From Candidatus Electrothrix rattekaaiensis (GTDB lineage: Bacteria > Desulfobacterota > Desulfobulbia > Desulfobulbales > Desulfobulbaceae), in the NCBI GenBank assembly GCA_032595675.1, contig JAVQMD010000001.1:2326640-2390639 (forward strand): 64,000 bases of DNA, read 5' to 3'. A program made the translations under genes and the position numbers. Of this stretch, positions 1-64,000 are shown one piece after another. Positions within the stretch are counted from its first letter, which is position 1. Every line of letters begins with the position of its first letter. The notes under the pieces are model-generated. The model did not search any database and had not been told where the DNA came from. It worked only from the letters and a program-made list of their open reading frames with translations.

Positions 1-417
1 ACCATAGCTGAGGCAAAGATTCAGGCGCAGTTCGGAACAGTGCTCTGTCTCGGCAATGACTCTATCGAGCATCTTGCGCACATCATCAGGCAGGCGATCT
101 TTCTGGCCAAAACATGCCAGACGAACTCCGTTTTTCTTCATAGTATCCAGCTCAGACTGCAAATAGGTCTTGAGCAGGGTCATGAGGCCCTTGACCTCCA
201 GACCAGGACGCTGCCAATTTTCCGTGGAAAAGGCATACAGGGAAAGATGCCTGATCCCGACCTCGCGAGCTGTTTCCACCGCCTCACGCACGGAATCGGC
301 TCCGGCCTTATGACCGAAGAGTCTGGGACGACGACGCTGTTGAGCCCAACGGCCATTACCGTCCATGATAATAGCCACATGCCGAGGAAGCGGGTCCGGG
401 TAACGAGTTACATCCAT
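1..417 (-). CDS. uppS: Isoprenyl (undecaprenyl) diphosphate synthase, C-terminus cut by window edge
   Basis: Cis-prenyltransferase that makes the C55 lipid carrier for peptidoglycan and O-antigen at the cytoplasmic membrane face. The first 139 codons are present and the rest lies left of the window. Seen: an IIMDGNGRWA motif near residues 16-25, whose Asp19 is the Mg-pyrophosphate ligand in this family, then GHKAG and LYAFSTENW blocks. ATG 417 is chosen because the DGNGRWA motif then sits at the usual distance from the N-terminus. A TTG lies three codons upstream. It starts 14 nt after the frr stop, so the two are probably cotranscribed; frr-uppS adjacency is common in proteobacteria. Confidence 0.93.
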   Translation of the reverse strand, partial: MDVTRYPDPLPRHVAIIMDGNGRWAQQRRRPRLFGHKAGADSVREAVETAREVGIRHLSLYAFSTENWQRPGLEVKGLMTLLKTYLQSELDTMKKNGVRLACFGQKDRLPDDVRKMLDRVIAETEHCSELRLNLCLSYG

Positions 418-431
418 AGTCTTCAAAGAGG

Positions 432-989
432 CTAAACCTCCATAACCTCTTTTTCTTTACCAGCAGCTATCTCATCAATCCGGGTGATGAATTCATCCGT
501 CACCTTCTGCACCTCTTCCTGATAGCGAAACATATCGTCTTCAGAAATTTCCTTGTCGTTCTTTTGTGCTTTAAAGGTATCGTTGGCATCACGTCGATCA
601 TTACGCACACCGACCTTGTACTCTTCAGAAATTTTCTTTACCTGCTTGACCAACTCCTTGCGCCGATCTTCGGTCAACTGAGGAATATTCAGCCGGATAA
701 CCTTGCCGTCATTGGCTGGTGTCAGGCCGAGATCAGAGGTCATGATCGCCTTTTCCAGCACAGCCAGCATCTGGGGGTCCCAAGGCTGGATTACAATCAT
801 TCGACTTTCAGGAACAGTGATCGTCCCTACCTGATCAACAGGCAGGTTGGAACCGTAGGCATTCACTTTAATTCTTTCCAGCAGGCTTCGGGAAGCACGA
901 CCGGTTCGGATACTGGTCAGCTCTCGTTTCAGCGCCTCAACCCTTTCCTCCATACTCTCTCTTGCCAGCTCTACAACCTCGTTTGCCAT
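432..989 (-). CDS. frr: Ribosome recycling factor
   Basis: Splits post-termination ribosomes together with EF-G. The 185-residue length is exactly that of the family. The sequence shows the RTGRAS region (residues 28-33), a NIPQLTEDRRKELVKQ segment and the charged helical C-terminus. It lies directly upstream of uppS in the same direction. The pyrH/tsf/rpsB genes that often precede frr are absent; a ~480 bp spacer with a repeat element lies upstream instead. Confidence 0.97.
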   Translation of the reverse strand: MANEVVELARESMEERVEALKRELTSIRTGRASRSLLERIKVNAYGSNLPVDQVGTITVPESRMIVIQPWDPQMLAVLEKAIMTSDLGLTPANDGKVIRLNIPQLTEDRRKELVKQVKKISEEYKVGVRNDRRDANDTFKAQKNDKEISEDDMFRYQEEVQKVTDEFITRIDEIAAGKEKEVMEV

Positions 990-1466
990 AACATCCTCCG
1001 GTGATATATCTTGTCCAATCTTTTATAGGCTACAAACACTCCTGTTGTACGACAACGTTGTGTGAAACCAGGAAGTATAATCAATTTTCATGATTTGCAA
1101 AGTTCATTTTTCTCTGTTGGTGTAAAAGAAGGGAGAGGACGCAACTATATCCTGAAAGTATACCGCAGAATAGGTAAAATGGAATGGAAAAGAGAATGCC
1201 GCAGGATACGGCTCTATTTTGAAGCCCGGTAGCCCGGTAGCCCGATAGGGTTGGGCAATATTTCGGTTCCTCCCAACCTGTTCTGATTTAAAAGCTGTCA
1301 CGTTGCCAATGTTGTTCACGTTATTGCCCGTTGCCCACTCTACTGGCTGCCATTTCATTCTGACCGCCGGGGCTGGTTGCGCAATTCCGCAGAAACGGTT
1401 ATATTTTCCGTATGAAAAACAACACTTGCGGCAGCCCTTGATCGGGCTGTTCCCGGAGGCGACACT
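990..1466. other. Spacer upstream of frr
   Basis: No convincing gene. It holds the first copy of a ~115 bp inverted-repeat element (1231-1349). GGAGG at 1455-1459 serves the small gene starting at 1467. A short open frame across the repeat on the minus strand has no ribosome site and is not considered coding. Confidence 0.6.
1231..1349. repeat. MITE-like element, copy A
   Basis: The left end contains CCCGATAGGGTTGGGCAAT; the right end contains TTGCCCACTCTACTGG, which read in reverse complement (CCAGTAGAGTGGGCAA) resembles the left end. The interior matches copy B at 1691-1800 in the same orientation, including TTTCGGTTCCTCCC and AAGCTGTCAC. Terminal inverted repeats, ~110 bp length and two copies suggest a miniature inverted-repeat transposable element or a REP-type hairpin. 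Confidence 0.65.
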
Positions 1467-1691
1467 ATGAAATCATTTCTGAAAAAATATTTTGATCAGG
1501 GACGGCAGGAAGGACGTCAGGAAGGAGAGGTCCGGCTGCTGCTCCGGCTGCTGCGCAAACGTTTCGGCGATCTGCCCGGCTGGGCCGAGGAGCGGCTGCG
1601 CCTCGCTTCTTCCGCGATGCTGGAAACCTGGTCGGAACGGATTCTGACGGCCTCCACTCTGGACGAGGTGTTTTCCGAACAGAACCGATAA
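1467..1691 (+). pseudogene. C-terminal fragment of an Rpn/PD-(D/E)XK transposase-like nuclease (DUF4351-like)
   Basis: A 74-residue peptide with the repeated GRQEGRQEG helix followed by an LLRLLRKRFGDLP-type segment. In recombination-promoting nuclease (Rpn) proteins this forms the extreme C-terminus after the nuclease domain. The nuclease domain is missing here. It has its own GGAGG at 1455-1459, 7 nt before ATG, so a short peptide could still be made. It sits exactly between the two copies of the inverted-repeat element, suggesting that the unit was carried in or trimmed by that element. Confidence 0.6.
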
Positions 1692-1800
1692 GCCCGGTAG
1701 GGTGGGCAATGTTTCGGTTCCTCCCGACCTATTTTAATTTAGAAGCTGTCACTTTGCTGACTTTGTTCACGTTATCGCCCGTTGTCTACTCTACTAGCTG
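1691..1800. repeat. MITE-like element, copy B
   Basis: Begins AGCCCGGTAGGGTGGGCAAT and ends TTGTCTACTCTACTAGC, an imperfect terminal inverted repeat. It is aligned almost base for base with copy A at 1231-1349. Its right end abuts the start of the HEPN-like gene at 1803-1821, so the element supplies that gene's immediate upstream region. Confidence 0.65.
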
Positions 1801-1802
1801 AT

Positions 1803-2714
1803 ATGCATCAAATTACGACCATGAAAAAAAAACTTTCAGAAAAAGAAGAGAAGGAATTTCAAGAGTGGCTTAAGAGGGATGATGATTCGACCTGTGAAAC
1901 CTATCACGATTATGCCACCTACGTTCTTCCTGATTTAGATTATAAATATCAACTGATTGCAATAAAAAACTTAGTGGCTGTTCATAAAGATATTTCCGAT
2001 AAAAATACTCAAGAGATAGAAACTTTAAATGAAGCTATAGAAAAAGTAACAAGAAGGGATTACAAAGAATATTTATTTGGCCAGCGAGGAGAACAGTTAT
2101 ATGTTAATAGTTACGTGAATGCAGCACATAGCATGGCTGCGGTTGGTATGTTGGCTCCTTTTATGGAATCAATTTTCTTTCAATCTTTTCTCGGCATAGA
2201 AAAAGGTGAAAACGAATCTTTTTTCCCAGACCTCAATATAGACCTCGTTGAAAACAAATCTTCTAATCTTCATCAGCGGTGGGTGCAAGCTACCCATGAG
2301 AAATGGGATTGTCATTTTGTATGGCATAAAAATCGTCGCCAAGAGGATTTAGTTAAAGGTATTTTGCAATTATCTGAGGCGACAGGTCTTAAGGAATTTC
2401 TTCCTGAAGATTTGGAGATTACCTTAAAGGTATTATTTGCTTATCGGAACAAAATGTTTCATTTTGGATTAGAATGGCCTTCAGAAGAACGTGAGAAATT
2501 CTGGCAACGTATTCAAAATGAAAAATGGCCTTCTAACTGGATAGAAGCAGCAACAAAAAACAATGACGAACATTTGATTATCTATATTTCAGATGCGTTT
2601 ATAACGCATTGTTTAGATAGTGCCGAAGCAATCATTGATGGTATATCTCGTTTTGTTTTTAAGGCTGCTGAGCAACAACTCAAGCAATATAACAAGCGGG
2701 TATCGGAAAACTAG
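1803..2714 (+). CDS. HEPN-like protein of unknown function
   Basis: About 303 residues, AT-rich relative to its neighbours. Near residue 215 is an RNKMFH motif that fits the Rx4H active-site signature of HEPN ribonucleases, in the context FAYRNKMFHFGLEWP. No membrane segment or signal peptide. A TTG at 1782 extends the frame into the repeat element. ATG 1803 or ATG 1821 is more likely, but neither has a clear ribosome site. HEPN proteins often act as toxins or antiphage RNases. That role is inference only; no antitoxin partner is obvious next door. Confidence 0.55.
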   Translation: MHQITTMKKKLSEKEEKEFQEWLKRDDDSTCETYHDYATYVLPDLDYKYQLIAIKNLVAVHKDISDKNTQEIETLNEAIEKVTRRDYKEYLFGQRGEQLYVNSYVNAAHSMAAVGMLAPFMESIFFQSFLGIEKGENESFFPDLNIDLVENKSSNLHQRWVQATHEKWDCHFVWHKNRRQEDLVKGILQLSEATGLKEFLPEDLEITLKVLFAYRNKMFHFGLEWPSEEREKFWQRIQNEKWPSNWIEAATKNNDEHLIIYISDAFITHCLDSAEAIIDGISRFVFKAAEQQLKQYNKRVSEN

Positions 2715-2830
2715 GTAGGGTCTACTTGAGTGCAACGAAAGAGAACAGAGAAAGGAGAGGAGGAATTAGAAAACCGGAACTACCCCGCCTTTCATTCAAG
2801 ACGGAGCAGTTTCTTCAACGCAGGGGAGAA

Positions 2831-3166
2831 CTACTGATTCAGCAGCTCACGCAGCCGTTTGGAAGGACGGAAAGAAACCATCTTCCGCTTGGTGATCATC
2901 ATAGACTCACCAGTACGGGGATTACGCCCGCGACGGGGAGACTTATCCCGCACGGTCAGGGTGCCGAACTGAACCAGCTTGAGCGACTCTCCGCCCACCA
3001 AGGTTTCTTTCATGGATGCAAAAATCGTATCAACGAGCTCTGCGGAATTGCGTTGGGACAAGTCGAGTTCTTTGTTAATCGCAACAGCGAGCTCTTTCCT
3101 GGTAACATTGCCTTTTTTCCCGTTACCTTCGTCGCTACTTGTTTTTTTCTTTGTTTCTTTTTTCAT
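2831..3166 (-). CDS. ihfA: Integration host factor / HU-family DNA-bending protein
   Basis: A 111-residue protein with a ~20-residue Lys-rich N-terminal extension, then a complete HU/IHF fold: VTRKELAVAINKEL near residue 21, GTLTVRDKSPRRGRNPRTGE in the DNA-embracing arm and VSFRPSKRLRELL at the C-terminus. Its start codon is 1 nt past the pheT stop, so it is translationally coupled. pheT-ihfA linkage is conserved widely in proteobacteria, which supports the alpha-subunit assignment over HU. Confidence 0.88.
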   Translation of the reverse strand: MKKETKKKTSSDEGNGKKGNVTRKELAVAINKELDLSQRNSAELVDTIFASMKETLVGGESLKLVQFGTLTVRDKSPRRGRNPRTGESMMITKRKMVSFRPSKRLRELLNQ

Positions 3167-3167
3167 T

Positions 3168-5648
3168 TTACTCTTTTCCTTCTCGATATCGACCGCCGAA
3201 GCGGGACATCAGTGCATTGACTATTTTTTCGTGAAAGCCGTCAACTGTGGCATCGTCCAAGGTTTTTTCATCAGAACGATAGGTAACAGTCAAGGCGACG
3301 CTTTTCATACCCTCATCAATGGGTTTACCGCTGTAAACATCAAAAATATCTGCATACACAACATGCTGCTTCTTATGCGCCCGTATCTCCTGCAACAGAT
3401 CTCCGGCAGCCGCGCTTTCCGGCACCAGCAGGGCAATATCACGCTTTACTGACGGATAACGGGACAATGGAGTAAATGCCTTCTCAATCGTCGGCAATTC
3501 CAGCAGGGCACCCAGTTCAAGCTCAACAAAAAAGACATCCTGCTTAATGGAAAACGCCTGGGCAGCCTGTTTACTCAACTTGCCGATCAGGCCCAGTTGG
3601 TTTTCGCCATCCATAATACGAAGAGAAAGGCCTGTATCCGCGTAAGTACAGGTAAAGGTACACTCTGGAGCAGCTGATGATGACGCATCGCCAGCCCCGT
3701 CAACAGCCTGAAAGAGAATATCCCCTGATTTCCCCTGAAGACGCAGTGTTTGCAAAAGGCTCTGGACAGCCCCTTTTATATCATAGAAATCCGCATACTC
3801 CTCGGAAAAATAGAGCGGAGAAGATGCCGGATAACGGGCCCCACTGATAACAGCACAGAGCTGATAGCGTTCTCCCGGTTGCTGAGCTGGATCACGCAGG
3901 GTAAACACCTTGCCAATCTCAAAAAGACGAATATCAGCTTGTTGAAAATTGATATTGCGCCGAATATTTTCCAGGATGCCGGGCAGCAGCATAGTACGCA
4001 TCACCGACTGATCCTCGGTCAGCGGATTGAGCAGGCGCACGCATTGCCTTCGAGGATCTTCTTGGCTGATCCCCAGCATATCACAATGTTTTTCCGCAAC
4101 AAAGGAGTAGTTAATGGCCTCGTAAAAACCAGAGCGGACAAATGCGGATGCTGTCTCCTGTCTGAGCCGACGCATCTCATCGCGCTGCGGATAATCCATA
4201 GAGATGTTTGGGCGGGCTGTGGGGATCTCATTATACCCCACCAGCCGGGCCAACTCTTCCACCAGATCAACCTCGCGTTCAATGTCCACCCGAAAAGCAG
4301 GCACTGTCACGGTAAGGGTTGCGCTGTCTTCATCAGCCACTGTAAAATCAATACCGCGTAAGTAGGTAGCAATCTGCTGGCCGGTCAGAGTAATGCCGAG
4401 CAATGCATTAACACGTTCAACTCGCAGGTCGAGTTGGAGCAGCTCTTTTTTGCCGGGATAGAGATCCACCCCGTCTGCAACCTGGGCATCAGCCAACTCA
4501 CAGATGAGCTGCACAGCTCGTTCCATTGCCTCGGTCACGCCGTCAGGGTTTATTCCACGCTCAAAACGGTAGGAGGCCTCGGTGGACAAGTTGAGCTTAC
4601 GGGCAGTACGACGCACAGAAACCGGATCAAAGCAGGCCGACTCCAGGAGAATCTCTGTTGTCTTCTCAGTCACCTCGGAATGGAGCCCGCCCATGACGCC
4701 TGCCACGGCAACAGGTTTTTCTCCATCACAGATCATGAGCATATCCGGCTCGATTTTTCGCTCGCTCTGATCCAAGGTCGTAAAGGTCGTCTCATCCGTC
4801 CGAGGACAACGTACCTCAATGGTCTTGCCTGCAAGCTCCTGAAAATCAAAGGCATGGAGCGGCTGACCGTATTCCAGCATCACAAAATTGGTAATATCCA
4901 CGATATTATTGATCGGACGCATTCCCACAGCAAGGAGCTGTCGTTGCAGCCACCACGGGGAGGGTTTGATCACAACGCCTGTCAATTTACGGGCAGCATA
5001 ACGTGGGCAGAGTTCCGGTTCGCTGATCTTAACTGTGAACTCAGAGGTCGAATCACCAAGTTCAGGCAAGGACGATACTGGTGGGGTAACCTTTTGTTCG
5101 GTAAAGCCAGCAACCTCACGGGCAATACCAAGCACAGCCGTACAATCTGGACGATTGGGAGTGAGATCAATCTCGATCATGGTGTCGGAGAGATCCAGCA
5201 CCTCGGCCAGAGACTGCCCGGATGCCAGCGAGGAATCCAACTCAATGATTCCAGCGTGTTCTTCGCCTATGCCCAGCTCACGCCAAGAACAAAGCATACC
5301 CAGAGAAACTTCGCCCCGCACCTTGGCCTTTTTGATTTTCATCCCGCCGGGCAGCGTAACACCGGGACGGGCAATGGCTGTTATCAGGCCGGGTCGTACA
5401 TTGGAGGCTCCACAGACAATGGGTACTTTTTCCTCACCGATCTCCACCTCGCAAAGACTGAGCCGATCAGCGTTGGGATGTTTTGCCACGGAAAGAACTT
5501 TTGCCGTTTGGATAGCGTCAAGGCCGACATAGAGTTCCTCAACCGCATCAACTTCCAGGCCGAGCATGGTCAGGCGTTCCGCCAGCTGATCAGGAGTCAG
5601 ACTGTCCAGAGAAATATACTTACCAAGCCAGCTGAGGGTAAATTTCAT
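3168..5648 (-). CDS. pheT: Phenylalanyl-tRNA synthetase beta subunit
   Basis: Forms the alpha2-beta2 enzyme with PheS and charges tRNA-Phe. The 826 residues cover an N-terminal tRNA-binding EMAP-like domain (residues ~40-150), the B3/B4 editing domain, the B5 domain and a C-terminal ferredoxin-like anticodon-binding domain (YPSVKRDIALLVPE near 735). Full length for the bacterial family. It follows pheS by 79 nt and is coupled to ihfA. Confidence 0.97.
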   Translation of the reverse strand: MKFTLSWLGKYISLDSLTPDQLAERLTMLGLEVDAVEELYVGLDAIQTAKVLSVAKHPNADRLSLCEVEIGEEKVPIVCGASNVRPGLITAIARPGVTLPGGMKIKKAKVRGEVSLGMLCSWRELGIGEEHAGIIELDSSLASGQSLAEVLDLSDTMIEIDLTPNRPDCTAVLGIAREVAGFTEQKVTPPVSSLPELGDSTSEFTVKISEPELCPRYAARKLTGVVIKPSPWWLQRQLLAVGMRPINNIVDITNFVMLEYGQPLHAFDFQELAGKTIEVRCPRTDETTFTTLDQSERKIEPDMLMICDGEKPVAVAGVMGGLHSEVTEKTTEILLESACFDPVSVRRTARKLNLSTEASYRFERGINPDGVTEAMERAVQLICELADAQVADGVDLYPGKKELLQLDLRVERVNALLGITLTGQQIATYLRGIDFTVADEDSATLTVTVPAFRVDIEREVDLVEELARLVGYNEIPTARPNISMDYPQRDEMRRLRQETASAFVRSGFYEAINYSFVAEKHCDMLGISQEDPRRQCVRLLNPLTEDQSVMRTMLLPGILENIRRNINFQQADIRLFEIGKVFTLRDPAQQPGERYQLCAVISGARYPASSPLYFSEEYADFYDIKGAVQSLLQTLRLQGKSGDILFQAVDGAGDASSSAAPECTFTCTYADTGLSLRIMDGENQLGLIGKLSKQAAQAFSIKQDVFFVELELGALLELPTIEKAFTPLSRYPSVKRDIALLVPESAAAGDLLQEIRAHKKQHVVYADIFDVYSGKPIDEGMKSVALTVTYRSDEKTLDDATVDGFHEKIVNALMSRFGGRYREGKE

Positions 5649-5727
5649 GGGAATATATCAATTCGTGAGGTAACGGTTCTGAAAATTTTATGACCGGGCT
5701 GCTTTACTCGGCTATACAACGGAAGGA

Positions 5728-6738
5728 TTAAAACTGGTGAAGGAATCGAAGATCGTTTTCGTAATAGAGGCGAATATCATCAATACCGTACTTGAGCATG
5801 GCGATGCGCTCTACCCCGAGACCGAAGGCAAACCCGGAAAATTCGTCTGGATCATAGCCGACCATTTTCATAACCTCCGGATCAATCAAGCCCGCTCCAA
5901 GTATTTCCAACCATCCTGTTCGCTTACAGACTCTGCATCCTGCCCCTTGGCAGATAACACAGGCAATATCTACTTCCGCACTAGGCTCGGTAAACGGAAA
6001 AAAGCTCGGACGAAAACGAAGGGGTAAATCCCCTTTGAAAATACGGCGGGTAAAGGTGGTCAGCACTCCTTTGAGATCCGCAAAGGAGACGCTACGGTCA
6101 ACCAAAAACCCCTCGACCTGATGAAACATTGGTGTATGGGTGATATCGGAATCACAGCGATATACCTTGCCCGGCGCGATATAACGAAGAGGAGGCTCCT
6201 GATTTTCCATAATCCTAGCCTGCATAGGCGAGGTATGGGTCCGCAGCAGCAAAGAATCAGACACATAAAAGGTGTCATGCATATCCCTAGCCGGATGGTG
6301 CTTGGGGATATTGAGGGCCTCGAAGTTGTAATAATCGGTTTCAACATCCGGCCCTTCGGCAACAGCAAAACCCATTCCCTCAAAAACAGCGCAGATCTCC
6401 TCCATCACCTGGGTGACAGGATGAAGCTTGCCGCAAGGAAGAAAGCGACCAGGTAGGCTGAGATCAACAGCCTCAGCCGCATGCGCCTGTTCTCCGGCTG
6501 CTATCTCTTCCTTTTTCCCAAGAAAGAGTGCTTCTACCTCTTTCTTCACCGTATTTGCAAGCTGGCCAAGACGAGGCCGATCTTCCTTGGGGGCCTGACT
6601 CAATTCCTTCATCACTGATGAAAGAAGGCCTTTCCGCCCGAGAAATGTAACCCGGAACTCCTCTAAGCTCTGCTGGTCGCTGATGGCAGACAAAGCCTCA
6701 ACAGCTTCGGCTTTCAGGCTTTGCAGTCTGTTTTCCAT
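5728..6738 (-). CDS. pheS: Phenylalanyl-tRNA synthetase alpha subunit
   Basis: Catalytic subunit. The 336 residues contain an N-terminal coiled coil and class II synthetase motifs: [12 protein letters not shown] (motif 2 region), FHQVEGF, and the motif 3 segment [14 protein letters not shown] near the C-terminus. It lies 30 nt after rplT in the classic order infC-rpmI-rplT-pheS-pheT. Confidence 0.97.
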
Positions 6739-6768
6739 TGTGCGCGTCTTCTCTCAGGCTCTCAGGTA

Positions 6769-7128
6769 TCAGACTGCAGCTTCAAGACCGGCAGCTTTGA
6801 CAACCTCGGTGAATGCACTCGGGTCAACAATGGCCAGATGGGACAGCACCTTGCGGTCAAGCTCAATCCCTGCCTGCTGCAGAGCGTGAATCAGCTTACT
6901 GTAGCTGGTGTTATTCAACTGAGCAGCAGCACCAATACGGGTGATCCACAGGCGGCGGAAATTTCGCTTATTGGTTCTTCTATCCCGATAGGCGTAGCAC
7001 AACGCGCGATCAACAGCTTCTGTCGCGGTGCGATACAGGCGACTTCGGCCTCCCCGGAACCCTTTAGCTTGCTTTAAAACTTTATTTCTTCTGCGGCGGG
7101 CCTTGAACCCGCGTGTTACGCGTGGCAT
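6769..7128 (-). CDS. rplT: Large ribosomal subunit protein bL20
   Basis: 119 residues, the family's normal size, beginning [19 protein letters not shown] with the arginine-rich N-terminal tail that threads into 23S rRNA. It is also the usual autogenous repressor of rpmI-rplT, acting in the leader upstream of rpmI. I did not resolve that RNA structure here. Confidence 0.98.
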
Positions 7129-7248
7129 CCTTGCACTCCATGTAGTACAAAATTTACTAAAAAAGTCGTTCTATACATCATCCAAACTCGATACTAACCG
7201 ATGCTCCAAGGGAGCCGCACGGTCTTACCTCTGCTTACTGCTTACTGC

Positions 7249-7446
7249 TTAAAGGTAGGGCAGCATACGTCGGACTGCCTTGGTATCAGCTGCATCAATT
7301 AATCCGCTTTGGCGCAGATTACGTTTCCGCTTGGTTGATTTACTGGTCAGAATATGTGAGGTAAAGGCCTTACTTCTCCGAATTTTACCGGTACCGGTCG
7401 CTTTAAAACGCTTGGCCGCCCCTCGGTTGGTCTTCATCTTTGGCAT
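7249..7446 (-). CDS. rpmI: Large ribosomal subunit protein bL35
   Basis: 65 residues from [15 protein letters not shown], the invariant family start. The open frame extends 7 codons upstream, but the conserved start and length favour 7446. Located between infC and rplT. Confidence 0.97.
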
Positions 7447-7530
7447 GATACGTTCCTTGTTGTTCAAGAGTCTGAAAAAATCTCAGAAGCTCGTTTGGTT
7501 TATTACTTTTTTCGATCAGTCTGCGATTAA

Positions 7531-8076
7531 TCAGGCTTTCGGACCGACAAACATAACAAGCTGTCGTCCTTCCATTTTCGGCTCCTGCAGAATAACACAA
7601 TCTTCACGCAGGCTGTCGGCAATCTTACGAATCGCCTCAAGGCCGACAGATTGAGCATAGATAATTTCCCGACCGCGAAACTGCATCGTCACTTTGACCT
7701 TATTCTTCTTCTCAAGAAATCGCTTTATCTTCTTGATCTTAAAATCCAAGTCATGTTCTTCAGTCTTGGGACGAAACTTAATCTCTTTTGTCTCAATAAC
7801 CGTCTGTTTTTTCTTTGCTTCCTGTTGCTTCTTTTTTAACTCGTACCGGTATTTGTCATAATTCATAATTCGACAAACCGGAGGCTTGGCCTTATCTGAG
7901 ACCTCAACCAAATCAAGCCCTACATCATCAGCAAGCTGTCGCGCTTTTGCTGTAGAAACAACACCGATTTGCTCGCCTTCAGCTCCGATCAATCGGACCT
8001 CCAGATAGCGAATCGCTTCATTGACTTTTGACTTAATTTCCTGCTTCTGCGGAAGTTTTCTGCCTCTTCGTTTAAT
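7531..8076 (-). CDS. infC: Translation initiation factor IF-3 with AUU start
   Basis: 181 residues if translation begins at the ATT at 8076-8074, preceded at 8 nt by a perfect AGGAGG (8090-8085). The reading then starts IKRRGRKLPQKQEIKSKVNE, the expected IF-3 N-domain, and continues through VEVSDKAKPPVCRIMNYDKY. Starting at the first NTG codon (7992) would remove 28 conserved residues. An AUU start is the known device by which IF-3 represses its own synthesis. Located 40 nt after thrS. Confidence 0.95.
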   Translation of the reverse strand: MKRRGRKLPQKQEIKSKVNEAIRYLEVRLIGAEGEQIGVVSTAKARQLADDVGLDLVEVSDKAKPPVCRIMNYDKYRYELKKKQQEAKKKQTVIETKEIKFRPKTEEHDLDFKIKKIKRFLEKKNKVKVTMQFRGREIIYAQSVGLEAIRKIADSLREDCVILQEPKMEGRQLVMFVGPKA

Positions 8077-8116
8077 GTTCGGATCCTCCTGATTAATCCA
8101 ATACCAATACAGCCTG

Positions 8117-10051
8117 TCAGGCCGTCCCCTGTTCGCACTCCTTGCTCACCAAGTCCGCAAACTCCTGCGGCGTCATGGGAGGTAGGTTGTCTCCGTTGCG
8201 CTTACGTACTGTTACGGTACCTTCTTCCATCTCCCGATCACCGATAATCAGCATATACGGTGTCTTCATCATCTGGGCTTCCCGGATCTTGTAATTCAGT
8301 TTCTCATTCCGCAGATCCTGCTCAACCCGAACCCCGGCCTGTCGCAGCTCAGTATAAATCTTAGAGCAATACTCGGCCTGGGCATCTGTTATATTTAAAA
8401 TTCTTGCCTGTTCCGGGGCCATCCAAAGCGGAAAAGCACCGGCGTAATGTTCTATGAGTACGCCGATAAAACGCTCAAGAGATCCCATCAAAGCACGATG
8501 AATCATGATCGGCTGATGTTCCGCCCCGTCCTGGCCGGTATAGGTCATACCAAAGCGCTCAGGCAGGTTAAAATCAACCTGAATAGTGGAACACTGCCAA
8601 GAACGGCCCAGCTGATCCTTGATCTTGATATCAATCTTGGGGCCGTAAAAAACACCTTCGCCCGGATCTACCTCATAGGCAAGGCCTTTTTTCTCCATCG
8701 CCCCTTGCAGGGCCTTGGTGGAGAGCTCCCAATGTTCATCACTGCCCACATATTTTTCCGGTCTGGTGGACAGATACACATCATAATCGGCAAAACCAAA
8801 GGTCTTGAGCACCTGGAGATTCAGATCAATAATATTGAATATTTCTTCTTCCAGATGGTCAGGGCGACAAAAAATATGGGCATCATCCTGAGTAAAACCA
8901 CGCACCCGCATCAAGCCGTGCAGGGCACCGGTACGCTCGTAGCGGTAAACCGTTCCCAGTTCGCACCAACGAACAGGAAATTCCCGATAACTATGCTTTG
9001 TTGCGTTATAGACCCCGATATGAAAGGGACAGTTCATCGGCTTGAGCTGATAAGCAACCTCATCAATCTCCATAGCCGAGTACATATTTTCGCCGTAAAA
9101 ATCAAGATGCCCCGAAGTCTTCCAGAGATCCTGACGTGCGATATGCGGGGTATACAGCAATTCATACCCATTTTTGTAATGAGCATCCTTCCAGTAATCT
9201 TCAATCAGCTTACGCAACAACGCTCCGCGCGGCTGCCAGAGAATCAAACCGGGACCGACCTCATCCTGAATCGTGAACAGACCGAGTTCCTTGCCGAGCT
9301 TACGATGATCCCGTTTCTTGGCTTCTTCGATACGATTGAGATATTTTTTCAGATCTTTCTTATCAGAAAAGGCTGTGCCGTAGATCCTGGTCAGCATGGG
9401 ATTACGTTCATCCCCGCGCCAATAGGAACCAGCCACCCGCAGCAATTTAAAACTCTTCAGCCAGGAGGTATCCGGGATATGGGGTCCTCGACAGAGATCA
9501 ATAAATTCACCCTGCTGATAGAGGGAAACCGTTTCCTCGCCCTTTTCTTCCAAATCCTTAAGCAGCTCAACCTTATAATTTTCTCCCTGATCGGCAAAAA
9601 AGGCCAGAGCCTCAGCTATGGGCATCATACGCCGCTCAAAAGACAGTCGAGCCTTGACGATTTCGGCCATCCGTTCTTCGATAACAACAAAATCATCCGG
9701 GGTAAAGGCATTCTCACGATCAAAATCGTAATAATACCCGTCTTCAATAGCCGGACCGATAGCCACCTTCACATCCTGACCAAAAAGCTCTTTCACTGCC
9801 TGAGCCATAATATGGGCCGAGGAATGGCGGAGAATATGCGCTCCTTCATCGGAATCCGCCGAAATAGGCTCAAGCACCGTATCAGCCTGCAAGGTCGCGG
9901 ACAAATCTATTGCCTCTCCGTTACAGAGCACGGCAATCGCCTGCTTTCGCTGCTTCTTGGAGAGCAGTTCTTTTAATGCCTCCTGCGCCGTAATACCGGC
10001 GGCAACCGCTTTGCCTTCTTCTCCGGGTATGGATATGGATATATCGGTCAT
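8117..10051 (-). CDS. thrS: Threonyl-tRNA synthetase
   Basis: 644 residues from MTDISISIPG: a TGS domain (1-65), the editing SAD domain with HSSAHIMAQAV (the HxxxH zinc/editing site), and a class II catalytic core with MNCPFHIGVY and the zinc Cys/His ligands. The C-terminal anticodon domain is near residue 545 onward. Upstream in-frame ATG 10114 and GTG 10153 would add up to 34 residues, but the family starts close to MTDI. No strong Shine-Dalgarno site is visible for any of them, so the start is uncertain. Gene order thrS-infC is typical. Confidence 0.96.
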   Translation of the reverse strand: MTDISISIPGEEGKAVAAGITAQEALKELLSKKQRKQAIAVLCNGEAIDLSATLQADTVLEPISADSDEGAHILRHSSAHIMAQAVKELFGQDVKVAIGPAIEDGYYYDFDRENAFTPDDFVVIEERMAEIVKARLSFERRMMPIAEALAFFADQGENYKVELLKDLEEKGEETVSLYQQGEFIDLCRGPHIPDTSWLKSFKLLRVAGSYWRGDERNPMLTRIYGTAFSDKKDLKKYLNRIEEAKKRDHRKLGKELGLFTIQDEVGPGLILWQPRGALLRKLIEDYWKDAHYKNGYELLYTPHIARQDLWKTSGHLDFYGENMYSAMEIDEVAYQLKPMNCPFHIGVYNATKHSYREFPVRWCELGTVYRYERTGALHGLMRVRGFTQDDAHIFCRPDHLEEEIFNIIDLNLQVLKTFGFADYDVYLSTRPEKYVGSDEHWELSTKALQGAMEKKGLAYEVDPGEGVFYGPKIDIKIKDQLGRSWQCSTIQVDFNLPERFGMTYTGQDGAEHQPIMIHRALMGSLERFIGVLIEHYAGAFPLWMAPEQARILNITDAQAEYCSKIYTELRQAGVRVEQDLRNEKLNYKIREAQMMKTPYMLIIGDREMEEGTVTVRKRNGDNLPPMTPQEFADLVSKECEQGTA

Positions 10052-10199
10052 GCTGTCTGCCAAAAAAAGTCTGCTGAGTAAACTGCCCGGCCCCTTGGGG
10101 GTGGGTGTCAACATGATTGAAGGATCTTCTGTGAAATTCTGTGAAAAGTACACTGCAAGCAGCAGGTACCGTCCTCAGATCCTCGCAATAAAAATATAA

Positions 10200-10252
10200 A
10201 AAAGGAAAGGCTAATAAGCCGGTGATGTTCTCGCCGACCCTTAGCCTTTATG
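10200..10252 (-). terminator. Rho-independent terminator after tRNA-Val
   Basis: On the minus strand AAAGGCTAA pairs with TTAGCCTTT around an inner hairpin (GTCGGCGA with TCACCGGC), followed by CCTTTTTTAT. It starts 5 nt after the tRNA 3' end. Confidence 0.7.
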
Positions 10253-10257
10253 TAAAT

Positions 10258-10332
10258 TGGTAGGCACGGGCGGTTTCGAACCGCCGACTTCTACCATGTC
10301 AAGGTAGCGCTCTCCCACTGAGCTACGCGCCT
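10258..10332 (-). tRNA. tRNA-Val (anticodon GAC)
   Basis: A 75-nt cloverleaf: acceptor AGGCGCG pairs with CGTGCCT (one G-T), the D arm GCTC/GAGC, the anticodon stem CTACC/GGTAG with loop TTGACAT (anticodon GAC), the T arm GGCGG-TTCGAAA-CCGCC, and an encoded CCA end. It lies between the symporter gene and thrS. Confidence 0.95.
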
Positions 10333-10514
10333 GCAAGTTTTTTGCATGCTATTTTTTCACTTCAACATTTATTGCCTTTTGCCATTACTCTGCAACCGCA
10401 TAAATATTGAAAACGTTATGTCAATTACCAAGGAACAGATTTGATGTCAAGTAAAATGAGAAATTATCCTCCCTTCGCAGGCAAAAAAATGCATTTTTTC
10501 ACATTGGTCACCGG

Positions 10515-10537
10515 AAAAGGGGGACACTTGCCCTTTT
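10515..10537 (-). terminator. Possible terminator after the symporter gene
   Basis: AAAAGGG and CCCTTTT arms flank a short loop 18 nt after the stop codon. There is no good uridine tract, so its efficiency is doubtful. The rest of 10333-10554 shows nothing recognisable. Confidence 0.3.
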
Positions 10538-10554
10538 GACCCCTTCCTGAGTCA

Positions 10555-11949
10555 TCACCTCCCCCGCAGTAAACCCACTGATACCGCAACCCCGGAAATC
10601 CCCACAGTAAGCAGTGCGCCAATCACCTTCCACAGCACCAGACCGTTAAAATTCCCCCAGGCGAACAAAGGTAAACCGATCAAAATCGCACAAAGGATGC
10701 CGAAAAAGACAGCTGGTTCCGGTATATTTTTTCTAAGGAGAGTTATCACCGTAGGCAGAAGCGTCGAGGCCCGCAGGGTTCCGTAAAAGAGAAACAGGTA
10801 GAGGATCTTCATGCCAGGGAAATTGGCAACAAGCAGGGCCGCGCAACAGAGGAGCACCATGCTCAAGCGTGCTCTGTTTACATTCATTCCCCAGTCATGA
10901 CCGGCGATGGAGGCCACAGCGCAGAGGTTGGAATCAATAGTAGAAATCAGGCCGGAAAGCAGCATCAGGGCCACCGGAATCATCATCCAACCGGGCAGAA
11001 GCCGAGCAACGGTCTCGATATTGACCATCTGGGTGTCGTTGATCAGCCATTGCTGACCAGCTGCCACAAAGCCGAGCAGAGAGAGACTCAGAGGAACCAA
11101 GGCAAAGAGCAGTGCCCCGTAGACAAAGGCGAGTTTGATCCGGTCTTCCCGAATGGCAAAAGCGCGCTGATAAAAGGACTGGTCACCAAAGGGTCCAGCC
11201 AGCAGGCCGATGGTCACGGGAATGCCGAAGCTCCAGGCCACGCCGAGGGAAGCCGGGGAAAGGATATTGCTGAACTGACCGCTGAAACCGCCGAGTCCTT
11301 GGTTGACCACGCTCAAACCACCGCCTCTCAACAGCACCCAAGGCACGGCGATCAAGGCTGTCACAAGAATGAGGATCATCTGAGCATGATCAGTCTGTAC
11401 TGAGGCACGCAGTCCGCCGAACAGGGAATAGCTGAGGGCGATGAGCATCAGCAGCAGGGTTACCGGAAAAAAAGGCAGGCCGGTGAGAAAGACGATCACC
11501 GCCCCACCAGCCAGCAATTGCACGCCGCAGGAACAGATTGCCAGCCCGACTAACTGAAGCTGATAGATGATTTGGACACGGCGAGAATACCGCTCACACA
11601 TATAGGCAGACAGGGTGAATCCTTCCGGTGCCAGTCTGCGAATGCGGGCGGCAAAGGGGGCAAAGAGCAGCAGGCAAGCCACATTGGGTGCAATAAACCA
11701 GAAGACCCCGGCAAGCCCCTGCGTATATGCCTTTTCCGAGGCCAAAAAAAGAGCAGGTGCCCATATCCAGGTGGCGGCAATGGAAAAGGCTGCGGGCCAG
11801 ACTCCAAGGTTTCGGTCGGCCAACAAAAATTCGAGTTTACTGACAGCCCTGCCTTTTATGGACAACCATGTCAGCGCGAAAGCACACAGACCATAGGCAA
11901 GGATGAGCAGGAGGCCGTTGACAGCGGAGAATGGAGGATGTACCGGCAT
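10555..11949 (-). CDS. Sodium:solute symporter family protein
   Basis: 464 residues with about 12-13 hydrophobic segments and family features: LLADRNLGVWPAAFSIAATWIWAP after TM1, and the SLFGGLRASVQTDHAQ region that in SSS-family transporters lies between TM5 and TM6. The substrate cannot be read; the arrangement recalls urea/proline-type members. A TTG 18 nt upstream also opens the frame, but ATG 11949 gives a tidy N-terminus. It stands alone, separated from tRNA-Val by ~220 bp. Confidence 0.85.
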   Translation of the reverse strand: MPVHPPFSAVNGLLLILAYGLCAFALTWLSIKGRAVSKLEFLLADRNLGVWPAAFSIAATWIWAPALFLASEKAYTQGLAGVFWFIAPNVACLLLFAPFAARIRRLAPEGFTLSAYMCERYSRRVQIIYQLQLVGLAICSCGVQLLAGGAVIVFLTGLPFFPVTLLLMLIALSYSLFGGLRASVQTDHAQMILILVTALIAVPWVLLRGGGLSVVNQGLGGFSGQFSNILSPASLGVAWSFGIPVTIGLLAGPFGDQSFYQRAFAIREDRIKLAFVYGALLFALVPLSLSLLGFVAAGQQWLINDTQMVNIETVARLLPGWMMIPVALMLLSGLISTIDSNLCAVASIAGHDWGMNVNRARLSMVLLCCAALLVANFPGMKILYLFLFYGTLRASTLLPTVITLLRKNIPEPAVFFGILCAILIGLPLFAWGNFNGLVLWKVIGALLTVGISGVAVSVGLLRGR

Positions 11950-12184
11950 TATGGGATCACTGGGCAAAGAGGGTGCGGAATGTTGTCGCTTACGAAAAAA
12001 AAATCAGGAGTGGCTCCTGAAGTTGATCAGGAATCAAGCGCGGGATAATACAAAATAGCAAGAGTTCAACGGGAAAGCAATTGATATATTGTCGTAATTG
12101 TAATACGGTAACCCTGCTGTTTTACCTGACTCGGCGGTACGTATACTCTCTTCCCCCTACCTCTCTACAATCCACAGTGCTGAT

Positions 12185-13153
12185 ATGATTTGTCCGAAAT
12201 GTAACAATAATCACAAGAAAAATGATGGAATGTCCTGTAAATGCTGCTGGTATAGGTTTGTCTTTCGCCCAGATGTTGACAGCGGCATGACAGACAATAA
12301 ATTCCTCAATCTTGTCAAGAAGGCCAGTGCGGATGGCCGCTATTATTTCACATTTTCTCAACTTTACACTGCCTGGTGCAGGGTGAAAGGTACAATAAGT
12401 CTGTTCACCATCGTTTCCAGGTATATTGTTTTAGGATTTTTTGCCTTTGCAATTTTGGTTAAGATATTCCAAGAGAAATCTATCCTCCTTTTCTTTTTCC
12501 TGCTGTCGGGCACCGTCCTGATACACGCTATCGTACATTGGAACCGTACTCCGCCCAATCGGGAGGAATTTCGGAGGATGGTGAAAAAATGGTCGGACAG
12601 CAAAGGATTCCCGGATAAAATGCTTGTAAAGCCGTCCCTGCACCATCCGCCTCCTCAATTTCCAGAAGGGGATCTGTACGACTACGGGGTTGAACGGATT
12701 ATTATTGTAGAACGCCAGCTCTTGGTCGATTTGCTGGTCAAAAACGGCTTTCATACTGATCAGCGGGCACTTATCTTCAGTGCGGACGGCTATCCCTCCT
12801 ATATTGCGGAACGGGCCGAGATACTGCTGAAAGCATCTTCCGACCTGCCGATATATCTGCTTCACGATGCCACAGAGAGAGGCGGGGCAATGAAGCGAAA
12901 AATCAACTATCCGAAACACAAGGTCATTGACCTTGGCATCTTCCCGGAACAGATAAAAAATTTACCGGCACTGAAACCGCTACGTTTAAAAAGCCAGGAA
13001 CATCAGGCAGCACTTGACATTCTGCCCTATGCTGCCCTGTCTGCCATAGGTGGTGCCGCCATTGCTGCTGGGATCCCCTTTGATGAGGTGCTTGCAAGCT
13101 GGCGGCAGGAAGGAAACAGCGTGGGCGATTCCTCTGTCTCAAGCTACGGCTGA
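12185..13153 (+). CDS. Zinc-ribbon, two-TM protein with a TOPRIM-like C-terminal region
   Basis: 322 residues in three parts. Residues 1-30 carry CPKC and CKCC pairs of a zinc ribbon. Residues ~80-120 form two adjacent membrane helices. Residues ~165-300 contain VERIIIVERQ, a DGYPS motif and LPIYLLHDATERGG. In order and spacing these resemble the Glu, GxP and D-x-D blocks of the TOPRIM fold of topoisomerase VI A/Spo11, although here the second Asp is Thr. Similarity is by eye only and catalytic competence is doubtful. The gene stands alone, convergent with the operon that ends at 13178. Confidence 0.55.
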   Translation: MICPKCNNNHKKNDGMSCKCCWYRFVFRPDVDSGMTDNKFLNLVKKASADGRYYFTFSQLYTAWCRVKGTISLFTIVSRYIVLGFFAFAILVKIFQEKSILLFFFLLSGTVLIHAIVHWNRTPPNREEFRRMVKKWSDSKGFPDKMLVKPSLHHPPPQFPEGDLYDYGVERIIIVERQLLVDLLVKNGFHTDQRALIFSADGYPSYIAERAEILLKASSDLPIYLLHDATERGGAMKRKINYPKHKVIDLGIFPEQIKNLPALKPLRLKSQEHQAALDILPYAALSAIGGAAIAAGIPFDEVLASWRQEGNSVGDSSVSSYG

Positions 13154-13177
13154 ACCGTTCTGCATTTTATTCTGCGC

Positions 13178-14902
13178 CTACCATTCTTCGTTCCCGACCA
13201 TCCTCCGCCACAGCTCAAAAGTGATCAGCATCCACAGCTTGAGACCGTGCCGTGGCTGGCCGTGTTCCGTGTCATAATTGAGCAGTTCCTCAACTCGATC
13301 CGGGTTAAAAATACCGGCCCGTTTGACCTCCCGCCTGCTCAGAATTTTGCGGGCATATCGGCGCAGATCCTTACGGAACCAAAAATGCACCGGAACCCGC
13401 ATGCCGCTCTTGGGCCGAGTGATGATTGTCTCCGGCAACATATCCTTATACGCTAGCTTCATGATCACCTTTTCAACCCCCTGCCGAAGTTTGAGAGTCG
13501 AGGGCATACGAAAACTTAGCTCTATCAGTCGTTCATCAAACAGGGGGGAAAGCGGCGTCAGGCTGTGGGCCCCGGTCATCCGTTCAACCTTGGGCAGGAT
13601 AAGGTGCGCACCTTTAAGCCGGATATTGATGGCACAAAGTTTGTCGAGAAAATTTTCCGGCTGACGGGCTTGAAAAAAGGGGGTGAGCAGACCTTCAAGC
13701 GCATCATGTGAGCTGTACTGATTACGCCATTCCGGGGTAAGCAAATCCTCCAGATCATCATAGGCCCGGCAATAGGAGGCAAGATAGGCCTGTTCGCGAA
13801 ACAGCGGCCCGCGTTCAATACCGCCGTACCAATGCTGAATCAACATGGGAATATTTTTCGGACCGCCAAAAACTGGATCACCGCCCTCCCCGTTAAACAC
13901 ATAATCCACTTCCTTGGCCGCAATGGCGGACAGCATGTAATTGGGCATGGTCACCGGATCACCGATAGGCTCATCCAGATGATAAATGATGTCGCTGAGC
14001 TGGGGCAGGAAGTCCTTGGGCTGGATCAGGATTTCCCGATGATCGCTGCCAATGCGTTCCGCAACAGCCTGAGAAAATTCCAGTTCGTTGGGGTACTGTT
14101 CGCCGAAGTGGACAGACCAGCTGGGCAGAGGTCGATCAATCTGCCGCATAACCTCACTTCCGACCACGCTGGAGTCAAGCCCGCCAGAGAGAAACAGCCC
14201 CGCTGTGCCGGATTTCGGAAGACGATCTGCCACCGCCCGTTGATGGAGGGTATGAAATTCCCTGATCCACTCCCGCTCATCCTTTTCTTCTTTTTCCTGT
14301 TCCTCAAAGGCGAAAAAACAGCGGGGAGATTCCGCCCGGCCATGGGCGAAGGTGACAGTGTGACCTGGAAGCAGTTCCCACAAGTTCTCCAGCATGGTTT
14401 CCGATCCGGGCACAAAACTGAAGGAGAGGTACTGGGCCACGGCAGCCGGGCGGAGCCTGCGGGGAAAATCGGGCCAAGCCAGTATGCCTTTTGGTTCAAC
14501 GGCGAAAATAAAACGTCCGTTATGCAAGGCATAATAGACAGTGCGGGCCCCGGCACCATCCCGTGCAAGATGAATGTGCTCTCCATCCAGTACGGCGAGC
14601 ACATAGGTTCCTCGGAGATCTTTGACAAACGCTCTTCCTTGACAACGGTAGCTCTGGAGCAATTCCGTCATCGTGGTTTTGTTTTTATCGCCAAAGAGTC
14701 GCCCGGCAAGGGCAATGATCAGCCCGTTATCTTCAATGATCCCACCATGACCGGTTCGGGAAGGAAGCCACGCCGCAGTCGCACGCGAAGAAGTATGGAT
14801 ATGGGCTGAAGATACACCCCGATGACTAAGTGCAGCCGCCATTGCCCGACTATTTTTGCCGTTTTCGTCGCTCTGGCCGGAAAACCCGAAAATTGCGCCC
14901 AT
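13178..14902 (-). CDS. Asparagine-synthetase-like protein lacking the glutaminase cysteine
   Basis: 574 residues: an N-terminal Ntn-glutaminase-like domain (1-200) and a C-terminal ATP-PPase domain with the PP-loop SGGLDSS (239-245) and an NGEGGDPVFGG motif. The N-terminus reads MGAIFGFSG, where AsnB has Met-Cys-Gly. The catalytic Cys2 is Gly, and RGPD and the NGE motif are also lost. It can therefore activate a carboxylate with ATP but should not hydrolyse glutamine. Beta-lactam synthetases and lasso-peptide cyclases share this loss; ammonia- or amine-dependent amidation is the inference. Last gene of the leuA-creA operon, 3 nt after the TPR gene. Confidence 0.85.
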   Translation of the reverse strand: MGAIFGFSGQSDENGKNSRAMAAALSHRGVSSAHIHTSSRATAAWLPSRTGHGGIIEDNGLIIALAGRLFGDKNKTTMTELLQSYRCQGRAFVKDLRGTYVLAVLDGEHIHLARDGAGARTVYYALHNGRFIFAVEPKGILAWPDFPRRLRPAAVAQYLSFSFVPGSETMLENLWELLPGHTVTFAHGRAESPRCFFAFEEQEKEEKDEREWIREFHTLHQRAVADRLPKSGTAGLFLSGGLDSSVVGSEVMRQIDRPLPSWSVHFGEQYPNELEFSQAVAERIGSDHREILIQPKDFLPQLSDIIYHLDEPIGDPVTMPNYMLSAIAAKEVDYVFNGEGGDPVFGGPKNIPMLIQHWYGGIERGPLFREQAYLASYCRAYDDLEDLLTPEWRNQYSSHDALEGLLTPFFQARQPENFLDKLCAINIRLKGAHLILPKVERMTGAHSLTPLSPLFDERLIELSFRMPSTLKLRQGVEKVIMKLAYKDMLPETIITRPKSGMRVPVHFWFRKDLRRYARKILSRREVKRAGIFNPDRVEELLNYDTEHGQPRHGLKLWMLITFELWRRMVGNEEW

Positions 14903-14905
14903 GAA

Positions 14906-15349
14906 TTACTTTTCCAAATAACGGAGCATAGCCGCAGCCTCTGGAACCAGTGGAGAATCAGGATGCGAAGTCATCGCTGCCAGCCTTTTTTGGGCATTGC
15001 CGACATTGCCGAGCCAAAAATCCAGCATAGCCAACTTGTATTGCGCTTTTTGAGCCTCCAGCGTAGCGGGCCAATCTCGAATCAGCGATGCAAAAACCGC
15101 TTGCGCACTGTCGTATTCCCCTAAGCCGATATCGGCCTTGCCAATAAAAAAGAGGGCACGGCTAGCGTGTTTTCCTTTTGGCGCAACCTCAAGGTACTGG
15201 CGGAGCAAAGGAATGGCTTCTTGAAAACGGCCTTGGGTGACCGCCTTTCGTCCCTGAAGAAAAAGATCCCCCTTACCGGCAGAACAGTCCCCGCTTATCA
15301 GGAGAAGAAAGAGTATAAGCAGGACTCCTGATATTGATTTTATCTGCAT
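14906..15349 (-). CDS. Exported tetratricopeptide protein
   Basis: 147 residues with an N-terminal signal peptide (hydrophobic ILLLISGDCSAG stretch; the Cys may mark a lipobox-like site, but the following residue is Ser) and three TPR-like repeats similar to the YbgF/CpoB C-terminus. Probably periplasmic and protein-binding. Nineteen nt downstream of the two-TM gene and 3 nt upstream of the Asn-synthetase-like gene, so the three likely act together. Confidence 0.75.
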   Translation of the reverse strand: MQIKSISGVLLILFLLLISGDCSAGKGDLFLQGRKAVTQGRFQEAIPLLRQYLEVAPKGKHASRALFFIGKADIGLGEYDSAQAVFASLIRDWPATLEAQKAQYKLAMLDFWLGNVGNAQKRLAAMTSHPDSPLVPEAAAMLRYLEK

Positions 15350-15367
15350 AACGCCACCTTTTTTTCT

Positions 15368-15577
15368 TCACCCCCTCCGCAACCGCCGCCAACGGAACCA
15401 AAAACCAAACCCGCTCAGGAGCAGCCCGCCCGCAATAACCACGTAGCGGGCAAGCACCACATCAATCTTGACCAGGGCAATCAGCACCAGCAACACGCCC
15501 ATCCCAATCAGCAACCAATCCGTAGCAACAGCAATTGCATGGCTGATCTTTTGCCCGAGTTCCTGAAAAAATCCCAT
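15368..15577 (-). CDS. Small two-helix membrane protein
   Basis: 69 residues with two transmembrane helices (roughly 18-35 and 42-60) and an Arg-rich C-terminus ending RWRRLRRG, which by the positive-inside rule places that end in the cytoplasm. No family recognised. Its ATG overlaps the TGA of the upstream TusA-like gene (TGATG), indicating translational coupling and hence that the upstream gene is read through to its end. Confidence 0.7.
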   Translation of the reverse strand: MGFFQELGQKISHAIAVATDWLLIGMGVLLVLIALVKIDVVLARYVVIAGGLLLSGFGFWFRWRRLRRG

Positions 15578-15801
15578 CAGGTCCGCTCCACCGTATAGAT
15601 CAAATCTTCACCCTGCTCCTCGACAGTGACAGCACGCCCGTCACTTATGGTGATGACCCGATTCATCCGCTCAGCAATCTTCTTCTCTACAAGAAAGCTG
15701 AACTGCTGGCCGCTCGCCATCTGCTTCAGACGTAACCTTACGTCCTTATAGCCCCTTCAACAATCGCCACGATAATCCTGCAACCCTGCATGCTCCATCA
15801 T
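15577..15801 (-). CDS. TusA/SirA-like protein with in-frame UGA (candidate selenoprotein)
   Basis: A 74-codon frame from ATG 15801, preceded by a strong GGGAGG. Codon 15 is TGA (15759-15757), after which the frame stays open to a final TGA coupled to the next gene. Read with selenocysteine, the start is LQDYRGDCU followed by a helix ending MASGQ, then VTVEEQGEDLIYTVER. This matches the TusA pattern D-x-R-G-x-x-C with U at the position of the sulfur-carrying Cys, and 74 residues is the family size. The usual Pro after that residue is Arg here. A hairpin just after the UGA fits a bacterial SECIS. Alternative: a nonsense mutation, leaving a 14-residue peptide. Confidence 0.7.
15729..15744 (-). 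promoter_or_regulatory. Bacterial SECIS-like hairpin
   Basis: Twelve nt after the in-frame UGA, GACGTA pairs perfectly with TACGTC across the loop AGGT; one more G-U pair extends the stem. The loop begins 18 nt after UGA and carries GGU, as in E. coli fdhF, where the loop begins 17 nt after UGA. This meets the bacterial SECIS spacing and loop rules as I know them. Confidence 0.65.
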
Positions 15802-15815
15802 TACCTCCCTCGCGT

Positions 15816-16337
15816 TTACTGATTCTTCTGCTCCCAAGGCCTGATCACGATAGTAGAAATCGAGTTTTTGGGCGACCCGTCAATAAATTTATCCGAATAG
15901 GTCAGATAGACCAGAGTCTTCCGTTTGGGATCATAAAAACGCACCACCTGCATTTTTTTAAACAACAGGGAGGTGGATTTACGAAACACCCGTTCTCCGT
16001 CGTCCTTGCCGTTGGCCACATCTTCAGGCAGAACAACCGGCCCGGTCTGGCGACAGGCAATGGAGGCATCCGATGTATCTTCGGCCAGCCCCACAGTTCC
16101 CTTGATGCCGCCGGTTTTGGCCCTGCTCAGATAGCAGGTAGCCCCGCTGATATCTGGATCATCAAATGCCTCAATCACGATCTTATCATTGGCCCCGATC
16201 AGCTTAAAGGTGGTGCTTACCTCGCCTATGGTCTCGGCCTGTCCTGCCGTTGTCATGACGAGCAGGGCGGTCAGCAGGCCCCCTGCCCTTCCGGTTTTTC
16301 CCATGATTCCCTTGCGCATGATTCCTCTTGTGTTCAT
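15816..16337 (-). CDS. creA: CreA family exported protein
   Basis: 173 residues from ATG 16337, which has GAGG about 10 nt upstream; the open frame extends to 16388 but overlaps leuA. A signal peptide is followed by the CreA hallmark order: IGEVSTTFKLIGANDKIVIEAFDDP, a Cys in GATCYLSRAKTGGIKG, a second Cys in ASIACRQTGP, and FKKMQVVRFYD. CreA's biochemical role is unknown; it is periplasmic. Fourteen nt upstream of the TusA-like gene. Confidence 0.9.
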   Translation of the reverse strand: MNTRGIMRKGIMGKTGRAGGLLTALLVMTTAGQAETIGEVSTTFKLIGANDKIVIEAFDDPDISGATCYLSRAKTGGIKGTVGLAEDTSDASIACRQTGPVVLPEDVANGKDDGERVFRKSTSLLFKKMQVVRFYDPKRKTLVYLTYSDKFIDGSPKNSISTIVIRPWEQKNQ

Positions 16338-16374
16338 ATCACATTTTCCTCTGCTGAATTTTAACGTCCTGCTG

Positions 16375-18072
16375 TCATCGTCCTGCATGCATTCGATTAA
16401 CCGCGCTGAGCAGGGCTTTGATTGAGGACACGATAATATCCGTATCCACGCCCGCTCCCCACCAGCCCTCCCGGCTGCCGTTCTCCCGTTTATCCATCAA
16501 CTCAATATAGGTGACCGCTCTGGAGGAGGCCCCTTGGGTCAGGGAGTGTTCATCATAAGAATTCAGCGTAAAATGAAGATCAGACTGCTCGTTCAGGGCC
16601 GCACACATCGCATCAAGCGGCCCGTTACCGGTTCCCTTGAGGTTCTGTTCCTTATCGCCGATGACAATAAGAGCTTCAATTGCAGCTGAGGATTTTTCCT
16701 CCTGCTGATCAATATGGCGCTTGACCACATTGAACTCCTTGAGCCTATAATAACCATCCTCCCGCAGATATTCCCGCTCAAAAACATCGTACACTGCCTT
16801 GTTGGATAATTCATCCCCTACCTTTTCCGACTCTGCCTGCACCACCCGTCCGAAACCGGGCTGCATCGCCTTGGGCAGTTTATAGCCGAACTGCCGATCC
16901 ATGATATAGGATACTCCGCCCTTGCCGGACTGGCTGTTGATACAGATGATGGATTCATAGGTACGGCCCACATCTTCGGGGTCAATGGGCAGATAGGGCA
17001 CAGCCCAGATGCCGGATGCATCCTCGCTCACCGCATCCATGCCCTTGCTGATGGCATCCTGATGAGAACCAGAAAAAGCCGTGTAGACCAAATCGCCCAC
17101 ATAGGGATGACGGGGATGAACAGGCAGGTTGGTACAGCGTTTATACACATTAACCACCCGGTTGATATTGGAAAAATCCAAATTCGGATTAACGCCCTGA
17201 CTGAACATATTCAGGGCCAGGGTAATAATATCCACATTGCCAGTGCGCTCGCCATTACCAAACAGGGTGCCTTCCACCCGATCAGCCCCGGCCATCAGGG
17301 CCAGCTCAGTGGCTGCCACCGCACTGCCCCGGTCATTATGGGCATGGAGACTGATCAGAGCACAGTCGCGATCCTTCATATGACGACTGAACCACTCAAT
17401 CTGGTCGGCATAGATATTGGCTGTAGCCATTTCCACGGTTGCTGGCAGATTGACCACCACTGGTCGTTCCGGGGTCGGTTCCCAAACGGCCATAACCTCC
17501 TCGCAGATCTCCAAGGCATAATCAAGCTCTGTGCCGGTAAAGCTCTCCGGTGAATACTCATAGCGGATATCACCGTCAAACCGGGCCGCCTCTTCACGAA
17601 TGATCTGCGCTCCCTGCACCCCGAGTTGGATAATTTCCTTTTTGTCCATCCTGAAGACCACCTGCCGCTGTAAGGTAGAGGTGGAGTTATAGAGATGAAC
17701 AATCCCCTTGCGCACGCCCTCTAAGGCTGCAAAACTTTTGCGGATCAGATGTTCACGGGCCTGGGTCAGCACCTGCACCGTCACATCTTCCGGGATCAGG
17801 TTTTCTTCAATCAGCAGGCGGAGAAAATCAAATTCCACCTTGGAGGCCGCTGGAAAGCCGACCTCAATTTCCTTAAAGCCGATATCAACAAGCAGTTGAA
17901 ACATCTCCAGCTTCTGCTCCAGATTCATGGGCTGACTCAGGGCCTGATTGCCATCACGAAGATCAACAGAGCACCAGAGCGGTGCTTGGGTGATGGTCTT
18001 ATCGGGCCAGGTGCGATCCTTCAACGGCACCGTCGGGTAAGGACGATATTTCTTCAATTTATCAGCCTGCAT
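16375..18072 (-). CDS. leuA: 2-isopropylmalate synthase (long form)
   Basis: Condenses acetyl-CoA with 2-oxoisovalerate, the first step of leucine synthesis. 565 residues: a TIM-barrel HMGL domain with CSVDLRDGNQAL near residue 33 and metal-binding HAHNDRG near 243, then GERTGNVD, a linker and the C-terminal LeuA regulatory domain (from ~430) that binds leucine. The length fits the long (yeast/actinobacterial type) class. It is preceded by a leucine-rich leader peptide and a terminator, so it appears attenuated by leucine supply. Confidence 0.96.
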   Translation of the reverse strand: MQADKLKKYRPYPTVPLKDRTWPDKTITQAPLWCSVDLRDGNQALSQPMNLEQKLEMFQLLVDIGFKEIEVGFPAASKVEFDFLRLLIEENLIPEDVTVQVLTQAREHLIRKSFAALEGVRKGIVHLYNSTSTLQRQVVFRMDKKEIIQLGVQGAQIIREEAARFDGDIRYEYSPESFTGTELDYALEICEEVMAVWEPTPERPVVVNLPATVEMATANIYADQIEWFSRHMKDRDCALISLHAHNDRGSAVAATELALMAGADRVEGTLFGNGERTGNVDIITLALNMFSQGVNPNLDFSNINRVVNVYKRCTNLPVHPRHPYVGDLVYTAFSGSHQDAISKGMDAVSEDASGIWAVPYLPIDPEDVGRTYESIICINSQSGKGGVSYIMDRQFGYKLPKAMQPGFGRVVQAESEKVGDELSNKAVYDVFEREYLREDGYYRLKEFNVVKRHIDQQEEKSSAAIEALIVIGDKEQNLKGTGNGPLDAMCAALNEQSDLHFTLNSYDEHSLTQGASSRAVTYIELMDKRENGSREGWWGAGVDTDIIVSSIKALLSAVNRMHAGR

Positions 18073-18154
18073 GGTCTTATCCCCTCATACACGTTAAGAT
18101 CCCGGATACATCGTTCCACCCCGCAAGGTTACAGGGGCTGTTCCGGGAAAAAAC

Positions 18155-18191
18155 AAAAAAAAAGCCACGGTTCATACGCTGAACCGTGGCT
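18155..18191 (-). terminator. leu attenuator terminator
   Basis: On the minus strand AGCCACGGTTCA pairs over 12 bp with TGAACCGTGGCT around a 5-nt loop and is followed by TTTTTTTTTG. It lies 26 nt after the leader-peptide stop and 83 nt before leuA, the layout of ribosome-mediated transcription attenuation. Confidence 0.85.
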
Positions 18192-18216
18192 GCTGGATCA
18201 ATCTTGTTCCTGATAC

Positions 18217-18321
18217 TCAGAACAAACCTCGCCCTTCTGCCACAGTCGCGCTGTGCAGCCCCAAGAACCCCTGTAGGCCCAGAAGGAAAAGAAGATTGCG
18301 AAAGAGTTCTGCTAAGATCAT
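18217..18321 (-). CDS. leuL: Leucine-rich leader peptide of the leuA operon
   Basis: A 34-codon frame with 11 leucine codons, 10 of them clustered in codons 3-22, including the runs NLLFLLGL and GFLGL, using CTT, CTG, CTA, CTC, TTA and TTG. It ends just before the attenuator hairpin. Slow translation when Leu-tRNA is scarce should expose an antiterminator. No clear Shine-Dalgarno site precedes the ATG, which lowers certainty about the exact start. Confidence 0.75.
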   Translation of the reverse strand: MILAELFRNLLFLLGLQGFLGLHSATVAEGRGLF

Positions 18322-18364
18322 TATATTTATATATACTGATTGAGTTGTTGTTCAGGTTTTCTCC

Positions 18365-18392
18365 ATCTTAAATCGAGCGGCCTATTTGTCAA
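18365..18392 (-). promoter_or_regulatory. Sigma-70 type promoter of the leuA operon
   Basis: TTGACA (18392-18387), 16 nt spacer, TAAGAT (18370-18365). The -35 overlaps the last codons of the upstream protease gene. Transcription would begin about 35 nt before the leader peptide. Confidence 0.65.
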
Positions 18393-21087
18393 GAGGTAAT
18401 TCAACTAATTTAACACGTGGTCTGATAAAAGAGTTTAGGAAGAGAAAAATATTGGATTTATCCTTACTGGTCTTTTTTTTGGCATAGAAACCAAATGGTG
18501 TATCATTCCACCAAGTCACCCCTGCCATTGCATCCTTGGTTTGAGTAAATAAATACCCCTCAAATTTTTGATCATCCTCTTGATTTACAGTGTCCGGAAA
18601 ATCAATATAGAATTCTATTTTATGATCAGGTCCCCATTCACTTGGTAAACGGATACCAGTTGCAGTTCGCAAAATACAGCGAACGCCATGCGATGAGCCA
18701 TCACTGGATCTATATGTTCCAGCAACTTCCCCATCATTAGCTTCCCAAAGTTTCAGCGTGCCTTCCCATCCATCATGATTCATAGCGTATTCACCAAGAA
18801 AATGGGAGGTAGAAATTGCTCCTGAAACAAGATTTGGTCCACCTGAAAAGGTACCATCCTTCTGAGCAAAAAAACCAAATGGTGTATCATTCCACCAAGT
18901 CACCCCTGCCATTGCATCCTTGGTTTGCGTGAAGAGATAGCCTTCAAATTTTTGATCATCCTCTTGATTCGAGGTGTCCGCAAAGTCAATATAGAATTCT
19001 ATCTTATGGTCAGGCCCCCAATCTGAACTCAATGGGTATGTTGCTGTTCTTGCATAACCCCGCACATCGTGTTCCTCGTACGTCCCCGCCATATTTGGCA
19101 TATTTACAAAATTATTGGCAGGATCTAAAAAAACGCCATCAGCTCGTTCTAATTGTAACATTCCTTGCCATCCATCGTGCTTCATCGCATAATTGGAGGA
19201 AAAATCAGCGCGTTGCACGCTGGAAATACCACCTACCCGAAGAGAAGGATCACCAAAAAGCATATATTTTTGAATATGATGAAATAAAGACTGTGGGTAC
19301 CAAATAGATTCTGTATTAAAATCAATGTGGAAGTCGTTGTCAATATATCGTTCTACGGCATAATTCCAGAGAAAGCCCAGCGGTTGAGGTCTCTGACTAT
19401 GGGTATAGCCTTCAAAGAAATAGTTCATTAAGTATTGAGAACCACCTTGAGTACCCGTATATGCACCAATATATCCGATGCCACCACTCTCTTGTTTTAC
19501 CAAAAATTCTTCCGCCATGGAATCTACATCAAAATTCACCTGATTGTTGCGTTGAAGAGGTGCGGGTTCAGGACTCTGGGCAGCATTGGGATTCACTGGC
19601 CAGCAACGGTGGTTATCGTTGTAGATGGGACATTCAAGGCTTCTATCAAAGGTATTACCTTGAATATCTAGAAAGCTATCATCAAAATGAAATCGAGCAG
19701 TGTCACAGGCCGCAGCAAAAACTATCGGTAATTTTCCTGTATTATTCAGTTGCGCAACGTCACCGGTATTTAAAGCCCAAGCCCAGAGCGTTCGAGCACC
19801 ATGTCCTGAAAAAACAGTGAATCCAACCCCGGCATTAATCTCATTTTTAACATTTGTTGCAGTAGGATCGTTATCACTCAGCCCGCTGGGTAAATCTTCA
19901 ATACGCTGATCATACAGCTTGACTGACTCCATATCCATTGGATACACAATTGGGTTACTCGCAATATTATTCAAAGAGGCACTGATTGCTTCCGTCGTCT
20001 CCCAACTGCCAGGATAATCATGATATTCACCGCTACCTTCTAAGTAGCCAGGCACAACAAATAATGCCTTGTTATGCCAAGTAGCCTTGTAGGCTGAAAA
20101 TTCATAGTCGATAACCTTATTGACATATGTTGTTACTTCAGCTTCAGAAGAAGCGGGGATACGGCCTACAGCGATATCTGGATAAAGATCCATCCCATCA
20201 AGATTAATATCAGCCAAAGTTGAACCGGCTGTCCAAGTACCTCCCTGCATTTCACAAAAAACGCCGTCCCCATCTCCATCCCAAGTATCAAACGTATTGT
20301 TTTGGTCATAGAGATCAGCATAATACAGATCAGCTGGCGAATAGCCATGTCCCCAAGCCGTTGGATCATAAACTTTACAATACCTCACTGGGAAACGATC
20401 TGAATCCCCCACTAACATGACATATTTCACTCCATAATAATTTTGAAATGAAGCAATTGCTTTTTTGATGCGCTCAGGGTCATCTCGACCTTCACTTTGG
20501 AAACGTTCGACAAGCTCTTGCCAACTGTATATCCTGGTTGGCATGTCAGTATAATTTTTGTGATTTCTTAACGGTTGAAGTTCTTCAATAAAAGCTTCGT
20601 CTGCAATAATTAATAAATCAAAAGGTAAAATAAAAATAAGCTCCGGGAAATAAGTAATATTGGGAATATTGAAAACTACCTCAGGTTGAGAAGGTAACCA
20701 GGGCTGAAAAGTATAATCTACATTCAGTGGAGGGGCAGGCGGTTCAAGTATTTCGCCTGGTGGTGTTGGAGAGACAAAGGGGGCAAGTAAATTATTTAAT
20801 GGTACATAAGGGGGATAATCTAATGTCAGTTGAGGTAGTATCGTGAGATTACTTGGTTGCGATTCAATTAATTTAGGCTCGATTACTTCCGACTGGAGAT
20901 TCGTCGCCGATACATCAGCTGCATACGCTATACCTGTCGAAGGTAAGAGTATAGAAAATAAACTGTTACAAGAATCTTGACCCGCGTTGGTTACAACATT
21001 AAACAAATTTACAGAAATAGCTACAACTCCTATCAGGCTACATAACCCTAACAAAAAACTCTTTGTTTTTTCAGCTGCCATTTTCAT
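18382..21087 (-). CDS. Exported C25 (gingipain-like) cysteine protease with duplicated C-terminal domain
   Basis: 901 residues from ATG 21087, directly after GGAGGGGG. Order: signal/anchor helix (~12-30), a Pro-rich linker (~60-130), and a C25 peptidase domain with [11 protein letters not shown], the catalytic His in FSGHGAR and the catalytic Cys in [10 protein letters not shown]. The C-terminus holds two ~100-residue repeats, each with YAM(K/N)HDGW followed by [26 protein letters not shown]. These repeats are nearly identical over their last 60 residues. A DGDGDG stretch suggests calcium binding. Probably secreted or surface-attached, cutting proteins; the tail repeats may bind a surface ligand. 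No neighbour explains it. Confidence 0.85.
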
Positions 21088-21544
21088 TACCCCCTCCAAA
21101 AAAAAGCCAGAATCAATTTATTGCCCTATGCTATGAGTCCCCTGCTGAAGGTGCGGACTGTCAACCTGACTAAAATCACGCCGTGGCGATACCAAGTCGC
21201 AGCAAAACAGCTTCAAAATATTATACAGATGTCACTCAGCCAATCCTGTGAATGACTTTTTCCAAACGCGGCAACTCGAACATGAAGGAAAAATTCAACT
21301 AAAGTAATGTTATTTTTTACACTACCCAGTCAAAATAACTATACCCTGCTTAATGCAAACACATCGGACTGTCAACAAATATCGAAACGACAAAGCTCCT
21401 TTATACAATTTTTTACCTACTGCTACACAGAAAAACACACTCCCAATCCGCCGCCGTTGATCTTCAGCCATGCTTTCCGCTCCGCATAATCCGGTAGGAT
21501 GGTGGCGAGCTGGTTCCAGAATCGCTGGGAATGATCAGGATGGG
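21088..21544. other. Leader of the protease gene and decayed sequence
   Basis: Next to the protease gene the minus strand has a ~150 nt leader with small hairpins (GCGA/TCGC near 21200, and a CACGCCGTG palindrome) that I could not match to a riboswitch class. From 21542 to 21423 (minus) a frame without a start reads like coding sequence (SQRFWNQLATILPDYAERK) and may be the frameshifted continuation of the small gene at 21545-21679. Confidence 0.4.
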
Positions 21545-21679
21545 TCAGATGACAGAGTTCATTGCCCGGTCATAATCGGCTTTCGGCACCTTCTTCTGTT
21601 CATTTTCCCGGATAGTTTTAAGGAAACGGCAGGCCGCCTCTCCTTCGAGGACAGGGGTTTCCTTGATTGCTGTTGCCAT
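21545..21679 (-). CDS. Small 44-residue protein, possibly frameshifted
   Basis: ATG 21679 follows GAGGAAAG. The product begins MATAIKETPVLEGEAACRFL and contains KKVPKADYDRA. This resembles short antitoxin-like proteins often found beside GNAT or PIN toxins, but no family is certain. After the TGA a +2 frame continues for 40 coding-like codons to 21423, so either a frameshift truncated a longer protein or two fragments adjoin. Confidence 0.45.
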   Translation of the reverse strand: MATAIKETPVLEGEAACRFLKTIRENEQKKVPKADYDRAMNSVI

Positions 21680-21854
21680 TTTCTTTCCTCCGTATACGTT
21701 CCTATTTATTCCTGTAATTAGAAAAAAGTCTAAAGAATATTGATAAATACCCCGTAATATTCACTGCGTATTGAAATGAGAATAAAAAACCGATCTTTTA
21801 AAAAATCGAAAATCTTTCTTTTACCTTCCTCCCCACCGGATCAGAACCGGCCCC

Positions 21855-22787
21855 TTACCCCCCCACCTTGTTATATGCCGATTCGATATACTGCTTCACC
21901 TCTTCAAACTGCTCTTCGGTCGATAGGGTGAATTCAGCATCACCGGTGCCGTAATGCCCTATCTTCGATACATCCCTGTACGTTGCAGGCGGGTTTTCCA
22001 GCTCTCTGAGCTTGACCCACAGCTTGACGGTTTTTATCTTCGCTTCCACACAGACGATATTCTGTGAAGCCTTATAGGCCACATAGAATTTTTTCGGCAC
22101 CTCTTCAATGGACGAATCCAACCCGGTGATATACTCCCGGATACTGTGCATGAGCTCCTGAATTGATTCCGGTTTTCCTTCAAGATGCTCTTCAAAGGTG
22201 TAAACGGCGGGTGTGCTCTTCTGTTCGTCTTGTTCGACCTGCATCATGACGGGATCATTACCGCCCTTCTGTATGCTTCCTGCTGTTGCGGCCTTCATCA
22301 CGTTATGAAAGACCTCTTCAAGATAGAGGCTGCTGTTTGTAAAGAGCCGATACCGCCACAATTCGATATTTGCCCCCATAACCTGCACCGCATGAAGATC
22401 ATATTTCTTGTAATTCGGAGCAATACAGATAACCCGGATATCTGACCAATCAACCGGAGTGCCGCTACCGAGAGCCTTCTGAACGGCAATTTCAAAATCT
22501 CCTTTATGATCCTGAATCCAGTGGAGATAAAACAGGCTCTGGTTGATCAGCTCTGAAGACTCAACTTTCTTGTATTCAATAATCACCGGGTTATCTTCTT
22601 CGGACAGGGCCAGCGAATCTATGCGCCCGGCATGTTGCGCCCCGGTGGAGAACTCTGAAGCCACAAAACGACAGTTGAACACCGCCTGAAGATTATCTTC
22701 AATCAGCTTTTGCAGTTCTTTTTCACGGGTGAAGTTTTTCTGCTCCACCGGCAAGAGGCTGTTTCCTGCAATATCGAATAAGGGCAT
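21855..22787 (-). CDS. DUF5655 protein with N-terminal PD-(D/E)XK nuclease-like domain
   Basis: 310 residues. Residues ~25-130 contain GRIDSLAL followed by PVIIEYKK, the D...ExK arrangement of PD-(D/E)XK nucleases such as NucS. Residues ~205-305 are a DUF5655-like domain (YVAYKASQNIVCVEAKIKTVKLWVKL). Proteins of this architecture frequently sit beside type I restriction operons, as here, where it diverges from hsdM across 180 bp. Likely a defence-associated nucleic-acid-binding or cutting protein; activity untested. Confidence 0.75.
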   Translation of the reverse strand: MPLFDIAGNSLLPVEQKNFTREKELQKLIEDNLQAVFNCRFVASEFSTGAQHAGRIDSLALSEEDNPVIIEYKKVESSELINQSLFYLHWIQDHKGDFEIAVQKALGSGTPVDWSDIRVICIAPNYKKYDLHAVQVMGANIELWRYRLFTNSSLYLEEVFHNVMKAATAGSIQKGGNDPVMMQVEQDEQKSTPAVYTFEEHLEGKPESIQELMHSIREYITGLDSSIEEVPKKFYVAYKASQNIVCVEAKIKTVKLWVKLRELENPPATYRDVSKIGHYGTGDAEFTLSTEEQFEEVKQYIESAYNKVGG

Positions 22788-22968
22788 GGTATACGCTTCT
22801 ATGATGAATTGATAATGTGCAGAGGTCAGGCCGCGTTGTATAGCCAGCTCATAGAGTACAGCGGGGCTATACGCCTTTTTTGTTCAGCCATAACCGATTA
22901 TATGCTATAAGGTCAAGACGCAATCCATCCGCAATCTTTCCGATAGTACGTAAAATACAAAGAAAATC

Positions 22969-24531
22969 ATGACAGAAGCGCAAAAACAAAAACTTGAACA
23001 GCAGCTGTGGAATATTGCCAATGAGCTACGCGGCAAAATGGGTGCTGATGAGTTTCGAGATTATATTCTCGGATTTATTTTTTACAAATATCTCTCTGAA
23101 AAACAGTACATCTACGCTAATGAGCTACTTGAAACAGAGGATATCAAAGACTATGCTCTTCTAACGGATGAAGAAGACATTCAGGCAATAAAGGAAGAGT
23201 CCCTGCTCAAGCTGGGCTATTTTCTCCGGCCTGATGAATTATTCAGCGAGCTTTGCCGGAAAGGCAATGCAGACACAGAGGAAGAGAGCAATTTCATTCT
23301 TGAAGACCTGCAAGCCATTCTGAACAGCATTGAGCAAAGCACAATGGGCACGGAAAGCGAAGATGATTTCAACCAGCTTTTCGAAGACCTGGACTTGAAC
23401 AGCACCAAGCTTGGCCGCACTGTTGAGGCCCGAAACGCTCTGATTGCTAAGGTTCTTTCTCATCTTGATAAGATTGACTTTGCCCTTGAGAATGCAAACG
23501 CAGATGTGCTGGGGGATGCCTATGAATACCTGATTGCTCAATTTGCCTCCGGTGCTGGTAAGAAAGCCGGTGAGTTCTACACCCCTCAGCAAGTATCAAA
23601 GATTCTCGCAAAAGTCGTTACCCTGGACAGAAAGCGCATCAAATCAGCTTATGATCCGGCCTGCGGTTCCGGTTCCCTGTTGTTGCGTATTGCCAAGGAA
23701 ACTGAGGTTAATAAATTTTACGGGCAGGAACTCAACCGCACCACCTATAATCTTGCCCGAATGAATATGATTTTGCATGATGTTCATTTTAGCAAGTTTG
23801 ATATTAAACAGGAAGATACCCTGGAGTTTCCGCAACACCTGGAAGAGCGTTTTGATGTGGTAGTTGCTAATCCCCCGTTTTCTGCCAAGTGGAAAGGGAA
23901 GAATAACCCGCTCAACGAAACAGACGACCGTTTCAGTCAGTACGGCGCATTGGCCCCGGCCACTAAGGCGGACTTTGCCTTTATCCTGCACATGGTTTAT
24001 CAGCTCAATGACAGCGGCACAATGGCTGTGGTGTTACCCCACGGTGTTCTGTTTCGCGGGGCTGCTGAAGGGAAAATTCGCCAATACATTATTCAGGAGC
24101 AGAACTGTCTTGATACTGTTATCGGTCTGCCTGCCAACCTGTTTTACGGAACCTCGATTCCCGCCTGTATTCTGGTCTTCAAAAAATGCCGGGTGCATGA
24201 TGATAATATTCTCTTTATTGATGCCTCCCGAGATTTTGAAAAAGTCGGCAATCAAAATGCGCTGGCTGATGAGCATGTGGAGAAAATTATTGCTGCCTTT
24301 CAACGACGGGAGAATATTGATAAATACGCTTACGTTGCCTCGTTGGATGAGATTCGGGAGAACGATTACAACCTGAATATTCCGCGCTATGTGGATACCT
24401 TTGAGGAAGAGGAGCCGGTTGACCTTGAGGCGGTGGTGAGTGAATTGAGGGCACTGGAAACAGACATGCAGGAGACTGATACAGCCATTGCCGGGTTTTG
24501 TCAGGAGCTGGGTATTTCCAGCCCGTTTTAA
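22969..24531 (+). CDS. hsdM: Type I restriction-modification methyltransferase subunit
   Basis: 520 residues: an HsdM N-terminal helical domain (LWNIANELRGKMGADEFRDYILGFIFYKYLSEK) and an N6-adenine methyltransferase core with the SAM motif DPACGSGSLLL near residue 226 and catalytic NPPF near 303. It forms the M2S methylase with HsdS and the full restriction complex with HsdR. First gene of the R-M operon. Confidence 0.96.
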   Translation: MTEAQKQKLEQQLWNIANELRGKMGADEFRDYILGFIFYKYLSEKQYIYANELLETEDIKDYALLTDEEDIQAIKEESLLKLGYFLRPDELFSELCRKGNADTEEESNFILEDLQAILNSIEQSTMGTESEDDFNQLFEDLDLNSTKLGRTVEARNALIAKVLSHLDKIDFALENANADVLGDAYEYLIAQFASGAGKKAGEFYTPQQVSKILAKVVTLDRKRIKSAYDPACGSGSLLLRIAKETEVNKFYGQELNRTTYNLARMNMILHDVHFSKFDIKQEDTLEFPQHLEERFDVVVANPPFSAKWKGKNNPLNETDDRFSQYGALAPATKADFAFILHMVYQLNDSGTMAVVLPHGVLFRGAAEGKIRQYIIQEQNCLDTVIGLPANLFYGTSIPACILVFKKCRVHDDNILFIDASRDFEKVGNQNALADEHVEKIIAAFQRRENIDKYAYVASLDEIRENDYNLNIPRYVDTFEEEEPVDLEAVVSELRALETDMQETDTAIAGFCQELGISSPF

Positions 24532-24545
24532 GCTCAGGGGTGAGT

Positions 24546-25772
24546 ATGAAAGTGAAAGAACAAAATGTGCCGGTTTTGCGGTTTCCTGGGTTTGAGGGGA
24601 AGTGGGAGAAAACAACTATAGGGCAAGTAGCAAACTACGAGAATGGAAAAGCACATGAAAAAAATATTGATGAATCTGGCGAATTCATAGTTGTAAATTC
24701 AAAGTTCATTTCAACCTGTGGGAAAGTAAAGAAATATACAAAACAGGCTTATTGTCCTGCACATAAAGAAGATATTCTGATGGTGCTAAGCGATGTACCT
24801 AACGGAAGGGCTATCGCCAAGTGCTTTTATGTGGACTCAGATAATTTATACACTGTTAATCAACGAATTTGCAAAATTACATCCTGCAACGCGGTAAGTC
24901 GTTTGTTATTTTATGTGCTGAACAGAAACGTATATTTTTTGAGATTTGATGATGGTGTAAAACAAACAAATCTTAGAAAAGACGATGTGTTAAGCTGTAA
25001 GATGCTTTTGCCAAAAGATTCTGAAGAACAACAAAAAATCGCCGCATTCCTCACCGCAGTTGATAGCAAAATCGAGCAGCTCAACAAGAAAAAAGCCTTA
25101 TTGGAGCAATACAAGAAAGGCATGATGCAAAAGCTTTTCAGTCAGGAGATTCGCTTTAAGGATGAGCAGGGGAATGAATTTCCTGATTGGGAGCTGAAAA
25201 AACTGGGAGAACTTGCTATTGGCGGATTCAGCAATGGAGTATTTAATGACCCTCAAAAAGTAGGAACAGGATATCGGCTGATAAATGTAAAAGATATGTA
25301 TACTGGCAACATAATATCAGTTGCAACACTTTCACGGCTCAATATTAGCGAAAAAGAGTTTGCAAAGAATAAAGTAAAGCATGGTGACACTTTTTTTACT
25401 CGTTCATCGCTTGTGAAAGAAGGTATTGCATACTCAAATGTTTTTTTAGGCAAGGAAAATGATGTGACATATGATGGTCATTTGATTCGTATGCGCTTGG
25501 ATCTTGCTGCTGTTAATCCAATTTATCTGGCATATCAGCTAAAAACAAACCAAATCAGACGGCAATTAGTCAGAAGAGGCAAAACAACTACGATGACAAC
25601 TATTGGTCAACAAGATGTTGCTACTGTAAAAATTGATCTTGCCCCCTATGAGGAACAACGCAAAATAGCCGACTTCCTTTCATCCATAGACAAAAAAATA
25701 AATCTCATCTCCACAGAACTCAACCACGCCCGATCCTTCAAAAAAAGCCTGCTTCAACAGATGTTTGTTTAA
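24546..25772 (+). CDS. hsdS: Type I restriction-modification specificity subunit
   Basis: About 408 residues from ATG 24546, preceded by AGGGGTGAG. An upstream GTG inside hsdM is less likely. Two target-recognition domains (residues ~10-180 and ~215-390) are each followed by a conserved coiled helix: EEQQKIAAFLTAVDSKIEQL and EEQRKIADFLSSIDKKINLI. The last ~50 bp are duplicated 2 kb downstream at 27805-27858. Confidence 0.95.
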   Translation: MKVKEQNVPVLRFPGFEGKWEKTTIGQVANYENGKAHEKNIDESGEFIVVNSKFISTCGKVKKYTKQAYCPAHKEDILMVLSDVPNGRAIAKCFYVDSDNLYTVNQRICKITSCNAVSRLLFYVLNRNVYFLRFDDGVKQTNLRKDDVLSCKMLLPKDSEEQQKIAAFLTAVDSKIEQLNKKKALLEQYKKGMMQKLFSQEIRFKDEQGNEFPDWELKKLGELAIGGFSNGVFNDPQKVGTGYRLINVKDMYTGNIISVATLSRLNISEKEFAKNKVKHGDTFFTRSSLVKEGIAYSNVFLGKENDVTYDGHLIRMRLDLAAVNPIYLAYQLKTNQIRRQLVRRGKTTTMTTIGQQDVATVKIDLAPYEEQRKIADFLSSIDKKINLISTELNHARSFKKSLLQQMFV

Positions 25773-25803
25773 CCGGAACAAACCCTTGAAAACAACCTGA
25801 TCG
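25771..25803 (+). repeat. Echo of the hsdR 5' end
   Basis: The bases right after the hsdS stop (AACCGGAACAAACCCTTGAA and on) match the hsdR N-terminal coding region at 28498-28530 with only a few changes. This marks the point where an hsdR gene once followed hsdS directly. The remaining bases to 25895 show nothing else. Confidence 0.7.
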
Positions 25804-25895
25804 TCCAGAGGTGAGTGTGGAGCCATACAGAATCATTGAGATATCCGACAGCATCCCGCCTTCTCAAGCCGGAAATGAACGAGCGGATAAATTAC

Positions 25896-26795
25896 TCATG
25901 CCGAGATTTTCCAAAATTCAATCTCAGTCCAGTTCTCAGGAAATTTCATGTGCTGATGAATATCAACGGGGCAGCCTGCTAAGACAGTACGGAGATTTTT
26001 TATCCAGTCTCTACTATGCGTAAAAGTAGACAGGAATGCCTGGATCATTGCTACATTGGCATACGGTGTATCAAGAGGTATTCCCGTGTATGTATACTTA
26101 GCAATATTTCTGGCAGTTGGTGGATAAATATGATTCCAGAACCTATTATGATGAGCGCAAGTATTCCGTATAAAAGTTAAAACATGAAGCCAACCGCCGA
26201 AGTCATTTGTATTGAATGAGAAAAACTTGCTGATTCTTCTTCGGCTTTTTGCTTCTTTTAAATGTTCAAATACCTTCGACCATGTTCCGATAGACAAAAC
26301 CTCAATAACCATCCATGCTGGCGGTGTAGCCGGTTCATTATACATTTCGTAATAATGACGACAAGAAGAATTTCTGTAAGCCCGACTTGTCTTACCGGTA
26401 TGCAGTTCAATGTTTTTTATTAATATCTGATGGTTAAATGTATCTTTGAAAACTTTGTTATCCTTGTTCAGATACCAATGCGAACCATACCTCATACACA
26501 ACACATGAGACAGAACCGAACGTATAGCAATTTCTATACGTTCAATCGCATCCATGATATGAAGACGCAATTTCCGATCAAATATATACAGATTAAGAAC
26601 GTCCTGAAATTCTACTTCATGACAGAATGTATCCTTCTCACACTCAAAGGGAGCAAAATAACCGGATAATCTATAGTAACCAATAGTTGAGAGATACCGC
26701 TCTGCTCGTTGAGCATCCCGAACAACTAAACCGCGTTGTCGCAGTAATTCAACAAGCTCTTTCGGTTCTTTGGGGACTTTTGTAAATTCAATCAT
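25896..26795 (-). CDS. Abi_2 (AbiD/AbiF-type) abortive infection HEPN protein
   Basis: 299 residues from ATG 26795. It starts MIEFTKVPKEPKELVELLRQ and carries the Abi_2 blocks RYLSTIGYYRLSGYF (residues ~33-47), LYIFDRKLRLHIMDAIERIEIAIRS and, near residue 210, RNTCAHHNRFWN, the Rx4H HEPN ribonuclease site. The family gives phage resistance by RNA cleavage and growth arrest. Immediately upstream are two 45-bp structured repeats (26811-26923), suggesting an RNA antitoxin. The gene is inserted on the opposite strand between hsdS and hsdR. Confidence 0.88.
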   Translation of the reverse strand: MIEFTKVPKEPKELVELLRQRGLVVRDAQRAERYLSTIGYYRLSGYFAPFECEKDTFCHEVEFQDVLNLYIFDRKLRLHIMDAIERIEIAIRSVLSHVLCMRYGSHWYLNKDNKVFKDTFNHQILIKNIELHTGKTSRAYRNSSCRHYYEMYNEPATPPAWMVIEVLSIGTWSKVFEHLKEAKSRRRISKFFSFNTNDFGGWLHVLTFIRNTCAHHNRFWNHIYPPTARNIAKYTYTGIPLDTPYANVAMIQAFLSTFTHSRDWIKNLRTVLAGCPVDIHQHMKFPENWTEIEFWKISA

Positions 26796-26810
26796 AGAAA
26801 TAAAAAAACC

Positions 26811-26923
26811 TGCTTCCCCTCTTGCGAAATTACCCATGTAAAATGGGGGGAAACAGGTATTCTCAATTTTAAAGATTTTGCTTCCCCTCTTGCGAAATTA
26901 CCCATATAAAATGGGGGGAAACA
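26811..26923 (-). ncRNA. Tandem 45-nt structured repeats upstream of the Abi_2 gene (candidate RNA antitoxin)
   Basis: Two 45-bp copies (26811-26855 and 26879-26923), one mismatch apart, with period 68 bp. In transcript sense each has ends TGTTTCCCC and GGGGAAGCA that can pair as an outer helix, and an inner hairpin CCCAT-N5-ATGGG. They start just after a promoter and end 16 nt before the Abi ATG. Repeated small RNAs upstream of the toxin are the mark of type III toxin-antitoxin loci, and a structured AbiF RNA motif is known beside this gene family. Confidence 0.6.
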
Positions 26924-26939
26924 AACTCTTGTATACCTA

Positions 26940-26968
26940 TACTTTAATATAATTCTCTGAAATGTCAA
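26940..26968 (-). promoter_or_regulatory. Promoter for the repeat RNA and Abi_2 gene
   Basis: TTGACA (26968-26963) and a weak -10, TAAAGT or AAAGTA, 16-17 nt downstream. Transcription would start near 26933, about 10 nt before the first repeat. Confidence 0.5.
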
Positions 26969-27039
26969 TATCGATATGTTATACTTCTTCAGGATCGGCA
27001 AACCCGGAACGTTTACTTAACTCAAGCATCAGCAGAACA

Positions 27040-27774
27040 ATGAAATCACTTTTTATCGCATGGCAAGACCCGGAAACACGGCTCTGGTATACTGTAGGCC
27101 GCCTTACCAGAGAGGACGGGGTGTATTGCTTTGTCTATACACAGGGTGCTGAAGCAACACCCCGTTTCAGTTGTCTCGGCAGAATAACCGACCTGAATGG
27201 GGAATATTTTTCTGAAGACCTCTTCCCACTTTTCAGAAACAGGCTGCTGTACGCATCCAGGCCGGAATATCCCGATTATGTCCGCTGGCTTGATATGGAG
27301 AATCAAAACGACGACCCGCTGTTACTGCTGGGTCGATCCGGGGGCAAACGGGCCACGGATTCATTATGCGTCTTTCCTGAACCGGAACCGGACGCAGACG
27401 GGAAATACTCAGTATACTTCTTCAGTCACGGTCTGCGGTACCTTGACCGGATCAATCTTGAAGGTATTGCCCGATTACAGGCAGGGGACATTCTCAGGCT
27501 GAAGCGGGAAGACCATAACGAAGCTGACCGGTTCGCCCTGGTATTGGAGACAGACGAAAAGCTCAAGGTCGGATACTGTCCCAGGTATCTGAACAAGGAA
27601 TTGCGCCGGGTGCAGGATGTAACAACGCTTCGCCTGATTGTGGAAAAAGTTAATCCTGAAGCACCGCTTCATTTTCGCCTGTTATGCCGAACAAGCTTTC
27701 ACCTGCCAAAAGGAATGGACCTCTTTACCTCAGAGGAATATCAGCCGCTGTCCAAGGTGCTTTTGGCTGCCTGA
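27040..27774 (+). CDS. HIRAN-domain protein
   Basis: 244 residues from ATG 27040. The N-terminal half (MKSLFIAWQDPETRLWYTVGRL) is an uncharacterised HipA-like region. The C-terminal half (residues ~145-235: RINLEGIARLQAGDILRLKREDHNEADRFALVL) has the HIRAN pattern, a domain that recognises DNA ends and stalled forks. HIRAN proteins recur in defence islands. Divergent from the Abi_2 unit; not obviously part of the R-M operon. Confidence 0.65.
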   Translation: MKSLFIAWQDPETRLWYTVGRLTREDGVYCFVYTQGAEATPRFSCLGRITDLNGEYFSEDLFPLFRNRLLYASRPEYPDYVRWLDMENQNDDPLLLLGRSGGKRATDSLCVFPEPEPDADGKYSVYFFSHGLRYLDRINLEGIARLQAGDILRLKREDHNEADRFALVLETDEKLKVGYCPRYLNKELRRVQDVTTLRLIVEKVNPEAPLHFRLLCRTSFHLPKGMDLFTSEEYQPLSKVLLAA

Positions 27775-27804
27775 TTTCCTCTTTGTACCCTTCTTATTTC
27801 TCTT

Positions 27805-27858
27805 TCAACCACGCCCAAGCCTTCAAAAAAAAGCCTGCTTCAACAGATGTTTGTTTAA
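27805..27858 (+). pseudogene. Echo of the hsdS 3' end
   Basis: Bases from TCAACCACGCCC to the TAA repeat the last ~52 bp of hsdS (25719-25772), with a few changes, about 2.09 kb downstream. Together with the hsdR echo at 25771 it shows that the R-M operon was duplicated here and then deleted, leaving only the ends. Confidence 0.75.
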
Positions 27859-27867
27859 AAAACGGTT

Positions 27868-28491
27868 ATGGAGAAACTTAAACAGGAAATACGAAGGATT
27901 AAGCGTTACAACCTTGAGTATTATCATAGTCATCTTTCCTTGATTGAGACCTATATCGAAGAAAAGCCCGATATATCAATTGAAACTTGCAAGGCACTCA
28001 TCGAAGGTATTTCAATATTAGCACTTTACCTTCTGAATCAAGAACCTATAAATTCACATAATAATGCAAACTTTCAGGATCTTTTCAAGCGTGCTTTGTC
28101 AGAGTTACAGAAGGAGCGAGGATATTCTGATTTTGATATGGTGAAAAGGTTAGGTTCTGTTGTGCATTACCTTGGCACAATTCGCAGTTCCCACGGTGAT
28201 ATTTGTCACGGTCGCGCATCCCTAAAAGATCAGGTTAATGATGCCGATTTTGCGGAACTTATTATCGGCATTACAGATAATCTTTGCACCTACATGCTCC
28301 GGCGACTTGATCACCTCAGTGTGAAAGAAGTGCTCTATGAGGACAATCCAGAGTTTAATGATAGCTTGGATGAAGAACACCCTATGCCTGGAAAGATACT
28401 GTACAGTAAAGCATTATTTGATCAGGAGTTTAAAACCTATGAAATCCAACTCGGTGATTTTATATTGGAGTCTGAGCAGGAAGAAGAATGA
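27868..28491 (+). CDS. Abi-C (abortive infection C-terminal) domain protein
   Basis: 207 residues. The C-terminal half has LGSVVHYLGTIRSSHGDICHGRA, matching the Abi-C pattern L-R-x(3-4)-G-D-x-x-H-G. It overlaps hsdR by 4 nt (ATGA), so it is a true operon member, replacing nothing in the core R-M complex. It may guard or modulate the system; function inferred from family name only. Confidence 0.8.
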   Translation: MEKLKQEIRRIKRYNLEYYHSHLSLIETYIEEKPDISIETCKALIEGISILALYLLNQEPINSHNNANFQDLFKRALSELQKERGYSDFDMVKRLGSVVHYLGTIRSSHGDICHGRASLKDQVNDADFAELIIGITDNLCTYMLRRLDHLSVKEVLYEDNPEFNDSLDEEHPMPGKILYSKALFDQEFKTYEIQLGDFILESEQEEE

Positions 28492-31328
28492 GCACACAAC
28501 CAGAACAAACCCTTGAAAACAATCTGATAGCTCAACTTGAAAACCTGGGCTTTGACAGGGTGCGGATTGCCGATGAAGCAGCATTAATCATCAACCTGAA
28601 AAAGCAGCTGGAGAAGCACAACAACACCCTGCTTTCTGAACTGGAATTCCGCCAGATCCTCAACAAGCTGGCAAAGGGCAATATCTTTGCAAAAGCCAAA
28701 ATCCTCCGGGATAAGGTTGATTATACCAAAGACAACGGGGAAACCGGCTATCTTGAGCTGATCAATCAAATCAAGTGGTGCAAGAACGAGTACCAGGTGA
28801 CCAACCAGGTCACCATGAAAGGCACGTATACTAACCGCTATGACGTAACGATTCTGGTTAACGGCCTGCCCTTGGTCCAGATCGAACTGAAACGCCGTGG
28901 CTTGGAGATGAAAGAGGCGTTCAATCAAACCAACCGCTACCACCGCCATTCCTTTTCAGCAGGGTATGGGCTGTTCGGGTATATTCAGCTTTTTGTTATC
29001 AGTAACGGCGTGAATACAAAATATTACGCCAATAATCCGGTTCAGAAACGTGATTTCAAGCAAACCTTTTTTTGGGCTGATGAGGACAATAAGAAAATCA
29101 GCCAGCTGAACGAGTTTACTGAAGAGTTCCTGGAGAAATGCCAGCTTTCAAAGATGATCACAAAATATGTGGTGCTCAATGAAAGTGAAAAGATGCTGAT
29201 GGTCTTGCGCCCGTATCAGTATTACGCTGTTGAAGCCATTGTTGAGCAAGTCCGGGACACAGAGAAGAACGGCTATATCTGGCACACCACAGGCTCAGGC
29301 AAGACCCTGACCTCTTTTAAAACTGCGCAGATTCTCACCGGTTCGCCCCATGTCCATAAGGTGGTCTTTGTGGTTGATCGAAAAGACCTTGATTTCCAGA
29401 CCATTAAAGAGTTCAACAGCTTCAGTGAAGGCAGCGTTGACGCTACCACCAACACCAAGAAACTTGTTGAGCAATTCACAGACGATACACCCTTGATGGT
29501 CACCACCCTGCAAAAGCTCAATACCGCAATCAGTAAGCAAAAGTATCTTGCCAGCATGGCAGACCTGCACGACAAGCGCATGGTGTTTATCTTTGATGAG
29601 TGCCACCGAAGCCAGTTTGGCGAGACCCACAACCGCATCAAGGCATTTTTTCATAATGTGCAGATGTTCGGCTTTACCGGTACGCCGATCTTTGCAGACA
29701 ATGCCGCTAAAAATGCCCTGGGCAAACGAACAACCGAGGATCTGTTTGCCGAGTGTCTGCATAAGTATGTTATTACCGATGCCATACGGGATGAGAATGT
29801 GCTGAAATTCTCTGTTGAGTATATCCGAACCGTCAAACAGAAAGATACCGTGGCTGATATCGAAGTGGAAGCCATTGACACCAAGGAGGCTATGGAAGCC
29901 CCTGAGCGGCTCAATAACATAACTGATTATATCATAGCCAACCATAACCGGAAAACGCATGGGCGAGAGTTTACAGCAATCTTTTGTGTGTCAAATATTG
30001 CCACCTTAACAGCCTATTATGAATTACTGAAGGAGAAGAAAGCAGCCAAAAAACACAACTTCCGGATTGGAACCATATTTTCCTATCAGGCAAACGAGGA
30101 CTCAGAAGAGGCCGCCAATGGTTCTATAGAACCGGATATACCGGACAGCAGCAACGATGCGCCTGTGGATAAGCACAGCCGAGAAAAGCTTGATGAGTAT
30201 ATTTGTGATTACAACAGCATGTTTGCAACGAATTATTCCACAGATACTTTTTATCAGTACTATCAGGATATCGGTAAGCGGGTAAAGAATCGGGAAATTG
30301 ATATTCTGCTGGTAGTGAATATGTTCCTGACCGGCTTTGACAGTAAAACCCTTAATACCATCTATGTGGATAAGAACCTCAAGTACCACGGCTTGATTCA
30401 AGCCTATTCACGAACCAACCGCACCTTGGGCCAAAAGAAATCACAGGGGAATGTTGTCTGTTTCCGCAACCTCAAACCGGCAACCGATCAGGCCATTGAA
30501 CTGTTTGCCAATAGGGATGCCGATAAAGCCACTGTAGAAGATATCATTCTGGCCCCTTACGAGCAGTATATTGAGCGTTTTACCGATGCGTTTAACATCC
30601 TGCAAGCAATCGCTCCAACCGTGGATTCAGTTGACCATTTGACCACTGAAGAGGATGAAGCCAGATTCATTCAAGCCTTTCGTGAGATTATCCGGCTGAA
30701 AAATGTACTTGACTGCTTTACAGAATTCACCTTTGCTGATTTGCCGATGGATGAACAGCTTTTCGCGGATTATCGAAGCAAGTATCTTGATCTTTACGAG
30801 AAGGTGCGGAACGAGCACACAAAAGAAAAGGTTTCTATCCTTGATGATCTTGATTTTGAACTTGAGCTGATCCGCCGTGATAAAATCAATGTAAGCTATA
30901 TCATCTCGTTGCTGCACAACATGCAAGACGATACAGAGGAAGGAAGAGACAAGCAGCACAAGGCCATTATCAGCATTCTTGATACAGAAGCACAGCTGCG
31001 CAGTAAAAAGGAGCTTATTGAACAATTTATAGCTACACATTTTCAGGACATTCCCAAAGGTGGAAATATTGGCGATGCATTTGAAACCTTTTGGAATGCT
31101 GAAAAAGAAAAGGCTGTCAAGGAGCTGAGCAAGGCCGAAGGATTACACCTTGATGGACTGCAACAGATTATTGGTGATTATCTCTTTACGGAAAAACCAC
31201 CCATGCGGGATGATGTAATACAAATCATGGAGAAACGCCCCGGATTACGAGAGCGTAAAACAGTCTCTGAACGTATTATCAGCAAGATTAAAGCCTTTGT
31301 TGAAACCTTTATTGATGGGGTTGATTGA
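28488..31328 (+). CDS. hsdR: Type I restriction endonuclease subunit R
   Basis: 946 residues: an N-terminal PD-(D/E)XK nuclease (VTILVNGLPLVQIELKRRG, residues ~115-140) and an SF2 translocase with Walker A TGSGKT near residue 267, DECHRSQFG near 367 and GFTGTP, MFLTGFDSKTL and YSRTNR motifs. A C-terminal helical domain docks on the methylase. ATP-driven DNA translocation followed by cleavage of unmodified DNA. Appears intact. Confidence 0.96.
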   Translation: MSTQPEQTLENNLIAQLENLGFDRVRIADEAALIINLKKQLEKHNNTLLSELEFRQILNKLAKGNIFAKAKILRDKVDYTKDNGETGYLELINQIKWCKNEYQVTNQVTMKGTYTNRYDVTILVNGLPLVQIELKRRGLEMKEAFNQTNRYHRHSFSAGYGLFGYIQLFVISNGVNTKYYANNPVQKRDFKQTFFWADEDNKKISQLNEFTEEFLEKCQLSKMITKYVVLNESEKMLMVLRPYQYYAVEAIVEQVRDTEKNGYIWHTTGSGKTLTSFKTAQILTGSPHVHKVVFVVDRKDLDFQTIKEFNSFSEGSVDATTNTKKLVEQFTDDTPLMVTTLQKLNTAISKQKYLASMADLHDKRMVFIFDECHRSQFGETHNRIKAFFHNVQMFGFTGTPIFADNAAKNALGKRTTEDLFAECLHKYVITDAIRDENVLKFSVEYIRTVKQKDTVADIEVEAIDTKEAMEAPERLNNITDYIIANHNRKTHGREFTAIFCVSNIATLTAYYELLKEKKAAKKHNFRIGTIFSYQANEDSEEAANGSIEPDIPDSSNDAPVDKHSREKLDEYICDYNSMFATNYSTDTFYQYYQDIGKRVKNREIDILLVVNMFLTGFDSKTLNTIYVDKNLKYHGLIQAYSRTNRTLGQKKSQGNVVCFRNLKPATDQAIELFANRDADKATVEDIILAPYEQYIERFTDAFNILQAIAPTVDSVDHLTTEEDEARFIQAFREIIRLKNVLDCFTEFTFADLPMDEQLFADYRSKYLDLYEKVRNEHTKEKVSILDDLDFELELIRRDKINVSYIISLLHNMQDDTEEGRDKQHKAIISILDTEAQLRSKKELIEQFIATHFQDIPKGGNIGDAFETFWNAEKEKAVKELSKAEGLHLDGLQQIIGDYLFTEKPPMRDDVIQIMEKRPGLRERKTVSERIISKIKAFVETFIDGVD

Positions 31329-31439
31329 TGGGGGGAGCCAACACGGAAACAGTAAAGCCCCATGTTACTTACTGCCGGGAGAAATTTTTATAGGTTCTCC
31401 GGGGATCACATAGGGCCTTTCTTTGCCTTACCGATATAT

Positions 31440-33307
31440 CTCACCGATTGGTTAATAAAATCCCATTACTTTTATTTTCGAGATTTTGATATAATTCTAG
31501 GCCAATACCTAATCTACGTAAAAGGTCCTTTTGTAAATCTGATAATGGAGTCAGGTGACGTATTACTTGCTCCCCGGAATGGATGATGCTGAGAGAAATG
31601 TTGGAGAAACTCTGCAAAACCCGTTCAACGGTCGGAAAAGCTGTGCGTTTCTTAGGCTGTCCCGGATACATTCCTTCCAGAACTGCTTGATCTTGCTTCA
31701 AGGAACGACGCACTACAAACTCAATCAAGGTCAGCACCCGAATTCCCAGGGCTAACAGATGAGTTAATCCAGCCACTTGATCGTCTCGCTGGACAAATAA
31801 TGGAGCGATATTCAAACGACTTTTCAAACGCTCAAAGATCCGTTCAACCCGGTACTCTTTACGATAACATAACACAGCGTCCTGTAAACTGAGATCCTGT
31901 TGATCAACATCGGTAACAAACGCCTTCCACCCAAAGGTGTCTTTTTTCGCCGTCACCTGCTCTTCTTTCCGGCTGATATCTTTGATTTGATATCTAATTT
32001 TTCTAATGACCTGCTGAGGGCGTTTCTTTGATCCACGGCCTCTCCCAACATATTTGGTATGCTCTTCCACCTGCTTTTCGTATTCAACCGTCAACAACCC
32101 TTCTACCTTGTGGGCCTTCAGAATTTTGTCAATTTTTTCCTGTAAAACAGACTCTTCTGTGATTTGGCGTTTACCTCTGCCGCGTGGCGGCGTCAAGGCA
32201 TTGAGTTTAAGTTGCGCTTTTTCAAGCCGTTGCTCCAGACCTCGTTCTTGTTTGGCAGCATGAGCTGGAGAATGAAGTATGAGAATTCGTTCATTCCACT
32301 GAAATTCCTTGCCTTCGTAAACACCACTCTGATTACGATCCAGCTCGTACCCCTCAGCGATCAGCACCTCTTCGCCTTTATCATTCTCCCGAAAAACCTG
32401 CTCCAGCTCTCCATCTGTTTTTCGGGCAAGGCCACCTTCAATCCATGTTTCCATCTCCTTTGCGATTTTACCAGTCAAAGGAAGAGGAGATAAGTAATGA
32501 TTATAAAGGCTTCGTATGTATGTCCGAGTCTCCAATGAACTCATTTTGCAATCTCCGCAATAGAGAACACCTGTCTTCTGCAAGGCATTATGAACTCTTT
32601 CAATAACAGGGAGATAAAGCGGGTCGTCAGCTTTTTCACCGGAAACCACATCGGTGGCCAAAGGCATTCCCAGAGGGTCAAGGGCTCCGGTCATCACCTT
32701 GATCTGACGAAGACTTGCATCATCTTTACTGTGGCCGAACTGAAGCAGACCTGTTTCACTGCCTTCATGGTATCCTGACACCGTAGTGGCATCGCATCGA
32801 ACAACCTTGGTCGGCAGTTCATGAACCTCAATACTTCTTTTGCTCAAATCCTTTTCAATTTCAGCCCAGTAAGCCTCTTGGCTCAGATGTCTAAGAAGAA
32901 CCGCCAAGCGATGTGTCGCGAAATCTGCTTCACAGATCTTCTGCCCGGTTAAATTCTCCAGAGTATCCTGCATCCTACTGATATATTGTTCTACTGAGGA
33001 TTTTCGATGATCTCCTTCGGACAAAATATAGGACAACCAGATCACTGCTGTCCAACCCCAACTCAAAGCTCTTTGCTTCCAATGAGTTGGAGTATGACTA
33101 TCCAGGATTTCGACTAACCCTATTTGGGTCATCGTCCCTATTAATAAGGGGATATCATCAACTCGTTCTGTGATAACCTGCAACTCTTCCATTTTACTCT
33201 CCTGGCGCATGTTGATTTTTGACTGCCAGAATAGCTGATTATGGAGAAAAAGAGCAAGGCCAAGAGCAAAATAAATTATTTTAAGATGTCATTAACCAAT
33301 CGGTGAG
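31440..33307 (-). mobile_element. IS1634-type insertion sequence, complete
   Basis: 1868 bp bounded by a perfect 17-bp terminal inverted repeat CTCACCGATTGGTTAAT (31440-31456 and 33291-33307). Each end is flanked by ATATAT, a likely 6-bp target duplication. If ATATAT belongs to the element instead, the repeats are 23 bp. It contains one intact transposase gene and sits between hsdR and tRNA-Arg. Confidence 0.88.
31441..33192 (-). CDS. IS1634 family (DDE) transposase
   Basis: 583 residues from ATG 33192, after AGGAG; an ATG six codons earlier is also possible. The N-terminal DUF4277-like domain is followed by a DDE core: VVRCDATTVSGY near residue 130, a GDCKMSS block near 215, and RVERIFERLKSRLNIAPLFVQ near 455. 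The stop codon lies inside the left terminal repeat. Confidence 0.9.
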   Translation of the reverse strand: MEELQVITERVDDIPLLIGTMTQIGLVEILDSHTPTHWKQRALSWGWTAVIWLSYILSEGDHRKSSVEQYISRMQDTLENLTGQKICEADFATHRLAVLLRHLSQEAYWAEIEKDLSKRSIEVHELPTKVVRCDATTVSGYHEGSETGLLQFGHSKDDASLRQIKVMTGALDPLGMPLATDVVSGEKADDPLYLPVIERVHNALQKTGVLYCGDCKMSSLETRTYIRSLYNHYLSPLPLTGKIAKEMETWIEGGLARKTDGELEQVFRENDKGEEVLIAEGYELDRNQSGVYEGKEFQWNERILILHSPAHAAKQERGLEQRLEKAQLKLNALTPPRGRGKRQITEESVLQEKIDKILKAHKVEGLLTVEYEKQVEEHTKYVGRGRGSKKRPQQVIRKIRYQIKDISRKEEQVTAKKDTFGWKAFVTDVDQQDLSLQDAVLCYRKEYRVERIFERLKSRLNIAPLFVQRDDQVAGLTHLLALGIRVLTLIEFVVRRSLKQDQAVLEGMYPGQPKKRTAFPTVERVLQSFSNISLSIIHSGEQVIRHLTPLSDLQKDLLRRLGIGLELYQNLENKSNGILLTNR

Positions 33308-33459
33308 ATATATTACTCTTTATCCCTTCCCGCAACGCATCATAGAAAACACTACAGACGGTAAAGGGGCGTTCGGTACAGACGCTTAAAAGTGGGGGCT
33401 AGAGTGCAAGGCAACAAAAAAGGGGTTAACTCGAAGACGAGTTAACCCCTTGAAATTTC
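33308..33459. other. tRNA-Arg downstream spacer with terminator
   Basis: Holds a strong minus-strand hairpin at 33422-33449 (GGGGTTAACTCG paired with CGAGTTAACCCC) followed by TTTTTT. This terminates the tRNA-Arg transcript. The remainder joins sequence left of the insertion sequence at 31329-31439; no gene is evident across that joined stretch. Confidence 0.7.
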
Positions 33460-33536
33460 TGGTGCGCCCGGCAGGATTCGAACCTGCGACCCTCGGATTC
33501 GAAGTCCGATGCTCTATCCAGCTGAGCTACGGGCGC
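33460..33536 (-). tRNA. tRNA-Arg (anticodon TCG)
   Basis: 77 nt with encoded CCA: acceptor GCGCCCG/CGGGCGC, anticodon stem TCGGA/TCCGA with loop CTTCGAA (anticodon TCG, reading CGA), and T arm GCAGG-TTCGAAT-CCTGC. It sits at the right edge of the restriction/defence island, the kind of site integrases use, but no integrase or attachment duplication was seen. Confidence 0.95.
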
Positions 33537-33791
33537 ATGGGATAGTCGGGAGCAAGAATACCCCATTTTCATCAAATATGAAAGCAATTTCTGTCTACAG
33601 TATATAGGATGCTTGGAGGGAGCACCCCTCTGTATTCGTCGCCTGGAACGCCCCCGACGTCCCCTTTCGGCATAGGCCTTGCTGAACCCCACGAGAAAAT
33701 GATATATTCTCTTCTTTCAGAGAACTTTCAGAAAAGCAACTATCCCTCTCATCCCCTATCCAACGCAGCAAAAATTTCGAGGAGAAAGACT

Positions 33792-34214
33792 ATGCGATGC
33801 AGTCAATGCGGTGCAAAAATCCCTGTCTATAAAAACCCGGCCCCCACAGTGGACATTATTATTGAATTGGAAGGCGGAATCGTTCTTATCGAACGAAAAA
33901 ATCCGCCCTTTGGCTGGGCCTTGCCCGGTGGCTTTGTTGACTACGGAGAAAGCTTCGAAGATGCCGCTGTTCGCGAGGCAAAAGAGGAAACCGGCCTGGA
34001 TGTGACCTTGGTCCGTCAATTTCATACCTATTCCCATCCAGGTCGAGATAAACGGCAGCACACCGCCTCAACCGTCTATATCGCAACGGCTGTCGGTACC
34101 CCTGTGGGCGCGGATGACGCCAAGCAGGCGCAGATCTTCAGCAAAGACAGATTGCCGGAATTAGCCTTTGACCATGCTCAGATCCTGCATGATTATTTTG
34201 AAAAAATATATTGA
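33792..34214 (+). CDS. Nudix hydrolase with N-terminal zinc knuckle
   Basis: 140 residues from ATG 33792, after GAGGAGA. CSQCG at the start, then a Nudix box [20 protein letters not shown]...ETGLDV near residues 48-73 with all catalytic Glu residues. A small housecleaning pyrophosphatase of the MutT/ADP-ribose type; substrate unknown. Confidence 0.9.
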
Positions 34215-34384
34215 TTATTCAGCTAATTATTTCAAAAAAAGATAATCGTTATTAATTTCCTTGCATTTAACAGGTGGTTTCATACAATTCATTTCATAGA
34301 GAGGGGCGACTTTCCCCCGCTCAACGTCCGTTCAAAATGGGCACGAAAAGCAGGCCCAGACAACCTAAAAAAGGAGTTGGACCA

Positions 34385-34909
34385 ATGAAAAAATCACTTG
34401 TTTTCCTCACAGCATTTGCAGCCTTATTCCTCGTCAGCACAGGCACAAACGCACTTGCAGGCAGTGCTCAACCTACGGAAACCAAGGTTGCAGCGGAAGA
34501 GCCACAACCAACTCTTTATGAGCAATTGGGCGGTGAAGCGGCTGTTAAAGCGGCGGTAGATGGTTTTTACGTCAAGGTGCTGGCTGATGATCGAGTGAAC
34601 GGCTTCTTTAAAGGCGTTGATATGGACCGTCAGCGAGCAATGCAGACTGCCTTCCTTACCTTTGCCTTTGGCGGACCGAATGCCTATGAAGGAAAAGATC
34701 TGCGGGCCGCTCATTCTCACTTAGTGGTAAAAGGTCTGAATGACACTCATTTTGACATTATCATTGAACATCTCGGCAGCACACTGAAAGAGCTTGGTGT
34801 AAAAGACGAGCTGATTCAACACGCCGCCAACGTGGCCAACAGCGTCCGTGACGATGTGCTTGGAAAAGAAATAACCCAAGAAGCAACCCAGGAAGAAGTA
34901 ACGGAATAG
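34385..34909 (+). CDS. Exported truncated haemoglobin (group 1)
   Basis: 174 residues from ATG 34385, with AAGGAG upstream. A signal peptide (residues 1-23, ending NALAG) precedes a trHbN domain: TLYEQLGGEAAVKAAVDGFY, FLTFAFGGPNAYEGKDL, and the proximal His in AAHSHLVVKGL. A short Glu/Thr-rich tail follows. Periplasmic location is unusual for this cytosolic family. Roles could be O2/NO scavenging at low oxygen. Monocistronic. Confidence 0.88.
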   Translation: MKKSLVFLTAFAALFLVSTGTNALAGSAQPTETKVAAEEPQPTLYEQLGGEAAVKAAVDGFYVKVLADDRVNGFFKGVDMDRQRAMQTAFLTFAFGGPNAYEGKDLRAAHSHLVVKGLNDTHFDIIIEHLGSTLKELGVKDELIQHAANVANSVRDDVLGKEITQEATQEEVTE

Positions 34910-34983
34910 AACAATGCATTGCAAGGGCGGATTCCAGTGTTCGCCCTTTGAGGTTTTCTCAAGGGGAGATCAACCTCGACACC

Positions 34984-37900
34984 TCACTTCTCGATAGAAA
35001 AAAGCAAATCTGCTCCGCTTGTCTTGGCATTGGTCGCGGTCTCAATGGAAAACCCGTATTTCAAATCATAGCGAGCCTTAAAAGTCCCTCCGGCTCCGGT
35101 CAAATCCTTGCCGTAGCTGATATAGAGATCCTTATATACCTCTTTACCCATCACCAGAGACAGATCCGAGGCATCCTCGCCCCCGCCGATACTGAGATCA
35201 ACCAAGCCTTCCATATCAAGGGTTTTGAGGGGATCAACCGTCTTGAGTAGCACCCCGCCGCCGACCTTACCCAAAGTGGCCGCAGCCGGTGAAAGGGCCT
35301 TGTCCTCAGTACCGGACTTAGAGATATCCTGGCCGGTCAACAGGTAGGAAAGGATCTCTGATTCATCCATAGGCGTGTCAGAAAACAAGCGCATCTCCAT
35401 ATCATTGGCCAGTCCGGTAAGGCGCACCCCCAATTCAACCTTATCTATCTCTCTGGAGGCCTGAATATCCAGCCCTGGATTATCAATGGGGCCACCTTGA
35501 TAAAAGACCCTACCCTTGGTGAGTTGCAGCGTACTGCCCTCAAAATCAAAGGTGCCATCACGAAGTTCAAGATTACCAAGACCGGTGATCGGATGACCGG
35601 GTTTTGCGTTAATTTTCAAACTGCCGTCAAGATATCCCTTTAAACCAAAGGTGTTCACCAGCACCTCATCTCCCATGACTAGCTTGAGGTCAAGATACAT
35701 CGGAGAGGTCGCTTTTGCTCTCTGCTCATCATCAACCACGATAACATCACCGGAGGAAGATACTGCGCCGCTGAATCCGGTCGGGGCGATTTCAGCCTTG
35801 TTCAGAAGCACAGTCCCGCTGAGCCGGGTTTCTGTTTCCGCATAACGCAGACGGAGGTCTGGACTGATGATGGCACTATATTCCGGCAGATCTGCTGCCT
35901 GAAATTTTTTCCCGGAGATGGAAATATCGGCAAGCCAATGTTGCTTGGCATCCTGCCGAACCACGCCGGTGAGCTTGATTTTTCCTTCACCGGAACTGAG
36001 TTGCGCATCTATAGTATTGGAACGGCTGTCTCCCTGAAGAGCAACCCGGATATCCTTGAGCCCGATACCGGCTGCCGGAAGAAATATTTCGCCTTCCTTT
36101 TTTTCCCCGTCACGTAATGCCAGTTTGCCGTTCATTGTCGGTTTGCGGACTGTTCCACCAAAGAGGATTCGGCCTCCGAATTTCCCGGTGGGCAAGACAG
36201 CCTCATTGGTCAGATGGGCAATCGGGCTGAGATCTTTAAGATTCAGATCAAGCTGACCGCTCAGAGGCATTTTTTCCGGCTTACTGAAATAACCGCAGTT
36301 TTTCACAGTGAGCTTCAGGTTGGCATTGCTGTTATCCTGAAATTGGGTCCGTGCGTGCAAACGGGCCGTCTGATCCCGAAGTTGCAGCTCAACCGTATTG
36401 CCGGTCCAGACCCAAACGGTCGTGCCGAGCTCTTCCCCGTCATCCTCAAAGCTCTCCGTGGTCAGAGAGAGTTTGGGCAGGTCCAAGGAAAATTCCGCCT
36501 GATCCGGCACCGCCCCCTGACCTTGTGCAGCGAACCTTGCCTTTGCCGTGCCGTCAAGATCCGGGACTGGCAGCTTCCATGCCTGCAAGAGCTTGAGAGC
36601 AAAATCATCCACTGATCCCTTGACCTGCCAGCCGCCTTCCTGTTTCCAAGCACCGTTCAGGGATATTTTTAGATCTTTATTCAGCTCCTTCTTTAGCCCG
36701 TTATGCTTGAGACTGAAACCAGAAAGCACGGCTTCCTTACCTGATTCCTTGCCTGACAGGCGCAGGTCGGCAGGCTGCGGCATTGCCCATGCACCAAATT
36801 GCTCATGCTCCAGAGAAAGTTGGGTCAGCCTGCCCTGCCATGTCTGTTCTTTCAGCCCGCCCGCAGCAGCAAATCGGACCTTTCCCGGTGTACCGACAAC
36901 AGCGAGTTCCAGCGTATGCTGGTCCGTGCTCCCCTGAATATCTACAGAGGCAGTGCTGATCTCTTGGTCTTTGACGCGAATCCCGGAAGCCTTGAGGTCC
37001 GCATCAATCCTGCCGTGTTCGGCAAGATCGGCCTTGACCCTGCCCTTGAGTTGTTTGAGCTGGTAGCCTTCATACTGTACATCCCCGACATTGACGGTCA
37101 GGTCCAGATCAGGCTGCTGCGTCCTGCCCTTCAAGGTTCCCTGTACTTGAAAATCACCACGGGCCTTTGGCAGCAGACCGGCCAGATCCTCTGATCCAAC
37201 TGCAAAACTGAAGTCAAACTGCTGTGCCGGATCGACAGAACCATTCACCTCCACCTTGCCGGAACCCAAACCGAGACGCAGCTTTTCAACCAAAACCGCC
37301 GTATTATCCAACTCAACCTTACCGCTGCCGGAGAGCTGAAGATCACGCAGTTTTCCACCCAGCTCGGTTATCCGTACCTGACCGATCAGCTCGTCTCCGT
37401 TTTTCCGACCCTGAGAATGGATCTCTGTCGTGATATTTCCCGACCATTCCGGGAGAAACAAGGAAGGATCAAGCTGCTTCCCGGTCAGATCAACCTGCCA
37501 GGACAATCCGTTGCTCCAGCCGACCTGCCCGCTGGCAGCCAGTGTGCTCTTCTTATCCAAAACCATACGCAGCTCATCCACCGTGGCCCCCTGCTCTTGT
37601 CCCTGCAAGTTGAGCTTTGCCTTCAGATCGGTTTGCACATGTTGCAAAGGTTGCAGAGTATAATCCTGGTAAGCAAGCCCGGATCCGCTCAGCGAAAGCG
37701 TGATATCAGGCTGATTCGGATCTCCTTGTGCCTGGACGTGGGCCTCAAAACCGCCTCGGAGTTCAGGGACAAGCGGTGATACATCATCGGATCGAGCCTG
37801 GACAACGAGATGGACCTTCTGTTCATCCGCCTGCCCGTCAATATCTAGCCGGGTGGAACCGGATTGCAAATGCAGGGCATCAACATTCATTTTCCTGCCG

Positions 37901-39780
37901 TCGAGTTCCGCCTTGCCGCTCCCGGATAAGGGAAGATCACGCAAGGTGCCACTCAACTCATCAATCTCCACCTCGGCGACCAGTTTATCCGTGGTCTTTT
38001 TTCCTTGCGAGCGGATTTTGGCCTGAATCTTTCCCGGCCATTCAGGAACAAACAGCCCGGGATTCAGTTGTTCTCCGCGCAACTCCGCCTGCCAGGAAAG
38101 GCCTTCGGCCCAGCCGATCTGCCCGGTTGCATCCAGAGACATATCCTCATCAACCAGCAATTTCAGCTCGTTGATTTTCATGCCGCTCTCTTCCCCCTCC
38201 ATCACCAGATCAGCCTTGAGATCAGCCTGAAGCTTACTGAGCTTATAACCCGCAACCTCAAGTCCGGTCCCTTCTAGAACGAAATCAATACCTGGATGTT
38301 CCTGATTACCCGTTGCTGTGCCGCGAAGCTGGATGCTGCCAGCATACTCAGGAAAAAAGGCTGAAAGATCATCGGATTCTGCGCGAACCTTGAGGTCCAG
38401 CGAATTATCCTTGGTAATACGTCCGTCAAGCTCGACCTCCGCTGAACCGGCCTGAACAAGCAGGTCATGAAACACCATCCCCTGCTTGTTCAGCTCCATC
38501 CCTCCGCCGCCTTTGAGAGGAAATCCGGCCAATTCACCGTTTAAGGCATTGATATTCACTTCCAGCGAAGTACCGGAAGGACTGAGCTGTCCCTGGCTCT
38601 GAATCAGCCCGCTGATCCTGCCCGGCCATTTTTCCGCAACCACGGAGGGATCAAGCTCCTTGCCTTCCAGCTCGGCCTGCCAAGAAAAACCGCCGGTCCA
38701 TTGCATCTTGCCTCGGGTGGTCAGGGTGGATTTTTCATGATGAACAGAGAGATATTCAATAGCCAGACCGGTATAATCATCCGCAATCACCTTGGCCTCG
38801 GCCTGCACTGGCGGATATCCTTCATAATGGATATCCGCAGCCAGGGTTCCCTGATAGCTGCCCACTGTGCCTGAGGCATCGACAATGGTCAGGGTGCCGT
38901 CCACCGGCACATCGACCTTGATATCGTTCAGCTGAAAATGACCGGTCTTGGCTGCGGCCTGCCAGTGCAGATCGTTGAGGATGTCGGTCACCTTGCCCTC
39001 CAGGGTGACCTCACTCGGCGCACTCATGGTAAGCAACACAGCAAGATCGTCCAGATCGCCCTGCGCATCCACGGTGCCGTCAAGATCGTTGATGCCGGGG
39101 TCGGCCACCTGCCACGTTCCTTTCAGCGCAAGCGGCCAAGCATCATGAAAGGCAACCTGCCCCTGAAGATCCACCCCATAATCCCGGAGGTCCAGCTTGA
39201 TCCGTTGAATATCAACCGCAGTGGCTGACTGCGTTCCCTGCTGCCGCCCCCGAGCATTGGCCTGAAGTATGACCTCTTGAAGGATAAGCGGGTATCCGTT
39301 CTCGGAAAAAAGGATGCGACCATCCCGGAGGTGCAGATCTTCCAGGTTAATATCCAGCGGCAGTTTGATGGCCGGCATGACAACAGGGCCGTCTTTTTCC
39401 TCTTTTTCGTCTTCCTTGTCGTTCCCGGTCAACGTTACCACCAGCCCCTGGGCAGCGACTTGGTGCAGGACCAGCCTTTTCTGAAACAACATCTCAGGAG
39501 ACCAAGCAAAGGCCAGTTCATCCAGTTTTACATCAACCTTCTTCGCAAGATGTACCTGCACCTTGCCCAGTCGCCAGCGACTCAGCAGCCGTCCCTCTAC
39601 CTCTTCCACAGAAAAGACAGGGCCGCTCAGGTTGTCCGCTGTGCGGAGCAGAACTCGGAAACCGATTTCCGTGGTCAGTGCCAGAACAAGGACGATGAAA
39701 CAAAACAGGCAGGGGAAGAGAAGGAGAACAAGCCCTTTTCGCCAACGGCTCGGGCTAGGGGATGTCTTATCGGATGTCAT
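34984..39780 (-). CDS. tamB: TamB / AsmA-like inner membrane protein
   Basis: 1598 residues with an N-terminal membrane anchor (residues ~14-36), a very long repetitive beta-rich periplasmic region and a C-terminal DUF490/TamB domain (ending GAGGTFKARYDLKYGFSIE). TamB bridges the inner and outer membrane for lipid transfer and outer-membrane protein assembly. The middle holds at least three ~170-residue repeats, each opening with GxSWQxxLxGxxLxP and containing a LSGSGK-like block, also visible at DNA level near 37.45, 37.97 and 38.55 kb. No tamA neighbour. Confidence 0.92.
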   Translation of the reverse strand: MTSDKTSPSPSRWRKGLVLLLFPCLFCFIVLVLALTTEIGFRVLLRTADNLSGPVFSVEEVEGRLLSRWRLGKVQVHLAKKVDVKLDELAFAWSPEMLFQKRLVLHQVAAQGLVVTLTGNDKEDEKEEKDGPVVMPAIKLPLDINLEDLHLRDGRILFSENGYPLILQEVILQANARGRQQGTQSATAVDIQRIKLDLRDYGVDLQGQVAFHDAWPLALKGTWQVADPGINDLDGTVDAQGDLDDLAVLLTMSAPSEVTLEGKVTDILNDLHWQAAAKTGHFQLNDIKVDVPVDGTLTIVDASGTVGSYQGTLAADIHYEGYPPVQAEAKVIADDYTGLAIEYLSVHHEKSTLTTRGKMQWTGGFSWQAELEGKELDPSVVAEKWPGRISGLIQSQGQLSPSGTSLEVNINALNGELAGFPLKGGGGMELNKQGMVFHDLLVQAGSAEVELDGRITKDNSLDLKVRAESDDLSAFFPEYAGSIQLRGTATGNQEHPGIDFVLEGTGLEVAGYKLSKLQADLKADLVMEGEESGMKINELKLLVDEDMSLDATGQIGWAEGLSWQAELRGEQLNPGLFVPEWPGKIQAKIRSQGKKTTDKLVAEVEIDELSGTLRDLPLSGSGKAELDGRKMNVDALHLQSGSTRLDIDGQADEQKVHLVVQARSDDVSPLVPELRGGFEAHVQAQGDPNQPDITLSLSGSGLAYQDYTLQPLQHVQTDLKAKLNLQGQEQGATVDELRMVLDKKSTLAASGQVGWSNGLSWQVDLTGKQLDPSLFLPEWSGNITTEIHSQGRKNGDELIGQVRITELGGKLRDLQLSGSGKVELDNTAVLVEKLRLGLGSGKVEVNGSVDPAQQFDFSFAVGSEDLAGLLPKARGDFQVQGTLKGRTQQPDLDLTVNVGDVQYEGYQLKQLKGRVKADLAEHGRIDADLKASGIRVKDQEISTASVDIQGSTDQHTLELAVVGTPGKVRFAAAGGLKEQTWQGRLTQLSLEHEQFGAWAMPQPADLRLSGKESGKEAVLSGFSLKHNGLKKELNKDLKISLNGAWKQEGGWQVKGSVDDFALKLLQAWKLPVPDLDGTAKARFAAQGQGAVPDQAEFSLDLPKLSLTTESFEDDGEELGTTVWVWTGNTVELQLRDQTARLHARTQFQDNSNANLKLTVKNCGYFSKPEKMPLSGQLDLNLKDLSPIAHLTNEAVLPTGKFGGRILFGGTVRKPTMNGKLALRDGEKKEGEIFLPAAGIGLKDIRVALQGDSRSNTIDAQLSSGEGKIKLTGVVRQDAKQHWLADISISGKKFQAADLPEYSAIISPDLRLRYAETETRLSGTVLLNKAEIAPTGFSGAVSSSGDVIVVDDEQRAKATSPMYLDLKLVMGDEVLVNTFGLKGYLDGSLKINAKPGHPITGLGNLELRDGTFDFEGSTLQLTKGRVFYQGGPIDNPGLDIQASREIDKVELGVRLTGLANDMEMRLFSDTPMDESEILSYLLTGQDISKSGTEDKALSPAAATLGKVGGGVLLKTVDPLKTLDMEGLVDLSIGGGEDASDLSLVMGKEVYKDLYISYGKDLTGAGGTFKARYDLKYGFSIETATNAKTSGADLLFSIEK

Positions 39781-40151
39781 CAGGCGGTTAACAGGTTGAT
39801 TATATTACGGACAGGTTGCCCGTCATGGACGGATCAGCAGTGAATTGAGAGTATTTCTGCACTATAATGCAATCATCAACTTGTTGCAAATTGTTCAGGG
39901 TCTTTTCCTGTTCCGCATCATGGGTGCCTTACGCCGTATTTGACAAAACAGCTTTTCCTGCTATTATTTGCAGGCGTTTCAAGAAGTACTGACTACTGAA
40001 CATGGAAAGGCCAACAGAAAATATATCAAGAGCATTCTTCCATGTTTGCCTGCTGTGAACATGAAGAAAGGTGAAAAACAGAGTAATATGTATCACTGCC
40101 CATAGTATATAATTTTTTCAGTTATTAAGCATTATTAGAGGAGAGAGATTG
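39781..40151. other. Intergenic region between tamB and the histidine kinase
   Basis: Divergent promoter region. A good plus-strand promoter lies at 39940-39967 (TTGACA, 16 nt, TATTAT), giving a ~175 nt leader before the kinase. GAGGAGAG precedes ATG 40152. Nothing else recognised. Confidence 0.6.
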
Positions 40152-41294
40152 ATGGCGAGCAGCAATTCCACGATGTTTGCACCTGCTAAGCGGGCCAACG
40201 CGAAAAGCATCATGCGGGACGCTGAAGTACTACAGACTGCCGTCTTCGCAGAACACGTTGTACGTGTACTCCCATTCAGCCTGATGATCCTAAACAGGGA
40301 GCGTCAAGTTGTCTATATGAACCAAAGGCTGATGGACCTCCTGCATGCATCATCACATGAGGAAGTCCTAGGCAAGCGACCGGGAGAACTTTTGCACTGC
40401 ATTCACGCATACGAGAATAATGCGGGATGTGGAACAACAAAATTCTGCCGTGAATGCGGGGCCATAAGGGCGATCCTAAAATCACAGGAAAATAAGATTC
40501 AAGTGTCGGAAGAATGCAGAATTACCTCAACTTCCGGGGATGCGTATGATCTCCGGGCCTGGGCATCACCATACACCTTTGAGGGCAGGAACTACACATT
40601 TTTCAGCGTGGAAGACATCCAGCAGGAGAAACGACGGCATGCTCTTGAACGAACATTTTTCCACGATGTGAACAACCCCCTCAGTGCTATAGTTGGGTGC
40701 GCTGACCTCATGGGAAAGGCAAAGGACATAGAGAGTGTAGCAAAGTACGCTGACTTAGTTCAATGGGCGGGCAGAATACTGATGGATGAGATTGAATCTC
40801 ACAAGAGATTGCTGCATGCAGAAAATAAAGAATTGTCAATTGCCATTTCCACTGTCCAGCCTCTGTCAATGCTGCGCGAGGTCGTCGGGTTGTTCTCCCA
40901 AAATCAAAGCGGCCAAGACCGGAATATCGTTGTGAACGAGAATTCTGAGGAAATTGAAATCGCGACCGATAGAGTCCTGCTGCGTCGAGTGCTCAGAAAT
41001 ATGCTAAAAAACGCTCTCGAAGCAACATCGGCCAGCGAGGAAGTCTGTCTTTCATATGCACGTGACCAATCCTCAGTGGTCTTTAATGTGCATAACCCAG
41101 GCTCCATTCCCCATTCAGTGCAGCTTCAGCTATTTCAGCGTTCATTTTCCACAAAGGGAAAAGGTCGCGGCATTGGGACATACAGCATGAAGTTGTTCGG
41201 AGAACGGTACCTAAAGGGCAAGGTTTGGTTTTCAACGTCCGAGGAGAAAGGAACGACGTTTTCTATCTCCATTCCCATCACCTATGAAGCATAG
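40152..41294 (+). CDS. PAS-domain sensor histidine kinase with cysteine cluster
   Basis: 380 residues, soluble. The PAS domain (residues ~40-130) includes HCIHAYENNAGCGTTKFCRECG, a C-x9-C-x5-C-x2-C cluster suited to a metal or redox centre. Then an H-box FFHDVNNPLSAI near residue 175 and a HATPase domain with an LRNMLKNALEA N-box and GRGIGTYS G-box. A cytosolic redox or metal sensor is the inference. The partner regulator is not adjacent. Confidence 0.88.
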   Translation: MASSNSTMFAPAKRANAKSIMRDAEVLQTAVFAEHVVRVLPFSLMILNRERQVVYMNQRLMDLLHASSHEEVLGKRPGELLHCIHAYENNAGCGTTKFCRECGAIRAILKSQENKIQVSEECRITSTSGDAYDLRAWASPYTFEGRNYTFFSVEDIQQEKRRHALERTFFHDVNNPLSAIVGCADLMGKAKDIESVAKYADLVQWAGRILMDEIESHKRLLHAENKELSIAISTVQPLSMLREVVGLFSQNQSGQDRNIVVNENSEEIEIATDRVLLRRVLRNMLKNALEATSASEEVCLSYARDQSSVVFNVHNPGSIPHSVQLQLFQRSFSTKGKGRGIGTYSMKLFGERYLKGKVWFSTSEEKGTTFSISIPITYEA

Positions 41295-41299
41295 CTCTT

Positions 41300-41760
41300 C
41301 AGACATGATCTACATAAAAAGTCTCTGTCCCGTTAACTCTTTTTCCCCGGACAGCCAGCTGCTGGGCCGAATCTATTTCCATCTTGTGGAGAACAAAAAC
41401 AGTGATCTCCCCTTTGCTTTTCTCGCCACCTATGCCACCCGGATGGGGACTGAAGGTGAATCTCGTCATCTCCCCCTGAAATACGCTCTGCAGGAATATC
41501 AAAAGGATGTATCCTCTGCCGAATCCCGGATTGGTGGCATACCAAGAGGGCCGGGATCAGCGTCAAGATCAGTCTGGGAGGCCGCACCCCGGCCATGGTC
41601 GGCATAACTGCCCTGCTAGATTTCACGCCCCGGCTCATGCTGGGCGACGAGGAACTCACCCCAGAGGAAATTGCGGACGGTCTGACGACGAAGGATCTGG
41701 AGGAAAAAACAGGGGAAGGCGTGGAACCCGTCTTGGGGTGTTTATCAGCTCCGATGAAAG
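41300..41760 (+). pseudogene. Remnants of a SNF2-type DEAD/DEAH helicase
   Basis: Two frame-disrupted pieces. First, SQLLGRIYFHLVENKNSDLPFAFLATYATR...HLPLKYALQEYQKD (41350-41520). Second, from about 41555, ISVKISLGGRTPAMVGITALLDF...LMLGDEELTPEEI. Both blocks occur in order in large bacterial SNF2-family helicases, with hundreds of residues between. The core is deleted and later residues are out of frame. Confidence 0.6.
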
Positions 41761-42023
41761 AAGGTGGTGCAGTCACTCGAACCCGTGCCTCGACCTCTAA
41801 CCCGCATCACTGCGCACTTAATTTTGCTCTGTGATACATGTTTGTGTACTTTTCTTTTGTTTAGAAGTATATAAAAAAAAACTTTACCTGCCTTCAGTAA
41901 ATTTTACTAGAAAACGGAGGTATCCACTTAGAGCAAATTACGTGTTCTCCGGATAAAATGCTCGCTTACCTACTTGCGCTAAGTGCCCCCTTTTACCAAA
42001 ATATATTGTAAAGGAGATTTGTA

Positions 42024-42617
42024 ATGCCTGTTGATAACCCTGCTGCCATGCTGCTAGAAATATTTAAAAAGACTAAAGGGCTTAAAGAAGATTCAAACTG
42101 TGCCGCTGTTTGGAAAGATCTAGTTGGCCTTCCTCATGCCTCTAGCTTAGAGCTATTGTCCCGAATGGCTAAAATTATAGAGTTGACAAGTCAAATGCAG
42201 AAAATCGTAAAGGAGGAATTCCCAGATCAAATTGATGAATGCCAGTATGTCGTTAAAAGAATTTCAGCACTATTTATGAATCAAAAAAATTCTTCGAGCT
42301 GGAAAGATAGTATGAAATTTATCGATAATCATACAGTATCATATCTTAATATGTTATCGCCTTTGATACAGACAAAAATAAATAATTCTTCACCCTCTAA
42401 AGATAAACTTTTTTCTATTCAAGAAAAAATAAGGGAAATATTGGAGGAGATATTGATTTCAGATTCAAATGAGTTTGATGACTCTATTAAAAAATATTTA
42501 GTCAGAATGTTTCAACGGATGGATATTGCGATAGATGAATATCATTTGTCTGGTTTAAGCCCAATAATTGAAGCCGTAGAAGCGACTATTGGTCACACCA
42601 CTTTTGACGATGGATAG
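42024..42617 (+). CDS. Hypothetical helical protein
   Basis: 197 residues, AT-rich, preceded by AAAGGAGATTT. Predominantly helical with a coiled appearance; no motif recognised, no signal peptide. Its base composition differs from flanking housekeeping genes, suggesting horizontal transfer along with the decayed genes around it. Confidence 0.6.
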   Translation: MPVDNPAAMLLEIFKKTKGLKEDSNCAAVWKDLVGLPHASSLELLSRMAKIIELTSQMQKIVKEEFPDQIDECQYVVKRISALFMNQKNSSSWKDSMKFIDNHTVSYLNMLSPLIQTKINNSSPSKDKLFSIQEKIREILEEILISDSNEFDDSIKKYLVRMFQRMDIAIDEYHLSGLSPIIEAVEATIGHTTFDDG

Positions 42618-42768
42618 CTAAAAGCTCCACAGGAAAAACCACTTAGCAAAAAGATATTAACTTCAATATGTTGAATATAATTATTCCAGATAGATACCAT
42701 TTAACTTTCCCAAAAAGCACCTTCTCGGTGCCTCCGCCAACTCCACATGATCAGTAATTCACAAAAAA
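42618..42768. other. AT-rich spacer with small hairpin
   Basis: Only a short hairpin (GCACC-TTCTC-GGTGC, 42717-42731) that could be a weak terminator for the preceding gene. No gene seen. Confidence 0.4.
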
Positions 42769-42906
42769 ATGCATCGCCCCATCTGTTCCCCTTCTTCACC
42801 TCCCAACCGGCACAAGACCTTGCTCATTACCATCTGCGGCGGCTCCTGCTCAGGCAAAACATCCCTGGCTGACTATCTCGCCTCATTGCGAATGATCTGT
42901 CAGTAA
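42769..42906 (+). pseudogene. Uridine-kinase-like P-loop fragment
   Basis: A 45-codon frame ending LLITICGGSCSGKTSLADYLAS, the Walker A region of uridine/phosphoribulokinase-type proteins, then a premature stop. A following out-of-frame stretch (AELPDDHRLERNN) may be the other end of the same gene. Truncated by internal deletion just upstream of the DUF362 gene. Confidence 0.5.
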
Positions 42907-42958
42907 AGAAGAGCCGGGTGCAGAACTCCCGGACGACCATCGACTCGAACGAAACAAT

Positions 42959-43789
42959 ATGAAAACACACAACCAAAACGGCACAGTCTACACCACACCT
43001 TTCATTTCCTGGCAGGAAAGCCTGCCCCCCTTACTGGACAAGGCACGCCTGACCGAGCACATCCCTCCGGGCAAGACCATCCTGATCAAACCGAACTTGG
43101 TGGAAACCCTGCGCCCGCCCATTACAACGCCTGTCGCGCTTGTCAGATGTATAGTGGAGTATCTTCAGAAACACCTGAACAACCCCATCGTCATCGGCGA
43201 AGGATGCGGAGCCTTGGATTACGATACCCATCGGTGCTTTACAGAGCTAGGGTATACAGAAATGGCCCGAGAAACAGGGGTCGAGCTGATTGATCTTAAC
43301 AACGCTCCCTGCCAACGACACAGCCTGTCCCGCTGCAAACGATGGTCAGAATTTTATCTTCCGAAAATCGCGATGGACAGCTTCCTTGTCTCGGTACCGA
43401 CACTTAAAGCGCACACTCTGGCAGGGGTTACCCTGGCCATGAAAAACATGATGGGCCTTGCTCCGCCGAATCGTTATCATCAGAGGGGACACTGGAAAAA
43501 GGCTGCTTTTCATAAGCAGATACATGAGGCTGTTGCCGACCTTAACCGCTACCGCTGCCCGGACTTTACTATTATGGATGCCACTGTGGGTATGGCAGAG
43601 GCTCATCTTTGGGGCCCGACCTGCGATCCTCCGATCAACAAACTGGTCGCTGGATTTGACCCTGTGGCTATGGACAGTTACGGAGCAATGTTACTCGGAA
43701 TGAATTGGGAACAAATAGGTCATATTGCCGATGTGGACGGGGAGCTGGGACAGGCTGAGCCGATAACAAAAATTACAATCAAGGGGTAG
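42959..43789 (+). CDS. DUF362 domain protein
   Basis: 276 residues with ILIKPNLVETLRPPITTPVALVRCIVEYL near residue 40, PTLKAHTLAGVTLAMKNMMGLAPPNRYH near 140 and GFDPVAMDSYGAMLLG near 240, the conserved blocks of DUF362. Members are often fused to ferredoxins; no 4Fe-4S motif is present here. Function unknown. Confidence 0.88.
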   Translation: MKTHNQNGTVYTTPFISWQESLPPLLDKARLTEHIPPGKTILIKPNLVETLRPPITTPVALVRCIVEYLQKHLNNPIVIGEGCGALDYDTHRCFTELGYTEMARETGVELIDLNNAPCQRHSLSRCKRWSEFYLPKIAMDSFLVSVPTLKAHTLAGVTLAMKNMMGLAPPNRYHQRGHWKKAAFHKQIHEAVADLNRYRCPDFTIMDATVGMAEAHLWGPTCDPPINKLVAGFDPVAMDSYGAMLLGMNWEQIGHIADVDGELGQAEPITKITIKG

Positions 43790-43843
43790 ATCGCTGATGA
43801 GGCTGCATTGATGCTTCGCCGACCTCAGTCATCTCTGCTGGGG

Positions 43844-43884
43844 AAAAAAACCTAAAAGATCCTACCCCCGAACAGGGGTAGGAT
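43844..43884 (-). terminator. Terminator for the Lys/Cys-rich gene
   Basis: ATCCTACCCC pairs with GGGGTAGGAT (43859-43884). On the minus strand it is followed by CTTTTAGGTTTTTTT. Eighteen nt after the stop of the Lys/Cys-rich gene. Confidence 0.7.
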
Positions 43885-43902
43885 TGCCGCTTTACGTGGA
43901 GC

Positions 43903-44169
43903 CTATTTCTTCTTGCCTTTCTTCTTGCTGGACTTTTTCTCAGATTTTTTCTTGCACGACTTTTTGCAGCATGCTTTCTTAGCTGCTTTTTTTTCGGCCT
44001 TTTTCTTATCCTTCTTCTTAGCGTCTTTCTTCTTGCTCATTTCAGCATTTCTCCTTTCAAGTTGACATTGTAGCCTAATTTTCACTGGACATCTTGTACA
44101 ATACGTACTTTTCTTCTGGTACTTACCACAACATTTTTTCTTCGGTTTGTCAACAGATTCCTTAGCCAT
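43903..44169 (-). CDS. Small lysine- and cysteine-rich basic protein
   Basis: 88 residues. The N-terminal part has CCGKYQKKSTYCTRCP and a further Cys, a possible zinc site. The C-terminal 45 residues are about two-thirds Lys with ACCKKSCKKK. A second ATG at residue 44 has GGAGAAA before it, so the basic tail may also be made alone. The tail resembles histone-H1-like nucleoid proteins; the Cys pairs suggest metal or redox control. Not a family I can name. Confidence 0.65.
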   Translation of the reverse strand: MAKESVDKPKKKCCGKYQKKSTYCTRCPVKIRLQCQLERRNAEMSKKKDAKKKDKKKAEKKAAKKACCKKSCKKKSEKKSSKKKGKKK

Positions 44170-44249
44170 ACGTCTCTCTCCGTGCCAAAGAGGCCTCCCA
44201 AGAGGAGACCCTTATCAGAATCGATGAAACAAAATACGCTCTGTTCTTC

Positions 44250-44966
44250 TTACTCTTTTGGCTTGTCATCGCCCTTAATGACCTCAACCAGCTCCACCTC
44301 GAAAACAAGGAGAGAACCCGGCTGAATGGCAGGGGGAGCACCGCGATCACCATAGGCAAGCTCAGGAGGCAGGTATAAGGTATACTTACTTCCCGGGGTC
44401 ATCAACTGTAAAGCCTCTGTCCATCCGGGAATAACCTGATTCGCCTTAAAGGTGGCAGGCTCATTCCGCTTATACGAGCTATCAAACTCGGTCCCGTCAA
44501 GCAGAGTTCCCTTATAATGGACTTTGACAGTGTCAGTGGCTGTCGGCTTCTCGCCCTCGCCTTCCTTGATCACCTTGTACTGTAAGCCAGAATCGGTAAC
44601 CTTGACCCCTTTTTCTGTTTTATTTTTTTTCAAAAATTCAGCAGCAGCATCCTTGTTCGTCTCCAAGAGTGCTTGCACCTTCTCTACCTTTTTTTTCTGC
44701 TGATCAATAGCAAATTGTTTCTGAAGCTCCTTTGATTCCTCTGGGGAGAGCAAGGCTTTCCCATCGGTATATGAATCTGTGATTCCTTGATAAATAACAT
44801 CAAGATCAAAATCCGCTTCCAAACCTTTAAAATACGAACCAAGATCAAGCCCAAGGGCATAGCTGAGCTTCTGCTTGTCCGTTTTCAACTCGGTCACCGG
44901 ATCTGATGCCACAGCTGGCCCGGCAATCAGCATGAGGCTGAATACTGCACATACAGCGATTTTCAT
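44250..44966 (-). CDS. fkpA: FKBP-type peptidyl-prolyl isomerase (Mip/FkpA-like), exported
   Basis: 238 residues from ATG 44966, after AAAGGAG. A signal peptide ends at AVASD, the N-terminal helical dimerisation domain covers ~25-125, and the FKBP domain covers ~135-230 with VKVHYKGTLLDGTEFDSSYKR, VIPGWTEALQLM and YGDRGAPP. Folds periplasmic or outer-membrane proteins. Confidence 0.94.
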   Translation of the reverse strand: MKIAVCAVFSLMLIAGPAVASDPVTELKTDKQKLSYALGLDLGSYFKGLEADFDLDVIYQGITDSYTDGKALLSPEESKELQKQFAIDQQKKKVEKVQALLETNKDAAAEFLKKNKTEKGVKVTDSGLQYKVIKEGEGEKPTATDTVKVHYKGTLLDGTEFDSSYKRNEPATFKANQVIPGWTEALQLMTPGSKYTLYLPPELAYGDRGAPPAIQPGSLLVFEVELVEVIKGDDKPKE

Positions 44967-45501
44967 TCTTTCTCCTTTATTAATATAACACCCATCCCTT
45001 CCCTCTGGGGAGGGACAACAAAAAATGAAAGGTAAGCCGGGCGACTCCAAGGAGCCATCCGGTACTTTCATATAAAAACGTGCGGATAAAATGCTTACGG
45101 CAAAAAAACATCTCAACCTATGATGCTGTAGATATGACATCCATCCTGGCGAATATACCATACCTGCACCCAAAACAGTCTCTGCCAAGCAATAAAATTA
45201 TAGTAACGTATTCTTCTGAAAAAAAACACTAACTTTTCGCCGCTGGTTGCTGAGTTTAAAATTTCAGAAAAGTCATTTTTTCCCTTGATCTTCAAAAACA
45301 TAACGGTCTTTTTTAAAAAAACTTTCTTTTTAGTAAAAAAAATTATACCCTAGACTTGACAGGTATAAAAAACTGAATTATCTTGTCCCGTATCGAATAG
45401 GATATATCAACCAATGAATAACATAGAAAGAATACCCTGCATATTCCCCTAAAAGGCCTCAGCCAACTTATGCGGTATCCATACACCTCTGGAGAAACAA
45501 C
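44967..45501. other. Intergenic region with REP-like hairpin and promoter
   Basis: 44986-45020 holds a CACCCATCCCTTCCCTC-type hairpin also found at 62528-62560. A plus-strand promoter TTGACA (45356-45361), 17 nt, TATCTT (45379-45384) serves the lipoprotein gene. No other gene seen. Confidence 0.55.
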
Positions 45502-45819
45502 ATGAAGACAACATACATCCAAGTATTTCAACGACTTACTATCGTCCTTGCCTTGTCCCTGACCCTCGGTTGCACTCCAGTAAAAGCACTCTCTGATTGT
45601 GATCCTGATCATCCGCAAAATGAAAACAGTGCTGCTCTACCGGACTTCGGATTCAGTCCTGGCAGAACCTGCAATGAAGCCGCTTCCGAGGCAGCTCCTT
45701 CGGATAATTCTGAACATGATGATGCTCTTTTGAAAGATATTGAAGAACCTCTGGATAGCCCGTCTTCAGATCTGGTTGCCACCCCTGCCGCTCTTGAGAA
45801 AAAACAACCAACCAGCTGA
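45502..45819 (+). CDS. Small lipoprotein, unknown function
   Basis: 105 residues with a signal sequence and lipobox LTLGC (Cys near residue 25). The mature part is acidic and Ser/Pro-rich with no recognised domain. It has its own promoter and is followed by a terminator at 45864-45904, so it is monocistronic. Confidence 0.7.
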   Translation: MKTTYIQVFQRLTIVLALSLTLGCTPVKALSDCDPDHPQNENSAALPDFGFSPGRTCNEAASEAAPSDNSEHDDALLKDIEEPLDSPSSDLVATPAALEKKQPTS

Positions 45820-45863
45820 GTTGCAATCCTGACAGTTGCAATTCTAGCCAACATGTAAATGAA

Positions 45864-45904
45864 AAGGGGGAGACTGCGGTGCAGCCTCCCCCCTTCTTTT
45901 TTCC
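45864..45904 (+). terminator. Terminator after the lipoprotein gene
   Basis: GGGGGAG pairs with CTCCCCC around a 13-nt loop, followed by TTCTTTTTT. Confidence 0.8.
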
Positions 45905-45942
45905 CTCGCCTCATCTGATCAAAAAAGCTGATCAAGAAAATA

Positions 45943-46012
45943 TCAGATCGCCTCCCCCCTCTCTCTCCGGTACGAACCCGGATTACTTTTTCCACAGGCA
46001 GAACAAAAATAA
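45943..46012 (-). pseudogene. Remnant of a P-II (glnK) gene 3' end
   Basis: On the minus strand this encodes [20 protein letters not shown], matching the end of the intact glnK at 46796-47134 in sequence and orientation. Only the last ~24 codons survive. It lies 0.8 kb from the parent copy, pointing to local duplication and deletion around the intervening toxin-antitoxin pair. Confidence 0.75.
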
Positions 46013-46128
46013 ACCGAAGAATACTTTCATATACATTTAAAGAAGATATGCCGCAAGTCTTTCTATGGAGAATGAGCCAGAAAAAATCACTTGAGATCTA
46101 AGGTCATAAAAACGCCAGCAAGGGGTCG

Positions 46129-46157
46129 TTGACATCACAACGTTATAGCGTTATGAT
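46129..46157 (+). promoter_or_regulatory. Promoter and operator of the RHH/RelE pair
   Basis: TTGACA, 17 nt, TATGAT. The spacer carries AACGTTATAGCGTT, an imperfect palindrome placed where an autoregulating antitoxin would block RNA polymerase. Confidence 0.6.
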
Positions 46158-46202
46158 ATGAGATATATCACTGTTGAACAATTTCGCAGGAGGAACCGAA
46201 CT

Positions 46203-46436
46203 ATGCCAGCCCTTACCAAAAGATCAACTATTTATTTTGATCCGGCTCTTCATAACATTCTGAAAATAAAAGCTGTAGAATCATCCCGTTCAATCTCGGA
46301 GCTTGTCAATGAAGCAATACTTCATGAATTTTCAGAAGACGCAGAGGATTTGGAAGACTTTAAAAAAAGAGCATCAGAGCCGTCAATCTCTTTTGAAGAT
46401 CTTCTGAAGGAACTGAAAGCAGATGGTAAAATATAA
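46203..46436 (+). CDS. Ribbon-helix-helix antitoxin
   Basis: 77 residues from ATG 46203 (AGGAGG upstream). STIYFDPALHNILKIKAVESSRSISELVNEAI is a CopG/RHH DNA-binding domain, and the acidic C-terminal tail wraps the toxin. It overlaps the toxin gene by 14 nt. Confidence 0.88.
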   Translation: MPALTKRSTIYFDPALHNILKIKAVESSRSISELVNEAILHEFSEDAEDLEDFKKRASEPSISFEDLLKELKADGKI

Positions 46437-46680
46437 AATCCAGGTAAAGAAATCAGCAGCAAAAGAACTCGGTAAAATCCCTCAAAAAGACCTCGTCAAG
46501 ATACTCGACAAAATAGAACGTCTTGCAACAAATCCGCACCCGATCGGGAGTATCAAGCTGACGAATCAAAAGAAATACAGGATACGCATCGGCAATTACC
46601 GGGTGCTGTACAGTATCGAAGATGATATTTTGACCGTATTTGTCGTTAAAGTCAGTCATAGGAAAAATATTTACCGCTAA
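46423..46680 (+). CDS. RelE/ParE family toxin
   Basis: 85 residues: YKIQVKKSAAKELGKIP at the start and KYRIRIGNYRVLYSIEDDILTVFVVKVSHRKNIYR at the end, the full RelE fold with its basic active-site residues. Ribosome-dependent mRNA cleavage is the usual activity. Paired with the RHH antitoxin just upstream. Confidence 0.92.
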   Translation: MVKYKIQVKKSAAKELGKIPQKDLVKILDKIERLATNPHPIGSIKLTNQKKYRIRIGNYRVLYSIEDDILTVFVVKVSHRKNIYR

Positions 46681-46735
46681 CTTTATGCTAAAATTACGCC
46701 GATGCCGAGTGTCTTCGGCCAGATAACACAGAAAA

Positions 46736-46771
46736 GGGAGACCCGCCTTATGCGCCGGTCTCCCTTTTTTT
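46736..46771. terminator. Bidirectional terminator between relE and glnK
   Basis: GGGAGACC pairs with GGTCTCCC; TTTTTTT follows on plus, TTTT on minus. It separates the convergent toxin and glnK units. Confidence 0.85.
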
Positions 46772-46795
46772 GCCTCACCTCCTGTTACGAACTTG

Positions 46796-47173
<378 letters not shown>

Positions 47174-48523
47174 TTAATCCCTGGTAAATTCCGGATAGGC
47201 TTCCAAGCCGCATTCAGCAACATCCACACCTTCCATTTCATGTTCTTCGCTGACCCTAAGCCCCATCACGGACTTGAGAATCATCCAGGCAACAAAGGAT
47301 GCACCAAAGGACCAAGCAAAAATAACCACAATACCAATGAGCTGACTTACCAGAGAGGCGTCAGGATTGGTAAAGGCAACAGCCACCAGCCCGAAGGTAC
47401 CTACAACGCCATGCACGGAAATGGCACCCACCGGATCGTCAATTTTCGCCTTATCGATAAAGATAATAGCATACACCACCAGAAGACCGGCAAGGATACC
47501 GACGATTGTCGAAGCAAACGGGGACGGAGCCAAAGGTTCAGCAGTGATGGCCACCAGCCCGGCAAGCGCACCGTTCAGGGCCATAGTTAAATCAGCCTTG
47601 CCAAACCAGAACTGAGAGAGCAACAGGGCTGCGACGAGGCCACCGGCAGCGGCTGTGTTGGTATTCACAAAGACCTTGGCCACTGCATTGGCTTCGTCCA
47701 CATTGCTGATCATTAATTCGGAACCGCCGTTAAAACCGAACCAACCGAACCAGAGGATAAAAGTTCCCAGGGTTGCCAAGGGCAGGTTGCAACCGGGAAT
47801 AGCATACACTCGACCGTCTTTACCGTATTTTCCCTTACGCGCACCGAGGAGCAGCACAGCGGCCAAGGCTGCCGACGCCCCACAGAGATGAACTAGGCCG
47901 GAACCAGCAAAATCAAGAAAGCCGAGACCGTCAAGAAAACCACCGCCCCATTTCCAGAAACCGCTCACCGGGTAGATAAAACCGGTCATAACCACGGAAA
48001 AGGCCAGGAAGGCCCAAAGCTTCATCCGCTCGGCCACGGCACCAGAGACAATGGACATGGCAGTGGCCACAAAAACCACCTGAAAAAAGAAGTCTGCCAT
48101 TTTGGAGTGGCCGCCTCCGTTTTTCACCACCTCGCCCACAGCGTTTTCTCCGCCAAAGAAGAGCCCCAAGCTCGGCAGCCAGCTATTTATGCTCCCTTCG
48201 TACATAATATTATAACCGACCACTAAATACATTAAGCAGGCTATGGCGTAGAGAGCAATATTCTTGGTGAGAATTTCCACCGTATTCTTGCTGCGCACCA
48301 AGCCCGCCTCCAGCATGGCAAAACCTGCCGCCATCCACATGACCAAGGCACCGGACATAAGGAAGTAAAAGGTGTCCACCGAATAGGAAAGCTGAATCAG
48401 ATTATCACCGACAGATGCCTCTTCGGCAAACGCCGGACCAGCCAGAACCAGCACGGCCAGCCCGACCAACAGAGCTGTTCCGCTATGGAATATTTTATTA
48501 CGCACACTTGTCATTTTTTCCAC
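47174..48523 (-). CDS. amtB: Ammonium transporter
   Basis: About 449 residues with a signal sequence and 11 TM helices. Conserved pore histidines lie in DFAGSGLVHLCGASAA and AISVHGVVGTFG. Starts at GTG 48523 or ATG 48514; GAGG precedes the GTG. First gene of an amtB-glnK operon with a sigma-54 promoter about 77 bp upstream. Confidence 0.96.
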   Translation of the reverse strand: MEKMTSVRNKIFHSGTALLVGLAVLVLAGPAFAEEASVGDNLIQLSYSVDTFYFLMSGALVMWMAAGFAMLEAGLVRSKNTVEILTKNIALYAIACLMYLVVGYNIMYEGSINSWLPSLGLFFGGENAVGEVVKNGGGHSKMADFFFQVVFVATAMSIVSGAVAERMKLWAFLAFSVVMTGFIYPVSGFWKWGGGFLDGLGFLDFAGSGLVHLCGASAALAAVLLLGARKGKYGKDGRVYAIPGCNLPLATLGTFILWFGWFGFNGGSELMISNVDEANAVAKVFVNTNTAAAGGLVAALLLSQFWFGKADLTMALNGALAGLVAITAEPLAPSPFASTIVGILAGLLVVYAIIFIDKAKIDDPVGAISVHGVVGTFGLVAVAFTNPDASLVSQLIGIVVIFAWSFGASFVAWMILKSVMGLRVSEEHEMEGVDVAECGLEAYPEFTRD

Positions 48524-48599
48524 GTTACCTACCTCATTTCCTGTAATTGATTGCGCCTGCCTGAGAGCAGACTGTTCTTGCTTCCTCTTATGAATGAAT

Positions 48600-48614
48600 G
48601 CACAGCGTATGCCA
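48600..48614 (-). promoter_or_regulatory. Sigma-54 promoter of amtB-glnK
   Basis: TGGCATACGCTGTGC fits TGGCAC-N5-TTGC at the GG and GC positions with correct spacing, though it is the weakest of the three sigma-54 sites here. The gene-free stretch 48615-49012 shows nothing else. Confidence 0.6.
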
Positions 48615-49012
48615 CCGGAGCTTCTGTGGGTTCAATAACGAAAAAACATACTATTAACAAAAAAAGAAACCTCCAGCCTTTTCCTGACAAGTTATCACTT
48701 AATCACATTTTCGTAAAGTTTCAAGCAAAAAATAACACGAAAAAGTTACAAAAAGACAATGTAGCCCTTCTTTACAAAAGGTCATGCAGAGCAGGTTAAA
48801 CGTACACATCACATTTCAACCCGCCAAAAAACACATTCACGACTTTCCCCCGAATAAAATTCACAAAAACCCACAAATTTGACATAAAGAGACCTTATCG
48901 GCAAAAAGTCTTCATAAATGTAAACCCCCACTATAGACGCTCATCATAAGCCATACTCCTTCCGGAAAAGCAACATGCTGTTTATAAAAAACATTTATGT
49001 TTTTCAAGTCAA

Positions 49013-49027
49013 TGGCACAAGCCTTGC
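49013..49027 (+). promoter_or_regulatory. Sigma-54 promoter of the NifB/NifX-like operon
   Basis: TGGCACAAGCCTTGC is a perfect -24/-12 consensus, 63 bp before ATG 49091. An activator such as NifA is expected. A TGT-N9-ACA lies 37 bp upstream, one base short of the NifA site. Confidence 0.85.
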
Positions 49028-49090
49028 TAATTAAAGAAAAACAGCACTGACCTAAAGAACGATCAGAGCACTTAACCCTAGGAAAAAAAT

Positions 49091-50245
49091 ATGAGCATTC
49101 AGCTATCATCAGATACAGCAGTAAAGAAACCCTGCGAAAAATCCATGCAGATTGACTCTCTGGTCCTGCCGGCTGCCCCGCAGGCAAATAACAGAAAACG
49201 TTTCGGCGAGATTGAAAAGCCTGATCCGGCCCTGCTGCCGGATGAAGCCGTGGCCTGGATCGGTGATCTTATCAAAGGAGGCAAGGAGATTCACAGCATA
49301 AATATCTCCGGGCCGGGCGATGCCTTGGCAGCCCCGGACACGCTTTTCTTTCTTCTTGATCTGCTCAAGGAAAAATATCCCGACTACCCGGTCAAACTGA
49401 CCACCATAGGTCTCAACGCAGCATCACTTGCTGCTGATCTGGCCAGCAAGGGGATTACCCAGGTTAACCTCCAAGTCGAAGCAGCGTCCGCAGACATTGT
49501 AAAAAAAATATACGCCTGGATTCGCCCCGATAAAAAAACGGTACCGCTTCCTGAAGCGATAGAATTCCTATTTCAGGAGCAGGGAAAGGCAATAGTCGCA
49601 CTCAAAGATGCCGGAATTCCAGTCAATATACAGACCACAATCTATCCCGGCATAAACGACGAGCATATAGCTCCTCTTGCTGAAAAAGCTGCCTCCTGGG
49701 GCGCATCATCCATAACCCTGCTTCCCTTTGAGCCGGTTTCCGAGGAAGAAACACTAGAAGCCTGCGACGCTGATCTACTTGAGAGCGCGAAGAAAGCCGC
49801 TGCAGCCCATCTTGAAGTTATTGATGATAAGGACGTATATCTGCCGCCCCCATCAGGCGGAGAGTTCCAAAATGCAACAACCCTGCTGCCCAAACCGAGC
49901 AAAGAACGCCCGAATGTGGCCGTGGTCAGCACAAGCGGCATGGATGTGGATCTCCATCTCGGCCAGGCTGACAGGGTATTGATTTACGGCCCTCGTGAGG
50001 ACGGACTGGCCTGCCTGTTGGAGTCTCGAACCGCGCCCGCAGCAGGCAGCGGCGATTCTCGCTGGCAAGCCCTGGCTGAAAAATGCCTGTTTGACTGTTT
50101 TGCTCTGCTGGCAAGCAATGCCGGGCAAAATCCGCAAAAGGTTCTGGAAGATATGGGTATCAAGGTATTGCTGACCGAAGAGAATATCGAAGGCACCGTC
50201 GATGTACTCTACGGCGGCGGCAAAAAGAAGAAATGTAAAAAATAA
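49091..50245 (+). CDS. NifB-like / NifX-like fusion without the radical-SAM cysteine motif
   Basis: 384 residues. Residues ~50-240 follow the NifB barrel: INISGPGDALAAP, VNLQVEAASADIVKKIYAWIRP, and VNIQTTIYPGINDEHIAPLAEKAA. Where NifB has CxxxCxxC this protein reads NNRKRFGE, so no SAM [4Fe-4S] cluster can form there. Residues ~270-370 are a NifX/NafY-type FeMo-cofactor-binding domain (VAVVSTSGMDVDLHLGQADRVLIY). It may carry or store NifB-co rather than make it. First gene of a sigma-54 operon. Confidence 0.8.
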   Translation: MSIQLSSDTAVKKPCEKSMQIDSLVLPAAPQANNRKRFGEIEKPDPALLPDEAVAWIGDLIKGGKEIHSINISGPGDALAAPDTLFFLLDLLKEKYPDYPVKLTTIGLNAASLAADLASKGITQVNLQVEAASADIVKKIYAWIRPDKKTVPLPEAIEFLFQEQGKAIVALKDAGIPVNIQTTIYPGINDEHIAPLAEKAASWGASSITLLPFEPVSEEETLEACDADLLESAKKAAAAHLEVIDDKDVYLPPPSGGEFQNATTLLPKPSKERPNVAVVSTSGMDVDLHLGQADRVLIYGPREDGLACLLESRTAPAAGSGDSRWQALAEKCLFDCFALLASNAGQNPQKVLEDMGIKVLLTEENIEGTVDVLYGGGKKKKCKK

Positions 50246-50311
50246 TACTAAACAAAAACGGCGGGCAAATGGTCAACCGTTTTCATCTCAAGAGATCAAA
50301 AGGAGCAAAAA

Positions 50312-50617
50312 ATGGCAATTTCAGAACGGCAGATCCTGCTCTGTCAGAGCTTTCGTGCGGCAGGAGATAAAAAAGGTATCTGTCATAAGCAGAGCGAAGG
50401 GCTACTGCAATACATTGAAGAAGAAGTATTGGATCGCGGTTTAGACTGCCTGATAAGCGGCACTACCTGCCTGAAGCAATGCGAAAAGGGACCGGTTATG
50501 GTTATTCAGCCGGAGAACTGGTGGTTCGGTAGCGTGGATAGTGAAGAGGCAGTTGATGCTATCCTGGACGGACTAGAAGATGGCGAAGCGGCAGCAGATT
50601 ATCTGCTGGAAAGCTGA
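50312..50617 (+). CDS. Thioredoxin-like [2Fe-2S] ferredoxin
   Basis: 101 residues after AAAAGGAG. Cysteines at ILLCQ, GICHK, TTCLKQC fit the thioredoxin-fold 2Fe-2S ferredoxin family seen in nif regions. Probable electron carrier for cofactor assembly or nitrogenase. Lies 66 nt after the NifB/NifX-like gene. Confidence 0.85.
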   Translation: MAISERQILLCQSFRAAGDKKGICHKQSEGLLQYIEEEVLDRGLDCLISGTTCLKQCEKGPVMVIQPENWWFGSVDSEEAVDAILDGLEDGEAAADYLLES

Positions 50618-50629
50618 GATAACAGACCC

Positions 50630-51112
50630 ATGAGCGGGATAATGCCGGACATTGCCGGGAAAATACTGATCCGCAGAGCGCGGGAAGAGGATCTCACAGG
50701 CCTAGTCTTTCTGCTGGAAGTGTTGTTCAGCATTGAAAAGGATTTTACCTTTAATGCGGATACACAGAAACGAGGGTTGCGCCTACTCTTGCAGAGACCC
50801 GACACTGCGGTTCTGGTGGCGGAACGACAGGGTCGGATCATAGGCATGTGTACAGCGCAACTGCTCATCTCCACTGCGGAGGGCGGATTATCCACTCTGG
50901 TGGAAGATGTTGTTATTCTGCCCGCTTGGCAGGCACAGGGCACAGGCAGGAGACTCATGGATGCCATTGCGGAATGGTCCGCGCTGCAGGGCGCAACTCG
51001 AATTCAATTACTCGCTGATCGCAATAATACAAGGGCACTGGGCTTTTATAATCGGATAGGCTACCGACCCACTGACCTGATCTGCCTACGAAAGATAAAG
51101 GGAGCTGGGTAA
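50630..51112 (+). CDS. GNAT family N-acetyltransferase
   Basis: 160 residues with VVILPAWQAQGTGRRLMDAIAEW (acetyl-CoA loop Q/RxxGxG/A) and a RNNTRALGFYNRIGY C-terminus. Twelve nt after the ferredoxin and overlapping the next gene by 1 nt, so part of the nif-type operon. Substrate unknown. Confidence 0.88.
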   Translation: MSGIMPDIAGKILIRRAREEDLTGLVFLLEVLFSIEKDFTFNADTQKRGLRLLLQRPDTAVLVAERQGRIIGMCTAQLLISTAEGGLSTLVEDVVILPAWQAQGTGRRLMDAIAEWSALQGATRIQLLADRNNTRALGFYNRIGYRPTDLICLRKIKGAG

Positions 51113-51546
51113 TGGCAACAAAAGAGGAGTTGATCCCCTTAACAGGAATTCAACCGATTAGAGGTTGGGAGGAATTTCTCCATGACGGAGATGCCTACCA
51201 CAAGACGGCAACTGCGGCCTACAAGAAAAAAAACAAAATTTTTACTTCGGAGATTCTGTATAATCTGATTGCTATGGCCATTGAAAAATTCGTCATGGCA
51301 GCCCTGATGCGACATGGGACTCTGCCCTATAACCACACAATGGCGGATCTGGTCGAGGCGATGGAGACCACCTTTCCCGGCAAAATGGGGGATATCGGAG
51401 AGGGTTTGCTGGAGATGGACAAATATCAGGAGATATGCGATCTTGACGGCTTTAAAATCACCCCGCCGGGGATGGAGAAGATTTCCGGAATGCTGGGACT
51501 GGCCGACAAGATGCAGACCTTGGTAACGGAAGAGCTTGTTTGCTGA
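51112..51546 (+). CDS. Nif-operon-associated helical protein
   Basis: 144 residues, mostly helical, with an AIEKFVMAALMRHGTLPYNHTMADLVEAME stretch like HEPN/nucleotidyltransferase-substrate bundles. No catalytic motif assigned. Coupled to the GNAT gene (1-nt overlap). Confidence 0.6.
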   Translation: MATKEELIPLTGIQPIRGWEEFLHDGDAYHKTATAAYKKKNKIFTSEILYNLIAMAIEKFVMAALMRHGTLPYNHTMADLVEAMETTFPGKMGDIGEGLLEMDKYQEICDLDGFKITPPGMEKISGMLGLADKMQTLVTEELVC

Positions 51547-51568
51547 ATATATAACGGAGCGATTTGGA

Positions 51569-51880
51569 ATGAGTGAGAAAATACCTATAATGAAACTTGG
51601 CGTTGTCAAGGAAATCGTGGAAGCAACCGGCATGGGTATTTCCTATGCCTATGAAGACCTTATTTTTCTCGACCATAATGCCCTCCTCCTTCAATTCACC
51701 CAAGACAGTGACAAGGTTCTGGTGCATACCAACAAAGAGGCGGACACGGAACCGGCTCAGGCAAGTCTTGCAGCCTTGCAACAGGCTGCTCAGGAAAGAG
51801 AAATGACCTTTCTTGAAGGTCAGGTATATGCCTTGACCCAAGGAGAAGACGAGCAGATCAATATTGAATTTATCCCATAA
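51569..51880 (+). CDS. Nif-operon-associated hypothetical protein
   Basis: 103 residues from ATG 51569 (GGAG upstream). Begins MSEKIPIMKLGVVKEIVEA; small alpha/beta composition, acidic C-terminus. Family not recognised. Its position between the helical protein and the Nif11-like gene implies a nitrogen-fixation-linked role. Confidence 0.6.
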   Translation: MSEKIPIMKLGVVKEIVEATGMGISYAYEDLIFLDHNALLLQFTQDSDKVLVHTNKEADTEPAQASLAALQQAAQEREMTFLEGQVYALTQGEDEQINIEFIP

Positions 51881-51923
51881 CAGGGATAGGCATGACTATA
51901 ACTCTATAAGCAAGGAGAATCCG

Positions 51924-52145
51924 GTGGCAAAAAAAGACGTTGAAGCATTGTTGATAGCAGGTGGCGAGGACAAACATGTCCGGGCAAAATATGATGTTCC
52001 GGGCAATAAGGAAGAGTTTATCGCCTTAGCGGCAGAAGATGGTTACACCTTTACACTGGAAGAACTTGATGAGGTTCTTCAGGAAGCCGGGGACGTATTT
52101 GACAAGTACGGCAACCCGCCCAAGCGCTCTATCTGGTGGACCTGA
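51924..52145 (+). CDS. Nif11-like peptide
   Basis: 73 residues from GTG 51924 with AGGAG upstream. The segment KYDVPGNKEEFIALAAEDGYTFTLEELDEVL carries the Nif11 signature (hydrophobic positions and G-Y-x-F/I-T-x-E-E-L). The tail KYGNPPKRSIWWT is short. Nif11 peptides occur both in nif operons and as leaders of ribosomally made peptide products; the nif context favours the first. Ends at a strong terminator. Confidence 0.75.
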   Translation: MAKKDVEALLIAGGEDKHVRAKYDVPGNKEEFIALAAEDGYTFTLEELDEVLQEAGDVFDKYGNPPKRSIWWT

Positions 52146-52173
52146 TGCAGGTTCATTGAGAATCGGCTCATGT

Positions 52174-52285
52174 ACCCCTGTCGCGGCTTGCGGCAGGGGT
52201 ATTTTTTTGCCACGCTGAACAGTGCTTCCTCTGATTGCGCACAACCCTCTGTTGACAATACGGTTTCATTGCTGTTAATGTGCGG
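52174..52285 (+). repeat. Terminator-promoter cassette, copy 1
   Basis: CCCCTG...CAGGGG hairpin (52175-52199) with TTTTTTT, then about 50 bp later CTGTTGACAAT, a -35 element. The same layout recurs at 52934, 53844 and 56739. It terminates the nif-type operon and starts the pilP-like unit. Confidence 0.75.
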
Positions 52286-52389
52286 GTGAGCAACACAGGG
52301 ATTACTCCTGACAACACGAATATCATCTGTTATCAGAGACAGGTCAGTCCTTGCAGGCAAAATTATCCACACCAAAAGGAGGTCGTTCC

Positions 52390-52884
52390 ATGAGAGCTAT
52401 TTTTAAACACAGATACGTGTTCACTGCCGTTCTGACCTTGGCAGGATTCCTCTATATTTCGGTGCAAGCGAACGAACAGCCAAAAAACGAAAAACAACAG
52501 GTTCTCCCGGCAACCACTCTCCGGGGGTACCATCAATTCGATTATAAATTCGAAGATCGACCTGATCCTTTTCTCCCCTTTTTTAACATCAAGAAGCCCC
52601 CAAAAGAAGAAATAATTGAGACAAATCCGATCTTGACTGAACTGCAGGGGTTTGCACCAGGACAGTTAAGGCTTGTTGCGGTGATGGCTTTTAAGGACAA
52701 AAATATAGCCATGCTGGAAGATGTCACAGGAAAGGGCCATCTGGTAGAACAAGGCACGCTCATTGGCCGACATGGGATTGTCTCCAGCATTAAGGCTGAC
52801 TTGCTCTTAGTTACGGAATCCTATGAAACCACAACGGGAAGGAAAGTCGTCAAAGAGATCCCCATGCACATGCAACAACAATAG
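52390..52884 (+). CDS. PilP-like type IV pilus assembly protein
   Basis: 164 residues from ATG 52390 (AAAGGAGG upstream). An N-terminal hydrophobic anchor is followed by DRPDPFLPFF and LTELQGFAPGQLRLVAVMAFKDKNIAMLED...GHLVEQGTLIGRHGIVSSI, the PilP beta-domain pattern. PilP normally links PilN/PilO to the secretin PilQ; none of those is nearby, so this is an orphan. Confidence 0.8.
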   Translation: MRAIFKHRYVFTAVLTLAGFLYISVQANEQPKNEKQQVLPATTLRGYHQFDYKFEDRPDPFLPFFNIKKPPKEEIIETNPILTELQGFAPGQLRLVAVMAFKDKNIAMLEDVTGKGHLVEQGTLIGRHGIVSSIKADLLLVTESYETTTGRKVVKEIPMHMQQQ

Positions 52885-52933
52885 TGGACTGGCCTATAAA
52901 ATAACGAATGAGGTGTGGTTGAAATGCACCGCC

Positions 52934-53076
52934 CCCCTGTCGCAGTATTGCGGCGGGGGTATTTTTTTGCGCTTGCTGAAGCGTACCTGTTCTGATCTCA
53001 AGCACCTCTCTGTTGACAATCAGGTTTCATCACTGCTATTGTACGAATACATACGATTCATTGCAGAGTGAGGAGG
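52934..53076 (+). repeat. Terminator-promoter cassette, copy 2
   Basis: CCCCCTGTCGCAGTATTGCG hairpin plus TTTTTTT, then TTGACA (53013-53018), 18 nt, TATTGT. Nearly identical over ~140 bp to copy 3 at 53844-53985, including the ribosome-site region. Confidence 0.8.
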
Positions 53077-53083
53077 AAGTATC

Positions 53084-53284
53084 ATGCGGATTGCACGTCA
53101 GTATATAGTCAACGAACAGGATCGGAGGACAGCCGTCCTGCTTGACATTGAAACCTTTGAAAAGATAGAGGAGATTATTGAGAATCATGCTCTTTACCGT
53201 CTGATGGAAGAAAAGGACGAAGACGATGAAGTTCTGGATTCGGATGATGCTTCATTACCTGATGTGGCGGGCAAGATTTACTGA
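53084..53284 (+). CDS. Small antitoxin-like protein
   Basis: 66 residues after AGGAGG. RIARQYIVNEQDRRTAVLLDIETFEKIEEIIE resembles Phd/RelB-type N-terminal domains; the acidic tail DEDDEVLDSDDAS is typical of a toxin-wrapping region. Overlaps the DUF4258 gene by 1 nt. Confidence 0.7.
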   Translation: MRIARQYIVNEQDRRTAVLLDIETFEKIEEIIENHALYRLMEEKDEDDEVLDSDDASLPDVAGKIY

Positions 53285-53562
53285 TGAAAATGTCTAAGAT
53301 CAGGAGAATACAACAGCTGATTGTTGATAGAGATTATTTCATGTCAGCGCATGCTGAAGAAGAAATGCTGGACGATGATCTTGAAAGAAAAGATATTGAA
53401 AACGCTATCCTCAAAGGCAGAATCGAAAAGAAGATGACGCATGATAAACGAGGAACAAGGTATCGTATTGAAGGACCGGCAAGAGACGGAAGACGAATTC
53501 ATGTAATATGCAGATTCAGAGAAAATGCCGGTCTTATCTTTATAACTGTTTATGCATTATAG
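53284..53562 (+). CDS. DUF4258 (RelE-like) putative toxin
   Basis: 92 residues. Contains FMSAHAEEEMLDDDLERKDIENAILKGRIEKK and RYRIEGPARDGRRIHVICRF, the DUF4258 pattern (SxHA...E...I...G.I...Y...G......V). Members are predicted small RNases. Flanked on both sides by antitoxin candidates. Confidence 0.8.
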   Translation: MKMSKIRRIQQLIVDRDYFMSAHAEEEMLDDDLERKDIENAILKGRIEKKMTHDKRGTRYRIEGPARDGRRIHVICRFRENAGLIFITVYAL

Positions 53563-53567
53563 GTGAA

Positions 53568-53807
53568 ATGATGATCTGCGAATTTTGTGAAGGAGTAACA
53601 CGCAGCAGGAATGTCAAACGTCAGCATTGGATGAACAAGAAACTCTATATTGTTGAAAATGTCCAAGCTGAAGTCTGTACCGAGTGCGGAGAGCGATATT
53701 TTCATGCAAAGACACTTGATGCGGTTGACGAATATCTTTCAAAAAAGCACTCTGTTAAAAAGAAAATCTCTGTTGAGATAGTTCGATTTGTTCCTGCAAC
53801 TGCTTAG
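53568..53807 (+). CDS. YgiT-type zinc-finger protein (MqsA N-terminal-like)
   Basis: 79 residues from ATG 53568. CEFC and CTECGE form a zinc finger as in MqsA/YgiT, followed by FHAKTLDAVDEYL. No HTH domain follows, so it is the short class often paired with DUF4258 toxins. Six nt after the DUF4258 gene. Confidence 0.82.
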   Translation: MMICEFCEGVTRSRNVKRQHWMNKKLYIVENVQAEVCTECGERYFHAKTLDAVDEYLSKKHSVKKKISVEIVRFVPATA

Positions 53808-53843
53808 TTCTTCGTCAGCAACTGCCTTAACCGGTCGCCCTTG

Positions 53844-53985
53844 CCCCTGTCGCAGTATTGCGATGGGGGTATTTTTTTGCCTTGCTGAAGCGCACCTGTT
53901 CTTATTTTAGGCAACGCTCTGTTGACAATCAGATTTCATCACTGCTATTGTACGGATACATACGATTCATTACAGAGTGAGAAGG
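53844..53985 (+). repeat. Terminator-promoter cassette, copy 3
   Basis: CCCCTGTCGCAGTATTGCGA hairpin with TTTTTTT, then TTGACA (53922-53927) and TATTGT (53946-53951). Same orientation as the others; separates the toxin-antitoxin unit from the secreted-protein gene. Confidence 0.8.
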
Positions 53986-54018
53986 AAGCAAATGGTTGGG
54001 CGTACAAAAGGAGTAACA

Positions 54019-54741
54019 ATGAAAGCTTCTCAATTTATTTCGTGCATTATGCTGTCCGGTGCTTTGCTGATGATACCCATGTCGATAATCGCCGCGCCGA
54101 GTTCGGGAATAAAGGCTTTACTCGAAACACCGGCTTCAGTATTTGACGTGTTTCTTCATCAGCTATACGTTGCCTCCAACGGCCCTACGTACTTTGGCGG
54201 GCCAAACATGAAAGAGCAGATACGTATCTTCAATATAGACTACGACTATGCCTCGAACCTGATTTCTATAAGCTTTCATATAGGTGCGGACCATAGGCTC
54301 ATGAGAGGTTTTGCCCGCCGCGACATCAGGGGAAAGAAGGATATACTGCTTAATGCGGCACAGGATATTGCGATATCTCTCGGCCTTGAGGCACAAGATA
54401 GAAATATCCGTTATGGGTTGATCCAGTCACTGAAAATCAGGAATGGCTGGACGAGCAATGCTTTTGACGAAAATCAAGTCAAAGAGGAAATCGCCAATCG
54501 AACGGTTTTTGAACTTATCTACGCTTGGGAGAAAAAGAATTTGTATAGCGTTCGGCGCACGCAGTCAGGTGATTATGAATTTTCAATGGATCCAAAATCA
54601 GACAAGTTCCGGCTCCGAGACAATGCGCAACCCATCGTCCCGCCGGGTCTACGCATGAATTCGCTCAGTCCGCAGAATTCGAACGTGATCTTTCCCCTCT
54701 CCCCAAAACAGCAGAGCAATGTCCCACAATACTCCTTATAG
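54019..54741 (+). CDS. Secreted protein of unknown function
   Basis: 240 residues from ATG 54019 (AAAGGAG). The signal peptide ends near IIAAP. The mature part is charged, with no recognised domain, and ends in a Pro/Ser/Gln-rich tail. Driven by cassette copy 3; no partner. Confidence 0.65.
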   Translation: MKASQFISCIMLSGALLMIPMSIIAAPSSGIKALLETPASVFDVFLHQLYVASNGPTYFGGPNMKEQIRIFNIDYDYASNLISISFHIGADHRLMRGFARRDIRGKKDILLNAAQDIAISLGLEAQDRNIRYGLIQSLKIRNGWTSNAFDENQVKEEIANRTVFELIYAWEKKNLYSVRRTQSGDYEFSMDPKSDKFRLRDNAQPIVPPGLRMNSLSPQNSNVIFPLSPKQQSNVPQYSL

Positions 54742-54937
54742 AAATATCTCGCATCTCCCGCCCTACTACCATCTGCTTAATCCCCGGTACCATACGAGAT
54801 GCCCATCATCTGTACACCGGAAGAACTACTCGGAGGTTTATAATGTGGATTGATCCAATTGTTGAGGAAGTAAGGAACGTTCGGCAGCAATATATGAAAA
54901 AGTTCAAGCATGATCTGGCTTCAGTTTTTGCTGATAT

Positions 54938-56630
54938 GGGTGCGGCTCTTTTCCTACGAGTCGCTCAACGGTCATATTGTTGCCGGAACTGCATTATCGT
55001 TTGGCATCCAGATGTAATTTCTGCACCTCTCCTTCCAAAAATGAAAGCTTAGGTATTGTTTCATGTCTCCGCTGGCTTTCAGTGCTCTTAACTTCAGCAC
55101 TGCATCTGCTGATTTGAGCCGCCAACGGGCACCAGTGAGATCCATGCGATCTTTAACCAGATGCCGACAAGCTCCCTCTATCACACCGGTAGCGATGGGC
55201 AATCCCTTTGACAAGGCTTCTTCATATCTCAGTCGTTTTTGATTTTTCTCAATATAATTCGCAGCGGTATCCGAAGGAATACGTTCTTTTTTATCCAAAC
55301 CTCTGCGTGTAGCGGCACGTCGTAAACCGCTGGCCACGCTTTGCCCGTTTCCTTTCAGGATCTCAAGCGTACGTCCCCCAACCCACTCTTCTCGCCTTTC
55401 AGCTTCCTCTTTGCCGGGGTAAAGCGCATGAGCAGATTTCCATAGGTATTCGATAACATGAATAAAATCCTGAATAACGGTTACCTCCACATTATGCTTC
55501 TCCGCCTGCGCCTCAACTTGCCTGATCAGATCGGTCTGCCCATCGATAAGAACAACCCATTCCATTTTTTGTTCAGGATCTCGTCGAAGTGCCTCCTGGA
55601 ATCCTTGGTCAAGGGCGTTTCCCATATCTTCAGTAATCTCCGCCCAGACCCGCTTGTTTTTAACCTCGGGACGTGGTGGTGCGGTTTCTCCATCAATATT
55701 GAGAAGTTGTTCAGGAGTGCGCTGATAAGGGGATGTTTCATACACTGAGACAACGGTCGCCATCCGTTTACGCCCCTTTTTCTCTCCGGGCTGAAGTCGG
55801 GCTTTTTTCTTATCCTGCTCCTTTTCCGCTTGTTTTTTGGCAGCAGGCCGCAGATCCTGATTATGCATTGATACGCCCTTACCGTCCGCCGTGATGACTA
55901 AAATACTACCCTTTTCGGACGATAAGTTAAGGGGTTGTTCGTAAAATTCCTTGAAATCACGAACGATATCTGCGGATACTTCCTGAAGTTGACGTTTAGG
56001 CAGTATTCCACCTCCCTGCCGTTCCAGCAGCTCCAATGTTTCGTCAAAAGAAGCGACTGCTGTCAGATGTGCTATTTCACTCCGCAGACCGTGTGAATAC
56101 TTGTTGGGCGGCAAATTCAACTCGGCATCCAGAGGAAAAACGCTGCCGACAAACGGTCCGCAATAACCAATTCGTGAGAGCTTAACCTCTCCAAAACGTG
56201 ATTCAATTTTTCGAGTACAACCTGTTCTGCGATGATTGCGACGAATGCCGTCTTCTCCGAGAACAAATTCTTTTTTTTCTTCTTCCGCAGAACGCTGAGA
56301 CAGATACCCCTGTGCCAGCAGTCGTAAAATTTCCTGCCCTTTTTCTTGAATAACTGCTTCCACATCTCCGAAGGAGGATGAGGAGAATTCCATGCCGGAT
56401 ATGTGGGACGCAAGCACATCAAGTGCTTCAAAAGATGGAAGATAATGCTCTTTATTGCTTTCTGCGAGGTGACAGGGGCTGTACATATGGACTCTCCAAG
56501 GTGCTGAGTAAAAAATACTGTAATTCTTTTACAGCATCAGCATGCACAATTCAAGCAAATTATCGACAGTCAACCCATAAGAATGAAAAATTTATCAATA
56601 TGTTGCTTTTATTTCAAAAGAGCCGCACCC
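54938..56630 (-). mobile_element. ISKra4-type insertion sequence, complete
   Basis: 1693 bp with a 15-bp terminal inverted repeat GGGTGCGGCTCTTTT (54938-54952 and 56616-56630) and a 9-bp direct target duplication TGCTGATAT (54929-54937 and 56631-56639). One intact transposase gene. The perfect duplication suggests a recent insertion. Confidence 0.92.
54972..56486 (-). CDS. ISKra4 family transposase
   Basis: 504 residues, with SRFGEVKLSRIGYC, the DDE-core VITADGKGVSMHNQDLR near residue 200, VVLIDGQTDLIRQVEAQ near 310 and ATGVIEGACRHLVKDRMDLTGARW near 435, all typical of the ISKra4 group. Full length. Confidence 0.9.
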   Translation of the reverse strand: MYSPCHLAESNKEHYLPSFEALDVLASHISGMEFSSSSFGDVEAVIQEKGQEILRLLAQGYLSQRSAEEEKKEFVLGEDGIRRNHRRTGCTRKIESRFGEVKLSRIGYCGPFVGSVFPLDAELNLPPNKYSHGLRSEIAHLTAVASFDETLELLERQGGGILPKRQLQEVSADIVRDFKEFYEQPLNLSSEKGSILVITADGKGVSMHNQDLRPAAKKQAEKEQDKKKARLQPGEKKGRKRMATVVSVYETSPYQRTPEQLLNIDGETAPPRPEVKNKRVWAEITEDMGNALDQGFQEALRRDPEQKMEWVVLIDGQTDLIRQVEAQAEKHNVEVTVIQDFIHVIEYLWKSAHALYPGKEEAERREEWVGGRTLEILKGNGQSVASGLRRAATRRGLDKKERIPSDTAANYIEKNQKRLRYEEALSKGLPIATGVIEGACRHLVKDRMDLTGARWRLKSADAVLKLRALKASGDMKQYLSFHFWKERCRNYIWMPNDNAVPATI

Positions 56631-56738
56631 TGCTGATATGAAGAAGAAGGAGCCGTTACGGATCCGGCAGGGCTGGACGCTTGTTGACCTTCCGGTGTCT
56701 TCTCTTGGTCACGGAAAAGGTGACTGAAGATGTACAGT

Positions 56739-56845
56739 ACCCTGTCGCAGTATTGCGGCGGGGGTATTTTTTTGCCACCCATAACCACGTCTCTTCTGAT
56801 TTCAAACACCTTTCTGTTGACAATCCGTTTACACTTCATTATTAT
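56739..56845 (+). repeat. Terminator-promoter cassette, copy 4
   Basis: CCCTGTCGCAGTATTGCGGC hairpin with TTTTTTT, then CTGTTGACAAT (56813-56823) and an AT-rich -10. Lies right after the reconstructed split gene and before the small DNA-binding gene. Confidence 0.75.
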
Positions 56846-56893
56846 AATTAATTATTATGAAAAACTATAGGCCCACTGAAAAGAGTTCAGAAT

Positions 56894-57226
56894 ATGAATA
56901 ATACAGAGGCACTCAAAATTATCGAATCGTTAGCGGATGGTCGTTGTCCGAATACAGGTCAAATACTGGACCGTGTGTATCAGCAATCTAATGTTACTCG
57001 TGCATTATTCGTTGCTGCAAGAGCACTTGAGCGAGCCGAACGTAGTGATCGAAGACGCGAAGCATTGCCAGAACGTGCCGGTAAATCTTGGGATACAGCT
57101 GAGGATCAACAACTTTGCGAGGAGTTTGACGCAGGCAAGACAATTAAAGAGATTGCTGTAATACATAAACGGAAGAAAGGTGCAATCAGGGCGAGGCTTC
57201 AACGTCATGGTAAGATTACACCGTAG
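56894..57226 (+). CDS. Small SANT/Myb-like DNA-binding protein
   Basis: 110 residues. The C-terminal half, KSWDTAEDQQLCEEFDAGKTIKEIAVIHKRKKGAIRARLQRHG, is a helix-turn-helix of the type appended to bacterial helicases (W...ED..L...F..G..I.EIA...R..GAIR.RL). The N-terminal half resembles UvrD-associated regions. Stand-alone; likely DNA-binding. Confidence 0.75.
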   Translation: MNNTEALKIIESLADGRCPNTGQILDRVYQQSNVTRALFVAARALERAERSDRRREALPERAGKSWDTAEDQQLCEEFDAGKTIKEIAVIHKRKKGAIRARLQRHGKITP

Positions 57227-57378
57227 TTAGAGGAACGATTAAATAGGTTTCGTGTTTTACTGCTTTGCAAAATGTGCTTTTTACCGCTCCCTTTATCTCC
57301 TCAATCTCCCTCAACACCCCTCACGAAAAAAACTCCACCACCCACTCAACTTTCCCTCAATAACACGTTCGACCCAAT

Positions 57379-57506
57379 CTCACACGCCCGTGTGACTTCA
57401 TCTCACAAGCACGTATGAGATAAAGTCAATAACGTTTGTGAGATTCTAAACTGCCTAGGTAGGAAGGAGAGAGATAACTACTTATGAGCCTCCTTCCTAA
57501 CTAGGC
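57379..57506. promoter_or_regulatory. Operator-like cluster and long hairpin
   Basis: Three related sites: TCTCACACGCCCGTGTGA (57379-57395), TCTCACAAGCACGTATGAGA (57401-57420) and ACGTTTGTGAGA (57432-57443, opposite strand). Then GCCTAGGTAGGAAGGAG (57453-57469) pairs with its near-perfect complement at 57489-57506. No uridine tract follows. The rest of 57227-57753 holds only the promoter at 57666. Confidence 0.55.
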
Positions 57507-57665
57507 ATCTTCCTCCCTCATACGTAGGTACTTCTCCCGCTCCATCGTGCGCAGAAAATCATCCCGAACGCAGGCCCCACCGCAACACCGTACCGGGATC
57601 GCCCCGCCTTTTTCCCTCAACCCTCTGCCCGATCGTCATAAAATCACATAATTCAATATATTTTC

Positions 57666-57694
57666 TTGACAAACAGGGATATGCCTCCTATTCT
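57666..57694 (+). promoter_or_regulatory. Promoter of the HU-like/DUF4469 gene
   Basis: TTGACA, 17 nt, TATTCT; AAGGAGAAG precedes ATG 57754. Confidence 0.7.
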
Positions 57695-57753
57695 GGAACA
57701 TCCACATTGATTGTCCGGTTGTATCAATACCTTAAACTCAAAAGGAGAAGAGT

Positions 57754-58826
57754 ATGGCTACTGCGCAATATCGACCCGAACCCAACTACCTGACCACCCC
57801 CGGTTCTTATCAACTCCGCTTTGTTCCGCATAATGTGGCGGGCTACGACGAGCTGGCAGCCCGCTTGGCAGCAAAGCATCCCGGCTGGCCTGCGGCTGAG
57901 ATCAAAACCCTGCTTCAGGATGCCAATGAGGAAATCAAAGATATGCTCACCAACGGCACTCAGGTTACTCTGGAGGACGCCTTTTCCTATCGCTTATCCT
58001 TTCATGCCCGCCTGGATGCCCCGGATGATCCGCTCCCGCCTTTGGACGAACTTCTGCGGGTCAAGGTTTCGCCCTCCCGTCCTTTTGTCCGGGCTGTTCA
58101 GCAGAACGCCCATCTGGAGCGGTTGCCTCCGAAAAAAAAGCCCCGGTCATGCTTTCCGCCGAAGACACCACCCTGGAGCTGAACGATGTGCTCAACCCCG
58201 ATGGTGTGCTCCGCCTCAATGGAACCAATCTCCTCTTTGACCGCAAAGACCCGGACTGCGGCTGTCTCATCGAAGGAACCCGCAGCGGCGAAACCGCTCA
58301 GACCCAATTCGCTTCCGTCTCCAACACCGAGGTGCTGCTGGTTCCGCACATCCCAACGCAGGATGACCCGTGGAACAACGAATACACCGTCTCCATCCAT
58401 ACTCGCTATACCGAAAACGGCTCAATCCGCACCGGCACCTACGGGCGCAGGCTGCGCTCGCCCCTAGTGCTGAACGGCTTCAGCTCCGATACTCCTCATG
58501 AGGTCGGCATCCTGACCGGCAATGCCCCGGCCCCGTATGTGGTCGCCACCTCCGCCGAAATGACAGCGGATGAACAGATCCGCATCCAGGCCATCTTTGA
58601 CCTGACCGATAATCGCCTCACCCTGAGCCTACAGGCAATGGAAAAACGCGGCACCGCAGGCGATGAGGTCAGTGTGTCCGGCAACGGCACCTACACCCTG
58701 CCCGGCTTCAGCGGTTCTGCCGTGACAAGCCTGACTGTGCGGGTGGATAACTATGATGAGCTTATTTCCCTGATCCGCAGCAACTATAACGGCAGGATAG
58801 TGGATATTCTGGTGATGGGGATGTAG
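57754..58826 (+). CDS. HU/IHF-like DNA-binding plus DUF4469 protein made through a -1 frameshift
   Basis: Frame 0 runs 57754-58182 (142 residues): an IHF-like N-terminal domain with YQLRFVPHNVAGYDELAARLAAKHPGWPAAEIKTLL and SYRLSFHARL. At 58132-58140 lies CCG followed by eight A and G, containing the slippery A_AAA_AAG. A -1 slip there continues into the frame ending 58826, adding about 230 residues: a DUF4469-type middle and tail (LTVRVDNYDELISLIRSN). The two halves form one known architecture, so they belong together. A GGAG lies ~15 nt before the slip site. Alternatives: a true pseudogene or a homopolymer sequencing error. Confidence 0.75.
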
Positions 58827-58906
58827 GAGGGAGGGACATTGAACTGACCCGGTGTCGGCCCTTTAACCGAAACCAGATCAGTTCTTTAAACCATATCAAC
58901 TGATTA

Positions 58907-59167
58907 TCATGCGGAAAGACTGTTCTTTGTTTGCAGACGGTCACGGAAAAATACTTCCGCTGTCAGCACCGCATCAACGGCCAATATGTAGGAAAAAAGG
59001 GTGTAATCAAGGAGCAGACCCGGAGAAAATTGAATATCGCGACGAACGACCGAAGTATTCATTTCTTTTTCAGTGCCCGGCACTGTGCGGGTAGTCAAAG
59101 ATGAAGACGATACACTTGTCTTGCTGATACGATTGGAAAAAGCACCTGAATGGAATAAGCTGATCAT
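58907..59167 (-). CDS. Small gene behind a c-di-GMP-type riboswitch
   Basis: 86 residues from ATG 59167 with GAGAGAGG upstream, Ser/Thr-rich N-terminus, one moderately hydrophobic stretch (LLLDYTLFSYILAVDAVL). No family recognised. The evidence for it is mainly the ribosome site and the aptamer 30 nt upstream. A coding-like frame on the plus strand over the same bases (58909-59205) keeps this uncertain. Confidence 0.4.
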   Translation of the reverse strand: MISLFHSGAFSNRISKTSVSSSSLTTRTVPGTEKEMNTSVVRRDIQFSPGLLLDYTLFSYILAVDAVLTAEVFFRDRLQTKNSLSA

Positions 59168-59196
59168 AACATACCTCTCTCGATATATAGGTTACA

Positions 59197-59285
59197 GGTA
59201 AAGCAGGCAACCCGGCTATCTCCCCTCTGGAGACCCGTGGCTTTCCGACACCGCCTCGCGACGGCTGTGGCTTTATCAGCTTTCC
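59197..59285 (-). ncRNA. c-di-GMP-I (GEMM)-like riboswitch aptamer
   Basis: 89 nt on the minus strand. P1: GGAAAGC with GCTTTACC. P2: CCACAGCCGTC with its partner, capped by the GNRA tetraloop GCGA. Between helices is GGAAAGCCACGGGTCT, and the 3' side reads GATAGCCGGGTTGCC, both close to the GEMM consensus as I recall it. Fold and signature both fit. Confidence 0.6.
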
Positions 59286-59730
59286 GTTTCCCACCGAAAA
59301 GCAAGGCACCCGCTTAGTTCTACTAAGGATTGCCAAGTATTATGATGCATACAGAACGGTTCATATCCGTTCTGTTGTACCGCCCGAGAAAAAGGCGGTG
59401 GAGAAGTGAAGCAACGTTTTCTTCATGTTGACGGGCGACGGACGACATGAACATCGCCTGCGCCGGGCAGAAAAAACCTTCGGGTACGGCCAACCCCTTA
59501 TACTGCTTCATTCAATGTAAAAAGAACCTTACAGTTTCCTGATTTCCTCGTCAATAAAAAAAATCTTTCATATCAGCGTGATAAATAGAAAGGGTTATCA
59601 TTCTTATATTAAATGCGAATATCCTTGGGATTTACAGATATAATTTCAAAGCGTTATCTATCACTCTGTTACCCTTAAAAGGTATTTCTTTTCTATTGTT
59701 GGACAGAAAAAAAATAAATGCAGCCTCATT
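59286..59730. other. Spacer with short hairpins
   Basis: ACCGCC...GGCGGT near 59378-59400 is the main hairpin. Short open frames on either strand lack support. Nothing else recognised. Confidence 0.4.
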
Positions 59731-59790
59731 GTGCAGGTGGATAACTACACCGACCTGACAGCTCTTATCCGCAGCAGCAATAAGGCCTAA
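59731..59790 (+). pseudogene. Remnant of a second DUF4469 gene tail
   Basis: Encodes VQVDNYTDLTALIRSSNKA and a stop, matching the end of the protein at 57754-58826 (VRVDNYDELISLIRSN). Only the last 19 codons remain. Confidence 0.7.
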
Positions 59791-59795
59791 ATTCC

Positions 59796-60170
59796 TCAAG
59801 CCGCTCGTGGAAAATCCTCCAGCCCCCAATCACCCGGCGTCACCGGGGGCAACCCGTGGGCCTTTCTGGCCCGATCGCAACGCTCATTAACCACACTGTC
59901 CAGCAACGAAGGCTGAAAATCGCGACAGACCGAGGCCCGCTCTTCGTAAATTGAGCAGCTCACGCCCTGCCCGATATCTCCTGTCAGGGCAATGCAACGA
60001 GGAGTCAGCCCTCTGGTGCCTTTCATCTGTAGCCTAAAATCGTTCAATTTTTCAGTCAAATGATCCGGGACGCCACCCGGTGTGCCAGACGCTGCTTCGG
60101 CCCAGTAAAAAGAGGCTCGATAAAAAGCACAACAGGCCCCGCAGGTTAAGCAGGGATTCATTATTTCCAT
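59796..60170 (-). CDS. YkgJ-family cysteine-cluster protein
   Basis: 124 residues from ATG 60170. MNPCLTCGACCAFYRASFYWAE at the start, then RCIALTGDIGQGVSCSIYEERASVCRDFQPS: the CxxCxxCC...C...C pattern of UPF0153/YkgJ proteins, predicted metal (zinc or iron-sulfur) binders. The start has no clear ribosome site; ATG 60161 is an alternative. The gene-free 60171-60525 shows nothing. Confidence 0.85.
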   Translation of the reverse strand: MEIMNPCLTCGACCAFYRASFYWAEAASGTPGGVPDHLTEKLNDFRLQMKGTRGLTPRCIALTGDIGQGVSCSIYEERASVCRDFQPSLLDSVVNERCDRARKAHGLPPVTPGDWGLEDFPRAA

Positions 60171-60525
60171 AGGATAGTTACGGGAGACGCCCGCTCTGTA
60201 GAAGGGATGCCAGCATGAGCTCATAATATATACGCACATGCAAAATGCCGTGGAGCATATACAGACTGAACAAGCCTACGTCAACAGCAAAACAACGTAT
60301 CCATTTTTTCAAATTGCGTCCTGCCCCCCTCTTTCGTCCATTCCACCCCACGTCAAAGTAAACAAAACAACATAAATGCAAACATTAAACATTCACTCTG
60401 GAAGTATAGTTACAATAATGAAAAATACACTCCACAAGTGACACTCCTCCTCGAACGCCCCTTCCAGAAATTACAGCAAATAAAAACAGTGCATTACAAA
60501 GAATCCCGCTTAAAAATACAAAAAA

Positions 60526-60540
60526 TGGCACACTCATTGC
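60526..60540 (+). promoter_or_regulatory. Sigma-54 promoter of the second glnK-amt unit
   Basis: TGGCACACTCATTGC, perfect -24/-12 consensus, 73 bp before glnK at 60614. Confidence 0.88.
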
Positions 60541-60562
60541 TAAATAAGCTGCATAAGAATGA

Positions 60563-60952
<390 letters not shown>

Positions 60953-61010
60953 GCATCGCCAAAAAAACAGAAGGGCACATGCACTGTTTGACCGATAAAG
61001 GAGAAAGAAA

Positions 61011-61190
61011 ATGAACAAAAGAACTCTGATTACAGGAATCCTGATTACCTTGGCATTGGTATTAGTACCGACCCTTGTCGGTGCTGTCGATGAATCCGTA
61101 GCGAAAGCTGTACAGACGAATCTTGATTATATCTGGAATCTGGTCATCGGTGCTTTGATCTTTTTTATGAAAAGTCGGAAAATCATATAA
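61011..61190 (+). pseudogene. Truncated N-terminus of an ammonium transporter
   Basis: 59 codons after GGAG: a signal sequence and the start of TM1, AVQTNLDYIWNLVIGALIFFMK, then a frame-ending stop. It parallels the first ~58 residues of the intact transporter 36 nt downstream. Too well placed (own ribosome site, in operon) to be random; either a deletion relic or a retained short membrane peptide. Confidence 0.75.
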
Positions 61191-61225
61191 TTTTTCTTAA
61201 GGTATATAGAAACAAGGTGAGAATA

Positions 61226-62527
61226 ATGAAGAAAAAAAAGCTGTTGACCGGAGCCCTGCTTGCTCTCTCTCTGTTGCCGACCTTAGCTGGTGCAGGTGAC
61301 GACCCCACAGCCCAGGGTGTACAGACCAATCTTGACTACATATGGACTTTGATAGCCGCTGCTCTGGTTTTCTTTATGCAGGCTGGTTTTGCTATGGTGG
61401 AGGCTGGTTTTACCCGTGCCAAAAACGCCATCAACATTATGATGAAAAACCTGATGGACTTCAGCATGGGTTCCCTGTTTTTCTGGGCCATCGGTTTCGG
61501 CCTGATGTTCGGCACCAACGGTACAGGTTGGTTTGGTACAGACGGTTTTTTTCTCAGCGACTTCAAGGTCGGCGGTGACCCTTGGGTCCTTGCCTTCTGG
61601 ATGTTCCAGTGTGTTTTCGCAGCTACGGCCGCAACCATCGTTTCCGGTGCAATGGCTGAGCGCACCAAATTCACCAGCTACCTGCTCTATAGTGCTGCTC
61701 TCTGCGCCTTTATCTATCCGGTTTTCGGGAGCTGGGCCTGGGGCAGCCTGTTCCACGGCGGTGGCTGGCTTGAAGGTATGGGGTTCATCGACTTTGCAGG
61801 CTCCACAGTGGTCCATTCCATCGGCGGTTGGGCCGCCTTGGCAGGGGCTATCGTTATCGGTCCTCGTGTAGGAAAATATGGGAAAAATGGTGAAGTAAAG
61901 GCAATCCCCGGTCACAACATCCCTATGGCAGCTGTGGGTGTGTTCATCCTCTGGCTCGGCTGGTTCGGCTTCAACCCAGGTTCCACCACTGCCGGTATCA
62001 CGGATACCGCTATGATCTTTGTCAACACCAATTTGGCTGCCTGTGCCGGAGCAGTTGCCGGCATGATCACCTCTTGGGTTATGTTTAAAAAGCCGGACAT
62101 CAGCATGAGTTTAAACGGTGCCTTGGCTGGCCTAGTAGGTATTACTGCGGGTTGCGCCAATGTCAGCCCGACCAGTTCCATACTTATCGGCGCAATTGCC
62201 GGTATTCTGGTGGTCTTCTCGGTTGTCACCATTGATCGGATGCACATTGATGATCCGGTGGGCGCGGTTTCTGTCCACGGTGTCTGCGGTGCCTGGGGAA
62301 CCTTGGCTGCTGGCCTGTTTAACATGGACGGCATGACCGCCAAAATCATCATCACCCAGCTGATCGGCATCGGATCCGCCTTTGCTTGGAGCTTCGGTTG
62401 CGCCTTTATCCTCTTCACCGTTATCAAGCGCACAGTCGGCCTGCGGGTTACCGAAGAAGAAGAGATCGAAGGTCTGGATTACGGCGAGCACGGTTCTCAT
62501 GCCTATGCTGATTTTATGACTAAGTAG
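61226..62527 (+). CDS. amtB: Ammonium transporter, second copy
   Basis: 433 residues from ATG 61226 (AAGGTGAG upstream; GTG 61217 also possible). Signal sequence, 11 TM helices, pore His in GSTVVHSIGGWAAL and AVSVHGVCGAWG, C-terminal GlnK-contact tail ending GSHAYADFMTK. Last gene of the sigma-54 glnK unit. Confidence 0.96.
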   Translation: MKKKKLLTGALLALSLLPTLAGAGDDPTAQGVQTNLDYIWTLIAAALVFFMQAGFAMVEAGFTRAKNAINIMMKNLMDFSMGSLFFWAIGFGLMFGTNGTGWFGTDGFFLSDFKVGGDPWVLAFWMFQCVFAATAATIVSGAMAERTKFTSYLLYSAALCAFIYPVFGSWAWGSLFHGGGWLEGMGFIDFAGSTVVHSIGGWAALAGAIVIGPRVGKYGKNGEVKAIPGHNIPMAAVGVFILWLGWFGFNPGSTTAGITDTAMIFVNTNLAACAGAVAGMITSWVMFKKPDISMSLNGALAGLVGITAGCANVSPTSSILIGAIAGILVVFSVVTIDRMHIDDPVGAVSVHGVCGAWGTLAAGLFNMDGMTAKIIITQLIGIGSAFAWSFGCAFILFTVIKRTVGLRVTEEEEIEGLDYGEHGSHAYADFMTK

Positions 62528-62560
62528 CACCCCCATCCCGCCCCTCCGGGGCGGGAACAA
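62528..62560 (+). repeat. REP-like hairpin
   Basis: CACCCCCATCCCGCCCCTCC with GGGGCGGG complement and AACAA tail; same design as 44986-45020. It could also help end the amt transcript, though there is no uridine run. Confidence 0.5.
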
Positions 62561-62968
62561 TATAAAATCATAACCAAACTTGTTTGAACGGAAACGGCCC
62601 GCAAAGGTCTCTCCGGCCCGTGGCCGGGGAAGACATCTCCCCGTGCAGGTCCAACCGTTCATTCAAGTTTTTCATGTTGCCCTCGGAACCGCCGAGGACG
62701 CATTTATTTCCTCCGCCCGACCTCTTTCGGTGCGATGTTCAGATCGTACCGCAAATTTCATCCCTCCCGCCGCATTTTCCTACCATCAAAGGCAAAGATG
62801 GTGTAAGGTGTTCAGTTTTCCCTTTAGGAGAGTTTATCCCTAATCTTAAACAGAAAAGCAGCATGTAATCGACAATCACAAGCTCTATCGAGTTTGTATC
62901 TCAAGGTCACATCTGCTTTATCAGCAAATCATAAGAAATCATAAAGAATACTTACAAGGAGAATACCC
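62561..62968. other. Intergenic region upstream of adk
   Basis: No convincing gene or decayed gene recognised. AAGGAG 10-15 nt before ATG 62969 is the adk ribosome site. Confidence 0.5.
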
Positions 62969-63616
62969 ATGAAACTCATCCTTCTCGGCGCACCCGGTGC
63001 AGGCAAAGGAACTGTTGCAAAACTTCTGACCGCTATTGACGGTTCTGTCCAAATTTCCACCGGTGACATTCTGCGCGGTGCTGTTCAGGCCGGAAGCGAC
63101 CTGGGAAAAGAGGCTGAAGGCTACATGAAGCGCGGCGATCTGGTTCCTGATTCTCTGATCATGGGCATTATGGGAAAACGCCTTCAGGAAGACGACTGCG
63201 CCAAGGGCTTTCTGCTGGACGGCTTTCCCCGTACTATCCCCCAGGCCGAAGCCCTGAAAGAGCTGCTCGTCGAACTGGACATCACCCTGGACAAGGCGGT
63301 GAGCATTGACGTACCCAAGGACATCATTCTGGATCGTCTCTGCACCCGCCGCACCTGCGAGAACGGCGATTGCCAAGCCATCTATAATGTAAAATCCAAT
63401 CCGCCCAAACAGGAAGGCATCTGCGATAAATGCGGTTCCAAGGTTGTGCAGCGTGAAGACGAGACCGAAGAGGCAATCAGCCACCGTCTTGCCACCTACA
63501 ACGAAAAGACAGCCCCGCTGATCGGTTTTTACGAGAAGGAAGGCCTGCTGCTTTCTGTTGAGGCCACCTCCAGTGACGCTGTTATCGACGCTGTCAAAAA
63601 AGAGCTGAGCCTGTAA
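62969..63616 (+). CDS. adk: Adenylate kinase with zinc-type LID
   Basis: 215 residues. P-loop GAPGAGKGT (7-15), then DGFPRT and the LID segment CTRRTCENGDC...GICDKCG, whose cysteines replace the hydrogen-bond network in a zinc-binding lid. ATP+AMP to 2 ADP. Normal length. Confidence 0.97.
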   Translation: MKLILLGAPGAGKGTVAKLLTAIDGSVQISTGDILRGAVQAGSDLGKEAEGYMKRGDLVPDSLIMGIMGKRLQEDDCAKGFLLDGFPRTIPQAEALKELLVELDITLDKAVSIDVPKDIILDRLCTRRTCENGDCQAIYNVKSNPPKQEGICDKCGSKVVQREDETEEAISHRLATYNEKTAPLIGFYEKEGLLLSVEATSSDAVIDAVKKELSL

Positions 63617-63652
63617 GACATTCACGGCAGCCCTCTTTTGCAGGATGCCGTA

Positions 63653-63674
63653 GGGGCACGGCGTGTCGTGCCCC
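63653..63674. repeat. Short palindromic hairpin
   Basis: GGGGCACG and CGTGCCCC around GCGTGT, a REP-type palindrome in the adk-purC gap. Confidence 0.45.
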
Positions 63675-63698
63675 TGTAACCACCACCGAGTATATACC

Positions 63699-64000
63699 AT
63701 GAGTAACGCTGTTATCCGGACCGATCTGCCGGAACTGAACCTGCTTCATCGGGGCAAGGTTCGCGACATGTACGAAATCCCCGGTCATGAGGACAAATTG
63801 CTCATGATCGCCACCGACAGAATCTCTGCCTATGACGTGGTAATGGATGATCCCATTATCGACAAAGGCAGGGTGCTGACTCAGATCTCCCTGTTCTGGT
63901 TTGATCTGCTGGCCGACATTGTGCCCAACCACCTGATCTCGGCTGATGTTGATCAGTACCCGGCAGTCTGTCACCAATATCGGGACCAACTGGAAGGCCG
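63699..64000 (+). CDS. purC: SAICAR synthetase, N-terminal part
   Basis: Phosphoribosylaminoimidazole-succinocarboxamide synthase of purine synthesis. The first ~100 residues are present: LHRGKVRDMYEIPGHEDKLLMIATDRISAYDVVM and ISLFWFDLLADIVPNHLI, typical of the long PurC class. Cut by the right window edge. Confidence 0.95.
   Translation, partial: MSNAVIRTDLPELNLLHRGKVRDMYEIPGHEDKLLMIATDRISAYDVVMDDPIIDKGRVLTQISLFWFDLLADIVPNHLISADVDQYPAVCHQYRDQLEG

Follow-up and report, generated by a model that had tools for sequence, protein, structure and literature searches.

A putative selenocysteine-only protein family of Desulfobacterota with a predicted TusA-like fold

Introduction

Does an in-frame TGA in a small gene of Candidatus Electrothrix rattekaaiensis encode selenocysteine (Sec), and if so, what would the resulting protein do? 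In bacteria, TGA is normally a stop codon. Selenoprotein surveys have found UGA genes mostly through Cys homologues, and a Cys-containing homologue at the UGA site is a usual search criterion for a selenoprotein, not a strict requirement. The gene lies in a stretch of 64,000 nucleotides (hereafter the window), and a sequence-only reading of this DNA had proposed that it encodes a Sec form of a TusA-like sulfur carrier. We read the gene as belonging to a new family of Desulfobacterota that is so far known only with Sec and whose biochemical role we infer.

Results

Reading frame and adjacent genes

The gene spans 15577..15801 on the minus strand, where the predicted frame of 74 codons with a TGA at codon 15 (15757..15759) was indeed present; the Cys codon TGT (15760-15762) stands just before this TGA, and the final stop TGA lies at 15577-15579. 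With TGA read as U, the minus-strand translation is MMEHAGLQDYRGDCURGYKDVRLRLKQMASGQQFSFLVEKKIAERMNRVITISDGRAVTVEEQGEDLIYTVERT, followed by TGA. A plus-strand reading of 15577-15801 was ruled out since there are stops in its first frame, and no plus-strand open reading frame of at least 60 aa was found over these positions. The expected ribosome-binding site, GAGGGAGG (15804..15811, minus strand), was found ahead of two successive ATG codons, 2 bases from the first and 5 bases from the second. Because this spacing favors the second ATG, translation may start there, which would give 73 codons.

The ATG of the next gene, which encodes a 69-aa hydrophobic protein with no Pfam match (15368..15577, minus strand), overlaps the final TGA (TGATG, CTGATGGG). 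This coupling to the next gene had been noted from the sequence alone, and it recurs: in 13 loci, this one included, the hydrophobic-protein gene starts -1 to +2 bases from the selenoprotein stop codon. Further downstream on the same minus strand is a gene for a TPR protein (14906..15349). Upstream lie creA (15816..16388, minus strand; PF05981) and a leuA-type gene (16375..18072, minus strand), which was named from a reading of its sequence and whose cluster has 20 members among the loci, its own included.

In the window group of the family, the neighbors are thus leuA-creA and the small hydrophobic protein gene. Other subfamilies are found beside a YkgJ-like and a ferredoxin-like gene, tatC, a polyphosphate-kinase-like gene, or selB (3 genomes of one genus). 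Unlike creA and selB, the leuA, YkgJ-like, ferredoxin-like, tatC and polyphosphate-kinase-like genes carry presumptive names that we took from reading their sequences. The selB-adjoining gene is a second paralogue (MRKK[IV]RIDIDYRKDCUWG...) directly downstream of selB in these 3 genomes (L057 2076-2300; L066 2994-3230; L072 158-400), with 44-53 bases between the matched stretches.

Distribution of the TGA

When 145 related genomes were searched with the read-through protein, 58 of them matched, at 74 places, all of which were read. The TGA was present at the same codon in 68 of the 74, and the remaining six comprised TTA (Leu) at two places, TAA at one, Leu CTG at one (G118), one broken copy and one place with no visible motif. 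Three rows had been set aside before the TGA count: G104:C108 (broken), G059 (no visible motif) and G118 (Leu, read separately). A TGA copy was carried by 54 of the 145 genomes, 14 of which have two copies. The codon before the TGA was Cys at 66 of the 68 places, Ala at one (G051) and Thr at one (G124). The orthologue check suggested by the sequence-only reading therefore shows the UGA kept with few exceptions (68/74) and Cys in none.

In a sample of the phylum, 36 of 395 genomes matched the read-through protein, and all 32 places with E below 1e-5 carried one TGA, each preceded by Cys; four of these 32 fall in genomes already counted among the 145. Five weak matches (G231, G236 twice, G240 and G421) were dropped, three of which we read as ABC-transporter ATPases. 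Since most genomes in the phylum sample have no match, the selenoprotein does not belong to the core of sulfur metabolism. In 84,980 species, a strict DNA motif scan returned 76 stretches, all in records of Desulfobacterota or Deltaproteobacteria (including Desulfobulbaceae, Desulfocapsa, Electrothrix, Desulfogranum, Desulfacinum, Desulforhabdus and similar) except for two records of one MAG titled Pseudomonadota. Distant members, mostly with the motif IDSRxDCUKxxVGVGLRFR (L228-L237), occur in other families of the phylum. A 104-row tree of the relatives has few columns, and no claim made here rests on it.

A Cys form at the UGA site was found nowhere among the matches in the 145 related and 395 phylum-sample genomes, and a scan of the 84,980 species for a Cys-Cys motif returned 8 stretches, none of them a relative.

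Variants and losses

An ordinary codon at the UGA site of orthologues had been named as a finding that would speak against Sec. Such a codon, Leu (TTA/CTG), occurs in three genomes of one genus, and elsewhere the UGA is mostly kept. The six matching genomes of this genus (g29) divide into two with Cys-TGA, three with Leu and one with Thr-TGA (G124); at the variant loci (L082, L089, L090 and L093) the pair reads Thr-Leu or Ile-Leu (TTA, CTG), or else Thr-TGA followed by a damaged hairpin. In all three Leu genomes the preceding Cys is lost too, with Thr or Ile in its place. Inner pairs of the hairpin described below are broken in the TTA genomes, three in G134 and two in G088 (two of the three Leu genomes were checked), and two are broken in G124. 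A tRNA-Sec scoring above 70 bits is kept in two of the three Leu genomes (G088 and G118), which indicates that Sec was dropped from the protein without loss of the Sec system.

Single copies vary in other ways. The G051 copy (L084 509-790) has Ala for Cys and keeps both TGA and hairpin. The second copy of G050 (L078 2962-3198) has TAA for TGA with an intact hairpin, which may reflect either recent decay or a sequencing error. The G142 copy (L056 2983-3210), where helix 1 is interrupted by an additional in-frame TAA, is probably a decaying gene. Cys and Sec thus seem mostly to go together; the pair is not inseparable, because two TGA copies are without the Cys (Ala in G051, Thr in G124).

The hairpin after the UGA

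A SECIS-type hairpin of 6 bp with the loop AGGU lies at 15729..15744 on the minus strand, +13 to +28 after the UGA. Its sequence is GACGTA-AGGT-TACGTC, with the loop at +19 to +22. The stem and loop are those described in the sequence-only reading, whereas the hairpin begins 13 nt after the TGA and not 18.

The pairs of this hairpin were standard in 701 of 714 cells (seven pairs in 102 distinct TGA-bearing sequences, in register without gaps; 52 of 157 records had been set aside as identical or shorter than 63 bases). As a control, sliding the pairing partner by 1-4 bases left only 22-60% paired. When 19 more distant sequences were added, the six inner pairs were standard in 717 of 726 cells. 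Pair (18,23) was A-U in 46, G-C in 48, C-G in three and unpaired in five of the 102 sequences. This change sits in the third base of a Val codon, where it is invisible to selection on the protein, and the third base varies together with its pairing base (GTA with TTA in 37/102, GTG with GCA in 40/102). Pair (14,27) was G-C in place of A-U in 11 of 121 sequences. In addition, the Arg at +9 is encoded by CGT in 99 of 100 sequences, and the upstream Arg (DYR) by CGT in 8 of 67. The mean folding z-score was modest (-2.1), and covariation is the stronger argument for the putative element. The Rfam covariance model SECIS_1 (RF00031) did not match the window hairpin and was also silent in all 14 controls, and cmscan of 14500-17000 at E up to 10 returned only three sub-threshold, unrelated families.

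Selection and Sec machinery

Among seven genomes of the genus (G005 left out), dN/dS was 0.10 ahead of the TGA (7 codons), 0.22 in the hairpin (ten codons) and 0.21 over the 49 codons that follow it. Purifying selection acts on both sides of the TGA. Synonymous difference was 0.19 in the hairpin codons versus 0.42 and 0.48 outside them.

The check for selA, selB, selC and selD in the genome found the full Sec machinery: selB (C1:1932158-1934077, 376 bits), tRNA-Sec (74.8 bits), selA (626 bits) and selD (344 bits). A selB at E 1e-60 or better is present in 51 of the 54 genomes with a TGA copy, and the other three have a tRNA-Sec of 72.6-74.8 bits. The selD of the window genome (L210, G000:C1:1925405-1926334) itself contains an in-frame TGA, so SelD is probably a Sec form too; a second selD-like frame without a TGA lies at C1:1741955-1742899.

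We considered whether there is no selenoprotein here, with the TGA being a true stop or the gene being split and restarting at a downstream ATG. The normal use of TGA as a stop in bacteria agrees with this explanation, as do the non-TGA site in 3 of 6 matching genomes of one genus and the TAA in the second copy of another genome. It is contradicted by the purifying selection on both sides, the conserved Cys-TGA, the covarying hairpin and the full Sec machinery, and we judge it very improbable. Taken together, the conserved TGA, the covarying hairpin, the selection on both sides and the complete machinery support the selenoprotein reading, and the UGA at codon 15 is almost certainly decoded as Sec.

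Predicted fold and kinship with TusA

An AlphaFold model was made from a 63-row alignment (63 of the 74 matched places in the 145 genomes). It had a mean pLDDT of 92.6 and the order beta-alpha-beta-alpha-beta-beta, and a model of a true TusA from the window genome showed the same order of elements. The first four Foldseek rows were YeeE-YeeD (three chains) and TusA, with methyltransferase domains close behind. The VIA Z values were 10.5 for YeeD, 9.5 and 9.1 for E. coli YhhP/TusA and 8.8 for a SirA-like protein; because the best unrelated fold, a tRNA methyltransferase, reaches 8.6, the fold alone would not settle kinship.

We relied on profile comparison as well. The window protein scored 11.9 bits against the Pfam TusA family (PF01206), below the cut-off of 28.6, and no Pfam match at E up to 1 was found for a query with the longer start and one extra residue at the end. 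PF01206 was the family most often matched, weakly, in 7 of 63 members at E up to 1 (best E 0.029) and in 6 of 43 members of a more diverse set (best E 1.5e-4). With hhalign, the 43-row profile matched 27 TusA rows from related genomes at E 2.6e-4 (probability 42%). After trimming, the match was at E 5.8e-5 (probability 66%, 73 columns) with a score of 26.5, versus at most 14.5 in 40 column shuffles, and with Cys and Sec both masked it was at E 7.7e-5. The 63-row profile alone gave a weak match to TusA (E 0.0088, or 0.0024 trimmed; probability 5-12%), so that the match is convincing only with the more diverse alignment. A sequence search of solved structures with the 63-row alignment gave three weak rows, none of them relevant. 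From the profile comparison we conclude distant homology to TusA. The "TusA-like" label of the sequence-only reading is thus supported by the predicted fold and the profiles, though the protein falls below the Pfam TusA cut-off and is without the invariant Pro. This small product is very probably related, at a distance, to the TusA/SirA/YeeD fold group and carries its Cys-Sec pair where helix 1 begins.

The Cys-Sec pair and the TusA Cys

The TusA motif is D-x-x-G-x-x-C-P, in which G, C and P are invariant in the 27 TusA rows, and the motif of the selenoprotein family is D-Y-R-x-D-C-U, followed mostly by K, R or W. The Cys-Pro (CPxP) at the start of helix 1 is absent from the family, which has Cys-Sec followed mostly by K, R or W there. 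In the window protein the residue after U is Arg and not Pro, as had been pointed out: the translation gives DCURG, and the invariant TusA Pro is missing. The vicinal Cys-Sec is present in all 43 rows of the diverse alignment, among which the copies with Ala or Thr before the TGA and the Leu forms are not included.

The UGA had been placed exactly at the catalytic Cys of TusA. This placement holds to within one residue; "exactly" does not, since the methods split between Cys13 and Sec14. Counted from the Asp, Sec meets the TusA Cys, and counted back from a later conserved Gly, Cys meets Cys and Sec meets Pro. The Cys before Sec fell on the TusA Cys, and Sec on Pro, in two of three MAFFT alignments and in hhalign when the profile was unmasked; the third MAFFT alignment paired Sec with the TusA Cys, and the hhalign register moved by one residue when Cys13 (the Cys before Sec14) was masked. 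The safe statement is that the Cys-Sec pair takes the place of the TusA Cys-Pro.

Discussion

Gene order was rejected as a guide to function, as the neighbors are too variable among the subfamilies; because they differ, our proposal rests on the fold and the Cys-Sec pair. We tentatively suggest that the selenoprotein may work like a TusA-type chalcogen carrier. We place this role first, ahead of, in descending order, a redox protein, a soft-metal binder and a selenium-delivery protein. Decoding of the UGA almost certainly draws on SelA, SelB, SelD and tRNA-Sec, with the mRNA hairpin at +13 to +28 serving as the SECIS element. In such a carrier, a sulfane sulfur (or selenium) atom would be loaded onto the Cys-Sec pair and passed on to a partner, and release could proceed via a selenenylsulfide bond between the adjacent Cys and Sec, which a cellular reductant would then reopen. 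If this is true, the Sec-only carrier has a release step that is absent from ordinary TusA. Two observations fit the carrier poorly. There is no constant gene partner among the subfamilies, and a simple pattern picks out lipoprotein-like leaders in three or four of 22 distant members; the Sec domain may therefore be exported in these members, where a cytosolic relay fits poorly. The whole explanation, which joins Sec decoding, a relative with the TusA fold and the conditional carrier step, we consider probable on balance. The wider picture is more tentative than the carrier role itself: a Sec-only family of TusA-fold carriers, with Cys-Sec for Cys-Pro, might move sulfur or selenium in the sulfur-cycle Desulfobacterota, cable bacteria included.

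The vicinal Cys-Sec, seen in 43 of 43 rows and at 66 of 68 TGA places, would also suit a thiol/selenol redox protein in which the pair cycles between the reduced and the selenenylsulfide form, for instance in reducing disulfides or peroxides. The neighbors that were read include no clear sulfur-transfer partner, and a 2026 review (PMC13188914, in the text available) regards most uncharacterized selenoproteins as likely redox proteins. However, the best fold match is TusA and not thioredoxin, and we hold a redox role to be possible but rather unlikely.

Binding or transfer of soft metals or organometals (Hg, As, Cu) through the Cys-Sec pair seems improbable to us. To our knowledge, the TusA fold has no metal-binding or metal-transfer role. 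Several "CU" families do bear metal or organometal names, namely SaoL, HgcA, MbdU and a CopZ-type 2Fe-2S protein (PMC13188914, in the part available), but the neighbor clusters that were read, with unsystematic annotation, do not resemble mer, ars or cop genes.

Finally, the protein could deliver selenium to the Sec machinery, as a selenium counterpart of TusA that feeds SelD or SelA. This explanation draws on the paralogue that immediately follows selB in one genus (3 genomes), and on YedF, a protein with a TusA/SirA domain that is linked to selD by gene context (PMC2432076 and PMC5322559, in the text available). However, the adjacency to selB was noticed only in that one genus, and 74 of 129 selB-bearing genomes have no match to the family. 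Since so many selB-bearing genomes are without a match, the selenoprotein is evidently not needed for Sec synthesis, and we rank delivery last of the four roles, as quite improbable. The chalcogen carrier remains our tentative first choice.

In the open-licence PMC literature, as far as its text was available, we found no report of a Sec-containing TusA/SirA protein, and none appears in the available parts of PMC9312934, PMC2398784, PMC8318568, PMC5029168 and PMC4607533. No TusA/SirA entry is listed among the 119 families of the 2026 catalogue (PMC13188914), and both words are absent from the portion of its main text that was available. The window protein has no match over cut-off in Pfam and NCBIfam (June 2026). 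According to the available text of the deep-Sep study (PMC12013277), families without Cys homologues may be missed, and 22 known and no new selenoproteins are given there for a genome that is apparently the carrier G012. If our reading is true, a Sec-only family would escape methods that need a Cys homologue.

Among known systems, the "CU" selenoproteins (KCU-star, SaoL, SaoC, HgcA, MbdU and the Csac_0668 type) share the vicinal Cys-Sec, but their domain ids in Table 1 of PMC13188914, as available to us, place them in other families, and none of the "CU"-family NCBIfam models is among the 12 models that match any of the 63 members at E up to 1. The DsrE-like, rhodanese-like and OsmC-like selenoproteins in the same table are likewise sulfur-handling families with Sec; unlike the present family, they have other domain ids and the Sec motifs UxxC, UxxS, UxxG, CxU and UxxT. 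YedF (TIGR03527) is similar in having a TusA-type domain tied to selenium use (PMC2432076 and PMC5322559, in the text available), but its motif is CPxP, with no Sec, and it carries a DsrE-like domain in addition, whereas the window protein has 74 codons and one domain. TIGR03527 matched neither the window member nor any of the 63 members at E up to 1, and a YedF-type domain in the window genome (L002) scored 59 bits over the part given, the cut-off being 110. Compared with TusA/SirA/TsuB(YeeD) (PF01206; NF001423, NF041048), the family differs in having Sec beside the Cys, no Cys-Pro/CPxP and no Cys form found, and it is alike in predicted fold, length, the Cys at the start of helix 1 and a co-linear profile match. 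With it, a widespread sulfur-carrier fold would gain a Sec form, in organisms whose livelihood is sulfur chemistry, and the reason why a cell should require selenium at that site could readily be tested.
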